From assembly GCF_003287495.1 (NCBI RefSeq), contig NZ_PRLE01000005.1:1-64000 (forward strand): a stretch of DNA of 64,000 nt, read 5' to 3'. The notes below the pieces were generated by a model. That model did no database searches and was not told where the DNA came from. It worked only from the letters and a program-made list of their open reading frames with translations. The stretch's first letter is position 1; every line of letters starts with the position of its first letter. A program made the translations under genes and the position numbers. The stretch comes from Faecalibacterium prausnitzii (GTDB lineage: Bacteria > Bacillota > Clostridia > Oscillospirales > Ruminococcaceae). Positions 1 through 64,000 of the stretch are shown here, piece by piece.

Positions 1-225
1 GCGCGTTGAAATCGTGCCAGCGGTTTCCAGTTGGGAGAACAGGTCGGTGTAGCTGGCGGTTGGCTTTTTGAAGTGGATGTTCCATGCAGTGCGCTGGGGG
101 ATAATGTCGGGGTTCCGATAGCTGTCCTTTTCGCGCTCATTGTGCTGCTGGGTGTTGCCAACGGCCTTGTCCGAAACGGCGAGATTCCGGACACTGGTGC
201 GGTCAACGCCATCGTTTCTTGCCAA
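1..225 (-). CDS. MobV (Mob/Pre) family relaxase, N-terminal part
   Basis: First 75 residues of a MobV-type plasmid recombination/mobilisation enzyme, which nicks its transfer origin and leads the strand into a recipient. The frame runs off the left edge. The text contains an H-N-E-R stretch like family motif I and RNPDIIPQRTAWNIHFKKP, typical of clostridial Mob/Pre N-termini. Start is a TTG at 225, spaced correctly from AAAGGAGGG; there is no ATG in frame. It shows that the left end of the window is mobile DNA. Family assignment is from recognised sequence text; catalytic residues further on cannot be seen. Confidence 0.8.
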   Translation of the reverse strand, partial: MARNDGVDRTSVRNLAVSDKAVGNTQQHNEREKDSYRNPDIIPQRTAWNIHFKKPTASYTDLFSQLETAGTISTR

Positions 226-377
226 AGGGCATCCCTCCTTTCGGGGTTCAGAGGAAGGTGACGAGAACGGAGATGCACTTCCCCGGAAGTGTAATAACCC
301 ACTATGACACTTTCATCCCTATGGTCTGCAAAGTGTAGTGGGCTCTCCGAGGGGGAACGTCTCCTGCGGGAGAGTTA

Positions 378-408
378 CAATCAAGTTCGCACAATGCGAA
401 CTTGATTG
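378..408. repeat. Perfect inverted repeat, candidate oriT hairpin
   Basis: Two perfectly complementary 14-base arms, CAATCAAGTTCGCA and TGCGAACTTGATTG, separated by CAA. It lies about 150 bases upstream of the relaxase start, where MobV elements usually keep their transfer origin. The structure is seen directly; the oriT role is inferred. A factor-independent terminator is less likely because no T-run follows on either strand. Confidence 0.55.
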
Positions 409-410
409 CT

Positions 411-565
411 CCGTACGCATCCGAAAAAATCGCGTACGGACTTCAAATAACCTGTACGGTCTGTACGACGTACGGAAATTTGAAATATAAACGATAACAC
501 GTCTTAATTCGCTTCAATTCGCCGTACAGGTGCGTACAAGTACAGACCGTACAGGTTGTACGAAC
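411..565. repeat. Cluster of GTACG repeats (iteron-like)
   Basis: At least eight copies of a short GTACG core, many as CGTACGG or TGTACGG and in both orientations, lie between the inverted repeat at 378-408 and the 3' end of the primase pseudogene. Clustered short repeats beside replication genes can be iterons bound by an initiator. The repeats are visible; the function is inferred. Confidence 0.45.
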
Positions 566-589
566 TTCTTCCGTAAAAAAATGCACTTT

Positions 590-1791
590 TTACGGACAGG
601 GGTGGACAAGCGGTTCGATGCCGACAAAACCCCGCACCCTGCGGCCGCCGGGCAGATAGATGTTGTTGGTGGCTTCAAGGTTATAGCGGCGGTCGTTCTG
701 GCGCAGTTCTGCGCTGAAACGGATCGCCGATACGCTGTGGCAGGCGTTGTCCTCGCACCACTGCTTGTAAATGTCGTAGAACTCCTTGGAACTGATGGAG
801 TAGTCCGCCTTGAAACGGAAGTAGCCCTCGGACTCCATGAAGTCGATGACATTGTTGCTGCTGCGCTTGATGGTGTCCACATTGGCGGCGGCTCGTTCGC
901 TGACCGTGAAGCGGAAATCGTTCTGCACCAGCCGGTGCAGCCCTTCCAGACACCACAGCAGGATGCCTTCCAACTCGGCGCACCGTTGCCAAAGCAGAGG
1001 AACCGGGCGTAAATATCCCGCTGGTAGCTCTGGACACCCTTGCGCTCCAAGTCCAGCTTGGCTTCGGCGGTCACAATGGTCTTAATATAATTCGTCTTGG
1101 GCAGGGCGTTCATGTCCATGTCATCGTCGATCATCAGCAGGCGGCGTTCCAAATCGGCACGGGCAAAACGATTGTTCTCGACTTTCTGGACGCTGCCGTT
1201 GCTGGCGGCATCTCCCATGAGCCGCTTGAGCACCAGCCCGATGCGGGACTTGCCCTCGCCGCCCTTGCCAACGATGAGCATCATCTTCTGCCCCTTGGTG
1301 CTGGGGATGAGGCAGTAGCCCAGATATTCCTGCAAGGTGGGGATGTCAGCATCGTCCAGCAGCTCGTGCAGAAAGGTCAGCCAGCGGTCAGGGCTGGCGG
1401 CTTTGGGGTCGTACTTTACAGACAGACGGTTCTGACAGAACAGACGACTCTCCTGAAAAGAGCCGTCCGGCAGATGGTACACGCCGTTCTGGAGGTGGAT
1501 GCAGTCCTGTTCGATGGGAAACGGGTCGGAAAAGGCCAGCAGCTTGATGGTCTCCAGAATGTTGGTGACCTTTTTGGACAGGCCGGAGGTGACATATTCC
1601 TCGATGTTCTCCAAGATGCGCTGCTTGATCTCGCTTTCGTCCTCTACCGGGGCGTCCAGCGTGTACAGCGTACCGTTGACGCATTTCAGCGGCCACTGTT
1701 CCAGAAAGGCACGGCCAAACTGGACTTCATCGATCTTCTTGCCGTTGTACCAGTCCGGCCATAAGGGGTTGCGGGAAATGTTTTTCTTCAT
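590..1791 (-). pseudogene. P4-type primase/SF3 helicase with internal deletion and frameshift
   Basis: Remnant of a phage/plasmid primase-helicase (DUF5906-like, SF3 helicase). The frame from ATG 1791 (GGAG upstream) carries the Walker A text GKGGEGKS and a Walker B-like LLMIDDDMD, then breaks near 975-985 just after FGNGA. The family C-terminus resumes in another frame as LEGILLWCLEGLHRL and ends at 590. In relatives about 35-40 residues, including the region after sensor motif III, separate these two texts, so this copy seems to have lost that piece and the frame. Without the frame change the protein continues as unrelated low-complexity sequence to 514. The neighbouring CHC2 primase is intact, so the element's own replication may be dead or supplied elsewhere. 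Confidence 0.75.
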
Positions 1792-1815
1792 GTGGTGGTT
1801 CTCCTTTAAAAAAGT

Positions 1816-1850
1816 AAAGTGGTGATTATCATAATGATAAGCGCCACTTT
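1816..1850. promoter_or_regulatory. Imperfect palindrome between primase genes
   Basis: AAAGTGG and CCACTTT flank a nearly symmetrical ATTATCAT/AATGATAA core. It sits between the CHC2 primase stop and the helicase-primase start on the minus strand. It could be an intercistronic hairpin or an operator. Confidence 0.35.
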
Positions 1851-1864
1851 AGGTGAATGAATCG

Positions 1865-2467
1865 TCAGGCGCACTTTGCCAGAGCAAGGCGGTCGGTGCG
1901 CTCCTCCAGCATCAGCAGGTACGACCCGGACAGCAGCCGTGCGGCGGCAGCGGCCTTCTGCTGGGGCGTTCCAAATGCAACGCAGTCCGTCAGGTGCTCG
2001 ATGGTCTCGGTCGTGTGGAGGGCTTCTTCAAACCGTGGGTCATGCGGTTCCTCCGGGGTGGCGGGCTTGTAGCGCTCCTGCCAGTCGTGCAGCAGGTCGA
2101 GATAGTCGGTCAGCACCCGCAGGCAGTAGGCGATGTCTGCCCACTGCTCATCTGTCAGGCCACGCTTGGGCGGCAGCAGGGCGATGGCATTGGCGGGCGG
2201 CTTATCCGGGTCAAGCCCGAAGTCGTGTATCAGCTTCTCGGCGGCTTGCCGGGGGTTCAGGTCGAACAGTTTGGCGGTGAGGTCGATGGCATCTCCGTTG
2301 GCCCCACAGCCAAAACAGTAATAATAGGTGTCGTTCAGCTTCATGCTGGGGTCGCTGTCAGAATGGAACGGACAGCACACCATGCCATGGCGGTCGGGCT
2401 CCATGCCGTACATCTCTCCCACCTGCCGAACGGTGATGGCGGACTTGATCTTTTGATATAAACTCAA
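1865..2467 (-). CDS. CHC2 zinc-finger DNA primase-like protein
   Basis: About 200 residues with a DnaG-type zinc-binding domain near the N-terminus: CCPFHSDSDPSMKL followed by YYYCFGCGANGDAID, giving the Cys-His-Cys-Cys ligands of the CHC2 finger. The rest is helical with no visible TOPRIM domain, so it is probably a primase accessory or truncated primase that works with the helicase-primase encoded just downstream. I chose the TTG at 2467 (reading MSLYQKIKSAITV) because AAAGGAG stands directly before it; a GTG at 2497 would add ten residues but has no ribosome site. Confidence 0.8.
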   Translation of the reverse strand: MSLYQKIKSAITVRQVGEMYGMEPDRHGMVCCPFHSDSDPSMKLNDTYYYCFGCGANGDAIDLTAKLFDLNPRQAAEKLIHDFGLDPDKPPANAIALLPPKRGLTDEQWADIAYCLRVLTDYLDLLHDWQERYKPATPEEPHDPRFEEALHTTETIEHLTDCVAFGTPQQKAAAAARLLSGSYLLMLEERTDRLALAKCA

Positions 2468-2913
2468 AATTTCTCCTTTGGTCAAAGGTTTTGGCACGGA
2501 TCGTTTTGATCCCTGCCACGTTCAAAGTCACCGGGGTCCCCCAAATGGGAACTTCGGTGAAGCCGGTCTCCCTTGCTGCCTCCCGACAGGAAATCTTTTT
2601 GGACTCTGTGTCGGCCCTATGCAGGGCGCTCGCTCCCCCGATGGGAGGTCTTGGCGGTCTGGGCAGTTCGGACGGTCATTCTGTTGTCAAGGTTCGGTTA
2701 TATGATTCGGGAGGGCTTTTACGGGAAGCCCTTAATATGTTCGCTGCTGGGGAGTGATATGTTTTCCTTCTGTCTATAGGATAGCACCTCCATGGCTGCT
2801 GTGCCGTATATCCATAATGTCGGAAAACAGGTGCAGAAACTGCAAAATTCCACGCTTATGGACAGGAACCGCCGGAAGTGGTATACTGTGCAAAAAACAT
2901 CGGAGGTGCGACC
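2468..2913. other. Gene-free leader region between divergent genes
   Basis: About 445 bases without a credible gene, between the leftward primase genes and the rightward XRE regulator. It contains a small hairpin (GGGCTT/AAGCCC near 2714-2734) and, at 2882-2887, a TATACT box that probably serves the regulator. The remaining reading frames are short and lack ribosome sites. Confidence 0.5.
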
Positions 2914-3729
2914 ATGAACATCAAGCTGACACTGGGAGAACGGCTCAAAGACCTGCGTGTGGAGCGGAGTCTGAAGCTGGAAACGCTGGCAGAGCAGACG
3001 GGTCTGTCCAAATCGGCATTGTCGAAATACGAGAGTGACGATGTGACCGACCTCAGCATTTATGCGGTGACAACGCTGGCTGAGTTCTATGGCGTGACCA
3101 CGGACTACCTGTTGGGCGTGACGGAAAACAAAAAACGCCCAGATGCAGTCCTTTCGGACTTGCATCTGAGCGATGGCGCAGTGGACGTATTAAGGAATGG
3201 GAATTTCAATCATCGGCTGCTGTGTGAACTTTTGGAACATCCCGATTTTTCCCGGTGGATGACCGACCTTGAGATCTGTGTGGACGGTCTGGTCAGTGAC
3301 CGCATCCGGGATATGAATGCCATGGTGGAAGCCACCCGGCAGGAACTGGAAAAGCGATACCATGCCGATGCAGAGGACCTGACCATGCGGACGCTGAAGG
3401 CGGCGCAGATCAACGAGGACGAATATTTCGGGCAGATCCTCTATGATGAGCTGGCGGCGATCCTGAAGCAGATCAAAGCGGCACATGGGACCGATAAGAC
3501 CACGTCGGACGGCGCAGCGGTCGAGCAAGCGAGGAAGCAGCTTGAAAATGCACAGAAGTTTGAAGGTTCTCCGTTGGAAAAGAAGATGAATGTCCTGATG
3601 GGACAGATCGGCATCGACTATTCCAAGCTGACGAAAGAAGAACAGATGACCTTGCTGCGAGTGTTCAATAAATCCTCTATGTTAAAGCACCGCACAAAGG
3701 CCGGGATGCGGGGCAAATACAGACGCTGA
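2914..3729 (+). CDS. XRE-family transcriptional regulator
   Basis: A 271-residue protein with an N-terminal helix-turn-helix of the Cro/CI type (about residues 5-65: GERLKDLRVERSLKLETLA, then SKSALSKYE and ending FYGVTTDYLLGV), followed by a helical domain of unknown role with a lysine/arginine-rich C-terminus. It likely represses transfer or replication genes of the mobile element. Start ATG 2914 is preceded by GGAGGTG; an earlier in-frame GTG overlaps the -10 box. It is transcribed away from the primase genes across the leader region, the usual place for an element's control switch. The ligand-binding part is not recognised. Confidence 0.8.
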   Translation: MNIKLTLGERLKDLRVERSLKLETLAEQTGLSKSALSKYESDDVTDLSIYAVTTLAEFYGVTTDYLLGVTENKKRPDAVLSDLHLSDGAVDVLRNGNFNHRLLCELLEHPDFSRWMTDLEICVDGLVSDRIRDMNAMVEATRQELEKRYHADAEDLTMRTLKAAQINEDEYFGQILYDELAAILKQIKAAHGTDKTTSDGAAVEQARKQLENAQKFEGSPLEKKMNVLMGQIGIDYSKLTKEEQMTLLRVFNKSSMLKHRTKAGMRGKYRR

Positions 3730-3929
3730 TTATTTACCTTGCGGCTTATAGGGAAAAACGCTGCTGCGGCAGGAAGGAGAACGTACACCATTGGTTCCTC
3801 TGCAAGCCTGCGCTGGGTGGGCAGAAACCATTAGCTGCCATCCCCATCCGCGCATCCTTCTGCCGCAGAATAGGTGCTTGCCGGAGCTGCTCGCAGTCCC
3901 TTTTCCGCATCAGCCGGAACCAAGGTGTA

Positions 3930-3961
3930 ACACACTAGACTTTGCAAACAAAGTCGTGTGT
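3930..3961. repeat. Imperfect inverted repeat, possible terminator or element boundary
   Basis: ACACACTAGACTTTG and CAAAGTCGTGTGT pair around a CAAA loop. It lies in the roughly 290-base gap between the XRE gene and the convergent exporter gene. It could end both transcripts or mark the end of an inserted unit. The remainder of 3730-4019 holds no gene I can support. Confidence 0.4.
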
Positions 3962-4019
3962 CACGAAACCCCGGCACGGTTTCTTTGGATTCTTCCGGCT
4001 ATTGCGTTGCTTCCCGGTT

Positions 4020-5633
4020 TCAGACAATAGAAGATGCGGGCGTCAACTCGTACACATGATCGAACTGGGCTTTACGTTCGTCGCTCAGGTGATGGCTAAT
4101 CAGGATCAGGGTCAGGTCAGGGTTGGACAGCAGGCTCTTCTCCACGATGTCGGCGTTCTTCTGGTCCAGGGCGCTGGTGCCCTCATCCACCAGCAGGATG
4201 CTGCGGTTATGGATCAGAGCACGGGCGATGGCCACGCGCTGCTTCTGGCCGCCCGAGAGGGCGTTGCCTTCCTCGCCCACCGGCGTATCCAGACCCTTGG
4301 GCATATTGGCAAGGTCGCCTGCCAGGGCGCTGTCACGCAGTGCCTTTTCCATCTGCTCGTCGGTAAAGTGCTCACCCAGGGTAATGTTCTCACGGATGGT
4401 GGTATTGAACAGGAACACATTCTGTTCGATGTAGCTCATTTTCTGCTGGAGCTGCTCGGGCGTGTAATCCCGCACGTCTCTCTCGTCATAAAGGACCTTG
4501 CCCTGGTAGCCGGGCAGCCAGCCCAGAAGAATCTTCAGCAGGGTGCTCTTGCCGCAGCCGGAGGGACCGGTGAGGGCGTATTTGCCGCCTTTCTTGAATT
4601 CCGCGTTCATGTGGACCAGGATCGGCTTCTTTTCATCGTAGCCGAAAGAGACATCCTTGACCGTAATGCCTTCCTGCAGGGTAGGCAGACCGAAATCAGG
4701 AAGCTGCGCCTCGCCGGCATGGATGGTAATCTTATCGAAATAGGGCTTGCTGGCCGAGAAGGACACTGCAAGTTTGGACACCTGGTTCAGTCCATTATAC
4801 ACGCCGGCGCAGATGGTACCGGTGCCCATAAAGGTGGCCAGAGGAATCATATCATTGAGGATCAGGACACCCAGCAGGATGACAACGGCCACTTGGCAGA
4901 CGGCGCTGACATAGGCCAGACCACAGCCGATGCCGTCCTTGTTGATGGTCAGTTTGTACTTGGCCTGCTCCATGCTGTCGCTGGCTGCATCGACTCCGCT
5001 GGTAAACCGTTCATCCTTGCCAAAGAAGCGAAGCACATCGTAACCTGCCAGCAGATCCTTGATTTTACTGACGCTGTCAGCCTGGCTGGCGGCACAGGCT
5101 GTGCCAACGGTTCCCAACCGTTTGCTGAACAGACGAGGAACGAAGATCATAACCAATGCGATGACCAGAGAAATCACCAGAAGCAGCCAATGAATGGATG
5201 CCAGTGCAACGATGCCGAACACCACCTGTGCCGCAGAACCCATGATGGTGAAAAACGGAGTCCAGGCCATCTGCTCAATCTGGTTCACGTCGTTGGTAAA
5301 CTGGGAGAGGTACTCGCCGCTCTCCTGCTTATGATACTCCTGATGGGTCTTGTGCAACAGGCCCGCTGCCATATCCCGGCGCAGAGCGTTGTTCATCCGG
5401 CGCACGGCCCGGCCCTGGAAGAAGGTCTCAGCAATCAGGCAAAGGACCACGGCCAGCCAGGTCAGCAGAAGAAGAATGATCCGAATGGTGAAAGCCCGCA
5501 GATCACCGTCCAGCAGTCCCTGGGTGATCTGAATCTGTACCAGACTGGTGCAGACCTGCAAACCATAGGCAACAACCATACAGATGGAGGCCGCTGTAAC
5601 AGTGGGCCAGCACTTTTTGAGATAATACTTCAT
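4020..5633 (-). CDS. ABC exporter (fused permease-ATPase) of the RiPP locus
   Basis: A 537-residue half-transporter. Residues about 1-300 hold about six membrane segments; the C-terminal half is the nucleotide-binding domain with Walker A GPSGCGKST (about 356-364), signature LSGGQKQR, Walker B ILLVDEGTSALD and the switch His in ISHH. No C39 peptidase domain is present, so leader removal, if any, is done elsewhere. I chose ATG 5633 because GAGGTGG lies just upstream; a GTG at 5642 is possible. It is transcribed separately from the maturase from a promoter with the operator motif shared by the locus, so it most likely exports the modified peptide or the signalling peptide. Confidence 0.85.
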   Translation of the reverse strand: MKYYLKKCWPTVTAASICMVVAYGLQVCTSLVQIQITQGLLDGDLRAFTIRIILLLLTWLAVVLCLIAETFFQGRAVRRMNNALRRDMAAGLLHKTHQEYHKQESGEYLSQFTNDVNQIEQMAWTPFFTIMGSAAQVVFGIVALASIHWLLLVISLVIALVMIFVPRLFSKRLGTVGTACAASQADSVSKIKDLLAGYDVLRFFGKDERFTSGVDAASDSMEQAKYKLTINKDGIGCGLAYVSAVCQVAVVILLGVLILNDMIPLATFMGTGTICAGVYNGLNQVSKLAVSFSASKPYFDKITIHAGEAQLPDFGLPTLQEGITVKDVSFGYDEKKPILVHMNAEFKKGGKYALTGPSGCGKSTLLKILLGWLPGYQGKVLYDERDVRDYTPEQLQQKMSYIEQNVFLFNTTIRENITLGEHFTDEQMEKALRDSALAGDLANMPKGLDTPVGEEGNALSGGQKQRVAIARALIHNRSILLVDEGTSALDQKNADIVEKSLLSNPDLTLILISHHLSDERKAQFDHVYELTPASSIV

Positions 5634-5709
5634 GATTTCCACCTCTTCTGTGATCGTTCCATCTGTCTCTATGAACAGTGGATTGTGTGCTTTGCTCTTT
5701 CTGATTCAA

Positions 5710-5753
5710 ATTGTAGCACACAGGATGAGGAATAAACATATCGTTTTGCGTTA
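5710..5753 (-). promoter_or_regulatory. Exporter promoter with shared operator arm
   Basis: On the minus strand a TACAAT -10 box (5710-5715) is preceded by exactly 19 bases and then the operator arm, which on the plus strand reads AACATATCGTTTTGCGTTA (5735-5753). A weaker second arm (TTACACACA at 5763-5771) overlaps the end of the maturase gene. The same arm and spacing occur at 7291 and 8690. There is no good -35 box, which fits activator-dependent transcription. Confidence 0.6.
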
Positions 5754-5762
5754 GTTAACTGA

Positions 5763-7013
5763 TTACACACATTCTGATTTTCTATAGAGGCAAACTGTCT
5801 TTCCATCAATAATTTCAGACTTTTTGCACTGCATATTCATGCAGCGCAAAACATTCCGGCAGCTACGACACTCGGGCTTCAGATCAGAAAAGCTCCACCG
5901 GCAGTTAACCTCCGGGTCGATCACAATACCTTTTTCGGGATCAACCCAACCTAACTGGTTTTGCGGGTGGTCAAGCGCCACAGTGCATTTGCCAATTTTT
6001 CCATTGGCCCGGAATACCATGCTATGTGGATAGGAAGCGTAGCACACCTGTGCAAGGGCTCCGTTTCTGTGGTTATGACACGACATCCCGATCTTATCCA
6101 GATATGCAACATGTTTTGCTACCAACACATCTTTTGTATCCTGATGAAGGATGGATAGACTGTGGACGCCTTCACCACCCCAGTCACCAACAGCACGAAC
6201 AAGTACGGCGAAGCGTTTGTCATGCCCAAACAGACGGTACAGATAATCATACCAACTGTAGTCCTCATCGTCGGCCAGAATATTGTGGCGCAGCGTGATA
6301 TGAAAGGAATACTCTGCCGGCGGCAACTTGGAAAGAGAGGCCAGATTGTTAATGATGGTCTGCAGGGTTCCTTTGCCGGATACATGGGGCCGAGTCTTGT
6401 CGTGATTCCAACCATCAATTGTAATTTGATAGCTGGTGATCCCTGCCTGATAGAACTGCCGAAATAGCTTGTCATTCAGCAGATAACCATTGGTGGTCAT
6501 ATTGGCAGCATAGTGAAAGCCATACTGTTTCTGCAGATTTTGTACAATGTTGGACACTTCCAGCACAGTGTCTTTGCAAAGAGTAGGTTCACCTCCAAAC
6601 CATGCAAGTATGACCTGTTTATAGCGCGGCGCTTGTGCAGTTATATACTCCTCAATTCGGTCCAGTGTGTCACGAGTCATACTGACCGCATGGTGATCTT
6701 CATAGCAATATGGGCAGCGGAAATTGCAGCCTTCCGTCGGCATCAATGTTACCATGAAGATATTATCCAGCAAAGATCTCACCTGGTGCAGCGCATGGTC
6801 CAGTTCTTCCTCGGTTACCAGAAGCTCTTGCTCATGCAGATGGCGTGTCAACGGCGTATTCAGTTCCGCACAGCCGCCGCAACGGGTGAGATTGATGAAC
6901 TCCTTCTGCAGGCCATGATCGGTCAGCCGGACGGTATTGCGATACAATTCTGATGTAATATAAATAGCATCTTCTTCCGTGCGATAGGTCACATAGCTGG
7001 GTACTGTATACAT
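5763..7013 (-). CDS. Radical SAM/SPASM peptide maturase
   Basis: A 416-residue radical S-adenosylmethionine enzyme. The CxxxCxxC iron-sulfur motif is at residues 96-103 (EGCNFRCPYCYED); GGEPT near 150 contacts SAM. The C-terminal ~95 residues form a SPASM domain with many cysteines (CRSCRNVLRC and more) that would bind auxiliary clusters. Such enzymes install thioether or carbon-carbon crosslinks on ribosomal peptides. The N-terminal ~85 residues resemble the region used by relatives to bind precursor leaders. Start ATG 7013 has AGAGGAG upstream. The 24-residue precursor gene lies about 105 bases upstream on the same strand, separated by a hairpin. Which crosslink it makes cannot be told. Confidence 0.88.
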   Translation of the reverse strand: MYTVPSYVTYRTEEDAIYITSELYRNTVRLTDHGLQKEFINLTRCGGCAELNTPLTRHLHEQELLVTEEELDHALHQVRSLLDNIFMVTLMPTEGCNFRCPYCYEDHHAVSMTRDTLDRIEEYITAQAPRYKQVILAWFGGEPTLCKDTVLEVSNIVQNLQKQYGFHYAANMTTNGYLLNDKLFRQFYQAGITSYQITIDGWNHDKTRPHVSGKGTLQTIINNLASLSKLPPAEYSFHITLRHNILADDEDYSWYDYLYRLFGHDKRFAVLVRAVGDWGGEGVHSLSILHQDTKDVLVAKHVAYLDKIGMSCHNHRNGALAQVCYASYPHSMVFRANGKIGKCTVALDHPQNQLGWVDPEKGIVIDPEVNCRWSFSDLKPECRSCRNVLRCMNMQCKKSEIIDGKTVCLYRKSECV

Positions 7014-7065
7014 ATTAGCTCCTCTTTATCTATATAAAAATCCTGATTACAGGATAATTGTTCGA

Positions 7066-7099
7066 AATAAGGGGCCCGGAACAATCCGAACCCCTTATT
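7066..7099 (-). terminator. Hairpin between precursor and maturase genes
   Basis: AATAAGGGG pairs with CCCCTTATT around a short inner helix. It sits just after the precursor stop codon and before the maturase. No strong T-run follows, so it is more likely an attenuator or mRNA-stabilising hairpin that lets precursor transcript exceed maturase transcript, as is common in RiPP operons. Confidence 0.55.
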
Positions 7100-7118
7100 A
7101 AAGTGGTAATTAACCCTG

Positions 7119-7193
7119 TTAGCAGAAGATATTAATGTCGATATTGCAATCAACCTGTTCTTCAATGGGCTTCTTCTCAGCGAGGACTTCCAT
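7119..7193 (-). CDS. Putative RiPP precursor peptide, 24 residues
   Basis: A tiny gene, ATG 7193 to TAA 7119, encoding 24 residues: an acidic, lysine-containing leader-like start (MEVLAEKKPIEEQVD) and a C-terminal core CNIDINIFC with cysteines at positions 16 and 24, the last residue. A purine-rich AAAGAAAAGAG stretch precedes the ATG and the frame is closed by a stop upstream. It lies directly upstream of the radical SAM/SPASM gene and downstream of the strongest shared operator. I infer that the maturase crosslinks one or both cysteines and that the exporter secretes the product. I recognise no named precursor family. Confidence 0.68.
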   Translation of the reverse strand: MEVLAEKKPIEEQVDCNIDINIFC

Positions 7194-7265
7194 GATTTGT
7201 TTCTCTTTTCTTTAAGATTTATCAGCTTGGAACCTCTGATTGTGCAAGTCCCTTGCTGTGACTGT

Positions 7266-7336
7266 ATTGTAGCACAGATAGTTGTTAAGGAACATATCGC
7301 ATCATGTTAATTAAAAATAACACAAAACGATATGTT
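7266..7336 (-). promoter_or_regulatory. Precursor promoter with two-armed operator
   Basis: Operator of two 19-base arms: AACATATCGCATCATGTTA (7291-7309) and TAACACAAAACGATATGTT (7318-7336), inverted, with an 8-base AT-rich spacer. On the minus strand the near arm ends 19 bases before a TACAAT -10 box (7266-7271) that shares GTGCTACAAT with the exporter promoter. The likely protein is the HTH-TPR regulator encoded divergently from it. Confidence 0.68.
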
Positions 7337-7406
7337 TTAGAACGCGTAGTGTCATCGTACTAGGGAACCTCTGATTTAATCAAAGCTACCATCCCGCTGC
7401 CGGATA

Positions 7407-7415
7407 TGGTATAAT
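7407..7415 (+). promoter_or_regulatory. Extended -10 promoter of the regulator gene
   Basis: TGGTATAAT is an extended -10 (TGnTATAAT) about 90 bases upstream of the regulator's ATG. No consensus -35 is seen, as expected for extended -10 promoters. It points away from the precursor promoter. Confidence 0.5.
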
Positions 7416-7501
7416 GTCCTTAGAATATTGATATTGGTTGACACACAGTGCCAGCTTTAAACTACAGGAGCGCGGCAGCTATAATGAGGAGGGACTCAGC
7501 A

Positions 7502-8416
7502 ATGAAAAATGTCTTTCTGGGAGAATACATTAAACAGCGACGGCTGGATCTGGGTTTGACGCAGGAGCAGCTCTGCGATGGAATCTGTGAGCCTGTGACT
7601 CTTTCCCGGCTGGAAAATGGGAAACAGACCCCCAGCCGCAACCGGATCAATGCCCTTTTGCAGCGTCTGGGCCTGCCGGATGACCGCTATTTTGCTCTGC
7701 TGAGTAAAAATGAACTGGAGATGGAAGCTCTTAAGAAAGAAATTGTTGCCTGCAATGTGACCGAAAAGGTGCCGGAGGGCTTTGAGAAGCTCGCACAATT
7801 TGAAAAGCTGGCAGATCCGGATGATCAAATTTCGCAGCAACTTGCCCTGCGTTCAAGGGTACTTCTGGGACGCTTAGATGGACGCTACACGCCGCTGGAA
7901 CAAATCGATCTGCTAATGCAGGCAATCCGGCTGACCGTGCCACGCTTTGACCTGGAGAGTATAGAAAGTTTCCTTTATACAAAAGATGAAATCACAATTA
8001 TCAATCAGATTGGGCTTGCTTACTCTGATGCTGGCCAAAATAAAAAAGCAGCTGAAATCTACTATCAGCTGCTTAAGTATGTGCGTAAGCATTTTAAGGA
8101 AACCATAACATCTATTGGGGTGTTGCCTTTGGTCCTTTATAATTATGCTCGGGTACTGGATTTGTGCGGTCGCTATGAGGAAGGAACTGCACTCGCTAAA
8201 GAAGGACGAGAAGCCTGTATTCAATATGGACATTACCAAGAATTGCCCCGATGTCTGGAAATTGAAGCGGAATGCCGACATTTTATGGGCGATGACGAAA
8301 TCAGCAAAGAATTGTACTATCAATCGTATTATCTCTGCAAAGTTATTGAATATCAGGTTGGATTGGAAATAGTTAAAAAAGAAGCTAAAGAATATCTGGA
8401 TCTTACTTTAAGCTAA
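7502..8416 (+). CDS. Rgg/PlcR-like HTH-TPR transcriptional regulator
   Basis: A 304-residue cytoplasmic regulator: N-terminal helix-turn-helix (about residues 5-60, LGEYIKQRRLDLGLTQEQLC with SRLENGKQTPSRNRINALL) and then helical repeats of TPR type to the C-terminus (for example NQIGLAYSDAGQNKKAAEIY). This architecture is that of the RRNPP peptide-pheromone receptors (Rgg, NprR, PlcR, PrgX, TprA), which bind re-imported peptides through the TPR domain. ATG 7502 is used because GGAGGG stands nine bases upstream. A convergent secreted peptide gene overlaps its last bases, and three nearby promoters carry one operator. I infer that it controls the RiPP locus in response to that peptide. Confidence 0.8.
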   Translation: MKNVFLGEYIKQRRLDLGLTQEQLCDGICEPVTLSRLENGKQTPSRNRINALLQRLGLPDDRYFALLSKNELEMEALKKEIVACNVTEKVPEGFEKLAQFEKLADPDDQISQQLALRSRVLLGRLDGRYTPLEQIDLLMQAIRLTVPRFDLESIESFLYTKDEITIINQIGLAYSDAGQNKKAAEIYYQLLKYVRKHFKETITSIGVLPLVLYNYARVLDLCGRYEEGTALAKEGREACIQYGHYQELPRCLEIEAECRHFMGDDEISKELYYQSYYLCKVIEYQVGLEIVKKEAKEYLDLTLS

Positions 8417-8623
8417 GTTGCCATCTCCTGGCATAGCATCACATGGCTGGATAGAAGGTCTGTCCGGATTCTCAGGCTGATCAGAACCGTCAGGCTGTTC
8501 CGTTTCGGTCACACCAGGCTGCGGCGTGGGCAAGTCTTCAGGCTCAGCGGCAAAGCAGGGGACAGCCAGTAGACTGGTGGCCAGAACAATAGAGGTAATC
8601 AGGGTAAAGATACGTTTCATCAT
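8408..8623 (-). CDS. Secreted pro-peptide, candidate pheromone precursor
   Basis: A 71-residue protein with a clear Sec signal peptide (MMKRIF, hydrophobic LITSIVLATSLLAVPC, then FAA as cleavage site) followed by a disordered Pro/Glu/Asp-rich linker and a C-terminus ending MPGDGNLA. AAAGGA lies upstream of ATG 8623. Its last nine bases overlap the end of the HTH-TPR regulator gene in convergent orientation, as in Rgg-SHP and TprA-PhrA pairs, and its promoter carries the shared operator, suggesting positive feedback. The mature signal would come from the C-terminal part by proteolysis, which is inference. It is longer and more acidic than classical SHPs. Confidence 0.68.
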   Translation of the reverse strand: MMKRIFTLITSIVLATSLLAVPCFAAEPEDLPTPQPGVTETEQPDGSDQPENPDRPSIQPCDAMPGDGNLA

Positions 8624-8664
8624 TTGTTTTTCCTTTCGTTTTATGTTGTTTTCTTGTTGGCAAA

Positions 8665-8735
8665 AGGATACCACTACAAGGCCATACAGACCATATCGTG
8701 CTGTGTTGCTTTTTTCTAACACAAAACGACGGGTT
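8665..8735 (-). promoter_or_regulatory. Pro-peptide promoter with two-armed operator
   Basis: Arms ACCATATCGTGCTGTGTTG (8690-8708) and TAACACAAAACGACGGGTT (8717-8735) are inverted with an 8-base spacer, the same geometry as at 7291-7336. On the minus strand TATCCT (8665-8670) stands 19 bases further on as the -10 box, then the pro-peptide start at 8623. Confidence 0.62.
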
Positions 8736-8870
8736 ATACTGAGAATGAGGTCAGATGCTTTCCAATCGGCTTGTGATGCAGCAAGTACTAAAAATAAGAG
8801 AATGGCCACCCAAACCAATGCCGTCAAGTCGTTGTCGGATGAAGTGGATTTTAGTTTGTCTGGGAGTAAG

Positions 8871-8951
8871 TGCACGGTTTCTGCACGGTTTTTGCACGGT
8901 TTCAAAACGTGCAAAGGGTGCAAATCGTTGCAAAATCGGACAAAGGGTGCA
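8871..8951. repeat. Cluster of TGCACGGTTT / AAAGGGTGCA repeats beside the att scar
   Basis: TGCACGGTTT occurs three times at 11-base steps (8871, 8882, 8893), followed by AAAACGTGCA (8904) and two AAAGGGTGCA copies (8913, 8942) in the opposite sense. They lie 90 bases inside the tRNA-Lys fragment, where arm-type sites for a tyrosine recombinase or its excisionase usually sit. Confidence 0.5.
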
Positions 8952-9040
8952 GAAATTACCGGGTAAAAAATCACATTGCTTTGATTAAAAATAACGATGA
9001 CTCGAAACTTCCATAAATTGAGACGAACCGGCGGCTTGCT

Positions 9041-9085
9041 CTCTTAATCAGTGGGCCCAGGGTTCGAGTCCCTGGAGGTGCACCA
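9041..9085 (+). other. 3' fragment of tRNA-Lys(CTT), probable attR
   Basis: The sequence from the anticodon loop (CTCTTAA, anticodon CTT) through the T-arm (GGTTCGAGTCC) and acceptor strand (GGAGGTGC) to the encoded ACCA is that of a tRNA-Lys, but the 5' half is missing: no GCACCTC acceptor partner precedes it. A 45-base duplicated tRNA 3' end followed by the gene's terminator is the normal right scar of an element integrated into a tRNA gene. The intact tRNA would lie to the left of the window, placing the RiPP locus inside the element. Confidence 0.72.
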
Positions 9086-9091
9086 GATATT

Positions 9092-9125
9092 GAACGTCAA
9101 ATCGTAAGATTTGACGTTCTTTCTT
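9092..9125 (+). terminator. Strong intrinsic terminator after the tRNA fragment
   Basis: GAACGTCAAATC pairs perfectly with GATTTGACGTTC around GTAA and is followed by TTTCTT. It would have terminated the original tRNA-Lys transcript. Confidence 0.85.
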
Positions 9126-9143
9126 GCTATGTAACCCCGAAAA

Positions 9144-9266
9144 ATGGGAGATGCCCTGCGCATTGAGATCGACGCAGCCACGGGTCATGTTTTCATGATA
9201 GGCCCGGCGGTAGAAGTGCTTCAGGGTGAGATTGCCCTTGCGGACAGAGAAAGGAGTTTTAACAAG
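9144..9266 (+). pseudogene. C-terminal remnant of diaminopimelate epimerase
   Basis: About 30 codons read GDALRIEIDAATGHVFMIGP and then AVEVLQGEI, which matches the final strand and end of DapF proteins (typically V-x-M-T-G-P-A-x-x-V-F-x-G-E-I). No upstream part of the gene exists here; the tRNA scar starts 60 bases before. The frame happens to run on into the acetyltransferase gene. It is a leftover of rearrangement next to the tRNA locus. Confidence 0.6.
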
Positions 9267-9749
9267 ATGCAGATTCGGACTGCTGTCCCCACAGATTTAC
9301 AGGAAATTGTAAAGATTGAAGCAGAATGCTTCCCGGCTGCGGAAGCCGCCACCAAAGTCAGCATTGCAGAGAGGCTGGCTGTTTACCCCAACCATTTCTG
9401 GGTCCAGTTGGATGGCGACCGGATGATCGGCTTTGTCAACGGCATGGTCACGGATGACCCCGACCTCCGGGACGAGATGTATGAGGATGCTTCTCTGCAC
9501 AACGAAAACGGTGCATGGCAGATGATCTTCGGTGTGGATACCATCCCGGAATACCGCTGCCGCGGCTGTGCTGCTGCTCTGCTGAATCATGTGATCGGCG
9601 AAGCGAAAGCACAGGGGAGAAAGGGACTTGTACTCACCTGCAAAGACAAACTGGTGCATTATTACGCTAAGTTTGGTTTTGTGAGCGAGGGCGTTTCTGG
9701 TTCTACTCACGGAAATGTGGTCTGGTACCAGATGCGGCTGCGCTTCTGA
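9267..9749 (+). CDS. GNAT family N-acetyltransferase
   Basis: A 160-residue GCN5-related acetyltransferase that would transfer acetyl from acetyl-CoA to an amine. The acetyl-CoA loop is seen as PEYRCRGCAAALLNHV (the usual R/Q-x-x-G-x-G/A, about residues 92-107) and motif B as HYYAKFGFVSEG. The substrate is unknown; RimI- or arylalkylamine-type small-molecule acetylation are both possible. Start ATG 9267 follows AAGGAG; reading on upstream in frame gives a dapF remnant, not part of this protein. A terminator follows the gene. Confidence 0.82.
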   Translation: MQIRTAVPTDLQEIVKIEAECFPAAEAATKVSIAERLAVYPNHFWVQLDGDRMIGFVNGMVTDDPDLRDEMYEDASLHNENGAWQMIFGVDTIPEYRCRGCAAALLNHVIGEAKAQGRKGLVLTCKDKLVHYYAKFGFVSEGVSGSTHGNVVWYQMRLRF

Positions 9750-9840
9750 TGGATCTGGGCAGAATGATATGGTTCTCTTTGTGCGAACCATAATATGGCA
9801 GTTTGCGTTTTTAATGCACAAGCACAGAAAAATAAAGGGA

Positions 9841-9889
9841 AACAGCCGTTTCGGGTCCCTATGCGGGCCGGGGCGGCTGTTTTGTTTTT
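9841..9889 (+). terminator. Intrinsic terminator after the acetyltransferase
   Basis: AACAGCCG and CGGCTGTT pair around a GC-rich loop and are followed by TTGTTTTT. Confidence 0.7.
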
Positions 9890-9980
9890 CCATGGCAAAG
9901 AAGCGCTGCCTGTGCTATACTTGCCTTAGTGACTTTGCCTGTGGGGCGTGCAGGCCGCCGCCCGGCAGCACGGAGGCACC

Positions 9981-10055
9981 ATGACCGTGAAATGGGAGAA
10001 CAGCTGGTTCACCGTCCGCATCCTGCTGCCTATCCCGAAAAAGAACACGACTTGA
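9981..10055 (+). CDS. Small 24-residue reading frame upstream of GH3
   Basis: ATG with a good GGAGG eight bases upstream encodes 24 residues (MTVKWENSWFTVRILLPIPK and four more) ending 20 bases before the GH3 start. A TATACT box at 9914-9919 could transcribe both. It may be a leader peptide or a truncated gene; I recognise no family. Confidence 0.4.
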   Translation: MTVKWENSWFTVRILLPIPKKNTT

Positions 10056-10075
10056 AATGAAGAAGGAAGAAAATT

Positions 10076-13027
10076 ATGTTGTCCATCAACATGGATGATG
10101 TAATGCAGGTGATTTCGAATATCAAAAATTACCTGATTGCATTCGGCGTTGTCCTCGTGCTTGCGCTCATCGTGATGTTCGCAGTGCGGAAGATGCCCAA
10201 GGCGAAAAAGAAACTCATCCGGGCGCAATCCGGCGTTGCCATTCTGCTGGCGCTGGCTATCGTTGCAAATCTTATTTGCACCGGCCCTATGTCCACCATG
10301 CTGGATCTAGTTTCCGGCAGTGGCACGATCAGCGAGGAGACCTCTGCAGAGGCAACGCAGTTGGTCAACGAGATTACACAGGAGGGCGTCGTTCTGGCAC
10401 AGAACGACGACAATATCCTGCCGGTGGCTTCCGGTTCGAAGCTGAACGTCTTCGGCTGGTCTTCTACGAATCCCTGCTACGGCGGTACAGGTTCGGGTGC
10501 TTTGAATGATGCTTACCCCGTCACGGACCTGCTCACTGGCCTGCATGATGCTGGCATTGAGACCAACGACGAACTGAGCAAGTTCTATACCGATTACTAC
10601 GCTACGCGTCCGACCGTTGGTATGTCGAAGCAAGATTGGACTCTGCCGGAACCCAATGTCAATCTCTATACCAACGAGATGATGGAGAATGCGAAGAACT
10701 TCTCCGATACTGCAATGGTCGTTATCACCCGCGTTGGCGGTGAGGGGGCAGACCTTCCCACCGACATGGCCGCAGTTGCGGGCGGCAACTGGATTCGCCG
10801 CGTGGCAGAGTACCGCGGCAATGAAAAGGGCGCTGGTTACTACAACGGCACCTACGACGATACCCTCAATGAGGGCAATGATTGGGATGCAGGCGACCAC
10901 TTCTTGCAGCTGTCCAACCGTGAGGAAGAACTCATCGACCTTGTTACCGCAAACTTTGATAATGTCATTGTTGTTTACAACGGTGCAAACGCTTTCGAGA
11001 TGGGTTGGGTCAAGGATTACCCCCAGATCAAAGGCGTTCTGCTCTGCCCCGGCACCGGTCAGTCTGGCTTTGAGGGCTTTGGCCGCGTCGTTTCTGGTGA
11101 GGTCAGCCCCTCTGGACGTACCGCTGATACCTATGTTGAGGACTTGACTGCCTCCCCGTGGTGGAATAACTTCGGTGATTTCAAGTACACCAATACCGAG
11201 GAAATCAATTCCAACGCCAGCGGCTTTGACCCCGCCGGTGCATCTCCCTCTTTTGTCAACTACGTTGAGGGCATCTATGTTGGCTATAAGTTCTACGAGA
11301 CTGCTGCTGACGAAGGCCTCATTGATTACGACAAGGAAGTTGTCTATCCCTTTGGCTATGGCTTGAGCTACACGACCTTTACGCAGGAGATGAGTGACAT
11401 CACCTCCGATGGTCAGAATCTCAACTTCACCGTGACCGTCACCAACACTGGCTCTGTGTCTGGTAAAGATGTTGTGGAAATCTATGATAATCCTCCGTAT
11501 ACCAACGGCGGCATTGAAAAGGCTTCTGCAAACCTGCTGGACTTCAATAAGACCAGGGAACTGGCTCCTGGCGAGAGTGAGACCATCCGCTTCTCTATCC
11601 CGGTCGAAAACCTGGCTTCCTACGATTATCAGAAGAATGGCTGCTATGTGCTGGAGGCAGGCGATTACATCATCAGCGCCAAGGCCGATTCACACAATGT
11701 ACTGGATTCTAAAACTTATACGGTTGCTTCCGATATTGTCTATGGCACCGACAACAAGCGCGAAAGTGATGCTGTTGCTGCTACCAACGAGTTTGATTTT
11801 GCAAAGGGTGACTTCACTTATCTGTCCCGCGCCAACGGCTTTGCCAACTATGACGAGGCGACCGCTGCTCCTGCAACTTATGAAATGAGTGATGAAGTCA
11901 AGGCTGGCTTTGATAACTGCTTCACCTACACGGAATCCGGCTATGAACTGGACGACGACCCCAACGCTGAGGACATCACGACTGGGGCAAAGAATGGCAT
12001 CAAGCTGGCAGACCTGCGTGGTGTGGACTACAACGATTCCAAGTGGGATGACCTGCTGGACCAGATGACCCTTGACGACTTGCAGCAGACCATCGGCTTC
12101 GGCGGCTATCAGACCGCAGCCGTGGACAGCATCGGCAAAGTGCGCACCAATGCCTGCGACGGTCCCGCTTCCATCAACAACAACTTTACCGGTGTCGGCT
12201 CGGTCGGTTTCCCGGCAGCTACCCTCATCGGCATGACTTGGAGCAAAGACCTTGCTCACTCTTTCGGTGACAGCATCGGCAAGATGGCCAATGAGATGAA
12301 CACCTCCGGCTGGTATGGTCCGGCTATGAACATCCACCGCACTGCCTTTGCAGGCCGTAACTTTGAGTATTACTCGGAGGATGGCGTTCTCTCTGGTACG
12401 ATGGCTGAAAATGCAATCAAGGGAGCACAGGAGCACGGTGTGTATGCTTGTATGAAACACTTCGCTCTGAACGACCAAGAGGGCAACCGTAATTCCATGT
12501 TGGCTACTTGGTCCAACGAGCAGGCCATCCGTGAAATTTACCTCAAGCCCTTTGAGATGTCTGTGAAAGATGCAGACTGCCATGCAGTGATGTCCTCTTT
12601 CAACTACATCGGCAATCGCTGGGCTGGCGGCTGCAAAGAACTTCTGAACGATGTTCTGCGTGGGGAATGGGGCTTTGTGGGCTTCGTCGAGACGGATTAC
12701 TTCGGTGTCTACGGTTACATGACTGCGGATCAGGCAGTCCGCAACGGCGGTGACCTGATTCTCTGCACCACCGGCAACGATTATAACAATGTTACCGTGC
12801 TGACCAACAGCAGCAAGCAGGCCATGCGTACTGCTGCGAAGAACATCCTTTACACTGTGGTCAATAGCCGCGCTTATGAGGCAGAGAACCTGAACCCCGG
12901 CATGGCATCCTGGAAAATCGTTATGATTGGTGCAGATGTCGTTGTTGCACTGCTGGTAGTTGGTCTGGAATACACTGCCATTAAAGGGTACAAGAAGCGC
13001 AAGGAAGAGGAAGCAGAGAACGGTTGA
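10076..13027 (+). CDS. Membrane-anchored GH3 beta-glucosidase, domain-permuted
   Basis: A 983-residue glycoside hydrolase family 3 protein with inverted domain order. Two membrane segments at the N-terminus (about residues 20-65) are followed by the GH3 C-terminal sandwich domain (about 95-430), a fibronectin-III-like domain (about 440-545), a linker, and only then the catalytic TIM-barrel domain (about 650-900) with KHF-type text CMKHFALND and the probable nucleophile Asp 874 in ETDYFG, where most GH3 enzymes have SDW. A last membrane segment (about 945-968) and a charged tail end the protein. It probably trims oligosaccharides at the outer face. The permuted order is known in Ruminococcus GH3 enzymes; the double anchor is notable. 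Confidence 0.88.
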   Translation: MLSINMDDVMQVISNIKNYLIAFGVVLVLALIVMFAVRKMPKAKKKLIRAQSGVAILLALAIVANLICTGPMSTMLDLVSGSGTISEETSAEATQLVNEITQEGVVLAQNDDNILPVASGSKLNVFGWSSTNPCYGGTGSGALNDAYPVTDLLTGLHDAGIETNDELSKFYTDYYATRPTVGMSKQDWTLPEPNVNLYTNEMMENAKNFSDTAMVVITRVGGEGADLPTDMAAVAGGNWIRRVAEYRGNEKGAGYYNGTYDDTLNEGNDWDAGDHFLQLSNREEELIDLVTANFDNVIVVYNGANAFEMGWVKDYPQIKGVLLCPGTGQSGFEGFGRVVSGEVSPSGRTADTYVEDLTASPWWNNFGDFKYTNTEEINSNASGFDPAGASPSFVNYVEGIYVGYKFYETAADEGLIDYDKEVVYPFGYGLSYTTFTQEMSDITSDGQNLNFTVTVTNTGSVSGKDVVEIYDNPPYTNGGIEKASANLLDFNKTRELAPGESETIRFSIPVENLASYDYQKNGCYVLEAGDYIISAKADSHNVLDSKTYTVASDIVYGTDNKRESDAVAATNEFDFAKGDFTYLSRANGFANYDEATAAPATYEMSDEVKAGFDNCFTYTESGYELDDDPNAEDITTGAKNGIKLADLRGVDYNDSKWDDLLDQMTLDDLQQTIGFGGYQTAAVDSIGKVRTNACDGPASINNNFTGVGSVGFPAATLIGMTWSKDLAHSFGDSIGKMANEMNTSGWYGPAMNIHRTAFAGRNFEYYSEDGVLSGTMAENAIKGAQEHGVYACMKHFALNDQEGNRNSMLATWSNEQAIREIYLKPFEMSVKDADCHAVMSSFNYIGNRWAGGCKELLNDVLRGEWGFVGFVETDYFGVYGYMTADQAVRNGGDLILCTTGNDYNNVTVLTNSSKQAMRTAAKNILYTVVNSRAYEAENLNPGMASWKIVMIGADVVVALLVVGLEYTAIKGYKKRKEEEAENG

Positions 13028-13080
13028 CACGCACGCTGGGTCCTGAACCAACGCAGCGCCTGAACTGAAACAATAAGGCG

Positions 13081-13112
13081 AAGGCCCGCTGCAGCAAAAC
13101 AGCGGGCCTTTG
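13081..13112 (+). terminator. Intrinsic terminator between the GH3 genes
   Basis: AAGGCCCGCTG and CAGCGGGCCTT form an 11-base-pair stem; the T-run is short. The second GH3 gene starts 30 bases later, so some read-through may serve it. Confidence 0.65.
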
Positions 13113-13142
13113 CCCGGCTCAGGAAACAATGAGGAAAACGCG

Positions 13143-15584
13143 ATGAAACATACTGAGCTCATCAAAAAACTGAATCTGGAACAAAAATGCGCCCTGCTCT
13201 CGGGCGAGACGGTCTTCACCACCCGGGATTTCTCGGAGAAAGGCATCCCGGCCATCACCCTCTCGGACGGCCCAAACGGCGTGCGCAAGCAGGCGGGCGC
13301 GGCGGACCATCTGGGCCTGAACCCCAGTGTCCCGGCCACCTGTTTCCCCACCAGCGCCACGGTGGCCAACAGCTGGGACCCCGCCCTGGGCGAGGCCATC
13401 GGTGAGGCTCTGGGGGAAGAGGCCGCCGCGCAGGAGGTGGCTGTGCTGCTGGGCCCGGGCCTGAACATCAAGCGCAGCCCCCTCTGCGGCCGCAACTTTG
13501 AGTATTTTTCGGAGGACCCTTTCCTCTCTGGAAAAATGGCGGCAGGCTATGTACGGGGCATCCAGAAAAACGGCATTGCCGCCTGCCCCAAGCATTTTGC
13601 TGCCAACAGCCAGGAGCTGCGCCGGATGGCCAGTGACTCGATCCTGGACGAGCGCACCCTGCGGGAGTTGTATCTTACTGGCTTTGAAATCGTGGTCAAA
13701 GAGGCAAAACCCAGGACCATCATGTCCTCCTACAACCTCATCAACGGCACCTACGCCAACGAGAACGAGCACCTGCTCAAGGACATCCTCCGCAGGGACT
13801 GGGGCTTTGACGGGGCCGTCGTCACCGACTGGGGCGGCTCCAACGACCATGCTCTGGGCGTGAAGAACGGCTCCACGCTGGAAATGCCGTTCCCCGGCGG
13901 GGACGCCATCCGGGAGCTGAAAGCGGCCGTGGAACACGGCAAAATTTCGGAAGCGGATGTGGACGCCCGGCTGGACGAGCTGCTGGAGCTGGTGCTGACC
14001 ACCCATGCGGCTGTCGAAAAGGCGCCCAGGACCTTTGACGCCGAGGCGCATCACGCGCTGGCCCGCCGCGCGGCAGCGGAGAGCGTGGTCCTGCTCCAAA
14101 ACGAGGGCGGTCTGCTTCCTCTGAAAGCGGGCGAGCGGGTGGCTGTCGTGGGTGATTTCGCCCGGACGCCCCGGTATCAGGGCGCGGGCTCCAGCGCCGT
14201 CAACTCCATCAAGGTGGATTCCGTGCTGGAGCAGCTGGCCGAGAGCGGCCTGCAGAGCGTGGGCTTTGCCCCCGGCTTTGACCGTCAGGGCCGCCCGGAC
14301 GACGCCCGCAAGGCCGAGGCCGTGGCGCTGGCCCGGAAAGCCGATACCGTGCTGCTCTTCCTGGGTCTGGACGAGATCAAGGAGAGCGAGGGCATCGACC
14401 GCTCGGACATGAAACTGGCCGTCAACCAGCTGGACCTGCTGGAAGCCATCAGCCAGGTCAACCCCAATGTGGTGGTGGTGCTCAGTGCGGGTGCCTCGCT
14501 GGAAACACCCTGGCTCAAGAACTGCCGGGCGCTGGTCTACGGGGCCCTGGGCGGGCAGGCCGGTGCCGGTGCCATGCTGGATGTCCTGACGGGCAAAGTC
14601 TGCCCCAGCGGCAAGCTGGCCGAGACTTGGGCCAACGCCTACCACGAGACCCCCGCCCGGGCGCACTTTGGCGGCGAGGGCCGCACCGTGGAATACCGCG
14701 AGAGCCTCTATGTGGGCTACCGCTACCACCAGACCGCGGGTATCCCGGCGGCGTTCCCGTTTGGCTATGGCCTGAGCTATACCAGCTTTGAATACCGCGA
14801 TCTCAAGGCCGGCCCGGCGGGCGTCACCCTCACGGTGACCAACACGGGCAGCGTGGCAGGCGCGGAGATCGTGCAGCTCTATGTGGCAAAGCCGGACGCG
14901 AAAATTTTCCGCCCGGCGCAGGAGCTGAAAGGCTTTGCAAGAGTCTTCCTGAACCCCGGTGAGAGCCGGGAAGTGACCATTCCGCTGGACGACAAGGCGT
15001 TCCGTTACTGGAACGTTCGGACCAACCACTGGGAAGTGGAGGGCGGCTGCTACGAGCTGCGGGTGGGTGCCTCCTGCGAGGACATCCGCCTCCGTGCCGT
15101 CATCACGGTGGAGGGCACCGCGGCCCCGAACCCCTATGAGGGCAAAGATCTGCTCCATTACCAGACCGCCGAGGTGCGCAAGATCACCGATGCCGAGTTT
15201 GAGGCTTTGCTGGGCCGCCCCATTCCGGAGAGCAAAATCAAAATTGACCGCAATATGACCCTGGGCGAGCTGAGCCATGGCCGCAGTCCGCTGGGCTGGG
15301 CGGCCAGCGCCGTGCTGGGCCGCCTGCTCCGCAAGAGCATGGAAAACGGCAAGCCGGACCTGAACATCCTATTCCAGTATAATATGCCGCTGCGTGCTCT
15401 GGCCAAGATGACCAACGGTGCGGTGAGCATGGGGATGGTGGATGGCATCGTGATGGAAGCACAGGGATTCTGGATCATCGGCCTGCTGCGGGTGGCCTAT
15501 GAGGCGATCAAGAACGTCATCCTCAACGCACAGCTGGAAAAGCGGCTGCATCAGGCTGAACGGACTAAGGAGAATCCTGCATGA
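13143..15584 (+). CDS. GH3 beta-glucosidase, cytoplasmic type
   Basis: An 813-residue GH3 enzyme in the usual order: catalytic barrel first (CPKHFAANSQELRR near 148-161, nucleophile Asp 229 in VVTDWGG), then the alpha/beta sandwich (about 310-500), the fibronectin-III-like domain (about 560-680), and an unusual C-terminal extension of about 120 residues with a hydrophobic stretch near 760-790. No signal peptide, so it acts on imported oligosaccharides. ATG 13143 follows GAGGAAA. Its TGA overlaps the next gene's ATG (ATGA), so the two are translationally coupled. Substrate within GH3 (glucoside, xyloside or other) cannot be told. Confidence 0.88.
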   Translation: MKHTELIKKLNLEQKCALLSGETVFTTRDFSEKGIPAITLSDGPNGVRKQAGAADHLGLNPSVPATCFPTSATVANSWDPALGEAIGEALGEEAAAQEVAVLLGPGLNIKRSPLCGRNFEYFSEDPFLSGKMAAGYVRGIQKNGIAACPKHFAANSQELRRMASDSILDERTLRELYLTGFEIVVKEAKPRTIMSSYNLINGTYANENEHLLKDILRRDWGFDGAVVTDWGGSNDHALGVKNGSTLEMPFPGGDAIRELKAAVEHGKISEADVDARLDELLELVLTTHAAVEKAPRTFDAEAHHALARRAAAESVVLLQNEGGLLPLKAGERVAVVGDFARTPRYQGAGSSAVNSIKVDSVLEQLAESGLQSVGFAPGFDRQGRPDDARKAEAVALARKADTVLLFLGLDEIKESEGIDRSDMKLAVNQLDLLEAISQVNPNVVVVLSAGASLETPWLKNCRALVYGALGGQAGAGAMLDVLTGKVCPSGKLAETWANAYHETPARAHFGGEGRTVEYRESLYVGYRYHQTAGIPAAFPFGYGLSYTSFEYRDLKAGPAGVTLTVTNTGSVAGAEIVQLYVAKPDAKIFRPAQELKGFARVFLNPGESREVTIPLDDKAFRYWNVRTNHWEVEGGCYELRVGASCEDIRLRAVITVEGTAAPNPYEGKDLLHYQTAEVRKITDAEFEALLGRPIPESKIKIDRNMTLGELSHGRSPLGWAASAVLGRLLRKSMENGKPDLNILFQYNMPLRALAKMTNGAVSMGMVDGIVMEAQGFWIIGLLRVAYEAIKNVILNAQLEKRLHQAERTKENPA

Positions 15585-16135
15585 ATTTCTGGAACAACTT
15601 TGCGGCCCGGCACCCGGCCGCTGCCAAATGGGTGCGGGAGGGTGGACTCTTTGTGATCGTGTCCAACCTCATCACGGTCTTCAAGTATCTGCTGCTGCAG
15701 TTCCTGCCCAAAGCGTTCAGCAGCCTGCCCGTGGTGGATTTCGGCTGGCCGGGCATGGATGTTACCCTTTTCGGGGAGACATTCAAGTGGAATATCCTCG
15801 GCTACGACGCGGCTCACGGCGGTCTGCCCTACTTCTGCGCCTACATGGTGGCCATGATCCTTGGCGAGTGTATCAATTTCCCCATCCAGCGCAACCTCGT
15901 GTTCCGCAGCAAGGGCAACCTCGCCAAGCAGATCGGCTGGTACATCCTCGCGTTCTGCGTGATCACCTGCATCGTCAATTCCATCAACTGCGTGTGGGTG
16001 GCCGTGGCAGGCCTGCTGGTGCCGGATTTCATCTACAACATCGGCACCACCATCCTCAACGGCGGCATTTCCATGGTGATCTTCTTCTTCGTCAACAAGG
16101 TCATCTTCCCGGAGGGCGAGGCCAGACAGGTGTGA
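15581..16135 (+). CDS. GtrA-like membrane protein
   Basis: A 184-residue protein with four hydrophobic segments and the GtrA-type ending, including NFPIQRNLVFRSKGN, typical of this family's conserved N-F-x-x-x-R/K-x-x-V-F. GtrA-like proteins move polyprenyl-linked sugars across the membrane or accompany glycosyltransferases. It is coupled to the GH3 gene by a four-base overlap. Why a flippase-like protein should be coupled to a GH3 enzyme is unclear. Confidence 0.72.
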   Translation: MNFWNNFAARHPAAAKWVREGGLFVIVSNLITVFKYLLLQFLPKAFSSLPVVDFGWPGMDVTLFGETFKWNILGYDAAHGGLPYFCAYMVAMILGECINFPIQRNLVFRSKGNLAKQIGWYILAFCVITCIVNSINCVWVAVAGLLVPDFIYNIGTTILNGGISMVIFFFVNKVIFPEGEARQV

Positions 16136-16203
16136 CGCCTGTATTTTACGACATTTTCCCTTTTCCTATCATTTTTCTTCATCACAGTTCTCCCTCTGCA
16201 AGC

Positions 16204-16240
16204 AAACCGCCCGGGACAGGTTCTGTTTCGGGCGGTTTGT
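16204..16240 (+). terminator. Intrinsic terminator after the GH3-GtrA operon
   Basis: AAACCGCCCG and CGGGCGGTTT pair around a 15-base loop. Confidence 0.75.
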
Positions 16241-16312
16241 CGTCGTTTTGGGGGATTTTCCGCGTGGGGAGAACAGTTTTTTGGAAAATGAGAAGAAGTT
16301 GCTCCAAAACCC

Positions 16313-16342
16313 TTGCACTTTTATGCTTTACCGTGGTAAAAT
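16313..16342 (+). promoter_or_regulatory. Promoter of the putP gene
   Basis: TTGCAC (16313-16318), an 18-base spacer and TAAAAT (16337-16342), about 50 bases upstream of the symporter start. Confidence 0.55.
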
Positions 16343-16390
16343 CTAGACAGTCTTCTTTTGGGAAAGAGAAGTCAAAGGGGGAAAGTATCT

Positions 16391-17908
16391 ATGACGAACG
16401 TTTGCATTGTGGCTACCATCGTCGTGTACCTGGCGGCGATGCTGGCCGTTGGCTTTGCCTACAGCAAATCCAATGAAGACAGTACCGATTTCTACCTCGG
16501 CGGCCGCAAGATGGGCCCGCTGGTCACTGCCATGAGCGCGGAGGCCAGCGATATGTCCAGCTGGCTGCTGATGGGAATGCCGGGTCTGGCCTACCTGACG
16601 GGCATTGCCTCGCCGGGCTGGACGGCTATCGGCCTGGCCGTGGGCACCTGGCTCAACTGGCTCATCGTGGCCCGGCGGCTCCGCCGCTACTCGGCCAACC
16701 TCGACGCCATCACGGTGCCGCAGTTTTTGTCCCTGCGCTTCCACGACCAGCGCAACCTGCTCAACGCACTGGGCGCGGTCATCATCATCGTGTTTTTCGT
16801 GCCCTACACGGCCTCGGGCTTTGCGGCCTGCGGCAAGCTGTTCCACAGCCTGTTTGGGGTGGATTACATGGCGGCCATGCTGGTGTCGGCCCTCATCATC
16901 GTGGGCTACACCATCCTGGGCGGTTTCCGCGCCGTGACCACCACCGACCTCATCCAGTCCATCGTCATGTCGATGGCATTGGTGGCCGTGCTGGTGCATG
17001 GCATCAGCGTGGCAGGCGGCTGGGGGGCTGTGGTGGAGAACGCCCAGGGCATCTCCGGCTACCTGACCATGATGGCCAGCCACGATGCCGCCACGGGCGG
17101 TTCCACCAGCTACAGCCTGCTGGACATCGTATCCACCATGGCGTGGGGCCTCGGTTACTTTGGAATGCCCCACATCCTGCTCCGCTTTATGGCCATTGAG
17201 GACGAGAAGAAGCTGGTGCTCAGCCGCCGCATTGCCACCGTCTGGGTGGTCATCGCCATGACGGCTTCCATCATCATCGGCATGGTGGGCCTTGGCATGA
17301 CCAAGGCAGGCGCTCTGGAGTTTCTGAGCGGTTCTTCCAGCGAGACCATCATCGTCCGCATTGCAAGCCTCATCAGTGCCCATGGGATGCTGGCAGCCGT
17401 TCTGGCGGGCCTCATTCTGGCAGGCATCCTGGCCGCGACCATGTCCACGGCGGACAGCCAGATGCTGGCAGCCGCCTCCAGCGTCTCTCAGAATATTTTG
17501 CAGGAGTTTGCGCACCTCAAGCTGACCGAGAAGCAGAGCCTGTTTGCGGCCCGCCTGACCATCGTCTGCGTCAGCGTGGTGGGCGTGGTGCTGGCCCGTG
17601 ACCCCAACTCCAGCGTGTTCGGCATCGTCAGCTTTGCATGGGCCGGTTTCGGCGGCTCCTACGGCGCCGTGGTACTCTGCGCCCTGTTCTGGAAGCGCTG
17701 CAACTGGCAGGGCGCTCTGGCCGGAATGCTCTCCGGCGGCCTGATGGTCTTCGTCTGGAAGTACCTCATCAGCCCGCTGGGCGGCGTGTTCGGCATCTAT
17801 GAGCTGCTGCCCGCATTCCTCACCTCCCTGGCCGTCTGCGTGGTGGTCAGCCTCGTGACGCCCGCACCCACGGCCGATATCGTGGCCGAGTTTGAGGCGG
17901 CGAGATAA
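16391..17908 (+). CDS. putP: Sodium/proline symporter
   Basis: A 505-residue sodium:solute symporter with about 13 hydrophobic segments. DFYLGGRKMGPLVTAMSAEAS at the first re-entrant segments and MSTADSQMLAAAS late in the protein are hallmarks of PutP-type carriers, the latter lining the sodium site. It imports proline with sodium. ATG 16391 follows AAGGGGGAAA. It stands alone between its own promoter and terminator. Assignment to proline rather than pantothenate or another solute is by overall similarity. Confidence 0.85.
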   Translation: MTNVCIVATIVVYLAAMLAVGFAYSKSNEDSTDFYLGGRKMGPLVTAMSAEASDMSSWLLMGMPGLAYLTGIASPGWTAIGLAVGTWLNWLIVARRLRRYSANLDAITVPQFLSLRFHDQRNLLNALGAVIIIVFFVPYTASGFAACGKLFHSLFGVDYMAAMLVSALIIVGYTILGGFRAVTTTDLIQSIVMSMALVAVLVHGISVAGGWGAVVENAQGISGYLTMMASHDAATGGSTSYSLLDIVSTMAWGLGYFGMPHILLRFMAIEDEKKLVLSRRIATVWVVIAMTASIIIGMVGLGMTKAGALEFLSGSSSETIIVRIASLISAHGMLAAVLAGLILAGILAATMSTADSQMLAAASSVSQNILQEFAHLKLTEKQSLFAARLTIVCVSVVGVVLARDPNSSVFGIVSFAWAGFGGSYGAVVLCALFWKRCNWQGALAGMLSGGLMVFVWKYLISPLGGVFGIYELLPAFLTSLAVCVVVSLVTPAPTADIVAEFEAAR

Positions 17909-17923
17909 AGAGCAGAAAAAGCA

Positions 17924-17959
17924 GAACGCCTGCCGGAAGCTTCCGACAGGCGTTCTTTT
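17924..17959 (+). terminator. Terminator after putP (works both ways)
   Basis: GAACGCCTG and CAGGCGTTC with an inner GGAAGCTTCC palindrome, followed by TTTTGT on the plus strand. It also lies just after the stop of the convergent ABC gene. Confidence 0.82.
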
Positions 17960-17965
17960 GTATCG

Positions 17966-19591
17966 TCACGCCACCCGCACCACACCGTGCTCCACGCGGT
18001 AAACTTTATCGAACTGGTGCATGAACGAACCGGCCACATCATGGGTGATGGCTACCACCATGCAGGGCATGGCGATGAGGTTTTCCATTACCTGCTGGCT
18101 GGTGTCAGGGTCCAGGCTGGCAGTGATCTCGTCCGCAATGATGAGGTCATAGCTGCGCAGGGCCAGCCGGGCGATGCCGATGCGCTGGCGCTGGCCGCCG
18201 GAGAGATTCTTGCCGTTTTCGCTGATGACGGTATCCAGCCCGTCGGGCAGGGAAGCCACCCAGTCCGTAAGGCCTGCCGCTGCAATGGCGTGGGCCAGCT
18301 GTTCGTCTGGGAAATCTTCGTGCAGGCAGATGTTGTTTCGGATGGTATCGTGGAAAAGATATGCCGTTTGGGCGATGTAGCCCACCCGGCGGTAGAGGGC
18401 GGTGCGGTCCAGTGTGCGCACCTGTCGGCCGTTGAAGAGGATGTCGCCGGAGTAATCCGGGTAATACTGGAACAGGAGCTTGGCCAGCGTGGATTTGCCG
18501 CAGCCGCTCTCGCCCACAAGGGCCACTTTCTGCGCGGCGTCCACGGTCAGGGAGGCATCTTTCAGCACGGGCTCCGCAGTGTTGGGGTAAGCAAAGCGGA
18601 CGGTTTCGCACTGGATGGAATCAATGTGGCCGATGGGCTCCCCCTGCTCGGCCGCCTGCGGCTCCGCCATGGCGGCTTCCAGCCGCTGGCGGATGCCCTG
18701 AGAGGACTTGACCTTGGCCCAGCACTGGGCGATCTGGTGGCAGGGGGTGATGACGAAGTTTGCCATGCTGGCGGCAGTGGAAACGGTGCCCATGGTCAGC
18801 CGCCCGTCAAAAGCGAGGAAAAGGCCCACCAGCATCACGACGGGGAAGATGAGATTGCTGATGAGGGAGGTGTTGGTCACCATGGCGTTCAGGCTCTGCT
18901 GGTAGTCCAGCTCACTCTCCCGGGCCTTGCGGGCGGCTTTCTGGTGGAGCGCGGCATAGGCGTCCTCCCGCAAAAAGCTGCGGATGATCTCAAACCCGCC
19001 CAGAAGCTCTTTGAGCTGCTGGGTGTAATCGGCCATCTGGAGGGAAAACGCGTCCCGGGTGGCCTTGAGCCGCTCGTTCATCCGGCGGGGGAGCACCAGC
19101 GGCGGGATGGTCACCAATAAAATCGCCAGAAGCATCACCGGGCTGATGTAGAGGTACATGGCCAGCGCGCAGAGCATGATGCCGCCCCAGAACACGATGC
19201 TGAACAGGGACATATAGTAATCGTCGTAGAGGGTGCGCAGGTCGGTAGTCAGGAGGGAGAGGTAAGCCGCGTCGCCCTCGGCGTTGTACTGGGCCACGGT
19301 GCGGTGCAGTACCTGCTCCAGAATGCGCTGGCGCACCTGTTCCACGGCCCCGCAGGCGATTCTGGTAAAGGAGCGGCGGCTCAGCCGCTCAAAGAACCAG
19401 CTGCTGAACGTAATGGCAAACACCAGCCCCATGTAGCCCAGGGCCTCCTGTTTTGATTTGGAGTCAATGAGCCATTTGAGCTGGAAATTTTTCAGCGGGG
19501 CAAAGAATGAGACGCCCAGCGTGAATGCCGCAAACAAGATGAGCCGGGGCCACTGCTGCTTGAAATAATCGTTGACAGTCCGGTGTTTCAT
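17966..19591 (-). CDS. ABC transporter, fused permease-ATPase
   Basis: A 541-residue half-transporter: six membrane helices in the first ~310 residues, then the ATPase with Walker A GESGCGKST (about 355-363), signature LSGGQRQR, Walker B DLIIADEITASLD. It must act as a homodimer since no partner gene is adjacent. Substrate is unknown; drug, lipid or peptide export are possible. I use ATG 19591, which GAGGAGG precedes; a longer frame to 19705 would read through the promoter. The promoter contains a poly-G tract that could alter expression. Confidence 0.83.
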   Translation of the reverse strand: MKHRTVNDYFKQQWPRLILFAAFTLGVSFFAPLKNFQLKWLIDSKSKQEALGYMGLVFAITFSSWFFERLSRRSFTRIACGAVEQVRQRILEQVLHRTVAQYNAEGDAAYLSLLTTDLRTLYDDYYMSLFSIVFWGGIMLCALAMYLYISPVMLLAILLVTIPPLVLPRRMNERLKATRDAFSLQMADYTQQLKELLGGFEIIRSFLREDAYAALHQKAARKARESELDYQQSLNAMVTNTSLISNLIFPVVMLVGLFLAFDGRLTMGTVSTAASMANFVITPCHQIAQCWAKVKSSQGIRQRLEAAMAEPQAAEQGEPIGHIDSIQCETVRFAYPNTAEPVLKDASLTVDAAQKVALVGESGCGKSTLAKLLFQYYPDYSGDILFNGRQVRTLDRTALYRRVGYIAQTAYLFHDTIRNNICLHEDFPDEQLAHAIAAAGLTDWVASLPDGLDTVISENGKNLSGGQRQRIGIARLALRSYDLIIADEITASLDPDTSQQVMENLIAMPCMVVAITHDVAGSFMHQFDKVYRVEHGVVRVA

Positions 19592-19635
19592 TTCCACATC
19601 CTCCTCTGGAAAAACGCGCGTAAAAAGCTGGTTCC

Positions 19636-19667
19636 AGTATAGCATACCCCCCCCCCACAGGATACAA
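19636..19667 (-). promoter_or_regulatory. ABC transporter promoter with 10-bp poly-G spacer tract
   Basis: On the minus strand TTGTAT (19662-19667) and TATACT (19636-19641) are separated by 20 bases that include ten consecutive G (19647-19656 as C on the plus strand). Loss of about three G would give the optimal 17-base spacing, so tract slippage could switch the promoter. Confidence 0.5.
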
Positions 19668-19683
19668 GAAAATCGAGAAAAAT

Positions 19684-19726
19684 ACAACAAAAGCGGGGCC
19701 GTCACCCACCGGTGACAGCCCCGCCA
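19684..19726 (-). terminator. Terminator of pckA
   Basis: GGCGGGGCTGTCACC pairs with GGTGACGGCCCCGC (one bulge), followed on the minus strand by TTTTGTTGTATTTTT. Confidence 0.8.
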
Positions 19727-19764
19727 TTCATGCTATTCTGAACGATGGAGAGGAAAGGGGTTGT

Positions 19765-21369
19765 TTACAGCTGAGGGCCAGCGGAGACCAGAGCCTTGCC
19801 GTGCTCGTTGCCCTCATACTTTGCAAAGTTCTTGACGAAGCGGCCAGCCAGATCCTTGGCCTTCTCTTCCCACTGAGAAGCGTCTGCGTAAGTATCGCGC
19901 GGGTCGAGGATCGCGGGATCAACGCCGGGCAGAGCGGTGGGAACCTCAAAGTCGAAGTAGGGGATCTTCTTGGTGGGAGCCTCGTTGATGGCACCGCTCA
20001 GGATGGCGTCGATGATGCCGCGGGTATCCTTGATGGAGATGCGCTTGCCGGTGCCGTTCCAGCCGGTGTTGACCAGGTAAGCCTTGGCGCCGCTCTTCTG
20101 CATCTTCTTGACCAGCTCCTCAGCATACTTGGTGGGGTGCAGCTCCAGGAAAGCCTGGCCGAAGCAAGCGGAGAAAGTGGGGGTGGGCTCGGTGATGCCG
20201 CGCTCGGTGCCGGCCAGCTTTGCAGTGAAGCCGGACAGGAAGTAGTACTGGGTCTGCTCCGGGGTCAGGATGGAGACCGGGGGCAGCACGCCGAATGCGT
20301 CAGCAGACAGGAAGATGACATTCTTGGCAGCGGGTGCAGAGGAGATGGGACGGACGATGTTCTGGATGTGGTTGATGGGGTAGGACACACGGGTGTTCTC
20401 GGTGACGCTCTTGTCAGCGAAATCGATGTGGCCCTCGGCATCCAGGCTAACGTTCTCCAGCAGAGCGTTGCGCTTGATGGCGTTGTAGATATCGGGCTCG
20501 GAGTCCTTGTCCAGGTTGATGACCTTTGCGTAGCAGCCGCCCTCAAAGTTGAAGACGCCGTTGTCATCCCAGCCGTGCTCGTCGTCGCCGATCAGCAGGC
20601 GCTTGGGGTCGGTGGACAGGGTGGTCTTGCCGGTGCCGGACAGGCCGAAGAAGATGGCAGTGTTCTTGCCCTCCATATCGGTGTTGGCGGAGCAGTGCAT
20701 GGAAGCCATGCCCTTCAGCGGCAGGAAGTAGTTCATCATGGAGAACATGCCCTTCTTCATCTCGCCGCCGTACCAGGTGTTGACGATGACCTGCTCCTTG
20801 CTGGTGATGTTGAACATGACAGCAGTCTCAGAGTTCAGGCCCAGCTCCTTGTAGTTCTCGACCTTTGCCTTGGAAGCGTTGTAGACCACGAAATCGGGCT
20901 CGAAGTTCTCCAGCTCCTCAGCAGTGGGCTTGATGAACATGTTGGTGACGAAGTGTGCCTGCCAGGCCACTTCCATGATGAAACGGACGGCCATGCGGGT
21001 GTCCTTGTTGGCACCGCAGAAAGCATCCACCACATACAGGCGCTTGTTGGAGAGCTCTTTCTTGGCGATCTCTTTCACAGCAGCCCATGCTTCCTGAGAA
21101 GCGGGGTGGTTATCGTTCTTATACTCGTCGCTGGTCCACCACACGGTGTTCTTGGAGTTCTCGTCCATGACGATGAACTTATCCTTGGGAGAACGGCCGG
21201 TGTAGATGCCGGTCATGACGTTGACGGCACCCAGCTCGCTGACCTGGCCCTTTTCGTAGCCTTCCAGGCCGGGCTTGGTCTCTTCCTCGAACAGCTGCTC
21301 GTAGGAGGGGTTGTACACGACCTCAGTCGTGCCGGTAATACCATACTTGCTCAGATCCAACTTTGCCAT
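19765..21369 (-). CDS. pckA: Phosphoenolpyruvate carboxykinase (ATP)
   Basis: A 534-residue ATP-type PEP carboxykinase, interconverting oxaloacetate and PEP with ATP/ADP. The P-loop [11 protein letters not shown] is at residues 242-252, the metal-binding [10 protein letters not shown] at about 259-268, and RSPKDKF near 59 binds substrate. Full family length. In gut clostridia it can run in the carboxylating direction to fix CO2 into oxaloacetate. Single gene with its own terminator. Confidence 0.95.
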
Positions 21370-21883
21370 GATACTGATACCTCTTCTTTCGTTTCAAATC
21401 ATCGAACCTCTAAACGCGCTGGCCGTCCCTCAGCCAAAAGGGGGCCGCGCAGCCGATGAAGAAATACGGATGCGTATTCTCCTGTCTATCATTATACATG
21501 AATCGCCCCCAAAATCAACCAGTACAGGGCAGGCTTTTCTGTGAAAATAACAAATTTCATTAAGAATCTTAGGGGATTGCGGTGAATTTGGAAAAAACAA
21601 AGCCCCTTTGACAAACGAAAAATAAGGATAACCCTTGAAAATCACAACTTTGATAAAATTTTGGCAAGCTGGGACACATGAACCGGGCAAACCGGACTAT
21701 AAAAAGGAAAGATGAACCGGAGGTGGAAACGATTTCACCGCATTTTCGATATTTTTCTCTGGTAAAATTTCTTTGCTTATGGTATACTGTACAGACCACA
21801 GGGCAGTGTCTGCTGCCCGCGGACGATGAAAAGACGCACGCACGCGTGTCACCGCGTGTCACGATATGGAGAACATACCTTAT
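21370..21883. other. Gene-free region between divergent pckA and permuted peptidase-like gene
   Basis: About 510 bases, AT-rich around 21490-21780. It must hold the pckA promoter (leftward). A TGGTATACT extended -10 at 21780-21788 probably serves the rightward gene. I see no further gene or conserved RNA. Confidence 0.5.
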
Positions 21884-22516
21884 ATGAAAACCCTTTACAT
21901 CTTCCTCACCCGCTCGGGCACGCTGCTGTCCAATCTGGTGTATCACCTCACCGGGGCACAGTACACCCATGTTTCCCTTGCGTTTGACGAGGACCTGAGC
22001 ACCTTATACAGCTCCACCCGCAAAAACGGCTATACCATGTTCCCGGCGGGCCCCAGCAGGGAGTACCTCAACCGGGGCGTGTTTTTGCAGCGGGAGAATA
22101 TCCCCTGCGCGCTCTATGCGCTGGAAGTCTCGGAGGAAGCCTATGCCCGGGCCAGACGCCGCGCGGAGCATATGATGAACCACGGCCACCTCTACCGGTT
22201 CAACTCGCTGGGGCTGCTGCTCTGCTGGCTGCACATCCGGTGGCAGCGCCGGCGGCACTATTTCTGCTCCCAGTTCGTCAGCGAGGTGCTGGAAAAGAGC
22301 GGGGCGGTGGACCTGCCCAAGGACAGCACCCTGATGCACCCCAGCGATTACACCACCCTGCCCGGGCTGGAGTGCCTGTATACCGGCCCGCTGCGGGGGC
22401 TGCCCCAGCGCCAGCAGATGGAGCTGGGCGAGGCGGAGAGCGTGGTGGGCGTGTACATCGGGCTGGCCCTCGGCATGGCAAAAAGCCAGGTGCGCCGGGT
22501 GCGGCGCTGGCTCTGA
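21884..22516 (+). CDS. Permuted NlpC/P60-like (YiiX/YycO-type) protein
   Basis: A 210-residue protein with the layout of permuted papain-fold enzymes: a catalytic-type His early (TGAQYTHVSLAF) and the Cys in a later helix (HYFCSQFVSEVLEKSG). Such proteins act as peptidases or amidases on peptides or lipids, but many lack a known substrate. No signal peptide or membrane anchor is evident. ATG 21884 is preferred because GGAGA lies upstream; ATG 21866 would add six residues. It is the last chromosomal gene before the prophage. Confidence 0.68.
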   Translation: MKTLYIFLTRSGTLLSNLVYHLTGAQYTHVSLAFDEDLSTLYSSTRKNGYTMFPAGPSREYLNRGVFLQRENIPCALYALEVSEEAYARARRRAEHMMNHGHLYRFNSLGLLLCWLHIRWQRRRHYFCSQFVSEVLEKSGAVDLPKDSTLMHPSDYTTLPGLECLYTGPLRGLPQRQQMELGEAESVVGVYIGLALGMAKSQVRRVRRWL

Positions 22517-22608
22517 GACTGGATTTTTCTGGTGTTTTTGGCCGCACCTGCGCGGAAAACAGGTGCGTCCAAAAACAATTTTGAAAAATTTGCTGAATTT
22601 GTAAAATA

Positions 22609-22662
22609 AACGCAAGAGAAAACGCAAGAGAAATCTTAGCGGATTCTCTTGCGTTATTTTTT
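22609..22662 (+). terminator. Tandem 12-mer and terminator at the prophage's left edge
   Basis: AACGCAAGAGAA is repeated exactly in tandem (22609-22620, 22621-22632). The second copy pairs with TTCTCTTGCGTT (22644-22655), followed by ATTTTTTTG, giving a strong terminator. Because chromosomal genes stop and phage genes start here, part of this may be the attachment core, but the other end is not in the window. Confidence 0.65.
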
Positions 22663-22694
22663 TGCGCATTTTTCAGGAAAGCGAGGGAACAGGA

Positions 22695-22943
22695 ATGGCA
22701 AAACACATGACGCAGGATGACCGCAAGGTGCTGGAAGCTCGGTACAATGCCGGACAGAGTGTTGCCGGAATCGCCAGGGCGATGAGCTTCAACTATTCCA
22801 CCATCTATAAGGAACTGAAGCGCGGCGACACTGGAAAGATGGATGCCAATGGTCGCGCAGGATATAGTGCAGAGCTTGGGCAGCAGCGGTTATACAACGC
22901 AAAGCAGCGGTTCAGGTATCGGGCGGATTGCCCGGCGGAGTAA
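22695..22943 (+). CDS. Phage HTH protein (IS30-like N-terminal domain)
   Basis: An 82-residue protein dominated by a helix-turn-helix like the N-terminal HTH_38 domain of IS30 transposases: a DDRKVLEARYNAGQSVAGIA stretch, then FNYSTIYKELKRG. No DDE catalytic domain follows, so it is a small DNA-binding protein, probably an early regulator. It opens the rightward phage gene set and its stop lies three bases before the next ATG. Confidence 0.68.
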   Translation: MAKHMTQDDRKVLEARYNAGQSVAGIARAMSFNYSTIYKELKRGDTGKMDANGRAGYSAELGQQRLYNAKQRFRYRADCPAE

Positions 22944-22946
22944 GGC

Positions 22947-23660
22947 ATGGGAGAAGTGTTTAAGCTGAACCATTGCTATAACATGGACTGCCTGCCGGCA
23001 ATGGAACTGTTCCCGGATAATTATTTTGATTTGGCGGTTGTGGATCCACCGTATTTCTCTGGCCCGGAACGCAGAGGATTTTACGGATCAAAAGTCAGCA
23101 AAATAGGCGTACATCGTGACTACCCCGTCTCTCCTGCTTGGAGTAAACCAGAGCCGGAGTATTTCAAGGAGCTGTTTCGAGTGTGCCGCCACTATATTGT
23201 ATGGGGCTGCAACTATTTTGACTACCAGTTTTCTACCGGACGGATCGTGTGGGACAAGTGCAATGGAAATTCTAGCTTTTCAGATTGCGAGATTGCGGCG
23301 ACAAATTTGTTTTCCTCAGTGAGAATGTTCCGGTATATGTGGTCCGGCATGATGCAGGGAAAAAGCATCACAGAAGGCGACACCATGCAGGGAAACAAGA
23401 GCTTGAACGAAAAGCGAATCCACCCAACGCAGAAGCCGGTTGCTCTTTATGACTGGATTTTCAAAAACTATGCAGAGCCAGGACAGAAGATCCTTGACAC
23501 CCACCTTGGAAGCGGAAGCAGCCGCATAGCAGCATATGAGGCAGGGCTCGGCTTTATCGGATTTGAAATTGATCCGTTCTATTTCCAGTTGGAAGAAGAA
23601 CGGTTTTCTGAGCACACAAGTCAAACAAGCCTGTTTCACATGGAGGGAAAGAAAAAATGA
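22947..23660 (+). CDS. DNA methyltransferase (N4/N6 type)
   Basis: A 237-residue amino-methyltransferase. The catalytic motif DPPY is at residues 34-37, HPTQKPVALYDWI near 165, and the SAM-binding motif DTHLGSGSSRIAAYEAG near 188; catalytic motif before SAM motif is the beta-class order. No restriction endonuclease is adjacent, so it is an orphan phage methylase, likely protecting phage DNA from host restriction. It overlaps the next gene by four bases. Confidence 0.87.
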   Translation: MGEVFKLNHCYNMDCLPAMELFPDNYFDLAVVDPPYFSGPERRGFYGSKVSKIGVHRDYPVSPAWSKPEPEYFKELFRVCRHYIVWGCNYFDYQFSTGRIVWDKCNGNSSFSDCEIAATNLFSSVRMFRYMWSGMMQGKSITEGDTMQGNKSLNEKRIHPTQKPVALYDWIFKNYAEPGQKILDTHLGSGSSRIAAYEAGLGFIGFEIDPFYFQLEEERFSEHTSQTSLFHMEGKKK

Positions 23661-23932
23661 TTCTTGAAAAACTTCACAGAGCAATCAACAACTTCAACAA
23701 GACATTCAACTGGCGGCGCTTCCGCCGCGATGCGCTGCACCTGGGAGAAAGCCTGCTGGTGTTCGGCGTGCTGTATGGCATTTTTTCAACCCTGATCTGG
23801 GGTGTCTGCTGGCTGTTCAAAATCAATTACAATCCAGATCTCATTGCCGTTGCATGGGCAGTGCCGGTGTTGCTGGACACTTTGGTCAAAAAGGCTTATG
23901 ACTGGAACAATGAAGTCCGGGACTGGGATTGA
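23657..23932 (+). CDS. Small phage membrane protein
   Basis: A 91-residue protein: a basic N-terminus (RRFRRDALHLGE), two hydrophobic segments (about 32-54 and 60-76) and an acidic tail. No family recognised. It overlaps the methyltransferase stop (ATGA). Confidence 0.6.
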   Translation: MILEKLHRAINNFNKTFNWRRFRRDALHLGESLLVFGVLYGIFSTLIWGVCWLFKINYNPDLIAVAWAVPVLLDTLVKKAYDWNNEVRDWD

Positions 23933-23948
23933 GAGGTGGGAACGACCT

Positions 23949-24503
23949 ATGGATGAAGCAACAAGAATCTCGCTGAAAGACCAGTTCAACAGCCTTTTGG
24001 TACGGGCTATTGAGGGTAGGCGCGGCGGTATGGCACTGATGCGGGTGCTGGAAGAACTGGACTTTTACAATTCCCCGGCCAGCGCGAAGCATCACCTGAA
24101 TGTCCCCGGCGGTCTGGTGCTGCATTCTCTCAATGTGGCAAGAGCTGCCCTGGAATTGTGCGACAAGATGCCGCAGTTTGCAAAATGCAATAAGGGCGCA
24201 GTCTTGACCGCCGCGTTACTCCATGACGTTTGCAAGGCTGGGCAGTACATCAAAAAGCCGGATGGCAGTTACCGTTATGAAGATAGTCACTTGATGGGAC
24301 ACGGTGAAGCATCCGTCAGCATTATCAAAGACTGGATTTTCTTGACCGACACGGAAGCCCTGGCAATCAGGTGGCACATGGGAGCATATAGCGGAGAGCA
24401 GGACTGGGGAACGCTCAGCAAAGTATACGACCGCTGCCCGGAAGCCCTGTGCCTGCACATGGCTGACATGATCGCAACGCACATCATGGAGGTAGAAGAG
24501 TGA
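23949..24503 (+). CDS. HD-domain phosphohydrolase
   Basis: A 184-residue HD-superfamily protein. Metal ligands are visible: GGLVLHSLNVAR, AALLHDVCKAG (the HD pair), HLMGHGEASV, RWHMGAYSG and a late Asp in HMADMIATHIME. This order is that of HD enzymes that cleave phosphoester bonds in nucleotides; in phages they may adjust nucleotide pools or degrade host signalling nucleotides. Substrate unknown. The stop overlaps the next gene's GTG. Confidence 0.8.
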   Translation: MDEATRISLKDQFNSLLVRAIEGRRGGMALMRVLEELDFYNSPASAKHHLNVPGGLVLHSLNVARAALELCDKMPQFAKCNKGAVLTAALLHDVCKAGQYIKKPDGSYRYEDSHLMGHGEASVSIIKDWIFLTDTEALAIRWHMGAYSGEQDWGTLSKVYDRCPEALCLHMADMIATHIMEVEE

Positions 24504-25009
24504 GCAGAGGCACCGCCTACTATGATCTTCCGAATGGTGAGCGAATAGAACTGCCGACAACCATGCCGGATGTTGAGGAAGTGCCGGGACCCCTATGTGA
24601 TGGAAAATTTGAATTGCCAGAAGCCGTAAAAGAAATGTTCAAGTGGATGGATGAAACATTCGGAACATGGGAAAGCGACTTCAGCAGTTTCAAAATCTGG
24701 ATGAAATTGCGGAAAAACTTCAATCCACCGGTGCGCTGGGAAGCGGTGCAGGACAAGCGTCGAAACCCAAAGCCTTTGGGCCGAAACATCTATTTATATA
24801 AAGCAAGGAAGATCAAGAGCTTGGCAAGAAGTACACATACCAGAGTATCCCTGCACAAGGGAAAACAAAAGGGTACTGAAGAACAGTGCAAGCACACATT
24901 CAAGATAACCACAGCCCGGTGCGCGCCTTGCAGTGGTTACAACGTGGAGTGCGAGCACTACGAGAAAAACAATACCGCTGATACGAAGCATGGTTCTTCT
25001 CAACCGTGA
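24500..25009 (+). CDS. Hypothetical phage protein
   Basis: 169 residues from a GTG overlapping the HD gene's TGA. The first 90 residues look like a normal soluble domain (WMDETFGTWESDFSSFKIWM); the rest is basic, ending with a Cys-containing stretch CAPCSGYNVECEHYEKN that might bind metal. No family recognised. A terminator follows. Confidence 0.5.
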   Translation: MSRGTAYYDLPNGERIELPTTMPDVEEVPGPLCDGKFELPEAVKEMFKWMDETFGTWESDFSSFKIWMKLRKNFNPPVRWEAVQDKRRNPKPLGRNIYLYKARKIKSLARSTHTRVSLHKGKQKGTEEQCKHTFKITTARCAPCSGYNVECEHYEKNNTADTKHGSSQP

Positions 25010-25012
25010 AAT

Positions 25013-25049
25013 AAGCAGCCCTGCACCGCAGAAGCGGGGCTGCTTTTAT
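25013..25049 (+). terminator. Intrinsic terminator in the early region
   Basis: AAGCAGCCC and GGGCTGCTT pair and TTATA follows. Confidence 0.75.
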
Positions 25050-25487
25050 ATGGCGCATGGCGCTTTTTCTAGGCATTGAGCGCTGCAAGCAGGGCCGGAC
25101 CCTGTATGCGCCGAGTTGAGTTTTCCATGGAAGACGGTACGGTCAGGAAATCAGCCGTCCGGCATAGCGGAATGGTGCTGTACAGCAGCGTCCTCCTTTC
25201 CGTTCAAGCCCGGTGAAAGACCGGGCTGCCATTTCCGCGAAAGACGCACCCGCATGGAGCTGACGGGAATGGGTGCGCCGCAGCATGAGCGCAGAAATGC
25301 CCTGTTTGATCCGCCCAGGACAAAAGCGGTAGGCCACTGCAATGGCCGCCCTGCCCGGTACTCTCTTGCCGGGCAGGATTGATATGCGGACGCATAATGG
25401 ATGAACCTGCTTCTGACCTAATCCCCCATGAGCAGGAGTACCAGTTCGATGCTGGTCGTCCGTGCAAGAAAAAGTGAGGAAAGCGAA
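25050..25487. other. Gene-free, hairpin-rich stretch
   Basis: About 440 bases with no convincing gene between a terminator and the C5-methyltransferase. Hairpins are visible at about 25206-25230 (AGCCCGGT/ACCGGGCT) and 25352-25378 (CCTGCCCGG/CCGGGCAGG). Reading frames on both strands are arginine- and cysteine-rich and lack sensible starts. It could be a structured RNA, an untranslated leader, or decayed sequence. Confidence 0.4.
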
Positions 25488-26999
25488 ATGAAACTTGAAT
25501 GTCTGACACCGGAATTTCCGCAAGGTGCAAGAGTTTACAGCGTGGATGGTGTGGCACCCTCACTGCTGAACAGTGCATCGGCTATGAGATCGCAGGCGAT
25601 TCTGGTCAGCGGGGGGGGCAGAATGAAAATCTGTGAAAGCGGGCCGGTAATTTGCAGAGCATCCGGTCAGGCATCGGCGGACACACTGAACGAAACTTGC
25701 CCATGCCTAACGTGCGACCATGAAGCGCCTATCGTGGCCGGGGCGTACTGTATGGCTGGAAATTTCGTTGACCGGAATACCAATCAGAACGGATGCGGAG
25801 TAAGAGAAAACGCTTCGTTCACACTGAACACGGTGGACCGGCACGCCGTTGCCTACGATGCAAGACATCACTGTCTTGGTGGAGAGGTCAGCGGAACACT
25901 TCAGGCAAAGGGAGAAGGAGGATGGAGTTTGAACTACATAAATCCGGTGCTCCAACCGCTGCCTGAAAATACGGTCGGCATCGACCTCTACAACGGAGCC
26001 GTTACTGGAAACACTGCGGCTACTCTCACGAAGAAAAATGATGGCACATCAAGCGGCCCGGAAGTTGCCCAAAGAAAAACGCCGGACTGGATCGTGCGCA
26101 GACTGATTCCGATGGAGTGTGGCAGACTGCAAGGCTTCCCGGACGGATGGGCAGAAATTGAACCACTGACCGACTTGCGGGAACTGCCGTTCTGGCGTGA
26201 GGTCTACACAAAGGACTGCGAGATCAAGGGGAAAAAGCCGAACCGGAAGATGATGCAGGCAGACAGCGAAGAAGGCAGGCGTGCCCTGATGCGCTGGCAT
26301 GATGGCCTGCACAGCAGGGCGGCAGAGTACGCAATGTGGGGCAACGGAATGGCGCTACCAAACGCATTGTTCTTTGTAAAGAACGCGTTCCGCGAACTGG
26401 GAAAGCCGCCCGGAGAAATAAAGCTGGGAAGCCTGTTCGATGGAAGCGGAACAATGCCGCTGTGCGCCGCAATGTGCGGCGGGCATCCGGTCTGGGCAAG
26501 CGAGGTAGAGCCGTACCCCATTGCTGTTACAAAGACGCATCTGCCGAACATGAAGCATCTTGGAAGCGTTACGGACATCAAGGGCTTTCTGATTGAACCG
26601 GTTGACATCATAACGTTCGGAAGCCCATGTCAGGACTTGAGCATTGCAGGAAAACGTGCCGGACTTAACGGTGCCAAATCTGGATTGTTCTGGGAGGCAA
26701 TACGCATTATCTGGGAAATGCTGCTGGCGACCGGCGGAAAATATCCACGGTTCGTCATCTGGGAAAATGTGCCCGGTGCCCTGTCATCGAACAAAGGAAA
26801 GGATTTTGAAGTTGTCCTCAACGAATTACTACACCTCAGAGAGTTTGCCGGAGGTAGAGCAGATCAGTCTATTCTCCAACATGGCAAGTGGGGGGGGCTT
26901 CGCAAACTACGGAGCTGTTGCCTATCGAATTGTCAATGCTCAATGGTGGGGAATCCCCCAGCGCCGGCGCAGAGTATATGCTGTCTGCGATACTCGTAG
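25488..26999 (+). CDS. C5-cytosine methyltransferase, 5' part, frame-disrupted
   Basis: Cytosine-5 DNA methyltransferase with motif order that looks circularly permuted. Sequence resembling a target-recognition region and motifs IX-X (RRLIPMECGRLQGFPDGW; GNGMALPNALFFVKNAF) precedes motif I (LGSLFDGSGTMPLCAAM) and catalytic motif IV GSPCQDLSIAG near residue 380. The frame is lost at eight G at 26890-26897; with seven G it would continue as KWGGFANYGAVAYRI into the 3' part ending at 27411. Another eight-G tract is near the start (25611-25618). ATG 25488 is preceded only by a weak purine stretch. As read, the product ends in unrelated sequence at 26999. Confidence 0.75.
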   Translation: MKLECLTPEFPQGARVYSVDGVAPSLLNSASAMRSQAILVSGGGRMKICESGPVICRASGQASADTLNETCPCLTCDHEAPIVAGAYCMAGNFVDRNTNQNGCGVRENASFTLNTVDRHAVAYDARHHCLGGEVSGTLQAKGEGGWSLNYINPVLQPLPENTVGIDLYNGAVTGNTAATLTKKNDGTSSGPEVAQRKTPDWIVRRLIPMECGRLQGFPDGWAEIEPLTDLRELPFWREVYTKDCEIKGKKPNRKMMQADSEEGRRALMRWHDGLHSRAAEYAMWGNGMALPNALFFVKNAFRELGKPPGEIKLGSLFDGSGTMPLCAAMCGGHPVWASEVEPYPIAVTKTHLPNMKHLGSVTDIKGFLIEPVDIITFGSPCQDLSIAGKRAGLNGAKSGLFWEAIRIIWEMLLATGGKYPRFVIWENVPGALSSNKGKDFEVVLNELLHLREFAGGRADQSILQHGKWGGLRKLRSCCLSNCQCSMVGNPPAPAQSICCLRYS

Positions 27000-27411
27000 A
27001 GAATCCGCCGGAGTGGTCGTTTTTGAGCGAAAAGGCACTGAATGGAATTTTGAACCGTGCATCCCGCAGGGGGAAGAAGTTACAGGACTTACTACTGACT
27101 GCTATTCATGGCATGATCGAATGGTGGCAACAAAACCCTGCGGGGGGGGGAGGCAGCGGGAAGCCTACACAATGAAGATCCGCAGCGGATGTGACGGCGG
27201 AGGAAAGGGACCGCTTGTCCAAGAAGAACTTTCGGCAACATTGGCAACGCACCAAGATCAGACGCTATTTGAGTTAAGAAATACGGTGCTGAATGACCAG
27301 GGCGGCGGTTTCATGGAAGTTACGTATGGGATGACCGGAACACTCCGAGCACAAGAGCATGGGCACGCACCAATCACATTCGACAAAACAGAAGGGAACG
27401 AAAAGACGTGA
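26888..27411 (+). pseudogene. C5-methyltransferase, 3' part in the shifted frame
   Basis: The continuation of the methyltransferase after the G tract: motif VIII NAQWWGIPQRRRRVYAV, then a serine/glycine-rich region with LSATLATHQDQTLFE and a nine-G tract at 27142-27150, stop at 27411. It has no start of its own, so it is expressed only if the tract at 26890 changes length or the ribosome slips. The next gene starts inside its last codons. Confidence 0.68.
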
Positions 27412-27956
27412 AGGTAGAAACGATAAGCAAGGCAATCATTGCGGCGCTTCTTGCGGCGGAACTTGCAAGCTGCACGAAAGCCGCTCTGATGCAGAACCGG
27501 ATCACGGATCTGGAAACACAGAGGGATATCTACAAGTCCATGTACGAGGACTGGAAAGGCGCGGCAGGCGAAGTTGCCGGGTATGCAGATACCTTGCGGG
27601 ATTCTCTGAAAGCACGGGACCGACTGGATGGAAAATTGCTGGTTGAGGATGCTGGCGATTTTCTCTGCACGGCCTACTGTACCGAAAAGCGGGAGCATAT
27701 CTGCGGCACAGGAACCGGGATCACAGCCAGCGGTGCACCGGTAGAAGCTGACGTGACGGTAGCGGCTGACCCGGATGTGTTCCCGTTTGGAACCATCCTC
27801 TATATCGAGGACATAGGAGTGCGGATCGTTCAGGACAAGGGGGCAGGAATCCAGGGAAAGCACCTGGATGTGGCGGTTTCCGGCAGTCATGAAGATGCCC
27901 TGAATTGGAATGGCTACGGGACGCATAGAGTTTGGATTATCAAAGAAGGAGAATAA
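27408..27956 (+). CDS. 3D-domain protein
   Basis: A 182-residue protein with a hydrophobic N-terminus (ISKAIIAALLAAELASC, perhaps a lipoprotein or signal segment), a coiled-coil-like stretch (about 28-65) and a C-terminal 3D domain (three conserved Asp: VAADPDVFPFGTILYIED, IVQDKGAGI, HLDVAV) as in RpfB/YuiC and MltA-type enzymes. These usually bind or cleave peptidoglycan, so a cell-wall role during infection or lysogeny is likely. Starts at GTG 27408 overlapping the preceding stop. Confidence 0.78.
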   Translation: MKVETISKAIIAALLAAELASCTKAALMQNRITDLETQRDIYKSMYEDWKGAAGEVAGYADTLRDSLKARDRLDGKLLVEDAGDFLCTAYCTEKREHICGTGTGITASGAPVEADVTVAADPDVFPFGTILYIEDIGVRIVQDKGAGIQGKHLDVAVSGSHEDALNWNGYGTHRVWIIKEGE

Positions 27957-27960
27957 AAAT

Positions 27961-28086
27961 ATGGACGGATTTGTGAAAACACTGGGTGTTCTGATGGTTT
28001 TGGCAGCTGTGGCACTGTGGGCGGCACTGATTTTCTTTGTGCCTGCCGCACTGATTAAGTTCCTTTGGCTTTATCTGGTGGCATGA
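27961..28086 (+). CDS. 41-residue single-span membrane protein
   Basis: AGAAGGAG precedes an ATG encoding 41 residues, almost all hydrophobic (VLMVLAAVALWAALIFFVPA), ending TGA that overlaps the next ATG. Too small for family assignment; in phages such proteins can be superinfection or holin-like factors. Confidence 0.6.
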   Translation: MDGFVKTLGVLMVLAAVALWAALIFFVPAALIKFLWLYLVA

Positions 28087-28286
28087 TGGACAATGAAACG
28101 CTGACACGGATTCTGTCCGCACGATTTATAACGTGTAATGAGCAGGCCCGAAAAGGCAGTAAGGGATGCACGAAAGAGTGCAAACTCTATGAGCTGCAAG
28201 AACCGGGTATGACCTGCCGGGACAGCGTCCTTCTCCACGCAGAGAAAGCAAAGAAAATTTTGAAAATAAGGTCGCACAACTCCTGA
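28083..28286 (+). CDS. Small Cys-containing phage protein
   Basis: 67 residues with four cysteines (FITCNEQARKGSKGCTKECKL, MTCRDSV), which may bind zinc. Overlaps the membrane protein gene by four bases and is followed by a terminator. Confidence 0.6.
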   Translation: MMDNETLTRILSARFITCNEQARKGSKGCTKECKLYELQEPGMTCRDSVLLHAEKAKKILKIRSHNS

Positions 28287-28290
28287 CACA

Positions 28291-28316
28291 GGCCGCCCGC
28301 TGCGGCGGCCTTTTTT
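28291..28316 (+). terminator. Intrinsic terminator
   Basis: GGCCGCC and GGCGGCC pair and six T follow. Confidence 0.85.
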
Positions 28317-28385
28317 GTGAGCATGGGAACAGGCCCGGCCCGGTTCAACTCCGGGATTGCCCAAAACTGAAAGGAGAACACACCG

Positions 28386-28574
28386 ATGCAGAGGTACTAC
28401 ATTTTGCTGAAAGCGACCGGTGCTGGTGGGTGGCCGGGTTGGCTGCCGTACCGGCTGGATGCGGACAGCGCCGAACAGGCTGTTGAAAAAGCCAAGGAGC
28501 AGGCCGAGAATCATTACCCGGAGTACGAAAAGTTTGAAGTTCAGGCTATCGAAATTGAAAGGAGAAGCAAATGA
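28386..28574 (+). CDS. Hypothetical phage protein, 62 residues
   Basis: AAAGGAG precedes the ATG. The sequence (MQRYYILLKATGAGGWPGWL, then an acidic helical half) suggests a small alpha/beta fold. Its stop overlaps the next ATG. No family recognised. Confidence 0.6.
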   Translation: MQRYYILLKATGAGGWPGWLPYRLDADSAEQAVEKAKEQAENHYPEYEKFEVQAIEIERRSK

Positions 28575-29200
28575 AGCTGGCAGCAATCGCAAAGCTCATT
28601 AAGGCAGATGGGTACTGTAAACTCTACAAAGTGTTCTATGACGATTGCAGAACCTATGATTTGTACATTGGAACCAAAACGGCAATCTTCCCGCTGACCG
28701 GATTTCCGAAGGCACAAAATGAAAGTGAGTTGGCAACCCTCCTGGGCATCAGCAAAAAGGAATGGGCAGACATCGAGTTTGATAATGACTGCCCGGATGA
28801 TCTCCATTACATCGAAGGGATGGATTTGGACGACACGGCAGACGGAGAAATGGACTGCGTGACCGGAAGAATCGGTATCCGGTACTGCGGGTGTGAACTG
28901 GTTCCAATGATCGAGCCTGTTTCGGGAACGGTCGGTTTTGTGGATGCGAAGCAGATCATGCCAGTAGCAGATGAAATCCGCAAGAGCGGATATTTCAAAT
29001 ACTGCGCCAGGAAGATGGCGAGCGGCGGACGCTACTATGTTATCAAGGACGGAATGGTGGTGCGCGGCGCGGTGCTTCCTGTAAAGCTGGAACCTCTGGC
29101 AAAGTCTGGACTGCGTGAGCTTGCCGACATGGTGAAAAAGACTAGGGATGTTGCCGATGTGGAGGACTTGAGCGAACAGGAGGACAAAAACGATGCGTAA
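28571..29200 (+). CDS. Hypothetical phage protein, 209 residues
   Basis: Starts MKLAAIAKLIKADGYCKLYK; acidic overall with a charged C-terminal tail. Coupled by short overlaps to the genes on both sides. The N-terminal repeats of beta-prone text (VFYDDCRTYDLYIG) hint at a clamp- or binding-like fold but I do not recognise it. Confidence 0.6.
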   Translation: MKLAAIAKLIKADGYCKLYKVFYDDCRTYDLYIGTKTAIFPLTGFPKAQNESELATLLGISKKEWADIEFDNDCPDDLHYIEGMDLDDTADGEMDCVTGRIGIRYCGCELVPMIEPVSGTVGFVDAKQIMPVADEIRKSGYFKYCARKMASGGRYYVIKDGMVVRGAVLPVKLEPLAKSGLRELADMVKKTRDVADVEDLSEQEDKNDA

Positions 29201-29462
29201 GACTTTGGAACTGCTGGCTTTGTCCACCTGCACTGCCGCGCTGTGCGTAACACTGACTGGGTGTGAAGCAGTCAAGGGCACAGCACGCGGTGAAAAACCG
29301 GTCAAGACGGTATATGTTTACCTGCCGGACGGCACTTTACTGGACAAAGGACGGGCGGACAAGGTAAGTTCGTTTGCACACAATGATCGTATCGTGAAAG
29401 TCACGATTGACGGGAAAACATACGAGACCAGCTGGGCCAATGTGGTTTTAGTGGAGGAATAA
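29193..29462 (+). CDS. Phage lipoprotein
   Basis: 89 residues with a lipoprotein signal: basic start MRKT, hydrophobic stretch, lipobox LTGC (Cys at about 24). The mature part (KPVKTVYVYLPDGTLLDKGR, then KVTIDGKTYETSWANVVLVEE) resembles the lipoprotein at 30919-31160, so the two are duplicated paralogues. Surface lipoproteins in prophages often block superinfection, a guess here. Confidence 0.72.
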   Translation: MRKTLELLALSTCTAALCVTLTGCEAVKGTARGEKPVKTVYVYLPDGTLLDKGRADKVSSFAHNDRIVKVTIDGKTYETSWANVVLVEE

Positions 29463-29464
29463 CG

Positions 29465-30112
29465 ATGAGCAAGATTTTGAAAAGTGTAACCTTGGGTGAT
29501 GTGAAAAATGGTGGCATCTTCAGAGCGCTGGGCAAGGAGTTTGTGAAGCTGGATGCGGACGAACACGGCTGCCTTGTACTGGCAAAGGACATTTGGACGA
29601 GAATGCCGTTCCGCGACGGCGACGACCCGGAATGCCCCAACGATCTGCGCCGGAGCGAGATTATGCCATATCTGGGCAACTGCCTGGCAGAGTTTACAAA
29701 GAACGGCACTCCGCTGAGTACATTCATTCCGCTCAGAATCGACCTTCAGGACACGACCGGCCAGAACGAATACGGAATCTTTGAAGTGAGGATTGGCCTG
29801 TTGACCCTGCGCGGGTACGGAAAATATTGGCGGATGATCCCGAAGGTAGATGCGCCGTGGTGGTTGGCAACGCCTTACGGTACGCCGAATTGCTCTCCGT
29901 ACACCAACAATAGCAACTACGTCTGGTACGTCAGCACCGATGGCTCCAACTACAGCATCTGGTACAGCTACTCCTGTGGTGTTCGCCCCGTTTTGTGCTT
30001 TTCCTCTGCACTCTTGGTCTCTGTCGAGGACGAAAGAGAGGCCGGGTTTTCGCTTTCCGATGTTCCGCTGGATGACCTGCTGGCCGAAATCAAGAGCCGG
30101 ACGGAGGGCTAA
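29465..30112 (+). CDS. DUF6273-like phage protein
   Basis: 215 residues with the pattern of DUF6273 / SUMF-like domains: GDVKNGGIFRALGKEFVKLD, RSEIMPYLGNCL, then aromatic-rich WWLATPYG and VSTDGSNYSIWYS with CGVRPVLCF near the end. Related domains form adhesive or display folds; in phages the role is unknown. AGGAATAACG precedes the ATG. Confidence 0.68.
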   Translation: MSKILKSVTLGDVKNGGIFRALGKEFVKLDADEHGCLVLAKDIWTRMPFRDGDDPECPNDLRRSEIMPYLGNCLAEFTKNGTPLSTFIPLRIDLQDTTGQNEYGIFEVRIGLLTLRGYGKYWRMIPKVDAPWWLATPYGTPNCSPYTNNSNYVWYVSTDGSNYSIWYSYSCGVRPVLCFSSALLVSVEDEREAGFSLSDVPLDDLLAEIKSRTEG

Positions 30113-30114
30113 TC

Positions 30115-30459
30115 ATGGATGCGGTAAAAAATGACGTGAAGCGGCTGGTCAAAATCGAGTTGGCCGCTGCCAATAAGAAGTTTCGGATGTTTGCTGGGCC
30201 ACATGAGGGCGCGGGAATCATCCAAGAAGAAGTCGTGGAAGCTGCGCAGGAGATGAACGGTCTGCGCCGGGAACTTAACGCTATGTGGATAGGTGTTTAC
30301 TCCAACAATCCGCAGATCTCCACGAAAGGCGTATACGACCGGGCTGTTGCCCTGGCCGTGGAAGCTATCCAGACGGCGGCGATGGCCCGGAAGTTTGAGC
30401 GCAGCCAACGCCGTCACTGGCCGGGAGCGAAGGAGCCGCACTATGGCGAAGGAAAATGA
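30115..30459 (+). CDS. Hypothetical phage protein (MazG-like helices)
   Basis: 114 residues, mostly helical. IIQEEVVEAAQEMNGLRREL contains an ExxE-type pattern seen in MazG-like nucleotide pyrophosphohydrolases, but not enough motifs are visible to assign it. Overlaps the next gene. Confidence 0.52.
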   Translation: MDAVKNDVKRLVKIELAAANKKFRMFAGPHEGAGIIQEEVVEAAQEMNGLRRELNAMWIGVYSNNPQISTKGVYDRAVALAVEAIQTAAMARKFERSQRRHWPGAKEPHYGEGK

Positions 30460-30922
30460 CGCACCTACCGAAATCGAGACCATCACGCTGACCATGAGCC
30501 GCCCAGTGGCGGAGGCTGTGCAGACTGCCTGCGAGTGGTATCTGCGGCTGCACATGGGACAGTTTTGGGATCTGGCAGAAGACTTGTGCTTTGCAAAATT
30601 CTACTCGGACGCGGAAAACAATGCGTTTCAGAGCGAGGAACAGCGTAAAAACGCTTTTAATGTTGCGATAGGCCGCAGAAATACCATGCTGCTAGAAATG
30701 GAACGGCTGTACAGCAGATGCGTTCTCCCGGCCCCGACCTCAGACGTAATGAAGGTGCCGTACCGGGCAGAACAGGTATGGCTTGCCATTCGCCACGCCC
30801 TGGCATGGCATGACAAGCCGGAGGGCGATCCATGGAATGTGTGCTTTGATAAGCCGCTGAACCGCAGCGACCAGCCGCAGCCGGTAGTAAAACTCAATGA
30901 AAAGCAGGAGGCAAAGAAATGA
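30443..30922 (+). CDS. Hypothetical phage protein, 159 residues
   Basis: MAKENDAPTEIETITLTMSR starts after AAGGAG. The N-terminal part (LTMSRPVAEAVQTACEWYLRL) resembles ribbon-helix-helix-like starts of phage proteins of unknown role. It overlaps both neighbours. Confidence 0.58.
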   Translation: MAKENDAPTEIETITLTMSRPVAEAVQTACEWYLRLHMGQFWDLAEDLCFAKFYSDAENNAFQSEEQRKNAFNVAIGRRNTMLLEMERLYSRCVLPAPTSDVMKVPYRAEQVWLAIRHALAWHDKPEGDPWNVCFDKPLNRSDQPQPVVKLNEKQEAKK

Positions 30923-31160
30923 GAAAGATTTTATGGTGGGAGCATCTGCGGCGGCAAGCGTTTTGCTGATGACGGGATGCAACAAGCAGGTAATTGATTT
31001 GACCTACGAATATTCGCAGGCACAGATTAAAATGCCGGATGGAACCGTAATTGAGGGCAAGGTGGATAGCTGGAACGATTATGAAGGCGACCAGTTACAG
31101 GTCAAAATTAACGGAACAACATATCTGGCCCATTCGTCAAACGTGGTCCTCTGGCACTGA
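30919..31160 (+). pseudogene. Phage lipoprotein with a one-base frameshift in the signal peptide
   Basis: AGGAGG and ATG 30919 start a frame that stops after 16 residues, while the body of a lipoprotein is open one frame over: MVGASAAASVLLMTGCNKQ, then IKMPDGTVIEGKVDSW and AHSSNVVLWH. Adding one T to the TTTT run at about 30929 would join them as MRKIFMVGASAAAS..., a normal lipoprotein signal. Either the gene is broken, or translation starts at ATG 30933 without a ribosome site. Paralogue of 29193-29462. Confidence 0.55.
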
Positions 31161-31243
31161 GCAAGGGCAAAGTTCGGGATCGAGAGGAAGAAGTTGCACC
31201 CGAATCTTGAAGATTTTGAGGTTATGAAGTTGGAGAAAGTGCA

Positions 31244-31459
31244 ATGAGACAGAACGGAGCAATGTTTATCTGCAACCGTTGCCGGAAGCAGGTATTTGCA
31301 GAACGGTTTGATGATGGCCGGTTTGACCAGAAGGCACTGGATGGGTGGGCGCTTGAAACGAGGGACTTCTTTGGAGTTGGTGACTTGTGCCCGGAGTGCT
31401 TCAAGGCGTACCGCGAAACGATGGAACGTTTTTATACGGGAGGCAAACGTGGAGCCTGA
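31244..31459 (+). CDS. Zinc-ribbon-like small protein
   Basis: 71 residues with two Cys pairs (FICNRCRKQ and DLCPECFKA) spaced like a zinc ribbon. Unknown role, one of four small Cys-rich proteins in a row. Confidence 0.68.
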   Translation: MRQNGAMFICNRCRKQVFAERFDDGRFDQKALDGWALETRDFFGVGDLCPECFKAYRETMERFYTGGKRGA

Positions 31460-31598
31460 AAACACCTGCTGCACCTGCTATTACCATGACGCTAAAAGCT
31501 GGTTCTGCTATAACGGCCTGTCACCGAAAGGAACGGAGAACACAGACCCAGAGGACACCTGCGAGTTTTACGAAAAGAGAAGCGAGTGCGAAAGCTAA
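31449..31598 (+). CDS. Cys-rich small protein
   Basis: 49 residues from GTG 31449 (GGGAGG upstream), overlapping the previous gene. Six cysteines in EPENTCCTCYYHDAKSWFCY and the tail TCEFYEKRSECES. Probably a metal-binding or disulfide-rich protein. Confidence 0.6.
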   Translation: MEPENTCCTCYYHDAKSWFCYNGLSPKGTENTDPEDTCEFYEKRSECES

Positions 31599-31636
31599 CT
31601 GCCTGAAAATGGTGGTGGACGGAGGTGTACAGAGCG

Positions 31637-31927
31637 ATGGAGAAAAAAGTCATCATTGAACTAACCGTCGAAGTAGAAAACCCGGATAACAGAAGCGTAG
31701 AAGAAGATATTATAGGTGCTTTGAGTGAAAGCCTGCATCACTTTGACGTTGTAAATTACACAGAGGATCCGCCGGTGCGGCCATACTGGGGAAAATACTG
31801 CGGAATCCTGAAAGAAGATTACTACGGCTGCCCTATTTGCGGCTACATAACGAACTGGCAACCGGAGACCTGTCCGGTGTGTCACACTCGGCTGGAAATG
31901 TGGGATGGAAAAGGTAAAGGAGCTTAA
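31637..31927 (+). CDS. Zinc-ribbon phage protein
   Basis: 96 residues: an N-terminal beta-alpha part (EKKVIIELTVEVENPDNRSV) and a C-terminal ribbon with YGCPICGYITNWQPETCPVC. ATG 31637 is chosen for its spacing from GGAGG. Confidence 0.68.
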   Translation: MEKKVIIELTVEVENPDNRSVEEDIIGALSESLHHFDVVNYTEDPPVRPYWGKYCGILKEDYYGCPICGYITNWQPETCPVCHTRLEMWDGKGKGA

Positions 31928-31930
31928 AAA

Positions 31931-32263
31931 ATGGACAGAAGTGAACTTGAAAAGCTGGCAGAGCGCTACCAGCAGAAGGCGGACCGTGCCTTTGAGAACT
32001 ATCAGGATACCGGCCTCCGGCGCTACGATACAGAGCGTAACAACATGGAGGACCTTGCCGATGCGCTGCGGATGGCAGCAAATGCGGCAGACGAACACGC
32101 TGAGCACACAAATATGCGGGGATCGCTTGCTGAGTTTGTAAACGCTGCGCAGAACATCAAATGCACGACAGACCAGGACGACCGTGTGAAGCTGGTGGAC
32201 AAGCTGGTGGAAGATCTGCTGGCCTATGGCCGGATGCACAACTGGATCGCAATGAAAGGCTGA
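31931..32263 (+). CDS. Hypothetical helical phage protein
   Basis: 110 residues, nearly all helix, charged, from MDRSELEKLAERYQQKADRA. Starts three bases after the previous stop. No family recognised. Confidence 0.62.
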   Translation: MDRSELEKLAERYQQKADRAFENYQDTGLRRYDTERNNMEDLADALRMAANAADEHAEHTNMRGSLAEFVNAAQNIKCTTDQDDRVKLVDKLVEDLLAYGRMHNWIAMKG

Positions 32264-32296
32264 ACGAAACTAATCAAGCTCCTAATCAAGAATTAA

Positions 32297-32344
32297 GCAA
32301 GCCCGTCGTAAAATTGCCGCCCTGACGAGGCGGCAAGGGGCTTG
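32297..32344 (+). terminator. Long composite hairpin before the replication initiator
   Basis: GCAAGCCC pairs with GGGGCTTG and encloses GCCGCC/GGCGGC. No T-run follows, so it may be a terminator or a structured origin element. The remaining 200 bases before the initiator start are G-rich and gene-free. Confidence 0.5.
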
Positions 32345-32558
32345 TATGTGTAACTTAATCTAGCGACCACAAATTTCCACGCCGGGGAAAGCGGGGGTCA
32401 AGGGGGAGAAAACGAGGGCGGGTCTGTAGGGCTTGACGGAATAGGAAACTTAGAAAGACCTGCCCGGCGTTGTATCCCCCTTGTCCTGCGAAGCCGTGTG
32501 TGTTTGGTCCACAGAAAAGAAAATCCCAGTAGAACTTTGCGGAAGGAGGAAGTGAACG

Positions 32559-33386
32559 GTGCGGGCATGGTACATTCGGGAGCAGAAACACATTCTCGGA
32601 ACATCCGATTATGCAGAAGTGGATCTCTTTGAAACAACGGACAAGGAACACACCGCGAGCACCCGCCGCAAAAGAGAGCTGGCGACCTCCATTGCGCAGC
32701 AGAAGTATAACGACATGATAGCAAGGCGGTATTTCTGCCAGCTGGCCTATACGAATTTCGGGGAAAGCGACTGGGCAGCCACGTTTACATACGACCACGA
32801 CCACCAGCCAGCGCCCGGAGATTTTGACCAGGTAGACCGGGACTGGACGAATTTTACCCGCCGCTTGAAGCGCTTCTGCAAAAAGACGGGGCGGGAAGCA
32901 TCCAAATGGATGCAGGTTGCAGAGTACAGCGTGGTGGACGAGGACGGGAAAGTTACCGGCAGACACCACCATCATGTGATCCTGCAAGGCAATCTGACAT
33001 GGCAGGAGATCAAGGACTTGTGGCGGGACAGCACCGGGCGGCCGATGGGACTTGTGAAAGTTGAGCCTATCGACCTGACCTGTTCCAGCTTTGAACGCCT
33101 GACAACCTACATGACGAAAGCCCGCGCCCGTATCCGGCGCTGGCGACAGAGCCAAGGGCTGCAAAAGCCGAAAACCCCGCGTCCGAACGACACCAGATGG
33201 AGCCGCAAGCGCTTTGACGAAGCGTTTGCTTTGCCGGATGATCGTGAATACTGGGAGAAAAAATACCCCGGTTATACCCTGCGCGAGTGCGAACAGCACA
33301 TCACGGGAAACAACACCAAGCACCTGATCGTGAAACTGAAAAAGAAGCCGGACACACGGCGGAAGAACAGGAGGAACCAGCCATGA
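32559..33386 (+). CDS. HUH-type replication initiator (Rep)
   Basis: A 275-residue protein with the motifs of rolling-circle replication initiators: motif 1 WAATFTYDH (about residue 70), the HUH metal site in TGRHHHHVILQG (about 132-143), and a Tyr-containing helix LTTYMTKARARIRRW (about 186-200) with the Y-x-x-K pattern of the nicking tyrosine. It would nick one strand at the phage origin. GTG 32559 follows AAGGAGG. An HUH initiator beside packaging genes recalls the P2 gpA strategy. The C-terminus is basic and overlaps the next gene by four bases. Confidence 0.72.
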   Translation: MRAWYIREQKHILGTSDYAEVDLFETTDKEHTASTRRKRELATSIAQQKYNDMIARRYFCQLAYTNFGESDWAATFTYDHDHQPAPGDFDQVDRDWTNFTRRLKRFCKKTGREASKWMQVAEYSVVDEDGKVTGRHHHHVILQGNLTWQEIKDLWRDSTGRPMGLVKVEPIDLTCSSFERLTTYMTKARARIRRWRQSQGLQKPKTPRPNDTRWSRKRFDEAFALPDDREYWEKKYPGYTLRECEQHITGNNTKHLIVKLKKKPDTRRKNRRNQP

Positions 33387-33967
33387 GCGCCAGACTGGAA
33401 CTGGACGACCTGCCGCCGCGCTACCGTGCGCAGGCGGAAAAGCAGCTTGCACAGAGAAGGTGCGGGGGCAAAGCTGCACCTGCATCGTTGGAAGCCGCTG
33501 TGAATGCCGCCAGATCGACCGGACACGAGTTTGACAGCCGGGGCGAGTATGACTACTACATGGGAACTGTTCTGCCCAAAGTCCAGAGTGGCGAGGTCGT
33601 GAAGGTAGAGCTGCACCGCAGGTTTACTATGCTGCCGGAAAAAGAATACGGCAATGTGAAGCTCCCGGCGGCGCACTATACCCCGGATTTTGTGCTGACC
33701 TATGCTGATGGCACGGTTGAGGTGGTGGAAGTGAAAAGCAAATTCACCCGGCGGCAGCAGCGTGATTACATCCACCGCCGCCGTATGTTTATCGATCTTG
33801 TGGCAGAACCGCAGCACTGGCGGTTTATTGAGCATATCACGCCAGATACGGCGGAAGAAATCAGAAAGTGGAAGCGCCTGGCCGAACAGGCGGGAAAGGA
33901 TTCATCATGGGAAAAAGCAGGGCAAGGATGCCAGCATTCTACCGGCAGAGCATCCAGAATGCAGTGA
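33383..33967 (+). CDS. DUF1064-like endonuclease-fold protein
   Basis: 194 residues. The central part HEFDSRGEYDYYMG, HYTPDFVLTYADGTVEVVEVKSK and RRRMFIDL matches the DUF1064 family, which has the PD-(D/E)xK nuclease fold (PDF and EVVEVKSK supply the Asp and E-x-K). Likely a recombination or Holliday-junction nuclease acting after Rep. Its first codon overlaps the Rep stop; its end overlaps the next gene. Confidence 0.78.
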   Translation: MSARLELDDLPPRYRAQAEKQLAQRRCGGKAAPASLEAAVNAARSTGHEFDSRGEYDYYMGTVLPKVQSGEVVKVELHRRFTMLPEKEYGNVKLPAAHYTPDFVLTYADGTVEVVEVKSKFTRRQQRDYIHRRRMFIDLVAEPQHWRFIEHITPDTAEEIRKWKRLAEQAGKDSSWEKAGQGCQHSTGRASRMQ

Positions 33968-34548
33968 ATCAGCAAATCAACATCGGCAAGTCGAAGCACC
34001 GCACGACGCTGAACCGTGAGGCAATCGGGCAGGTCGTTTCGTACTGCGCAGTTGCCGCGGCACATGATCTCTGGGACTGGGGCGAGAAAGAATCTACGCT
34101 CCTGACCTTGAAGATGAACAATGCTGCATCCAGGTATATCATGGATCACGACAAGTACGGTGCACCGGAAGCCCTCAAGCGGCTGGAAGCACGCACTGCC
34201 CACCTGATGCCGGAAGAATTTTGGCTTCCGGTGGGTGGCCTGGTAGGCTCTGAAAAAAAGCTGCGTGTTCTGGCCGAACGCCGGGACGCTGCAAAGATGA
34301 TCGTTCGTTTCTTTGTGGAATCGCTGGAAGAAATGGAGTACACCCCTGAACAGATCGAGGTCGTGAAGGAAGAAATCAAGAAAAATTACCAGCAGTTCCT
34401 CGGCTGGGTGGACGATGGCGGAGAAGAATTTGCCTATGATCGTCTGCGCCGGGTCATTGAGGACATTTATGGTGTGGGTGCCATGGTGGAGCGCGTCAAG
34501 GGTGAAGAACCCGTTTTCGGAGAACCCCTTTTCAAGAAAGATTTTTGA
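33907..34548 (+). CDS. Hypothetical phage protein, 213 residues
   Basis: Mostly helical, basic N-terminus (MGKSRARMPAFYRQSIQNAV) and a C-terminus rich in EE/KK. ATG 33907 follows GGAAAGG. It overlaps the nuclease-like gene by 61 bases. No family recognised; position suggests replication or recombination. Confidence 0.62.
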   Translation: MGKSRARMPAFYRQSIQNAVNQQINIGKSKHRTTLNREAIGQVVSYCAVAAAHDLWDWGEKESTLLTLKMNNAASRYIMDHDKYGAPEALKRLEARTAHLMPEEFWLPVGGLVGSEKKLRVLAERRDAAKMIVRFFVESLEEMEYTPEQIEVVKEEIKKNYQQFLGWVDDGGEEFAYDRLRRVIEDIYGVGAMVERVKGEEPVFGEPLFKKDF

Positions 34549-34569
34549 TTTTTTTGGGAGGACTGAGCA

Positions 34570-35097
34570 GTGAAAGTACACGAGGCGGAGGCAATCTTGA
34601 AATATTATGCGGACATCCCGCAGCGGATAGAGATCATCCGCCGTCAGTGCACCGCACTGAGCGATGAAGTGGACCCTATGCGGGGCATGGGCACCGATGG
34701 AATGCCCCGTGGCGGAACGCCTGGGGACAGCACGGCGGCGATGGCCTGCCGGATGGATGAACTGGGCATTGGAGACCAACTGCGTCAGCTGGAACGGCAG
34801 CGGGCTGTGTTGCTGGAAGATCAGAACATTATCCGAGGACAAATGAACCGGCTGGACAGTGGCCACAATCTGATTTTAACGGAGTTCTACATCAGCCACA
34901 AAAAATGGCACGAAGTACAGCAGAAAATTCCATACAGTGTGCAGCACTTGAAGTACCTGCGAAACGTCGCTCTTGCACAGCTGGGAAGGAACCTGGAACG
35001 GCTCCCGGAGTGCGCCGCTTTATTATCGCGTGCGTTAAACACGCGCGAGGGACAGCGCCGAGCGGATGCCTGGGCGGAGGGCGACATTCTCTTATAG
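34570..35097 (+). CDS. Sigma-region-4-like late gene regulator
   Basis: 175 residues. The last third (LILTEFYISHKKWHEVQQKI, then SVQHLKYLRNVALAQLGR) has the helix-turn-helix layout of RinA/ArpU-type phage late activators (tyrosine/tryptophan-bearing first helix, then recognition helix). GTG start after GGAGG. It is the last gene of the early set and the natural candidate to activate the late promoter at 43252-43285, eight kb away. Confidence 0.66.
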   Translation: MKVHEAEAILKYYADIPQRIEIIRRQCTALSDEVDPMRGMGTDGMPRGGTPGDSTAAMACRMDELGIGDQLRQLERQRAVLLEDQNIIRGQMNRLDSGHNLILTEFYISHKKWHEVQQKIPYSVQHLKYLRNVALAQLGRNLERLPECAALLSRALNTREGQRRADAWAEGDILL

Positions 35098-35207
35098 GCA
35101 AAGCGGCCTGCGGGACTTTATGTGTAGGCACTTCCGCAAAATCGTGTCCGATGGTCGTAGAAAAACAAACACGACTACCCCGAAAATCTGAAAACAGGCA
35201 TAGAAAT

Positions 35208-35240
35208 AACCCGGCGGGCAGTTGGCCTACCGGGTTTTGT
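35208..35240 (+). terminator. Intrinsic terminator after the early gene set
   Basis: AACCCGG and CCGGGTT pair around a GC-containing loop, followed by TTG. Confidence 0.6.
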
Positions 35241-35255
35241 GCAAAGGAGAGCAAA

Positions 35256-35498
35256 ATGAAAATCAAAATTGAGATTGACAGCGGCATGATAAGCCCGCGA
35301 GAATATGCCGTTAGAACCATCGCAAAAGAAATCGTGAAAACTGGAATCAAAGAAAAGCAGATCTGGTACAACGAAGCGGCAATCCAAACCGAATTGGAAA
35401 ATGCAGAGGTAGGAAGGCTCGTCAGGTGTTGGTTAAAAAATGTTTGGCCGCTTCCACAGCTACGTTCTTTGCAATCTCGATTATCACATCTGCGCTGA
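35256..35498 (+). CDS. Small phage protein overlapping the opposite-strand module
   Basis: 80 residues starting MKIKIEIDSGMISPREYAVR after AAAGGAG. The first ~55 residues look like a normal protein; the last ~25 (LPQLRSLQSRLSHLR) lie over the 3' end of the convergent DUF2513 gene and look non-native, as if the original 3' end was replaced. Confidence 0.5.
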   Translation: MKIKIEIDSGMISPREYAVRTIAKEIVKTGIKEKQIWYNEAAIQTELENAEVGRLVRCWLKNVWPLPQLRSLQSRLSHLR

Positions 35499-35859
35499 AA
35501 GAGCCGGCCTTTTTGGCAACGCTTTTGACCTTTTCCCAGTTCGTATCAGACCGAATGTTTTCAAGAAATCTATGCCCATCAGGCGTAATGCGGGAAATGG
35601 GAATGCGATAAGTGTCTTTCGAGAAAAGCGTTTCAACAAACCCGGATTTGACGCAATACTCAACGGCGTAAAAGAGATCGTCGTTGTCGTAGGTCTTTTC
35701 AAGTTCAAGCTGGTAGGCTGGCGGTGTTTCCGGGTCATCCAGCAGGAAGTCGTTCACATTGTTTTTCTGGTAAGAAATGAAATAGCAATAGTGGTTATAG
35801 TCTGTGTACTCTTCTGCGCAAAGCATAACGGCGCGGACGCAATCCATGTTTAACTTCAT
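35422..35859 (-). CDS. DUF2513 protein
   Basis: 145 residues starting MKLNMDCVRAVMLCAEEYTD, with a winged-helix-like centre (YAVEYCVKSGFVETLF, ISRITPDGHRFLENIR) and the C-terminal helix DVIIEIAKNVAVEAAKHF typical of DUF2513. Role unknown; common in phages and mobile elements. ATG 35859 follows AAGGGATGG. It is the last gene of the leftward module, convergent with the early genes. Confidence 0.75.
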   Translation of the reverse strand: MKLNMDCVRAVMLCAEEYTDYNHYCYFISYQKNNVNDFLLDDPETPPAYQLELEKTYDNDDLFYAVEYCVKSGFVETLFSKDTYRIPISRITPDGHRFLENIRSDTNWEKVKSVAKKAGSFSADVIIEIAKNVAVEAAKHFLTNT

Positions 35860-35928
35860 ACAAACCATCCCTTCAACACTTTAAGCCCATCAGGTCATCG
35901 ACCTGGCGGGCTTTTTGGATTTCGTGAT

Positions 35929-36252
35929 TTACTTTTCGTGTGGCGGCTGGTCATCCGGCGGAGCGTTGCGCTTGAAGATGATCTGCGGTTCGTTCGGATC
36001 CCGGCCTTCCTCTTTGGCGTTCTGGGCGATTTCGTCAATCAGGCCGACCGGAAAGCCGTTCTCGTCGAGCGGCCCATCGTAACCGGTGAAGTCAACGACG
36101 TTCACGCAGGGCGGTTCGGGGATGGTTTTGTAGTATCTGCCGTCCTCATAGTTCTGATCCGTGACCCGGTTCCAGTAACCAATGTCTCCGTGCTGCTCCT
36201 GGGCGGCTTCCATCGCTTCCCGTGCCTGTTCTTCGGTCAATCCGTCGAACAA
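35929..36252 (-). CDS. Hypothetical protein, uncertain start
   Basis: At least 107 residues from a TTG at 36252 (FDGLTEEQAREAMEAAQEQH...). Protein-like sequence (EFFAPWRLVAAFADGSRLL) continues upstream in the same frame to about 36320, where AAGGAGG stands, but no ATG, GTG or TTG is correctly placed there; the only possible codons are ATT or ACG. The true start may be non-canonical. Acidic, soluble, no family recognised. Confidence 0.55.
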   Translation of the reverse strand: MFDGLTEEQAREAMEAAQEQHGDIGYWNRVTDQNYEDGRYYKTIPEPPCVNVVDFTGYDGPLDENGFPVGLIDEIAQNAKEEGRDPNEPQIIFKRNAPPDDQPPHEK

Positions 36253-36430
36253 GAGCCGGGAGCCATCAGCAAAGGCGGCGACCAGCCGCCAAGGAGCGAA
36301 AAACTCTGCATCTTTCGTAGAAATGCCTCCTTCTGGGCAGTTAAGCCCCTAAATTGTAGGTTTTGTATCAAAAAGGCGGGTTAAATATGCTGAAATATCA
36401 TCTTTAGCAGAAAAAGATGAAGTTTCGTTG

Positions 36431-37324
36431 TCAGGATTTCGATTTCGTGGGGGTGTACCCATTCAGGCAGCGATTGAAACCGCGTTTCGTGAGCGCGGCG
36501 GTGATCCGGTCATCCGGGAAGTAGAAAACAAGTTCGTTTTCGTTCAACAGACCAGACCCGGCGGGGTACTGAACACCGGAATACCAATCCGTTTCCATGT
36601 CATACTTGCGGTGAAGATACTTGTAAACGTCCCTCTGGGCCTTGTCGAACACCTCAACAAAGGAGAAGGAAGCGCACGGCGGCAGTTCCGTTGCCAGCAT
36701 GGGCACATTCCGCACCAGCCATTCCACGATCGCAGCCTTTGCGGCGTTTCGCTTGGGCTTGTCGTCCCGGTGGACTGCATTCAAAATCTGCACAACCAGC
36801 GGTTTGGGCAGATCGTTCAATACCTCTGCCAGCGGGTAAGGGTTTTCGTGCAGCAGGGGCGACGTGCGCAGCTCCGGCACGAGATCCAGATCGTGACAGG
36901 TTACAGGCTTCTGGCGGTCGTCGATGCGCTCACTGGTGTAATACAGCATATCTTTGATTGCGTTCTGTGCCGCGTCGGAAAGCTGCTCCACCAGAGCAAC
37001 ACTGTCTGCAAAGCTGATTTGCGCCTCGTTTCGTTCGCCGGTGCTGCGGCCGGTCTTATAAGCTGCATCAATGATACCAAGCTCCATAGCCAGCCGGAAA
37101 ATGTGCTTGCAGGGCTTTTTGCGCTTCACAAAATCGTTGCAGGTACAGCTTGCAAGGCTGGTCTGGTACGGCTCTTTGCCGGATCCATAGAAAACCCCGG
37201 TTTCGTGTTCCTTGTCCACGGAAAGCGGGCTGGTCTTGCTCTGCTGGGCGCTGGCAAGGCGCTTTTCTTCGTCAGCGTCTGCGGGATGCTCTGTCCAGGG
37301 GCCGAAGGCGGGAATCATAGTCAT
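36431..37324 (-). CDS. SWIM zinc-finger protein
   Basis: 297 residues. The SWIM motif C-x-C-x(n)-C-x-H is clear at about 59-75: SCTCNDFVKRKKPCKHIF. SWIM fingers bind DNA or mediate protein contacts and occur in helicases and transposases; here the finger is fused to an unrecognised C-terminal ~200 residues rich in helices. AAGGAGG precedes the ATG. Part of the leftward module; CACGAAA motifs occur in its coding strand. Confidence 0.76.
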   Translation of the reverse strand: MTMIPAFGPWTEHPADADEEKRLASAQQSKTSPLSVDKEHETGVFYGSGKEPYQTSLASCTCNDFVKRKKPCKHIFRLAMELGIIDAAYKTGRSTGERNEAQISFADSVALVEQLSDAAQNAIKDMLYYTSERIDDRQKPVTCHDLDLVPELRTSPLLHENPYPLAEVLNDLPKPLVVQILNAVHRDDKPKRNAAKAAIVEWLVRNVPMLATELPPCASFSFVEVFDKAQRDVYKYLHRKYDMETDWYSGVQYPAGSGLLNENELVFYFPDDRITAALTKRGFNRCLNGYTPTKSKS

Positions 37325-37453
37325 AATGGGAAACCTCCTTTTCGTGTTTCGTTACTGTCATGATAGAGCAAAACGCAAATAAAAGCAATAAATTAGAACA
37401 AGATTTCGTGACGGGATGCAAGAATAACCCCGGCGGGCTGCCGGGGCTGGCTG

Positions 37454-37672
37454 TCAGAACGGCAGGCCGGTATAGTTGCGCATGGGAATGGCATCGGCGG
37501 CGGGCACCAGCATATTGAGCAGTTGCCGGTATAAAGCCGGGTTTGCTGCACGCTGGGCACGGAAGTCCTCTAGGAATTGCGCCTGTGCTGCCAGATCGGC
37601 CAAGTTTTCGTCATCCACGTTGTAGCATTGGCATTGATCCGGCCCAGCGGAGTATATCCAACATCGAACCAT
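37454..37672 (-). CDS. Small hypothetical protein, 72 residues
   Basis: AAAGGAGG precedes ATG 37672. Three cysteines near the start (MVRCWIYSAGPDQCQCYNVD), then a helical part and a proline-containing tail. Unknown. Confidence 0.6.
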   Translation of the reverse strand: MVRCWIYSAGPDQCQCYNVDDENLADLAAQAQFLEDFRAQRAANPALYRQLLNMLVPAADAIPMRNYTGLPF

Positions 37673-37724
37673 GAAAATACCTCCTTTCTGTTTCGTGATG
37701 TTCCCGACGTAAATGCCGGGAAGA

Positions 37725-37777
37725 TGGGGCGGGGTTGCTTTGCCCGGTGCAGCCCTGCCAAAATATCCGGTTTCGTG
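37725..37777 (-). repeat. Intercistronic repeat, copy A
   Basis: 53-base element reading tggggcggggttgctttgcc at its left end on the plus strand and ending atccggtttcgtg, directly abutting the stop codon of the methyltransferase gene. Identical to copy C (40361-40413). Confidence 0.8.
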
Positions 37778-39403
37778 TTAAGCGTTCAGCTGTAAAAACG
37801 TGCTCTGCGTGGGGATCAGGTGCCGGGTGAGGGTGTCGGTGTAGCTGGCCTCCCCCTCGTAGCTGTCAACCACCCGGCGGTCTGCGGCGGCCATATCGTG
37901 ATAGCTCTTTTTGCCGTAGGTTGGCGGCAGCCAGCCTTTGCGCTGTCCGGCGTAGAGGTTGAAGGACTTCAAAACGTCCGTGTTCGTAAACTCGATGTGG
38001 CAGGTGCCTTTCTTGTAAAACGTGGCGGTGAAATAGTGCAGCTGGATCTTCTGGGTCTGGCCGCTCTTTTCGGCGGCATCCAGAACGGCGCGGAGTTCGT
38101 CCCCATTGTAGGGCTTGCCGTTCGTGTCCAGGAAGTGCAGCACCCGCTCGATCTGGGCAACATGGCCTGTTGCGTTGTACCGGGGGCAGAAACGCCCATC
38201 GTATGTATCAAAGGCGTTGCAGCGGAAAATCACCTTGCGGTTGATCTTGTACGCGGAGTTCGTGCACCAGCCGTTGTAATAATGCACGTTCTTGCTGTAC
38301 TCGTCGTTATAATGCAGGTTCGTCCAGTCGTCGAACAGCTTTATAATTTCGTGGTCGATGCTGGAAAGAAGATTTCGTGAAATTTCTTCCCGGACGGTCA
38401 GAATGTTGTACGCGCTGAAGTCGTAGCCTTCAAGCTCTTTGATTCGCTTCTGGTAATCCTGCTGCATTTCGTAGGTCATCGCATCGAACAGCTGCGGCAT
38501 TTCAAACAGCTGTTTCCAGTACATCCCGCGCAGTTCCCGGATAGCGTCGTTATAAGATTTCGTGAAAGCCATCACAGGGTTTTCTTTCTTACCAGCGCCG
38601 GCAGAGGAAAACAACGACTTGATTCCGTTGTACTCTTCATAGATCCGGCGCACACCCTCTGCGGCGGCGTTGTACCGCTCAATGGCTGCCGTGATGGGGT
38701 CGGAAGATACCAGGGCGGCAAACTCCGGGTTTTCTTTCAAGCGCTCTGCGGTTTCGTTTTTCAGATCCAGGCGGATCCGGCTCACCGGCTCCCGGTCGGG
38801 AATGTCCACCGACACAAGCGCCACCTCCACGCGGGCGGCGCGGCGGGCGTTCTTGAACGCATCCGGGATATATTTCACCGTGGCGTGCAGCTCTTCCAGC
38901 TTTGCGGCCAGCTCTTTCCGTTCGTTGGTGCAGGGGTTGCGCAGGGTTTCGGCGTTGAGCAGACAGCGCACCTTGCCGCCGTCCTGCATGATGTCCAGCG
39001 CTTTGAGCAGGTGCCGCGCACCCTCTGAAAAAGGCGGGTTCATGACGATTGCGGCGTATTTCGTGGTGGGGCGGAAGGTCAGAAAGTTATCATGCACCAC
39101 CCGAAAACCGTCTTTCTTCAGCACGGCGCGGAAGTCGCTGGAAAGCTCGATGCAGTCAAGCTCTGCGCTTCGTGCCTTTTCCTTGTCGTAGCGGTCAACC
39201 TCGCCGGTTTTATAGTCGTGGTGGACGTTGAACGCCAGAGCGTGGACCTGACGCGCAAGCGCTCCATCACCGGCGGACGGTTCAAGGATGGGTTTCGGGT
39301 AGGTGGTGAACCCGGATTTTACTTCCCGCAGGGAAAAGACCATATCAAAGGCCAGACTGTCCGGCGTTGGGTAGAAGTCCAGGGCATCGTTGGGGGTGGT
39401 CAT
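37778..39403 (-). CDS. DUF4942 adenine-type DNA methyltransferase
   Basis: 541 residues. The N-terminal half is a class I methyltransferase: LDFYPTPDSLA, SAM motif ILEPSAGDGALARQ (about 39-52) and catalytic motif IV NPPF (about 122-125), the gamma-like N6-adenine order. The C-terminal half (about 230-541) matches DUF4942, a domain seen only with such phage and plasmid methylases. No endonuclease partner is present, so it likely protects or marks the element's own DNA. Many CACGAAA heptamers lie in its coding strand in all three frames. Confidence 0.85.
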   Translation of the reverse strand: MTTPNDALDFYPTPDSLAFDMVFSLREVKSGFTTYPKPILEPSAGDGALARQVHALAFNVHHDYKTGEVDRYDKEKARSAELDCIELSSDFRAVLKKDGFRVVHDNFLTFRPTTKYAAIVMNPPFSEGARHLLKALDIMQDGGKVRCLLNAETLRNPCTNERKELAAKLEELHATVKYIPDAFKNARRAARVEVALVSVDIPDREPVSRIRLDLKNETAERLKENPEFAALVSSDPITAAIERYNAAAEGVRRIYEEYNGIKSLFSSAGAGKKENPVMAFTKSYNDAIRELRGMYWKQLFEMPQLFDAMTYEMQQDYQKRIKELEGYDFSAYNILTVREEISRNLLSSIDHEIIKLFDDWTNLHYNDEYSKNVHYYNGWCTNSAYKINRKVIFRCNAFDTYDGRFCPRYNATGHVAQIERVLHFLDTNGKPYNGDELRAVLDAAEKSGQTQKIQLHYFTATFYKKGTCHIEFTNTDVLKSFNLYAGQRKGWLPPTYGKKSYHDMAAADRRVVDSYEGEASYTDTLTRHLIPTQSTFLQLNA

Positions 39404-39455
39404 GGTGTAAACCTCTTTTCGTGTTTCGTGATATGCCCGGCGGAATGCTGGGCGG

Positions 39456-39508
39456 TGGGGCGGGGCCGCTTTGTCCGGTGCGGCCCTGCCAGGGCATCCG
39501 GTTTCGTG
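39456..39508 (-). repeat. Intercistronic repeat, copy B
   Basis: Same element with several base changes, ending gcatccggtttcgtg directly against the stop codon of the 39509-39688 gene. Confidence 0.75.
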
Positions 39509-39688
39509 TCAGGCGTTGAGCTGGTAGCCGCGGCGGGCGCAAATGAGGCGGAGCCGGGCGGCGGCGATCTGCTGGCGGACCTCTTCGGGCCTGCCGGTGC
39601 ACTGGGCTTTCCGGCGCAGGTCTTGCAGTGTCCACTGCTGGCGGATGATCTCGCGGGCCTGCTCAAAGATGTTGTCAAACTTCTTCAT
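39509..39688 (-). CDS. Small basic helical protein, 59 residues
   Basis: AAAGGAG precedes ATG 39688. Sequence MKKFDNIFEQAREIIRQQWT continues as a basic arginine-rich helix. Could bind nucleic acid; no family recognised. Confidence 0.6.
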   Translation of the reverse strand: MKKFDNIFEQAREIIRQQWTLQDLRRKAQCTGRPEEVRQQIAAARLRLICARRGYQLNA

Positions 39689-39708
39689 GATTTCGTTCTC
39701 CTTTCGTA

Positions 39709-40299
39709 TCATGCAAACAGGCGGTTGCATACCTGCTGTATTTCGTCGTTCGCCTTCATCGGGGCAATGAGCACGGAAACGGCGGCCTTCTTCGGGTCTA
39801 CGGTGTCCGTTGCCAGGATGGGCGCAAACGGGCTGTTGCTGCTGTGGTAAACAAATTCGTGATGATCCACAAAAGCGTCATACTCCGAATTTATCATGAT
39901 GGGCCGGGATCCGTTGCGGAACATTCGGAACGTGCCCCAGACTTTGCCCTTTGCTTCGACTTCCTGCAAGATTGAAGTGCGTTTGACTTCTTCTTTGCAG
40001 GCGCTGAACTTCTGGAGCATCTGCGCGGCGGTCAGCTGGTGCGGATCGTTGACCACAAACCCGGCATCACTGGAAACGATGGTCACGCCGTCGGCGGGTG
40101 CGTCCTGCATGGTCACGGGCTGGATAACATCCCGGTAAAGGACGACGGGCAGCTTGAACGCTGCATAGCCGGTGATGATGTACACGCTGCCGCTCTGGCA
40201 GGTGATCCGAACGGCGTTGCGGCTTTTTGCCTGCCCTTTCAGATAGGCGGTGATCTTCTTCACGTTCAGCCCGGCGGGGGTGCTGGTTGCTCTTTTCAT
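39709..40299 (-). CDS. Hypothetical protein, 196 residues
   Basis: Starts MKRATSTPAGLNVKKITAYL after AAAAGGAG. Beta-rich centre (NAVRITCQSGSVYIITGYAA), then a mixed part. The longer frame upstream runs through repeat copy C and is not coding. No family recognised; found between the ArdC-like and methyltransferase genes. Confidence 0.62.
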   Translation of the reverse strand: MKRATSTPAGLNVKKITAYLKGQAKSRNAVRITCQSGSVYIITGYAAFKLPVVLYRDVIQPVTMQDAPADGVTIVSSDAGFVVNDPHQLTAAQMLQKFSACKEEVKRTSILQEVEAKGKVWGTFRMFRNGSRPIMINSEYDAFVDHHEFVYHSSNSPFAPILATDTVDPKKAAVSVLIAPMKANDEIQQVCNRLFA

Positions 40300-40360
40300 A
40301 TTGCAAAAACTCCTTTTCGTTTTCGTTCTGTTTTTCGTGCCCGGTGCGCTGCCGGGGTAG

Positions 40361-40413
40361 TGGGGCGGGGTTGCTTTGCCCGGTGCAGCCCTGCCAAAAT
40401 ATCCGGTTTCGTG
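40361..40413 (-). repeat. Intercistronic repeat, copy C
   Basis: Identical over 53 bases to copy A, located eight bases after the stop of the ArdC-like gene and upstream of the 40299 start. Confidence 0.8.
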
Positions 40414-40421
40414 GTGGTGGG

Positions 40422-41273
40422 TCATGCCAGCAGCCCGGCGGCGATGCTTTCAAAGTCCAGCTGTTTCACGGGCGCTTCATCCGGCGCGGCTACGGCGGCG
40501 GGGGTCTGCTTTGCGTCCTCTACGGCCTTCCGGGTCTTGCGCCAGGCATCCAGCGCGGCGGCCTGACCCTTGCGGTCGGTTTCGGGGACAGCCAGGAAAG
40601 CGGCCTTTGCTTCCCGCTCTGCCTTGCGGAGCACATCCGGGGCGGGCTTTTTCGTGGTGGCGGGCTTGCTGGCCTTTTTCGTGGGCAGCGGATCGACGTG
40701 TACCAGCTCCGGCAATTCGTGGTGCTCTTCGGTGATGATGGGGGCCGGGGTGCCGACGGTCTGCTCTGCTGCTGCCTTTGCGGCCTTGCGTTCTGCGGCC
40801 AGCTTTTTGTTATACTCCATAATGGCGGCGACAGATCCGAAGCGGCCGGCGGGGGCCTGCTTTGCGTCGTGTACCTGCAAGCAGCTGAACAGGTGCGATT
40901 TCGTGGGGTAGAAATGCGGCGCGGGGGCTGCTTCCTTGCCTTCGGCTTCAGCGGCTTCCCGCTGGGCCTTGCTGGGGCGGGTGGTGTACTTCCACAGGTA
41001 GCATTCAATCAAATGCGTTTCGCCCTTCTTGACGCTCTTGCCTTCTTTCTTCCAGTGATCGAAGGTGTGCAGCTCTGCCGCTGCAAGGATGATTTCAACG
41101 TCTGCGATGGTGGCGGGCTGTTCGTCGCCGTTCTCGTCGGTGGTGACTGCGTTTGCAGCCATTGCGGCGATCTGCTCCGGGGTGTGGTGCGCGGTGGCGA
41201 TGGCGTGCAGGGTGGCGGGGTCCAGCTTCGCAGCTTCGTTCATGATGATCTGATTGTTGGTCATGCCTTTCAT
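40422..41273 (-). CDS. ArdC-like antirestriction-type protein
   Basis: 283 residues. DHWKKEGKSVKKGETHLIEC and later PTKSHLFSCLQVHD are the core of the ArdC/LtrC N-terminal domain, which binds single-stranded DNA and shields incoming DNA from restriction. The zinc-protease half of full ArdC is missing; instead a lysine/alanine-rich tail follows (about 150-283). ATG 41273 follows AAAGGAG. It heads the larger genes of the leftward module. Confidence 0.66.
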   Translation of the reverse strand: MKGMTNNQIIMNEAAKLDPATLHAIATAHHTPEQIAAMAANAVTTDENGDEQPATIADVEIILAAAELHTFDHWKKEGKSVKKGETHLIECYLWKYTTRPSKAQREAAEAEGKEAAPAPHFYPTKSHLFSCLQVHDAKQAPAGRFGSVAAIMEYNKKLAAERKAAKAAAEQTVGTPAPIITEEHHELPELVHVDPLPTKKASKPATTKKPAPDVLRKAEREAKAAFLAVPETDRKGQAAALDAWRKTRKAVEDAKQTPAAVAAPDEAPVKQLDFESIAAGLLA

Positions 41274-41335
41274 GGTTCGTTCTCCTTTGTTCGTGGGTTG
41301 ATGTTCGGTTGATCTCCCGGCGGCTGCCGGGGTAG

Positions 41336-41381
41336 TGGGGCGGGGCCGCTTTGTCCGGTGCGGCTCTGCCAGGGCATCCGC
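41336..41381 (-). repeat. Intercistronic repeat, copy D (lacks the TTTCGTG end)
   Basis: Differs by one base from copy B across its core but lacks the final tttcgtg. It lies upstream of the ArdC-like gene. Confidence 0.75.
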
Positions 41382-41461
41382 TTGACTTTACCGCCTTTCG
41401 GTGGTAAACTAATTTACAAGATGCGTTGTGGAAAATTCATCTTGCAAGCCTGTCACCTGCT

Positions 41462-41572
41462 TTAGTGGGTGGCGGGCTTTTTTGCTGCCTGCTTCTTTTT
41501 CCACTCTGCCAGGTAGGCGGCCCAGATCGCTTTTTTCAAAGCGGCGGGGAGCTTGAAAAATTCGATGCTCAT
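41462..41572 (-). CDS. 36-residue basic peptide
   Basis: AAAGGAG precedes ATG 41572. The peptide starts MSIEFFKLPAALKKAIWAAY and ends with lysines and PATH: an amphipathic basic helix. It is the first gene after the operator cluster on the leftward side, so it is likely translated early in that operon. Unknown role. Confidence 0.58.
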   Translation of the reverse strand: MSIEFFKLPAALKKAIWAAYLAEWKKKQAAKKPATH

Positions 41573-41606
41573 GCGGCTTTTCTCCTTTCGCTGGTATTCA
41601 GCTTGC

Positions 41607-41743
41607 AACCCTGTACCGTGTCGCTTGCTGTGGCCTTACTCTAGCACGGTACAGGGTTTCTTGTCAAGCCCTGTACCGTGCTTTCTGCGTTTTGCACAAA
41701 ACCCTATACCGTGTCTTTGTGCAAATTGACACTGTACAGGGTT
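41607..41743. promoter_or_regulatory. Five-site operator cluster between divergent genes
   Basis: Five copies of AACCCTGTACCGTG-like sites: 41607-41620, 41645-41658 (inverted), 41667-41681, 41700-41713 and 41730-41743 (inverted). They fill the divergent promoter region between the leftward module and the ribbon-helix-helix gene, which is the probable binder and autorepressor. Confidence 0.7.
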
Positions 41744-41791
41744 CGGCGAAAATGCTATATTTTATATATAAAAATAAACAGGGGTAATATC

Positions 41792-42022
41792 ATGGCTGTA
41801 TCAGCAAGAAAAAGACTGAATAACGACAAATACAACGCAAAATGCACACAAATCAACCTGAAACCGTTGACCCCGGAAGCAAATGCAATAAAGGCCGCTG
41901 CCGCTGCCAGTGGGCAGAGCCTGCAGGGTTATATATTGCAAGCTGTCCGCGCCAGGATGGAGCAGGAAGGGCAGCCGTTAGAGATCGACCCGGCGGAATC
42001 CGGGGAAGAAGGGGGACTATAG
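41792..42022 (+). CDS. Arc-type ribbon-helix-helix regulator
   Basis: 76 residues. The strand CTQINLKPLTPEANAIKAAA followed by GQSLQGYILQAVRARMEQEG has the beta-helix-helix layout of Arc/MetJ regulators; the acidic tail is typical of small plasmid copy or antitoxin-type repressors. ATG 41792 follows AGGGG. It stands alone, divergent from the leftward module across the operator cluster. No toxin partner is adjacent. Confidence 0.72.
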   Translation: MAVSARKRLNNDKYNAKCTQINLKPLTPEANAIKAAAAASGQSLQGYILQAVRARMEQEGQPLEIDPAESGEEGGL

Positions 42023-42093
42023 GGGGTTACTGGGGGAGAGTTCTAGCCTGCTAGGTTAAAGCCCTACACCTGCCTCTCAATCCCGTTAGGTGG

Positions 42094-42739
42094 AGAATCT
42101 GACCCCTCCGGCAAACGGCAAAATTGACCCGGATGGAGCACCGCCAGCGTAGGCCGTGCCGCGCTGAAACGCCGCCAGCCGGAACCGTTGCGCCCGGATC
42201 AGGTGCAGCCCGGCCGACCCGGGTAAAGCGGGCAGAATACCCGGGTATAGCGCCCACCTCCTGCACCGGGACGCACCCCGCCGGAACCATTGCCGCCAGT
42301 GCAGACCAAAGGCCAGAGCAGCAGCGCACGCCGCGCCGTCTGCCCTGGTCTTTTTCTTTTGCCCATCTTCCCGCCGCTGGCCCTGCTGCCTGCCCTTTGC
42401 ACCGGATCGCCTGCCGGATCGGTGCGGATCAGTGACGGCCCGGCCCGGTCGATGACCCCGCCGGCACCCCGCCGCCGCAGCAGATCACCCCGCCCACCCG
42501 CACCGCCAGCCAGAAGCAGACCGACACCAACAGCACCGCCAGCGCCGCACCGATGACCCCGCAGCCCACAAGCTGCACAGCCTGCACACCCTGCCAGACC
42601 TCACAGCAGCCAGCAGCCCACCGCCAGCACCTACCGACACCGCACCCTGCCAGCCCTGCCGCCCACCTGCCGCAGCAGATCACCCCGCAAACAGCCCAAA
42701 ACCACCCACCGCAGCCCGCCGCCGGAGGGGTCAGATTCT
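42094..42739. repeat. C-rich 646-bp segment bounded by perfect 19-bp inverted repeats
   Basis: AGAATCTGACCCCTCCGGC at 42094-42112 is repeated exactly in inverted form at 42721-42739. Between them the plus strand is extremely rich in C and poor in G, and contains an internal direct repeat, CCGCAGCAGATCACCCCGC, at about 42473 and 42671. Reading frames on both strands are low-complexity Pro/Ala/Gln or Cys/Gly/Trp text without starts. It resembles a miniature inverted-repeat element, a structured RNA locus or an origin. Confidence 0.65.
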
Positions 42740-43251
42740 TTACCTGACCGGCATATGGCCTTTGCAGTATAGCCAATAGCTAGGCTATAGCCGCCTTATC
42801 TAACCCCCTGCCCCCTTCCTTCTCCGCCTCGACGGCCTGCCGCTGCCCTGGGCACCGCCAACCGGCGGCCCGGCACCGGCCCGGCCTGCCGTCGCCCCGT
42901 CCGGCCCCGCCGCCGGAAAGGTACTGCCCCCCGCCGGCGGGCGCGGTGCGGGTTCCGAAGCCCCAAAATTTTTCTAGGTTCCAAATTTTTTGAAGGGCTT
43001 CCGCGCTTTTGACCCACGAAAAGGGGGTACGGGTCAAAAAATTGTAAGTCCGGGGCGAACATGGCGGTAATGTCACCGGGATGGTGGACGCTTACAATTT
43101 GTAAGCAACTCACGTTTTGCCGGTGCCAACAAATCATTCCGGCGTGATCTTGTTGAGGTCAACAAAATCGGGATAGACCATCTTGCCGGGGCTGGCAAAA
43201 TGGTGGCTATGTCATAAAGTGTTTACATTTGAAAGCCCCAACCGGCAAAAG
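42740..43251. other. Gene-free region with hairpin and palindrome
   Basis: No gene. A strong hairpin TTTTGACCC/GGGTCAAAA is at 43007-43039. The palindrome GCTTACAATTTGTAAGC is at 43090-43106; a second copy with a changed central base, GCTTACAAGTTGTAAGC, is at 43353-43369 in the late leader. A half site TTGTAAG is at about 43043. Likely operators for a dimeric phage regulator. Confidence 0.55.
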
Positions 43252-43285
43252 ATAAGACGTTATAAGACGGTTTTGGTGCTATACT
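43252..43285 (+). promoter_or_regulatory. Probable late promoter with tandem activator sites
   Basis: TGCTATACT is an extended -10 (43277-43285). Just upstream ATAAGACG is repeated at 43252-43259 and 43262-43269, ten bases apart, so both sites face the same side of the helix. No -35 consensus is present. It stands about 180 bases before the first terminase gene. Confidence 0.6.
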
Positions 43286-43462
43286 TAGTACAGTGGAATT
43301 ATGGAGAGAGGCCCCACGGCGGCGAACCGAGAGGCCTTTTTCATACACTGTTGCTTACAAGTTGTAAGCGACCCGAAGAAATGCCGCAGGACCGGCGGCG
43401 AAACTGAATGCTCTGCCTGGATGATTTGCCAGACGGGGCATTTTTTATTGGAGGAAAACCAA

Positions 43463-44197
43463 ATGGCAAGGCGAAGCGATGAGCGCGATGCCGCCCGCGC
43501 TGAGTACATTGCCCGGATGGAGAAAGACGGAGAAGTGAATCTTCGGCAGCTGGCGGACGATCTCCATCTTAAATATGATACGGTCCGCCGCTGGAAGGCA
43601 AAGGACGGGTGGGGCCCGCCCGCACCCCGGAAGCCCGGCGGACAGCCGGGAAACAAAAACGCCGTGGGCAACCCCGGCGGCGGGGCACCTGTCGGGAATG
43701 AGAATGCAATGAAGGATGGAGCCTATGCGACCATCTTCTTTGACAAGCTCACCCCGGAAGAAAAACAGATCGTAGAGAATGCGCCCCGGAACAGCACCGA
43801 GCTGACTTCCCACGAAATCGGAGTGCTGCTGCTCCGGGAAAAGTACATTCTGGACAAGATCAAAGAGTATCAGGCTTTACCGCCAGACCAGATGATTACA
43901 TCCAGCGTCATGGATATGCGAGTACCCGGCGGACGTGGCAAGCGGAAGCGGGACGGCGCAAACCAGCAGATCGGTATGTATCAGAAGGAGACCCCGGCAC
44001 AGCGTATCTTGCAGCTGCAGGAAGCCTTGAACAAGATTCATGGCCGCATCCTGTCTGCGGCGGCCCAGATGCAGAAAAACGAAATGGACAAGCTGCACCT
44101 GGAAACCGAACAGCAGCGGATTGAATTGCTGCGCATCCGGGCGACCGGCGAGATCGGAGAACCGGGGGACGGTGACAAAGATGCTGTACACGAGTAA
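43463..44197 (+). CDS. Terminase small subunit, PBSX type
   Basis: 244 residues. N-terminal helix-turn-helix (EVNLRQLADDLHLKYDTVRR, about 20-40) and the phage-typical KPGGQPGNKNAVGNPGGG linker, then a helical body; this is the layout of PBSX/XtmA small terminases, which recognise packaging sites. ATG 43463 follows GAGGAAA. It overlaps the next, Nu1-like gene, so two small-terminase-like proteins are encoded in tandem. Confidence 0.75.
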   Translation: MARRSDERDAARAEYIARMEKDGEVNLRQLADDLHLKYDTVRRWKAKDGWGPPAPRKPGGQPGNKNAVGNPGGGAPVGNENAMKDGAYATIFFDKLTPEEKQIVENAPRNSTELTSHEIGVLLLREKYILDKIKEYQALPPDQMITSSVMDMRVPGGRGKRKRDGANQQIGMYQKETPAQRILQLQEALNKIHGRILSAAAQMQKNEMDKLHLETEQQRIELLRIRATGEIGEPGDGDKDAVHE

Positions 44198-44669
44198 GGC
44201 CGTTGGCGAATGGCTGGGCATCACTGACCGTCAGGTGCGGAACCTGCGGGATCAGGGCGTGCTGTCCGAAGTCCGGCCCGGCGTCTTTGACATGAAAGTC
44301 TGCGTCCGGCAATACCTGAACTTCAAGACCGGCAACAAAGACGACCAAGCCCGCCTTGTTGCTGCCCGTGCCGAGCGGGAGGAAACCCGCGGCAAGATCG
44401 AGAAAATGCGGATGGAGGAAGCCCAAGGCGACCTGCACCGCACCGAGGATGTGGAACGCGCCCTGAAAACCATCTTTGCAAATTTCAAGAACCGGCTGGA
44501 AACCATCCCGACAAAGTATGCAAATACTATGGCCCAGCTGACCGACCCGGCGGAAGCCCACGACATTCTGCAAAAAGCAGTGCAGGAAGCACTTGTGGAA
44601 TTGAGTGACCCCGAAATTGCGCTGGCAGCACCAGCGGGGGAGGAACCCGAAGATGAGCAGGAAGAATAA
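44181..44669 (+). CDS. Nu1-like DNA packaging protein
   Basis: 162 residues starting LYTSKAVGEWLGITDRQVRN, the winged-helix start of lambda Nu1-type small terminases, followed by a coiled-coil region (AEREETRGKIEKMRMEEAQG) and an acidic tail. It binds the cos-like site and hands DNA to the large subunit. Overlaps the previous gene by 17 bases. Confidence 0.8.
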   Translation: MLYTSKAVGEWLGITDRQVRNLRDQGVLSEVRPGVFDMKVCVRQYLNFKTGNKDDQARLVAARAEREETRGKIEKMRMEEAQGDLHRTEDVERALKTIFANFKNRLETIPTKYANTMAQLTDPAEAHDILQKAVQEALVELSDPEIALAAPAGEEPEDEQEE

Positions 44670-44847
44670 ATGCCGGGGCTGTGTCTGGGGCACCCGGCTG
44701 AATGAGATCCAGCAGTTCTGCCCGTTCGGCAGCTGTGTCATGAAAGGCGGCGGCAACAATGGCAATGATCCACCTGGAACCGCAGACTGCACAGATGTTC
44801 AGCCGGGCACTGGGTGCGCTGAAGCCGCCCCCGAACCTGACCCTTAG
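44653..44847 (+). CDS. Small Cys-containing protein between terminase genes
   Basis: 64 residues from ATG 44653, overlapping the Nu1-like gene and then the large terminase gene. KCRGCVWGTRLNEIQQFCPF and GSC provide four cysteines like a metal site; the last 30 residues are low-complexity because they overlap the next gene. Confidence 0.45.
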   Translation: MSRKNKCRGCVWGTRLNEIQQFCPFGSCVMKGGGNNGNDPPGTADCTDVQPGTGCAEAAPEPDP

Positions 44848-46597
44848 TCAGTGGGCAGATAACTACCGCCGCTTGTCGGCGGAAGCATCCGCAGCACAAG
44901 GCCGTTGGAATACGGACAACGCACCTTTCCAGCGGGAGATCATGGATGCCATCGGGGATGTCCATATCCGCAAGGTGGTAGCCATGATGTGCGCCCAGTC
45001 CGGCAAGACCGACGGCCTGATCCTGAATACCATCGGGTACTACATGAGTTACTACCCGGCCCCTATCATGATTGTGCAGCCTACGGTGAACCTGGGCGAG
45101 AGCTTCAGCAAAGACCGTCTGGCTACCATGATCCGGGACACTCCGGTGCTTCGGGGCCTTGTGGATAACAAGAGCCGCTACTCCGGCAACACGATCACGA
45201 AAAAGAACTTCGCCGGTGGTCAACTGACCATCGTTGGCGCAAACGCCCCGACCGATCTGCGCGGCCGCCCCATCAAGGTGCTGCTGGCGGACGAGGTGGA
45301 CGCTTACAAAGCCAGCGCCGGCAAAGAAGGCGACCCGGTCATGCTGGCCGAGCAGCGTCAAACGACCTACTGGGATTACAAGACGGTGCTGGTATCGACC
45401 CCCACCGACAAAAACAACAGCCGCATTTTGGACGAGTTCAACGCATCCACCCAAGAGGAATGGACGGTGCCTTGCCCGAACTGCGGCTTTTATCAGCCCT
45501 TTGTTTGGGACAACATGGTATTCGATAAAGACAAGTGGCCGGAAGGCGGCGTGCAATACCGCTGCGCCGAGTGCGGCTGCCTTGACAACGAATACCGCTG
45601 GAAGAAGAACAGCCTGAAAGGCAAGTGGCACGCAGAGCACCCGGAACGGGCGGTGCGGGGCTTCCACATGAACAAGATCGGCTCCACCCTCTGCGGGTGG
45701 GACAAGATCGTGGAGGACTTTATTGCCGCTGACCTGGATGCACAGCGCGGCGATTACGAGAAGATGCAGGTCTTTGTGAACACCGACCTGGGCTTGCCGT
45801 GGGAGGAACCGGGCGAAGCGGTGGAGGCAAACAACCTGCTGGACCGCCGCGAGTTCTACGAGGCCGAAGTCCCGGACGGCGTAGTGTACCTGACGGCTGG
45901 TGTCGATACCCAGGATAACCGCTTCGAGGCCGAAGTCGTGGGCTGGGGCATCGGCAAGGAAAGCTGGGGCATCCGGTATCAGCGCATCTACGGCGACCTG
46001 AAACGTGGGCAGGTCTGGGCAGATCTGGACGATTTCCTATCAAAGACTTGGAAAAAGAAGGACGGCACGGAACTGTCCCTGCGGTGTGTCTGCATGGACA
46101 GCGGCGGCCACTTCCCGGATCAGGTCATACGGTTCTGCAAAGAGCGCGAGGAACGGCACATCTGGCCCATCAAAGGCCGTGGCGGTATGGACGTACCATA
46201 CCTGCGCAACCCCACAAAGAACAACCGCGTAGGCGGCGAGCTGTTTACGCTGGGCGTTGATACCGGCAAGAACCATGTCCTTGCCCGGTTGAAGGTGCTT
46301 ATCAAAGGCCCGAACTACTGCCACTTCCCGGCGGCAGAGGATGCCGGGTATGACGAAAACTATTTCAAGATGCTTACTGCGGAGCACAAGGTCACACGCT
46401 GGAAGTCTGGCCGCAAGGTGGAGCGGTGGGAGCTGAAAGACCCGGCACAGAAACGTAACGAAGCGTTTGACGTTCGGAACTACGCAACGGCGGCGCTGGA
46501 AATCAGCAATCCCCCCGGTTTGGAGATCCCCGGAGAGGAAGCACCACGCCAGACCGCACCGCGCCAGTACCGCAGAAGAAGATCAGGAGGTATCTAA
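44759..46597 (+). CDS. Terminase large subunit, GpA family
   Basis: 612 residues, the ATP-driven packaging motor and nuclease of the lambda GpA family. Walker A-like CAQSGKT at 78-84, Walker B IKVLLADEVD near 172-181, a zinc-ribbon CPNCGFYQP...CAECGC near 240-275, and nuclease-region Asp residues in AGVDTQDNRFEAEVVGWG and VCMDSGGH. Full length for the family. Confidence 0.93.
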   Translation: MAMIHLEPQTAQMFSRALGALKPPPNLTLSQWADNYRRLSAEASAAQGRWNTDNAPFQREIMDAIGDVHIRKVVAMMCAQSGKTDGLILNTIGYYMSYYPAPIMIVQPTVNLGESFSKDRLATMIRDTPVLRGLVDNKSRYSGNTITKKNFAGGQLTIVGANAPTDLRGRPIKVLLADEVDAYKASAGKEGDPVMLAEQRQTTYWDYKTVLVSTPTDKNNSRILDEFNASTQEEWTVPCPNCGFYQPFVWDNMVFDKDKWPEGGVQYRCAECGCLDNEYRWKKNSLKGKWHAEHPERAVRGFHMNKIGSTLCGWDKIVEDFIAADLDAQRGDYEKMQVFVNTDLGLPWEEPGEAVEANNLLDRREFYEAEVPDGVVYLTAGVDTQDNRFEAEVVGWGIGKESWGIRYQRIYGDLKRGQVWADLDDFLSKTWKKKDGTELSLRCVCMDSGGHFPDQVIRFCKEREERHIWPIKGRGGMDVPYLRNPTKNNRVGGELFTLGVDTGKNHVLARLKVLIKGPNYCHFPAAEDAGYDENYFKMLTAEHKVTRWKSGRKVERWELKDPAQKRNEAFDVRNYATAALEISNPPGLEIPGEEAPRQTAPRQYRRRRSGGI

Positions 46598-46600
46598 ACA

Positions 46601-46837
46601 ATGCCGATCATCTCAAAAGAAGCCGCGCAGCGGCATCTTGATATGTGGATGGAAGCAGAAGCTGCTGTTTCGACAGGGCAAAGCTACCAGATCGAACAGA
46701 TGATGCTGACCCGTGCCAGTTTGAAACAGATCCGGGAGAGCATTATCTTCTGGGAAAAGAAAGTAGCCGAAGCGGAAGCAGAAGAAAAAGGCCGGGGCAG
46801 AAACCGAATCTACCACTTCTCGCCGCATGATGTGTAA
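46601..46837 (+). CDS. DUF6148 / gpW-like head-tail joining protein
   Basis: 78 residues: HLDMWMEAEAAVSTGQSYQI followed by a helical half, typical of DUF6148 proteins, which sit at the gpW position between terminase and portal in lambda-like heads. Starts three bases after the terminase stop. Confidence 0.75.
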   Translation: MPIISKEAAQRHLDMWMEAEAAVSTGQSYQIEQMMLTRASLKQIRESIIFWEKKVAEAEAEEKGRGRNRIYHFSPHDV

Positions 46838-46851
46838 GGACGGTGGACTAC

Positions 46852-48450
46852 ATGGCAAATATTCTGGATAAAGCCATTGCGGCAATCAGCCCTGAAAAAG
46901 GGTATCGCCGCGCTGTGGCACGCGCCGCACTGTCCGTCATGAACAACGGCACCGGCTACGGAAACTACGGAGCAAGCCGCATTTCACGCGCTATGCGAAG
47001 CTGGCACGTTGGCGGCGGCAGCGCAAAAGAGGATATCGAAGATAATCTTGATATTCTGCGCAAACGGAGCCGGGATGCTTATATGGGCATCCCTCTGGCA
47101 ACGGGTGCCATCAAGACCCTGCGCACCAACGTGGTGGGCAGCGGCCTTGTGCCGACCCCGCAGGTGGATGCGGACTATCTGCACTTGAACGAGGAACAGG
47201 CAGACAGATTGCAGGCGCAGATCTCCCGCGAATTTGAACTTTGGGCGGACAGCACCCTTTGCGATGCTGCTGGCATGGATAACTTCTGGCGGTTGCAGAC
47301 GCTGGCGTTCACCAGTTTCCTGATGAACGGCGATGTGTTTGCGGTGGTGCAGTTCGACGAACATCCGCACTGGCCGTATGCTCTGCGGCTGCGCCTGATC
47401 GAGGCTGATCTGATTTGCAGCCCTGACCGCACGGACATAATGGCACCCTGCACGATAGACAAGCATGACGTGTTCCAGATCGTGCAGGGCGTGGAAACGA
47501 ACCGGGACGGCGCGGTGGTGGCGTACTGGATAGCAAGTCGGCATCCGCTGGCTTACGACAGCACGGTGCCGCTGACATGGACGCGGGTAGAAGCCCGCGA
47601 CCCCGAAACGGGAGAGCCGAACATTCTGTGCGTCACACAGAGGGAGCGTGCCGGGCAGCGGCGCGGCGTGCCCTTGCTGGCTCCGGTGCTGCCCACGCTG
47701 AAACAGATGGGCAGATACACAGAAGCAGAGCTGGCGGCGGCTATCGTGGCATCGTCCATCACGCTGTTTATCAAGCATGAAAACCCGACCGGTCAGGCAC
47801 CGTTCGGCGAGGAACCGGCGGATAAGGCGGAGGACCCGAACACCCCGCCCGATGAACTGGGCATCGACCTTGCACCGAGCGCGGTGTTCGACCTTGCACC
47901 GGGAGAGAGCACGGATACGTTCGACCCGAAGCATCCGACCACGACCTTTGACGGCTTCATGTCGGCCATGTCCAATCAGGTAGCGACCGGCGTAGAGATC
48001 CCAAGTGAGGTGCTTTACAAGAAATTCAGTTCCAACTATTCCGCAAGCCGCGGCGCACTGAACGAGTTTTGGCGAACCTGCGGTGTGCTGCGGGATAGCT
48101 TTGCAGCGGACTTCTGCCAGCCGGCCTACGAAAAATGGTTTGCCGAGGCAGTAGCCCGTGGGCGCATCAATGCGCCCGGCTTCTTTGACGACCAGGCTGT
48201 GGCGAAAGCCTACATGGGCTGCACATGGAACGGTCCTGCACGCACCAATCTGGATGCCAAGAAAGAAATCGAGGCGGCGATTCTGCGTGTTCAGCAGGGC
48301 ATCAGCACAAATGAGCAGGAAACTGCACAGATGACCGGTGGAAACTGGCGGGCAAACATGAGGCAGCGCAAGAGCGAAATGGAAAAAATGAAGGAGGTAG
48401 GGCTAAATGAGCAAACCAAATTCCCGGACGAACCAGAAGATGACAAATGA
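46852..48450 (+). CDS. Portal protein, lambda gpB family
   Basis: 532 residues. RDAYMGIPLATGAIKTLRTN and NVVGSGLVPTPQ are family hallmarks; the portal forms the dodecameric DNA gate. I use ATG 46852 rather than GTG 46843 because of spacing from AAGGA. It overlaps the protease gene by 44 bases. Confidence 0.93.
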   Translation: MANILDKAIAAISPEKGYRRAVARAALSVMNNGTGYGNYGASRISRAMRSWHVGGGSAKEDIEDNLDILRKRSRDAYMGIPLATGAIKTLRTNVVGSGLVPTPQVDADYLHLNEEQADRLQAQISREFELWADSTLCDAAGMDNFWRLQTLAFTSFLMNGDVFAVVQFDEHPHWPYALRLRLIEADLICSPDRTDIMAPCTIDKHDVFQIVQGVETNRDGAVVAYWIASRHPLAYDSTVPLTWTRVEARDPETGEPNILCVTQRERAGQRRGVPLLAPVLPTLKQMGRYTEAELAAAIVASSITLFIKHENPTGQAPFGEEPADKAEDPNTPPDELGIDLAPSAVFDLAPGESTDTFDPKHPTTTFDGFMSAMSNQVATGVEIPSEVLYKKFSSNYSASRGALNEFWRTCGVLRDSFAADFCQPAYEKWFAEAVARGRINAPGFFDDQAVAKAYMGCTWNGPARTNLDAKKEIEAAILRVQQGISTNEQETAQMTGGNWRANMRQRKSEMEKMKEVGLNEQTKFPDEPEDDK

Positions 48451-49573
48451 TAAGTTTTGGCAGTTCCGCAATCTGGCCGGTGATGACCAGAAGGCGGAAC
48501 TTCTGCTTTACGGCGATATTTCCGAGCGCAGCTGGTGGGAAGATGCCGCGACCCCGAAACGGTTTGCGGATGACCTTGCCGCCCTGGGCGATGTGAAAGA
48601 AATCACCGTGTACATCAACTCCGGTGGCGGTGATGTGTTTGCAGCACAGGCCATTGGCAATATGCTGGAACGCAACGCGGCCACCGTGACCGCCCACATC
48701 GACGGCCTGTGTGCCAGTGCAGCAACCATTGTTGCCTGCCATGCAGACAAGGTGGTGGCGGCGGCAGACAGCAGCTACATGGTGCATCCGGTCAGTATGG
48801 GTGTCTGCGATTACCTGACCGCAGAGGATCTCAACAACTGCCTGAAAGCACTGGAAACCATCCGCAGCAGCATCGTCACCCTGTACGCCAAGAAGTCCGG
48901 CAAGACCGAGGACGAATGCGCCAAGTGGATGGATGAAACGAACTGGTGGACGGCAACGGAAGCCAAGGAGAAGGGCTTTGTGGACGAGGTGGACGACGAA
49001 GCGGACGATTCTGTTGTGGAGAACCGCAACGGCATCCTGTTCGTCAACAGCATCAGTATGAACACCCCGTTCAACAAAGCACCGAACTTTGTCAGAAGCC
49101 GGGTGGTGGATAAGACCACGGCCCAGCCTGAAAATACACCCCAGGCGGATCAGCCGGGGAACAAAACCCATGGGGAGGTAACAGACATGGACATTAAGGA
49201 CATCAAGACCGTGGACGATCTCCGCAAGGCGTGCCCGGATATGGTAGCCAAGATCGAGACCGAGGCTATCAATGCCGAGCGCACCCGCATTCAGGAGATC
49301 GAAAACGCCACTCTGCCCGGCGCGGAGGATGAAGCGAATGAGGCGAAGTTTGTGAAGCCCATTGATTCCGCATCCTTTGCGAAGGCCGTCATTGCCAGCA
49401 TGAAGGCAAAGCAGCAGAAGCAGAGCAAGGATTATCTGGACAAGGCAAAGGCCAACGCCCAGACTTCCGGCGCGAACAACATCACCAATCCGCCGCCCGC
49501 TGACCCGGATCCGAAGGACGCGGAAGCAAACGTTTTCCTGGCCGCAATCCGCAAGGCAAACGGTGTGAAGTAA
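48407..49573 (+). CDS. ClpP/S49-like prohead protease with scaffold-like tail
   Basis: 388 residues. The ClpP fold is at about 30-215 with YINSGGGDVFAA, catalytic Ser 104 in GLCASAATIV and His 127 in MVHPVSMG. The C-terminal ~130 residues are charged and helical (DLRKACPDMVAKIETEAINA), as in lambda gpC/Nu3 where a scaffold is fused to the protease. It would cleave scaffold and head proteins. Confidence 0.9.
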   Translation: MSKPNSRTNQKMTNDKFWQFRNLAGDDQKAELLLYGDISERSWWEDAATPKRFADDLAALGDVKEITVYINSGGGDVFAAQAIGNMLERNAATVTAHIDGLCASAATIVACHADKVVAAADSSYMVHPVSMGVCDYLTAEDLNNCLKALETIRSSIVTLYAKKSGKTEDECAKWMDETNWWTATEAKEKGFVDEVDDEADDSVVENRNGILFVNSISMNTPFNKAPNFVRSRVVDKTTAQPENTPQADQPGNKTHGEVTDMDIKDIKTVDDLRKACPDMVAKIETEAINAERTRIQEIENATLPGAEDEANEAKFVKPIDSASFAKAVIASMKAKQQKQSKDYLDKAKANAQTSGANNITNPPPADPDPKDAEANVFLAAIRKANGVK

Positions 49574-49586
49574 GGAGGAAAGAACC

Positions 49587-49937
49587 ATGAGCATGGATCT
49601 TGCAAGAAAAGATTTCAGCACCGCGCCGAAGTATTTCATTGCTGGCGTGGACATTGGTATCGCAAAGGCAACCAAGACCGCAAGCGAAGCTGTGGAGGCA
49701 CACGCCCCCGTGCTGATTGCAGACGGCAAGGTGAAGCCTATTGCGGCACCGGCAAGCGCAGGCACGGCAGTCCTGACCGGCCTGTACGGCATTACTGCTG
49801 ACAGCGCAGACGCAAACAAGGAAGTGCCGGTCTATCTGACCGGCGAGTTCTTTGCTGACGGCCTGGTGCTGCCCAATAACGTGAGCGTGGACGACGTTGA
49901 AGTTCCTCTGCGCAATCTGGGCATTTTCCTGAAGTGA
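49587..49937 (+). CDS. Head decoration protein, lambda gpD type
   Basis: 116 residues: short N-terminal arm and beta-rich body (APVLIADGKVKPIAAPASAG...YGITADSADA...VYLTGEFFADGLVLP). gpD trimers stabilise the expanded head. Located between protease and capsid genes as in lambda. Confidence 0.85.
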   Translation: MSMDLARKDFSTAPKYFIAGVDIGIAKATKTASEAVEAHAPVLIADGKVKPIAAPASAGTAVLTGLYGITADSADANKEVPVYLTGEFFADGLVLPNNVSVDDVEVPLRNLGIFLK

Positions 49938-49952
49938 TAGGAGGAAACAAAA

Positions 49953-50990
49953 ATGGCAAACGAAATCAACATTTATGAGCCGCGGTATCTGGCCGAGGCT
50001 GTGCGCACCGCACCCCCGATCTGCACTTTCCTGCGCGATCGTTTCTTCTCCAAGGTTAAGACGTTCCCCACTAAGAACGTTGACATTGATATCGTCAAGG
50101 GCAACCGCAAGATGGCAGCTTTCGTCCATCCCATGGTCGGTGGCGAGATCGTGCAGAACGAGGGCTACGAGACCAAGTCCTATGCACCGCCGCTTATCAA
50201 CCCGGCAACTGTCACCACCGCAGATATGTTCCTGCAGCGCCTGCCCGGTGAGGATATCTACTCCGGCCGCACCCCTGCTGACCGTGCAGCAGAAAAGCTG
50301 ACCGAGGAATACAACAAGCTGAACGACATGACCACTCGCCGCGAAGAGTGGATGGCAGCCCAGGTACTTACCACCGGTCAGCTGAAGGTGAAGGGCAAGG
50401 GCGTGGATGAAGTCATCGACTTTGGCTTCACCAACAAGATCAATCTGGAGGGCACGAAGCAGTGGGGTAAGTCTGCTGCCGATACCATGGGCAACCTGCG
50501 CGAATGGAAGCGGCAGGTGAGCCGCAACGGCTTTGCAAATGCAAACATGGTGATTATGGGCAAGCTGGCCGCAAACCACTTTATGAGCGACAGCAATGTT
50601 CTGGATCTGATGGACAAGCGCCGGTTCGACATTGGTGCTATGGCACCCAAGGAGCTGGAAGGCGGTCTGAACTACTACGGCCACCTGAATCTGCCCGGCG
50701 TGGACATCTACGGCTATGACGAAGTGTATCTGGATGAGGAAACCGGAGAGACAAAGCCTCTGATCCCGGATAATATGGTGCTGATGATCCCCAGCAACGC
50801 AAACTTCATGCGCGCATACGGTCTGTGCACCTATCTGGACGATGACAAGGTGTGGCACACTGCAGAGACCACCCGCCTGCTGCGTTCTTATGTGGAACAC
50901 CGTCCTGACCGCCGCTTCCTGGAACTGCAGACCCACCCGCTGCTGATCCCCGACAAGGTGGATAGCTGGCTGGTTGCTACCGTCTGCTGA
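49953..50990 (+). CDS. Major capsid protein, lambda gpE family
   Basis: 345 residues. YLAEAVRTAPPICTFLRDRF, then FPTKNVDIDIVKGNRKMA and the late PDRRFLELQTHPLLIP match lambda-type capsid proteins with the HK97 fold. Strong AGGAGG upstream. Confidence 0.93.
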   Translation: MANEINIYEPRYLAEAVRTAPPICTFLRDRFFSKVKTFPTKNVDIDIVKGNRKMAAFVHPMVGGEIVQNEGYETKSYAPPLINPATVTTADMFLQRLPGEDIYSGRTPADRAAEKLTEEYNKLNDMTTRREEWMAAQVLTTGQLKVKGKGVDEVIDFGFTNKINLEGTKQWGKSAADTMGNLREWKRQVSRNGFANANMVIMGKLAANHFMSDSNVLDLMDKRRFDIGAMAPKELEGGLNYYGHLNLPGVDIYGYDEVYLDEETGETKPLIPDNMVLMIPSNANFMRAYGLCTYLDDDKVWHTAETTRLLRSYVEHRPDRRFLELQTHPLLIPDKVDSWLVATVC

Positions 50991-51009
50991 TACGGGAAGG
51001 AGCGCGGAT

Positions 51010-51399
51010 ATGCTGGATGTTGACCAGAACTACGGCACACCGGAAACTCCGAAACCGTTCCCTACGTTCAAAGAATGCGTTGCGCAAGATGTGCAGAACG
51101 TGATCTTCAACTCAAACGAGTTTGCGGAAGAACGGTACATAGATGATAAGCTGATGCTCTGTATCACGCAGCACCCCGGCGTACTTGAACGTCCGGCGCA
51201 CTGGGAGGGCGGAGCAAAGCAATCCTTTGACCAGGGTATGTACAAGGCCGACCTGCTGCTTTTTGTGAAGCAGAAGGACTACGGCCCTATGCCGAAGAGT
51301 GGCAAGCAGATCACCTTGGACAAGAAACGGATCTACAACATCAAATCATGCTCCCTGAAAGCGGGTATGTATCGCATGGAACTGGAAAGGGTGAGGTAA
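51010..51399 (+). CDS. Head-tail connector-type protein
   Basis: 129 residues following the capsid gene. ECVAQDVQNVIFNSNEFAEE and MELERVR at the end are typical of phage proteins at the head completion position (gpFII-like). ATG 51010 follows AAGGAG. Role by position. Confidence 0.65.
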   Translation: MLDVDQNYGTPETPKPFPTFKECVAQDVQNVIFNSNEFAEERYIDDKLMLCITQHPGVLERPAHWEGGAKQSFDQGMYKADLLLFVKQKDYGPMPKSGKQITLDKKRIYNIKSCSLKAGMYRMELERVR

Positions 51400-51400
51400 G

Positions 51401-52105
51401 TTGGCATACTTCCATACCAACTATGACGCTTCCAACCTGATGGTCTCCGTTGATGACGCGGAAGTGACCCGCGCTCTTGGCGTACTGGGAAACAAAACCC
51501 CGGCGGCGTTGAAGGTGGCCGTAAACACAACGGCCCGGCAGACGCGCAAGCTGATGCTGACCGAAGTGAAGAAACGTTACGACCTGAACGCGGCAGGCAG
51601 ACGCATGATCGAAGATCTGCGCCAGCGCCAGAAGGCCACCAACCGGCGGCCTACCGCTATCCTTGCTATTATGAAGAACGACCCCGGTGCATTCCGGGCA
51701 GACCTGGGCTATTTCAGAACCAGCCCCACAAAGCCCTTCATGGGTCCGTCTGTTCGCAATGCGCCGCCCGTTTTTCGGGCGCGCGTCCTGAAAGACAGTC
51801 CAATGATCGCTCTGGGCGGAACAAGCGATAAGAGCAAGGGCTTCTTGGTACAGTTCAAGTCGAAGCATATCGGCATGGTACAGCGTCAGCTCGGAATACC
51901 TGCGGATAAGGACTACACGGAGAGCGGAAAGAAACGTTGGAAACCGAACGAGAAGCTGGCAACACTGTCCAGCCCTTCCGGCTCTGCGATGCACCATACC
52001 GTGTGGGAGATGCAGGAGCAGACGGTGGAGCAGATGCTGCAGCAGAACACGGAACGGCGCGTCCGGCAACTGATCGCCAATGCAAAACGAAAGGGTGTGA
52101 TCTGA
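51401..52105 (+). CDS. Minor tail protein Z-like (gpZ)
   Basis: 234 residues from a TTG overlapping the previous stop region. TARQTRKLMLTEVKKRYDLN and a conserved HHTVWEMQEQTVEQMLQ near the end match lambda gpZ-type proteins, which act in head-tail joining. Confidence 0.75.
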   Translation: MAYFHTNYDASNLMVSVDDAEVTRALGVLGNKTPAALKVAVNTTARQTRKLMLTEVKKRYDLNAAGRRMIEDLRQRQKATNRRPTAILAIMKNDPGAFRADLGYFRTSPTKPFMGPSVRNAPPVFRARVLKDSPMIALGGTSDKSKGFLVQFKSKHIGMVQRQLGIPADKDYTESGKKRWKPNEKLATLSSPSGSAMHHTVWEMQEQTVEQMLQQNTERRVRQLIANAKRKGVI

Positions 52106-52106
52106 T

Positions 52107-52613
52107 ATGGCTGAAAAAATCACCGGCTATACCAGCGAAATGTGCCAGCAGGCCATGATTGACGAGTTGAAGGAACTGTTCCGGGATATGAAGTTCACGG
52201 GGCAGGAAGGCGAAAAACCGCTGAAGATCTTCAAGCAGTTTATCCCGTCCCCGACCGATGATGACGACGATGTGGATACCAATAGATCCAACTTCCCGTG
52301 CATCATCGTATCAAGAACGAGTGGCGAGGTGGTGAACGAAAAGGATCCGCAATTGGTCCTTTTGCAGCTTATCATCTGCTGTTATGACCCGAAAACAGAC
52401 CGGCAGGGATATGAGGACACCGGAAACATCATCGAAGCCATCATGCAGCACTTCAAGCGGAAGCCTGTGTTTGGCGAGGCTTTCAAAGTGGGATATCCAC
52501 GCAAATGGGATCTTTCGGATGATGACATGGACTTCTACTACTGGGGCATTGTCAACCTGATCTGCGAAACGCCCAACACCCTGAAAAACGAAGAAGTGGA
52601 GGCTTTGATATGA
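52107..52613 (+). CDS. Tail terminator/completion-type protein
   Basis: 168 residues, mixed alpha/beta with an acidic stretch (PTDDDDDVDTNRSNFPCIIV). By position (after gpZ, before sheath) it is the tail terminator equivalent. Overlaps the next gene by four bases. Confidence 0.6.
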   Translation: MAEKITGYTSEMCQQAMIDELKELFRDMKFTGQEGEKPLKIFKQFIPSPTDDDDDVDTNRSNFPCIIVSRTSGEVVNEKDPQLVLLQLIICCYDPKTDRQGYEDTGNIIEAIMQHFKRKPVFGEAFKVGYPRKWDLSDDDMDFYYWGIVNLICETPNTLKNEEVEALI

Positions 52614-52903
52614 GCATCGAAAAGACCGAAAAGAAAACCGAGGCTGTGAAAGAAGCACAGCCTGTGACGGAAACCACCGGCGCTGCGGCGTACTGCGGGC
52701 CGACCGTCAAGGGCATTGCCCCGCAGTACACCGTATTCGTGGATGGCCTGCCCGAAAAGCTGAAAGAAAAAGTGGAGCAGGTGCCGTTCCTGAAGGCGCT
52801 GATCGTTCCGCTGGACAAGCTCGCAGAAATGCGCGTGAAGATCGAACAGGACGGCACCAGAGAGAACATTCTCTACAAGAAGGCCACCGACCTGATGAAG
52901 TAA
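52610..52903 (+). CDS. Small phage protein before the sheath gene
   Basis: 97 residues: charged disordered N-terminus, then a compact part (YCGPTVKGIAPQYTVFVDGL...PFLKALIVPLDKLAEMRVKI). Such small proteins commonly precede sheath genes in myophages of clostridia; role unknown. Confidence 0.62.
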   Translation: MSIEKTEKKTEAVKEAQPVTETTGAAAYCGPTVKGIAPQYTVFVDGLPEKLKEKVEQVPFLKALIVPLDKLAEMRVKIEQDGTRENILYKKATDLMK

Positions 52904-52917
52904 GGAGGATATGACAA

Positions 52918-54375
52918 ATGGCTATTTCTCATGGCTTTAACAAGACCGAAGCAGCGACCAGCGTCACCGCTCCGGTAACGGTCAACTCCGGCCTGCAGAT
53001 CGTTGTGGGTACGGCCCCCGTTAATATGCTGGATGACCCGGAAGCAGCGGTGAATACGCCGATGCTGGTGAATACCTTCAAAGAAGCTGCCGCCGCAGTG
53101 GGCTATTCCGACGATTTTGCAAAGTATACCCTGTGTGAGGCGGTGAGCGCCAGTTTTCAGGTGATGGGCATTTCCCCTATCGTCGTGGTCAACGTCCTGG
53201 ATCCTGCGAATGCAAAGCACATCACTGAACTGTCCAACAAGACCGTTCAGGTGAATGACGGCATTGCAGAGATCGACGAGACCGGCATCCTGCTGAAAAA
53301 GCTGGTCGTGAAGAAGGAGCAGACCGTGCTCACGGCGGACGAGGACTATTCGGCCAGCTTCAATGATGATGGCACTGTGAGCATCGCCCTGGTCAACGGC
53401 GGCAAAGGCGACGGCGCAACGGCTCTGACCATTTCCGGTTCCATTCTTGACCCGACCAAAATCACCGCTGCCGACATCGTGGGCGGCGTGAATGCGGCCA
53501 CCGGTGCAGAGACCGGACTGGAAGTGGTAAGACAGGTGTTCCCCAAGCTGGGCATGGTTCCCGGCATTCTGCTGGCACCCCGCTTCTCTAAGGATCCCAT
53601 GGTGTGCGCAGCGCTCCAGGCAAAGTGCCGCAAGATCAATGGCGTTTTCGATGCGGTGTGCTTTGTTGACATCGACAGTTCCGCTTCCGGTGCACGCAAG
53701 TACACCGACGTGGCAAACCAGAAGGTCAAGCAGGGCGCAACTTCTCGTGAAGCATATGGCCTGTGGCTGTACGGCAAGATCGGCAGCGCCATCTACAGCG
53801 GTAGCTCTCTGGCCGCTGCTGCGGCAGTCTACAACGACAGCCTGTACAACGACACGCCCAATGCCAGCCCGTCCAATGTCAGCGTACCCATTTCCTCCGC
53901 CTGCCTGGAAGATGGCACCGAAGTCCTGATGGATCAGGAGCAGGGCAATGTTCTGAATGAGCAGGGCGTGGCGACCTTCATCCGCTCCGGCGACTTTGTT
54001 GTGTGGGGCAATGAGACCTGCTGCTATCCGAAAAACACCGACCCGAAGGACGCTTTCCTTTGTGTCCGCCGCTTCTTCAACCACTCCTGGACCAGCTTTG
54101 TTCTGGACAACATGAGCAAGCTGGATAAGCCCATGAACAAGAAGCGCCTTCAGTCCATCATCGACAGCGAGAACATGAAGGGCAGTGTCTATGTCTCTAC
54201 CGAGGTGTGCGCCAGCTACAGCATGAAGGCAGACCCCGACCGCAACACGACCGCTGAACTGGTTGCAGGCCACTACTCCTTCTATCAGTTCTGCACGCCG
54301 TTCCCGCCTTTTAAGCAGATCAACAACACCATGGAGTATGAGGCCGGCGCACTGACCTCGGCTCTGTCTCTGTAA
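52918..54375 (+). CDS. Tail sheath protein
   Basis: 485 residues of the contractile sheath family: PVTVNSGLQIVVGTAPVNM at the start, the TSREAYGLWLYGKIGS region, and the late YVSTEVCASYSMKADPDRNT. Its presence shows a contractile (myovirus) tail. Confidence 0.92.
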   Translation: MAISHGFNKTEAATSVTAPVTVNSGLQIVVGTAPVNMLDDPEAAVNTPMLVNTFKEAAAAVGYSDDFAKYTLCEAVSASFQVMGISPIVVVNVLDPANAKHITELSNKTVQVNDGIAEIDETGILLKKLVVKKEQTVLTADEDYSASFNDDGTVSIALVNGGKGDGATALTISGSILDPTKITAADIVGGVNAATGAETGLEVVRQVFPKLGMVPGILLAPRFSKDPMVCAALQAKCRKINGVFDAVCFVDIDSSASGARKYTDVANQKVKQGATSREAYGLWLYGKIGSAIYSGSSLAAAAAVYNDSLYNDTPNASPSNVSVPISSACLEDGTEVLMDQEQGNVLNEQGVATFIRSGDFVVWGNETCCYPKNTDPKDAFLCVRRFFNHSWTSFVLDNMSKLDKPMNKKRLQSIIDSENMKGSVYVSTEVCASYSMKADPDRNTTAELVAGHYSFYQFCTPFPPFKQINNTMEYEAGALTSALSL

Positions 54376-54391
54376 GCAGGAGGAATGACCT

Positions 54392-54925
54392 ATGGCTCTG
54401 AATATTTCCAGTGACCTGGTTCCCCAGGTCATCAATGACTACAATGCGTACACGGAAGATGACCTGCTCATTGGTCTGGCGGATGAAATCACCCTGCCCA
54501 AGATCAAGAACAAGACCACCTCCGTGTCCGGCATGGGCATTGCGGGCGAAGTCGATTCTCCCGTGCCCGGTCAGTTTGAATCCATGGAGGCAACGCTGAA
54601 CTGGAACACCATGTACAGCTACGCCACCAAGATGATGAACCCCAACAAGAACATCCAGATCACCCTGCGTGCTGCTATGCAGAACGACAACAAGAACGGC
54701 GGCTACACCTACAAGGGCCTGCGCGTCGTCCTGGGTGGTCGTCCCAAGGAGCTGGATCCCGGCAAGCTGAAGCGTGCCGACACCATGGGCAGCACCACCA
54801 CGCTGGAAGTCACCCGTTACCTGATGGAGGTTGACGGCACTACCGTTATCGACATCGACAAGTTTGCGGGCCGCTACTATGTTGATGGCGAGGATATGCG
54901 TGCCGAGATCAACGCCCTTATCTAA
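54392..54925 (+). CDS. Tail tube protein (P2 FII family)
   Basis: 177 residues: LADEITLPKIKNKTTSVSGM...GEVDSPVPGQFESMEATLNW and the basic/aromatic end match P2 FII-type major tail tube proteins. A hairpin lies just after it. Confidence 0.92.
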   Translation: MALNISSDLVPQVINDYNAYTEDDLLIGLADEITLPKIKNKTTSVSGMGIAGEVDSPVPGQFESMEATLNWNTMYSYATKMMNPNKNIQITLRAAMQNDNKNGGYTYKGLRVVLGGRPKELDPGKLKRADTMGSTTTLEVTRYLMEVDGTTVIDIDKFAGRYYVDGEDMRAEINALI

Positions 54926-54943
54926 ACCCGATACATGAAGAAG

Positions 54944-54978
54944 TCAGCCGTCCCGGCGTGGGGCGGCTGATTGTCTTT
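54944..54978 (+). terminator. Hairpin after the tube gene (partial terminator)
   Basis: TCAGCCG and CGGCTGA pair around a GC-rich loop and TTGTCTTTT follows. Inside the late operon it probably lowers transcription of downstream tail genes relative to sheath and tube. Confidence 0.65.
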
Positions 54979-54994
54979 TGGAAAGGAAACAGCA

Positions 54995-55618
54995 ATGGAC
55001 AATATCGTGAAGTTTGATAAACCTTATAAGTTCGAGGGCAAGGAGTACGACAGCCTGGATCTGTCCGGTATGGAGAAGATGACCGTGCAGGACTTGATCG
55101 ACATTCAGAAAAGCATCGGCAACGAGACGGCGGCCATGTACGCGATGGAAATGACCACTTCCTTTGCACAGGAAATGGCTGTTAAGGCTACTGGAAAGCC
55201 GGTGGAGTTCTTCAAGCTCATGCCCCGCGGCAAGATCAAGAAAGTGCAGGCAGCGGTTATCAAGGGCATGGATAACAGCGAGAACGCCGATGAAGTGAAA
55301 AAGCAGCTGGAATCTCACACCCTGAAGTTTGCAGCGCCCTACACCTACGAGGGCAGCGAAAAGGCGGAACTGAAGGGCAAGACCTTTGACGGCATCGACC
55401 TGTCCGGCGTGGGCGAACTGAACACTATGAGCGAATCCATGGCAGAAAACCGTATGGCTGCGGGCGGATTTGCACCGGTGAATACGCATCGCAACTACCT
55501 GTACTGCTGCATCATCGCCAGCATGGGCACCGGCTACCCGGTGGACTTCTTTGCTGGTCTGCCGCTGTGCGAGGCGGTTAAGCTGCGTGATGCTGTAAAC
55601 TCTGATTTTTTCGAGTAA
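54995..55618 (+). CDS. Tail assembly chaperone (short form)
   Basis: 207 residues between tube and tape measure genes, the position of P2 gpE / lambda gpG chaperones that coat the tape measure before tail assembly. ATG 54995 follows GAAAGGA. It ends with TTT TTC GAG TAA, a slippery site for making the longer form. Confidence 0.8.
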   Translation: MDNIVKFDKPYKFEGKEYDSLDLSGMEKMTVQDLIDIQKSIGNETAAMYAMEMTTSFAQEMAVKATGKPVEFFKLMPRGKIKKVQAAVIKGMDNSENADEVKKQLESHTLKFAAPYTYEGSEKAELKGKTFDGIDLSGVGELNTMSESMAENRMAAGGFAPVNTHRNYLYCCIIASMGTGYPVDFFAGLPLCEAVKLRDAVNSDFFE

Positions 55619-55767
55619 AAGGCGGGGCAAAAGGACTTCGGAAAGCGGCTATCCAGCTATCCATTGCCACGCATTCCAACATGACGGATCTGCTGCACCT
55701 GCCCCGGCGGGAGCTGGTGGATCTGTGTAACGAGGTGGCAGACGTATGGCGGGAAATGGAGCACTAG
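55606..55767 (+). CDS. -1 frameshift extension of the tail chaperone
   Basis: The heptamer T TTT TTC (55606-55612) precedes the chaperone stop by one codon. A slip of -1 reads on through KGLRKAAIQLSIATHSNMTD and ends WREMEH at 55767, 22 bases inside the tape measure gene. The extension is protein-like, with no start of its own, exactly as in other myophage chaperone pairs. Confidence 0.78.
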   Translation, partial: FFRVKGGAKGLRKAAIQLSIATHSNMTDLLHLPRRELVDLCNEVADVWREMEH

Positions 55768-58700
55768 ACCTCAGCATCCGCATCATGGGCAAGGTGGACC
55801 CGTCCCTTGTAACTGCAATAAAGCAGACGAAGGGGCTGACCGGTGATCTGGCAAACGCATTGACGGGAACCAAGTCACTGGGCAGCACGGTAGCAAACAC
55901 TCTGGGCGTAATCGGGAAAACCGGACTGGGAATCATGGCGACGCTGACAACTGCGTCCGCTGTCATGATTAAAAAGACAACCTCCATGGCAGAGGAATAC
56001 CAAGCCCAGGCGGCAGATGCAGTCAAGTATGTTGGCGGCATCATGAACGATGACGGCAGCATTGACCCGGAAAAGCGTGCCACCATGGAGGACGCGATCC
56101 TCAAGATGACCACGCAGGTCCCAATCAAACGGGACGAGATGGCGCAGATCGCCGCATCGCTGGGACAGTCCGGCAAGAGCTATGAGCAAATCTTTCTGGA
56201 TAACCAGCAAACCGGAGAAAAAAGCTACCTGTACGATACGGCCCGGCTAGCTGCCGCGTGGGATATTGATGCAAAGTCTGCGGCCGATTATATGGCAAAG
56301 TGGGAAACCGCTTTTGGTAAGACCCACAACCAGATTATCGACATTGCAGATTCCATCAACTATCTGGGCGGCCACATGGCTACCACGGCGGCGGAAATCG
56401 CCAGCGTGGTGAATACGTCCGGCGGTGTCGGCCAGACAGCCGGCGTTGACCTGCACACGACCTCTGCGCTGGCAGCCACCATGCTGGCTATGGGCGTTAA
56501 TGAGGGAAAGGCTGGAACAAGCCTGAACCGTGTGTTTACAAACATCACCCTTGGCAACAGTGCAACGGATGCGCAGGTGGGCGCATGGAACAAACTCGGT
56601 TTTGATCCTGTGCAGATTGCAAAGGATATGCAGTCCACCGGGCCGAACGGAGAAGATGGTGCAGCAAGCACTCTGTACAAAGTCTTTGAGGCGATCTCGA
56701 AACAGGACAAGTACCAGCAGACTGCGACCATCAAGACACTGTTTGGACAGTGGGCCATTGAGGGCGTTTCAAAAATTGTGGGCAACTTGCCTGCGTTCCA
56801 GAATGCCTTGCTTATGGCTGGTGATACCAGCGCATACAGCGGCAGCATGGAGAAAGAATTGCTTGTTCGTCTGGACACCAGCGAAGCGGTAAGCCAGATG
56901 GCAAGTAATGCGACAGACCGCCTGCTTATCAAGATGGGCAATCAGTTCCTTCCGGCAAAGAAAGAACTGACATCCATGTGGATCGACATAGCAAACGGTA
57001 TCACCGAGAGCTTGCCAGATCTGTCCAACATCGTCAATGGCATTCTGCCGATGTTGCACTCCGCGCTGCTTGGAATTGGCAATGCGGCGCAGGCGGCATT
57101 GCCGTGGATCCAGAAGGGCATCGACTACACTGCAGAGCATGGGCCGGAAGTGGCAGGGGCCATTGCTGCCATAGTCGCGGCGTTCGGAGCTATGAGCTTT
57201 GCACCGACGGCTTATAGCACAGGATCCTCGCTGCTGAACACCATCGGGAACATTGCAATCGGCGGAAAACCGAGCGGTGCCCCAGGCGGAACATTCGGAG
57301 GCATCACTGTCCGAAATCTGATGGGCGCACTGACACCCACAAGCCTGATCCAACGGGCAGTTGGTGGCGCATCCTTTGTAAAATCGAATGCCGGAATGTT
57401 TGCTGAAAATGCAAAGTACGGCGTTCAGATGGCCGGTGCCGGAGCGCAGCAGCCCACAACGCGCCTTGGAAAAATTGGGCAGACGTTGGACGGCGCTGGT
57501 GTCGGCATCTGGGCAACACTGAAAAATTTCAAGGGCCTGCGAAGCGGAACCAAGAAAGGAAACACCGGTTTTGTAAATGATGTGCTGGAAGCTAGCACGA
57601 ACGGTGGCCTGCTGGGCGTGCTGAAAAACTCCGGCTCCGGTAGGTATGTTTCCAATGTCGGGCAATCGCTGGGCGGCCTGAAAAATGCTCTGGTGGGGTT
57701 CGGAAGCGGCAATCCGGTTGGACGATTTATCGCCAAGACCGGCGGTGTTGCGGGACAGATTCTTTCCGGCATTGCAGGACCGAACGGTCTTGACCTTGGA
57801 GGTATGGCCGGTGGAGTGAAAAATTTCCTCGGTGCAGGAAAGACGGTCATTGGAAATGGGCTGTCCAATGCATGGCAGACCGTCAGCCAGTCCAAAGTGG
57901 GTTCTACCGTCCTCGGTGTCGGCAGCAAGGTGGCGGGTGCAGCATCCAAAATCGGCGGCGGCGCTTTGAGCACGGTGAAGGGAGCTTTGAATGTCGGCGG
58001 CGCAGGGCTGAACGTACTGGGTACGACGGTAGGCCCAGTGGCCGCAAAACTGGGCGGCGGTTTTATGTCGCTGCTTGGCACATTCGGCCCCGTTATTACC
58101 GGTATCGGTACGATCGTTGCGGCGGTTTCACTGCTGGGAGATCACTTCGAGGACATCCGCAACATCGTCGGAACAGTATTTGGCGAAGGCGGGCTTGCCA
58201 TCTTTGACAAATTCACCGGAAAGATAGTGGGTATCGGCGACACCGTGAAGCAGGTGTTCGGGCAACTCACCACCCCGGAGGGCTTGCAGAGCATCCAGGA
58301 AAAGCTATCCGGCTTCAGTATCGGAGGGCTAAATCTGGGTGACGTGTTCGGAGCTATGACCCCTGCCATCCAGACGGTTATGCCGTTGATTGAATCGTTC
58401 GCCGGTGTGTTCTCTCAGATTGTAGATCTGGGAGTAAACCACATCAAGCCGGTGCTGACTGAGATCTTCGGCTTTATCGTGAATGAAGGCATTCCGGCGG
58501 TCATGCCGCTGCTGTCTACGGTGGTAAGCCTGGTAGGCACCACACTGGTCAACGCCATCAAGGTGGCGGTGGATTTGGTGGGTAAGGTGCTTCCTGTGGT
58601 AGAGCCTGTGATTCTGGGCATCATCGGCTTCCTGAAGCAGGTTGCAACCATCGGCGTGAAAGCGGTCAACTTCATCATTGGGGCGCTGAACAAAATTCAG

Positions 58701-59738
58701 CTCACAATACCGGAAACGCTGTTCGGCATTCCGGTTCCGGTGATCGGCGGTAAGTCGTTCGGATTCAACCTGTCACCCGTGTCTGTCCCGGCATTTGCCA
58801 ACGGCGGCATGACGCAGGGACCGTCTATTGCTGGTGAGGCTGGCCCGGAAGCCGTTATCAGCTTCCGGCGCGGCGTTCGTGAAAAGAACATTGATACCTG
58901 GCTGACCGCTGGTAAGCTGCTGGGCGTTGGTCTGGGTGATCTGCTGGGGTTGCCCGGCAGAAAGCCGAAGATGTTCGCGGACGGTGGTTTTACAGAAGAA
59001 GATTCTAACCTGATCGACTTCAACAGAGCACGTCGCCAGCAGTATTACAACCAGGTGGCTCAAAGTTTTGACACTATGGTTCAGCCTGTTGCAGCGGCAT
59101 TGGTACTGGGGTCCGACGCTGGTGTGGCGTTCAGCCGTATCACGGAGATCGCCAACTATGCAGTAGATGGGCTGGAAACTCTGGCGGCAATGCCGACACC
59201 TACCGTGTCGGATGACCAGGGCAAAGCCCAACAGCTGCTGAACACCGGAATCGGGAAAGTGATTGCTGGTGCCAAGTCTGTTCTTGCAAACGAAAATACT
59301 CAGAAGGCAATCCGGTTTATCCGGGGAGCAGATGCGGAAAAGGCAAAGCTGGAATACGCTGCAAACCCGGACAACTACGACCTGAGCAATGTAAACTTCT
59401 TCCCGACGGCTGGAAACAGCGAACTGACAAGGCAAAATCTGTCGATGCTGGCAGACCTTCAGAACTACCAGCAGGAAGTAGAGCTGAAGCCCATCGGCGG
59501 GAGCGAAGATGCTTCTGGTGGCAGCACCGGGAACCAGCGCGGTGGATCGAGCAACAGCTACCAGCGTACCTATACGAGTTCCAGCGGAAACACATATGTT
59601 TATGCACCAAACTTCACCATCTACGGCAGCATGAATGCCGAAGATCTACGTTCCATTATGGACGAAGGTTACGAGAAGTTCTGCGAGTATGTGGAACGGT
59701 ACGAACGCGAAAAGAGGCGCACGCAGTATGGCACTTGA
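55746..59738 (+). CDS. Tail tape measure protein
   Basis: 1330 residues, the longest phage gene. The N-terminal ~350 residues match the TP901-type tape measure domain (ATMLAMGVNEGKAGTSLNRV); the middle is Gly/Ala-rich with membrane-like stretches, and SIAGEAGPEAVISFRRG near 1010-1040 is the usual C-terminal region. Its length sets the tail length. Confidence 0.92.
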   Translation: MAGNGALDLSIRIMGKVDPSLVTAIKQTKGLTGDLANALTGTKSLGSTVANTLGVIGKTGLGIMATLTTASAVMIKKTTSMAEEYQAQAADAVKYVGGIMNDDGSIDPEKRATMEDAILKMTTQVPIKRDEMAQIAASLGQSGKSYEQIFLDNQQTGEKSYLYDTARLAAAWDIDAKSAADYMAKWETAFGKTHNQIIDIADSINYLGGHMATTAAEIASVVNTSGGVGQTAGVDLHTTSALAATMLAMGVNEGKAGTSLNRVFTNITLGNSATDAQVGAWNKLGFDPVQIAKDMQSTGPNGEDGAASTLYKVFEAISKQDKYQQTATIKTLFGQWAIEGVSKIVGNLPAFQNALLMAGDTSAYSGSMEKELLVRLDTSEAVSQMASNATDRLLIKMGNQFLPAKKELTSMWIDIANGITESLPDLSNIVNGILPMLHSALLGIGNAAQAALPWIQKGIDYTAEHGPEVAGAIAAIVAAFGAMSFAPTAYSTGSSLLNTIGNIAIGGKPSGAPGGTFGGITVRNLMGALTPTSLIQRAVGGASFVKSNAGMFAENAKYGVQMAGAGAQQPTTRLGKIGQTLDGAGVGIWATLKNFKGLRSGTKKGNTGFVNDVLEASTNGGLLGVLKNSGSGRYVSNVGQSLGGLKNALVGFGSGNPVGRFIAKTGGVAGQILSGIAGPNGLDLGGMAGGVKNFLGAGKTVIGNGLSNAWQTVSQSKVGSTVLGVGSKVAGAASKIGGGALSTVKGALNVGGAGLNVLGTTVGPVAAKLGGGFMSLLGTFGPVITGIGTIVAAVSLLGDHFEDIRNIVGTVFGEGGLAIFDKFTGKIVGIGDTVKQVFGQLTTPEGLQSIQEKLSGFSIGGLNLGDVFGAMTPAIQTVMPLIESFAGVFSQIVDLGVNHIKPVLTEIFGFIVNEGIPAVMPLLSTVVSLVGTTLVNAIKVAVDLVGKVLPVVEPVILGIIGFLKQVATIGVKAVNFIIGALNKIQLTIPETLFGIPVPVIGGKSFGFNLSPVSVPAFANGGMTQGPSIAGEAGPEAVISFRRGVREKNIDTWLTAGKLLGVGLGDLLGLPGRKPKMFADGGFTEEDSNLIDFNRARRQQYYNQVAQSFDTMVQPVAAALVLGSDAGVAFSRITEIANYAVDGLETLAAMPTPTVSDDQGKAQQLLNTGIGKVIAGAKSVLANENTQKAIRFIRGADAEKAKLEYAANPDNYDLSNVNFFPTAGNSELTRQNLSMLADLQNYQQEVELKPIGGSEDASGGSTGNQRGGSSNSYQRTYTSSSGNTYVYAPNFTIYGSMNAEDLRSIMDEGYEKFCEYVERYEREKRRTQYGT

Positions 59739-59937
59739 TTACACCACAAAGTCCGGTGACACCTGGGATCTGATTGCCCTGAACGTGTACGGAAGCGAGC
59801 TGAAAGCCGATTGGCTGATGCAGAACAACCCCAGATATATCCATATCGTCCGGTTCGATTCCGGCACGGTGCTGTCAACACCAGCTCTGCCGGCTGAAAA
59901 GAGCGGAGACCTTCCGCCTTGGAAGGCAGGTGCATGA
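59728..59937 (+). CDS. LysM tail protein, P2 gpX type
   Basis: 69 residues forming a single LysM-like unit (DYTTKSGDTWDLIALNVYGS, DWLMQNNP), as in P2 gpX, which sits at the tail tip. Overlaps the tape measure end and the next start. Confidence 0.83.
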   Translation: MALDYTTKSGDTWDLIALNVYGSELKADWLMQNNPRYIHIVRFDSGTVLSTPALPAEKSGDLPPWKAGA

Positions 59938-61007
59938 TGGTACTGACAGCAGCGAGACCCAAAGGAAGGCAGGCTGCGGTTCTTCTGACCTACGAGAAAA
60001 CCGATATTTCGGAAGAAATCGCACCTGATCTGGAAAGTTTCAAGTACACGGATGTGGCTGAATCCCAAAGCGACAGTGTGAGCATTACAGTCAATGCCAA
60101 AGCTGCCAAATGGAAAAATGACTGGATGCCGGAAAAGGGCGTGAAGCTCTACCCGGCTATTGTTGTAAAGGACTGGAATATCGGGGGCATTGAGAGCGGC
60201 TACAGAGATTACAGCGCCGAGTGCGGGGCATTCGTGCTGGATGATCTTAGTTTTGCCGGTGCACCTGATTCGCTGACGATGGGCGGCGTGGCAAAGCCGA
60301 ACGACACCAGCTTCAGCGAGAGAAACCGGACCTTTACATGGAAGAACACCAGCGTAAAGAAAATCGCTGAAACCATTGCAGGCCGTTACAAATTGGAGCT
60401 GAAGTTTGAGGGAGACGACCACGGCATTGATGCAAAGGAACAGGACGGAACAGATAGTGCCTTTCTGCAAGATCTGTGCAGCACCTATGCACTGGTTATC
60501 AAAGTCTACACTTCAAAGCTCTGGGTGTACGACCGGGAAAAGTACAAGGCGAAAGATCCTGTATGGACGGTATATGAGAGCCGGCCCGTTGGAAATCCGA
60601 CGGCCCTGTGCGTAGAGCCGGGAAGTTTCAAGTGGAACACAAAGCTGACGGGAACATACACGGGCGGCCTTTATACCTACACCAACAAACAGAAAAAAAT
60701 CAATATCAACGTCAAGGTGGGCACGGACGAACGCCAGCTTAAACTTACTGGAAAGGTAAGCAGCGAGGCAGACGCAAAAGCCCGCCTGATAGCGGCCATC
60801 AAGAATGCCAATCACGGCGCGACTAAGATCAGTTTTACGATGCTGGGCTATCCGGCCGGCGCTTCGGCGCAGTGCTTCAACCTGGTTGGCTATGGCAAGA
60901 TGGACGGGAAATATTTCGTCGATCAGATGGAGCACACCATATCTCCATCTAACGGGTACAAAACACAAGTCAAGGCCAGCAAAGTGGAAAAGGAGGATTT
61001 CGCATGA
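59934..61007 (+). CDS. Baseplate hub / late control protein gpD
   Basis: 357 residues matching the P2 gpD / Mu gp44 hub family: DSVSITVNAKAAKW, TWKNTSVKKIAETIAGRY, and the LysM-like end. ATG overlaps the preceding TGA. Confidence 0.88.
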   Translation: MMVLTAARPKGRQAAVLLTYEKTDISEEIAPDLESFKYTDVAESQSDSVSITVNAKAAKWKNDWMPEKGVKLYPAIVVKDWNIGGIESGYRDYSAECGAFVLDDLSFAGAPDSLTMGGVAKPNDTSFSERNRTFTWKNTSVKKIAETIAGRYKLELKFEGDDHGIDAKEQDGTDSAFLQDLCSTYALVIKVYTSKLWVYDREKYKAKDPVWTVYESRPVGNPTALCVEPGSFKWNTKLTGTYTGGLYTYTNKQKKININVKVGTDERQLKLTGKVSSEADAKARLIAAIKNANHGATKISFTMLGYPAGASAQCFNLVGYGKMDGKYFVDQMEHTISPSNGYKTQVKASKVEKEDFA

Positions 61008-61612
61008 GCAGTGAAGTGAGATTCGGCAATGTGAGTTCTATCGACTATGAGGCTGGAAAGTGCGAAGTTACTTACCCAGACAGGGACGACACCGTTACGG
61101 AAATGGTGCCGTTTCTGTCCAATGGCGAGTACCAGACACCGGAAGTTGATGATCTTGTGCTTGTCCTGCATCCAGGAGAAAGCCCGGAGGATGCTGTTGT
61201 GGTGGGCACCGTCTGGAATGAAAAGAACAAACCGCCTGAAGGAAAAGAAAAAGTCTACCGAAAGGATTATGCCAACTCACGAGGAAAGGCATATCGGAAG
61301 TTTGATGCAAATGCCAAAGAACTGACCGACTATGTGGACGGAAAGAAAATCCTGAAGGCAAAAAGTCTTGAGATCCAGGTAGGCGGTGCAACCGTGACCA
61401 TCAGCGAGGGCGGAGAAATCAAGGTGACATCCCCGGCGGGGATCACGCTTGCAGCATCCGGCGAATTGAAAATGACGGCATCGACCATCAATGCGACCGC
61501 TGGAACAGTGAACATCCAGGGCGGAGGTGGCGATGTTGTTGTGTCCGGCAAATCGCTGGTATCGCATACGCACACCGGAAACCTTGGCAAGAAAACATCC
61601 GCACCCCTGTAA
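61004..61612 (+). CDS. Baseplate spike gpV
   Basis: 202 residues: an OB-fold start (VRFGNVSSIDYEAGKCEVTY), a beta-helical middle, and SHTHTG near the C-terminus, the H-x-H motif that binds the iron at the spike tip in P2 gpV. Confidence 0.87.
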   Translation: MSSEVRFGNVSSIDYEAGKCEVTYPDRDDTVTEMVPFLSNGEYQTPEVDDLVLVLHPGESPEDAVVVGTVWNEKNKPPEGKEKVYRKDYANSRGKAYRKFDANAKELTDYVDGKKILKAKSLEIQVGGATVTISEGGEIKVTSPAGITLAASGELKMTASTINATAGTVNIQGGGGDVVVSGKSLVSHTHTGNLGKKTSAPL

Positions 61613-61624
61613 GGAGGTTTTGGA

Positions 61625-62017
61625 ATGTATGTTGGAATTTTCGGCGATGTGATTTTCTCCGTGGGACACCTGCGTGTGCTCACCCCGTCAAACTTCAAGG
61701 GAACGACCGGCGCAAACTGGGCGGAACATGAAGTTCTGGGAGGAAAAGCACGAGCAGAGTATTTATCACCGAAACTGAGAGAGTACACCTTTGATATTCT
61801 TCTGGATGCAGCACTCGGCGTGAATCCTCGCAAGATGCTGAACCGTCTGACAGAAATGTCAGAGAACGGAGAGATTCATTACCTGATTATCGGGTTTGCA
61901 CCGGTATCGCAAAACAAGTTTCGGGTCACTGAAATAAGCGACAGCTGGGATTCGGTGATAAAACACGGGCTTTTGATGCAGTGCAAGGTGAGCCTGACCA
62001 TAAAGGAGTACATATGA
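61625..62017 (+). CDS. Tail protein gpU
   Basis: 130 residues: MYVGIFGDVIFSVGHLRVLT...NWAEHEVLGGKARAEYL is the typical P2 gpU start. It has AAGGAGG upstream. Confidence 0.85.
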   Translation: MYVGIFGDVIFSVGHLRVLTPSNFKGTTGANWAEHEVLGGKARAEYLSPKLREYTFDILLDAALGVNPRKMLNRLTEMSENGEIHYLIIGFAPVSQNKFRVTEISDSWDSVIKHGLLMQCKVSLTIKEYI

Positions 62018-62331
62018 TCGACTTCAGCAGCACGGTGGTTGAGCTGTCCGGTGACAGCGAAAAACAAAAAGAAGTGCAGGACATTGCAAAGTGCCTTCGC
62101 ACACTGTATTCCACACCAATCGGGAGCCAAGAGGGCGACAGAGAACTCGGAATCAATCCAAACATATTTGTCGATAAGCCACTTCCGGTAGCAAAGGGAT
62201 TATATGTGGCTGAGGTAACAGAGAAAACCGCATCGTTTGAGCCGCGGGCAAGAGTGGTGCGGGTGGACTGGCTGGACAGTGATGTGCTGCATGGCGTTGT
62301 AATTCCAAAGGTGGTGTACGAGCTTGTCTAA
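62014..62331 (+). CDS. Baseplate wedge protein gpW (gp25-like)
   Basis: 105 residues: QDIAKCLRTLYSTPIGSQEG and DRELGINPN contain the E-x-R/EGDRE-type core of the gp25/gpW family. ATG 62014 follows AAGGAG. Confidence 0.83.
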   Translation: MIDFSSTVVELSGDSEKQKEVQDIAKCLRTLYSTPIGSQEGDRELGINPNIFVDKPLPVAKGLYVAEVTEKTASFEPRARVVRVDWLDSDVLHGVVIPKVVYELV

Positions 62332-63469
62332 AATAAAAGAGTTTGAGAACATCCCGGACATCGACATTGAAGGCGAAGAAACGCTGGAAGAAGCTGTGGC
62401 CGATTGCAAGGCACTGTTTGGCAAGTACAACAAAGAACTTTTCAACGGTGAGGTATCGTTGGAACGGTGTTCTGAAGCACGGCTTGTCCTTTTGACACTG
62501 GCACATCGTTCGCATCACAACATGGAGTACAGCACGGCGTGTCTGAAAGCGGAACTGCTGCCTACGAGCACGGGGCCGAATTTGGACAACCTTGCTCCGC
62601 TTGTTGGAGTGGAACGCCTGGAAGCCGGAAAAGCCACGGCGGTTATTCGATTCACACTGTCTGCGCCGAGAACGAGTGCAACCGGAATCCCGGAAGGAAC
62701 ACAGGTGAGAACGGCAGACAAACGGTATTTCAAAACCGAAAAGTATGCGGAGATCTTACCCGGCGAACTGACCGTGGACGTAGTTGCCGTGGCGGATGAG
62801 GCAGGAAGCAACAGCGATGGGATTGCCGAAGGCGAAATCAATGTGCTGGTGGATCCTATCCCGTATGTGTCCGGGGCAAAAAGTGTTTCGGCAAGCACGG
62901 GCGGTACGGATACGGAAGGTGACGATTCATTTACCAGACGTATCAACTATGCACCTTCGATTTTCTCCGTGGCCGGTCCGGTGGATGCCTATGAATACTT
63001 TGCATCGAGCTGGCGGTCCGATGTGGCAGATACGAAGATCGTTTGCAAGGAAGGATACACGATACACGTTTACTTTCTGATGGCCGGAGGCAGAGTTCCG
63101 ACAAGGGAAGAATGTACCGGAATGCAGGAATATTTCGACACGGTAAAGCGCCCGATGGGTGATCTGGTTCTTTGCCATGCGCCGGAAGAAATCCCGTATG
63201 ACATCGAGCTTACTTACCATATTGCCTTGAGCAATGTCAAGAATGCATCGACGATTCAGGAAAATGTGGAAGCAGCTGTGAAGGAGTATGAAACCTGGCA
63301 GAGAAAAATCGGCCGGGACATCGAACCGGCGGAGCTGATTATGCGTGTACGGGAAGCTGGTGCGAAACGCCCACGTCTGTTGACACCGGTCGAAACAACT
63401 GTCTCCGAAATTCAGGTGGCAAAGCTCCGAAGCTGCAAGGTGACATACGGAGGAATCGAAGATGATTGA
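62324..63469 (+). CDS. Baseplate wedge protein gpJ
   Basis: 381 residues matching P2 gpJ: NLDNLAPLVGVERLEAGKAT, FTLSAPRTSATGIPEGTQVR, DDSFTRRI. TTG start at 62324 overlapping the previous stop by eight bases. Confidence 0.88.
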   Translation: MSKIKEFENIPDIDIEGEETLEEAVADCKALFGKYNKELFNGEVSLERCSEARLVLLTLAHRSHHNMEYSTACLKAELLPTSTGPNLDNLAPLVGVERLEAGKATAVIRFTLSAPRTSATGIPEGTQVRTADKRYFKTEKYAEILPGELTVDVVAVADEAGSNSDGIAEGEINVLVDPIPYVSGAKSVSASTGGTDTEGDDSFTRRINYAPSIFSVAGPVDAYEYFASSWRSDVADTKIVCKEGYTIHVYFLMAGGRVPTREECTGMQEYFDTVKRPMGDLVLCHAPEEIPYDIELTYHIALSNVKNASTIQENVEAAVKEYETWQRKIGRDIEPAELIMRVREAGAKRPRLLTPVETTVSEIQVAKLRSCKVTYGGIEDD

Positions 63470-64000
63470 ACTCCACGAAGTTGGCCTAGTCGAAGGGCTA
63501 CCGCCTGATGTTGCCAAAGAGCCATGGGTACAGATCCTTGATGCAGTTTTCAGGGAGCGGCGCAAGAAGGAACTGGAAGCTGCCGAACGCTTGAAAATCT
63601 ACACGGATATTGACCGTGCAGATGAGGCAGTTCTGGATATTCTTGCGGTTCAGTTCCGCGTTGACTGGTACGACACCAGCTATCCGATTGAAACAAAGCG
63701 CAGGATCATCAAAACTGCGCTGGAAGTCCGTCGGTACTGCGGAACGGAGTGGGCAGTCCAAAAGGCGCTGTCCTCGATTTATCCGAATGTGAAGATAAGT
63801 GAATGGTATGACTACGGAGGAAGGCCGGGCTACTGGCGAATGAACGTAGACATTACCGATGATGGTGTCATTTACTACACACCGGAAGAAATTGAAAAGC
63901 GCCTTGGTTATGCCCGGCGCTGTACCGCTCACCTTGAGCACATCATCTACATCGTCGAACCGCATGAACGGTCGCCCGCTTATATCGCCGCCGCACCCTG
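63462..64000 (+). CDS. Tail protein gpI, cut by the window edge
   Basis: First 179 residues of a P2 gpI family protein (ILAVQFRVDWYDTSYPIETK...WYDYGGRPGYWRMNVDI), which joins wedge and tail fibre. The frame is open to the right edge. Confidence 0.85.
   Translation, partial: MIELHEVGLVEGLPPDVAKEPWVQILDAVFRERRKKELEAAERLKIYTDIDRADEAVLDILAVQFRVDWYDTSYPIETKRRIIKTALEVRRYCGTEWAVQKALSSIYPNVKISEWYDYGGRPGYWRMNVDITDDGVIYYTPEEIEKRLGYARRCTAHLEHIIYIVEPHERSPAYIAAAP

Follow-up and report, generated by a model that had tools for sequence, protein, structure and literature searches.

A gene of 24 codons lies on the minus strand at positions 7119–7193 of the 64,000-nucleotide stretch of Faecalibacterium prausnitzii DNA analysed here (the window, from genome G000), and its translation is MEVLAEKKPIEEQVDCNIDINIFC. 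The peptide consists of a leader, MEVLAEKKPIEEQVD, and a presumed core, CNIDINIFC, with a putative boundary between the two. Its cysteines are residues 16 and 24, both within the last nine, and Cys24 is the final residue. On the same strand the gene is followed by a hairpin (7066–7099), a radical SAM RiPP maturase of 416 residues (5763–7013) that starts 105 bases downstream of the precursor, and an ABC exporter of 540 residues (4020–5642). Pattern search places an operator-like element on the minus strand before the precursor, CGTTTTGTGTTA-N18-CGATATG, at 7293–7329. A sequence-only reading of the window had described a tiny gene with this core and this cysteine layout, flanked by an operator-bearing promoter, a radical SAM maturase and a downstream exporter, and the frame, the cysteines and all three neighbours were located as claimed. 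What it did not recognise is the putative quorum-sensing pair that adjoins these genes, namely a divergent 304-residue HTH-TPR regulator (7502–8416, plus strand) and a convergent 71-residue peptide ending QPCDAMPGDGNLA (8408–8623, minus strand), the gene for which overlaps the end of the regulator gene.

The maturase contains a radical SAM domain with the CxxxCxxC signature, here CNFRCPYC (PF04055, 68 bits against 29.5), and SPASM-like cysteines. In nine aligned sequences C96, C100 and C103 are invariant, as are C324, C343, C382, C385, C391 and C396. The last cysteine spacing of SPASM domains is C-x3-C, whereas that of the maturase is C-x4-C, and Pfam returns no SPASM match at E values up to 1. 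The best NCBIfam match is TIGR04463 (135 bits, cut-off 525), the PapB-type model NF047865 comes fourth (91 bits, cut-off 340), and the enzyme falls far under the cut-offs of all 25 NCBIfam models listed. The precursor matches nothing in NCBIfam or Pfam at E values up to 1, a result of little weight because 24 residues are very short for such models. A PDB sequence profile search with the maturase placed 5wgg first (1.1e-13), and a structure model built from nine sequences (mean pLDDT 83) gave 5why and 5wgg as top fold matches (E 6.8e-15, TM 0.62, rmsd 9.4 over the fold alignment, 16% identity), with SuiB, anSME and SkfB among the matches after them. We take 5wgg and 5why to be CteB. The likeness is therefore to the ranthipeptide maturases CteB (SCIFF), as the closest solved structure, and PapB (freyrasin), as the fourth NCBIfam match, but the identity and rmsd just given set the enzyme apart from CteB, and the precursor has two cysteines in 24 residues as opposed to the six in about 45 that characterise SCIFF. 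Pfam assigns membrane and ATPase domains to the exporter, with no C39 peptidase among its matches.

Maturases with at least 44% identity over at least 330 residues were counted at seven places (G000, G011, G015, G020, G025, G210 and L009, a named MAG), leaving aside two truncated copies, the second loci of G011 and G015 (75%, one internal stop). Precursors were looked for at these seven places and upstream of four more distant matches. A small frame precedes the maturase at five of the seven: the window, G011, G020, G210 and L009. The peptide in G011 is identical to that of the window, and those in G210, G020 and L009 are MEVVVKKQAIDEIALCAVTNHCNIC, MEVISEKRELETVLENAHPSAYNTNGGAGCGC and MEVVATKLPLAINSRFFDTIVNNVAGCGCKK, respectively. 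All have a leader of the pattern MEV[LIV]..K, and no core has more than two residues after its last cysteine. The core CNIDINIFC occurs only in the window and G011; the three divergent relatives end in TNHCNIC, NTNGGAGCGC and IVNNVAGCGCKK, their last residues reading HCNIC, AGCGC and AGCGCKK. A search with the precursor DNA in 31 genomes of the genus matched G000 and G011 only. Judged from these peptides, the core is strongly variable and has no acceptor residue conserved at a fixed spacing. The check proposed along with the sequence-only reading, for homologous frames with conserved cores beside related maturases, thus spoke for the frame and against conservation of the core, and recurrence at five of the seven places supports the reading of the gene as a radical-SAM RiPP precursor. 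We scored the leaders at the four divergent loci, leaving out G011 as identical, by picking a single small ATG frame per locus in the combination that scored highest. The mean pairwise BLOSUM score was 25.5 over 12 residues. Among 5000 dinucleotide shuffles, 1914 had a frame in every region, the best reached 11.3 and none reached 25.5. A chance origin of the frame is therefore rejected, and the 24-codon gene is real.

The hairpin in the spacer between precursor and maturase (minus strand) has a 15-bp stem by folding, and a hairpin also occupies this position in G210, G020 and L009. The folding energy of the spacer is −34.2 kcal/mol in the window, −31.0 in G210, −29.0 in G020 and −24.1 in L009, values that were reached by 0, 0, 0 and 1 of 300 mononucleotide shuffles, respectively. 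Among the four divergent loci the hairpin sequences are unrelated and the position is kept. RiPP systems commonly need more precursor than enzyme, a demand that a strong spacer hairpin fits, and the hairpin is probably an expression attenuator.

The RiPP family looks rare and patchy, because few genomes match in any of the samples searched. With a maturase profile, 5 of 31 genomes in the genus matched, the window's own included. The family sample gave 4 of 396, three of them in the genus (G020 and G025 do not figure there), and the order and class samples gave 3 of 394 and 3 of 391, the others being distant; each count includes the window's genome. For the distant matches of the order and class samples, in G530, G701, G822 and G992, inspection by eye of the 900 bases preceding the match revealed no MEV-type frame, and they were set aside. 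The viral collection yielded one weak maturase match (29% identity over about 110 residues) and the plasmid collection 11, none above 33% identity, so a phage or plasmid home is unsupported by the collections searched. Two relatives lack the precursor. In G015 (L013:7015–7130), a stretch matching window positions 7005–7386 is deleted, 382 bases with GTA common to both ends; the deletion removes operator, precursor, hairpin and maturase start and leaves an orphan maturase with an almost full frame. In G025, other sequence takes the place of the precursor and of the 5' portion of the maturase.

In the regulator, Pfam finds an HTH domain above cut-off and TPR and RNPP_C domains below threshold (RNPP_C at 23.4 bits, under the gathering score of 26.5). 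Its structure model (pLDDT 88) has the HTH plus TPR fold of the RNPP/RRNPP family according to Foldseek, in which PlcR occupies ranks 1–5 (3u3w, E 2.4e-8), ComR the sixth and Rgg2 the ninth; two chains of the unrelated TPR protein LGN match at about 1e-4, above Rgg2. On this model, the protein encoded at 7502–8416 looks like a PlcR-like peptide receptor. The 71-residue peptide has a signal-peptide-like start by eye and is probably the pheromone precursor of the adjoining regulator. A convergent peptide ending at the regulator stop occurs at 9 of 13 loci (the window, L012, L013, L014, L016, L017, L045, L028 and L009), where L016 and L017 are near copies and secretion was judged by eye. The peptides end in CDAMPGDGNLA in the window, CDAMPGVGDMG in G011, G015 and G025, YDAFPGGGEAL at the second locus of G011 and G015, FDACPGRGDIA in G016, KIFPMDNEFT in G210 and FVDSMVEDL in L009. 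Seven of the nine have a DA.PG.G end, the two without it being L028 and L009. No convergent signal peptide was seen at L044, L046 or L047. At L043 (G002), near 10971–11040, a pheromone-end fragment, CDAMQGVGDMG, lies without an intact gene. Outside the genus, several of 12 fetched loci (L071–L082) have convergent small peptides, and some genomes outside Faecalibacterium carry several regulator paralogues each. The genome of G020 contains no match to the PlcR-like regulator, though it has the same RiPP family; an AgrB gene and a GHKL kinase domain lie near its RiPP locus (L015:6341–7496).

A second exact copy of the operator-like element precedes the pheromone gene (8692–8728, minus strand). 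These are the only two exact matches in the 2.68-Mb genome, which has one further place with three mismatches; the reversed control has none. A -10-like TACAAT can be read by eye at 7266–7271, and the end of the operator falls at about the -35 position for it, which would suit an activator. When 25 regulator loci were scanned, allowing up to three mismatches and R at one position, the operator was present at both promoters in eight (the window, L012, L014, L016, L017, L045, L028 and L009), which are eight of the nine signal-gene loci among the first 13. At L013 only the pheromone-side copy is found. The pair is absent in the 17 other loci, including L043, L044, L046, L047 and all 12 outside the genus. 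This distribution indicates that the operator pair accompanies close regulators with a signal gene and not the wider regulator family. In G210 the precursor-side operator is a perfect palindrome, CGTTTTATGTTA-N8-TAACATAAAACG.

In G025 the regulator, pheromone gene, exporter and 3' part of the maturase have 96–98% DNA identity to the window locus, and the DNA between them carries a different small frame, MYTVTFSNEELEEMKANDAVVIVSCDDDNGHRLY, a ryptide-like maturase and an MFS transporter. The 471-residue maturase of this cassette matches the ryptide model NF040899 (RRR subfamily) at 349 bits over residues 53–459, below the 600-bit cut-off; the resemblance to ryptides belongs to this other cassette, in G025, G011 and G015, and not to that of the window. 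G011 and G015 contain the ryptide-like cassette as well, each at its second locus, so that three genomes have it behind such a switch. When the G025 and G011 copies are compared, every 200-base bin over 2.8 kb (L014 4598–7397) is 99.5–100% identical, and the G011 copy, at about 8250–11050 of L016, sits at a site that is not orthologous to that in G025. Identity in the flanking bins is 61–91% on the regulator side and, on the far side, 98% in one bin and then 80, 89, 74 and 62.5%, with 35% in the last partial bin. The occurrence of nearly the same cassette at sites that are not orthologous suggests that the switch is conserved while the RiPP outputs behind it are exchanged. In G013, G213 and G378 (L044, L072 and L073), a regulator of this type adjoins an exporter that by eye looks homologous, with no maturase in the stretches read; these loci are possibly immunity-only or non-producers. 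The module is dispensable, because G015 keeps a maturase without precursor or operator and these three genomes have no maturase in the stretches read.

Positions 9058–9083 of the window resemble the 3' end of a tRNA, and this sequence recurs next to the RiPP locus of G020. According to ARAGORN the window has no complete tRNA; whole tRNA genes are present near the G210 and L009 loci. DNA similarity of the window to G011 and G025 ends at 9085, and to G015 at 9126. A possible interpretation of 9058–9083 is the attachment site of an integrated element. Near the locus, at 514–2497, primase-like and helicase-like mobile-element frames can be discerned by eye, and the helicase-like frame (514–1791) ends unlike its relative in G025, which suggests a frameshift.

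Taken together, these genes likely form a quorum-gated RaS-RiPP locus composed of a peptide-sensing switch, a precursor, a maturase and an exporter. We favour this reading because the frame with its leader and the hairpin recur, because the maturase is nearest in the PDB, in sequence and in fold, to 5wgg/5why from a thioether-forming RiPP system, because the fold of the regulator is nearest to that of PlcR with PapR, because the operator stands at both promoters, and because of the DA.PG.G end in seven of the nine signal peptides and the streptococcal precedent (PMC13361665). Against it count the strong variation of the core, the dispensability of the module, the RNPP_C match below its gathering score, the missing regulator match in G020, the 17 regulator loci that lack the operator pair, the two signal peptides with another end and the LGN matches to the regulator model. 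In the circuit that we propose, the 71-residue peptide would be exported and trimmed to a C-terminal signal around DAMPGDGNLA, which would be re-imported and bound by the TPR domain of the regulator. The peptide-bound receptor would then switch on the gene for its signal as well as the RiPP operon. The N-terminal domain of the maturase may bind the MEV.. leader, and its active site may link the C-terminal cysteine, and perhaps Cys16, by a thioether to a nearby residue, perhaps an upstream side chain such as Asn21 in N-I-F-C. The exporter would pump the peptide out, and an unlinked protease would take off the leader. The likely role of the product would be density-dependent inhibition of close relatives, or signalling.

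The streptococcal RaS-RiPPs controlled by Rgg/SHP offer the closest precedent, with sixteen subfamilies, NxxC and ryptides among them, linked to Rgg regulators in a review (PMC13361665). NxxC systems (NxxcA/NxxcB) resemble the window locus in their short precursor, radical SAM maturase and type of peptide-sensing HTH-TPR regulator, and in the N-x-x-C near the C terminus of the peptide. This is a resemblance and not membership, the spacing being lost in the three divergent relatives. The window departs from the streptococcal systems in its host, Faecalibacterium, in a receptor whose model is matched by PlcR ahead of Rgg2, in a convergent signal gene for a precursor of 71 residues, and in a core motif that differs from one relative to the next. 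The PlcR-PapR system of Bacillus resembles the window in its receptor with HTH and TPR domains (3u3w being the best fold match), its adjoining peptide precursor of secreted type and an operator common to signal and target genes. The window differs from that system in its convergent gene order, its operator and in having only two exact genomic sites.

Titles and opening lines of abstracts yielded no description of the locus, no paper on a quorum-sensing receptor controlling a RiPP in Faecalibacterium and none on Faecalibacterium, RNPP and quorum sensing together. The nearest, PMC12802319, reports ranthipeptide clusters called by antiSMASH in Faecalibacterium strains and mentions a possible quorum-sensing role for ranthipeptides at large. 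RRNPP_detector predicted 196 clusters under RRNPP control, and neither Faecalibacterium nor radical SAM occurs in the main text of that report (PMC10075063). A structural phylogeny tied five-TPR receptors mostly to regulation of biosynthetic clusters (PMC12700828), and in the retrieved portion of PMC11377319 Faecalibacterium is named solely among the members of a test consortium. Our best reading of the locus is a new RaS-RiPP family that, like those of streptococci, would be under quorum control, though through a PlcR-like receptor. Against this literature it would be a new family of a known kind, with an arrangement of regulation and exchange that we did not find described.

Several other explanations were weighed against this reading. 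The strong hairpin after the frame in four of four divergent loci would fit a 24-codon frame that is a mere leader peptide, attenuating maturase expression through the hairpin. Conserved N-terminal residues joined to a variable, cysteine-keeping end are typical of RiPP precursors, however, and the adjoining enzyme comes from a peptide-modifying superfamily, which makes this explanation highly improbable. The presence and position of a crosslink in the peptide are themselves predictions from sequence. The NIFC end of the window peptide suggests an Asn-Cys thioether as in NxxcA, where the bond joins Cys23 to Asn20 (PMC8326336). That the maturase forms specifically this NxxC-type beta-thioether, between Asn21 and Cys24, is favoured by the nearly identical position of N-I-F-C (Asn21-Ile-Phe-Cys24) in the window and NxxcA (PMC8326336) and by the closest structure, 5wgg/5why, belonging to a non-alpha thioether system, CteB with CteA being reported to give a gamma-carbon thioether (PMC8326336). 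N-x-x-C is present in the window and G011 but absent in G210, G020 and L009, and we consider this specific bond rather unlikely. Another radical SAM reaction is a little easier to credit, although we would not expect it: an alpha-thioether as in sactipeptides, a carbon-carbon or ether crosslink, or epimerisation. The core also contains Asp, Ile and Phe, and the next fold matches include anSME, SkfB and SuiB, the product of which, streptide, has a carbon-carbon bond (table of PMC8326336), but the cysteine at or next to the C terminus, the feature common to the four cores, points to sulfur chemistry.

The function of the product allows a further alternative, that the mature crosslinked peptide is itself the signal and not an inhibitor. 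It is small, quorum-gated and rare, and SCIFF-derived ranthipeptides are reported, in the table and reference list of PMC8326336, to function in quorum sensing. Patchy presence and replacement of the cassette would look more like interference competition, and we regard a signalling role as unlikely.

On balance, and with modest confidence, we propose that Faecalibacterium and its relatives carry a chromosomal cassette-exchange site. Behind a PlcR-like switch, the pheromone of which drifts in sequence, whole RiPP pathways (the new C-terminal-cysteine family, the ryptide-like family, or an exporter only) would be traded from species to species and from one paralogous site to another. If the proposed circuit is right, the predicted pheromone end, in the DAMPGDGNLA region, could be used to turn on a peptide that may be silent, and the four divergent pairs of precursor and maturase would form a ready set for learning how one enzyme family places cysteine crosslinks. 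If the exchange site is as we propose, an abundant human gut commensal would possess a modular system of peptide weapons or signals under quorum control.
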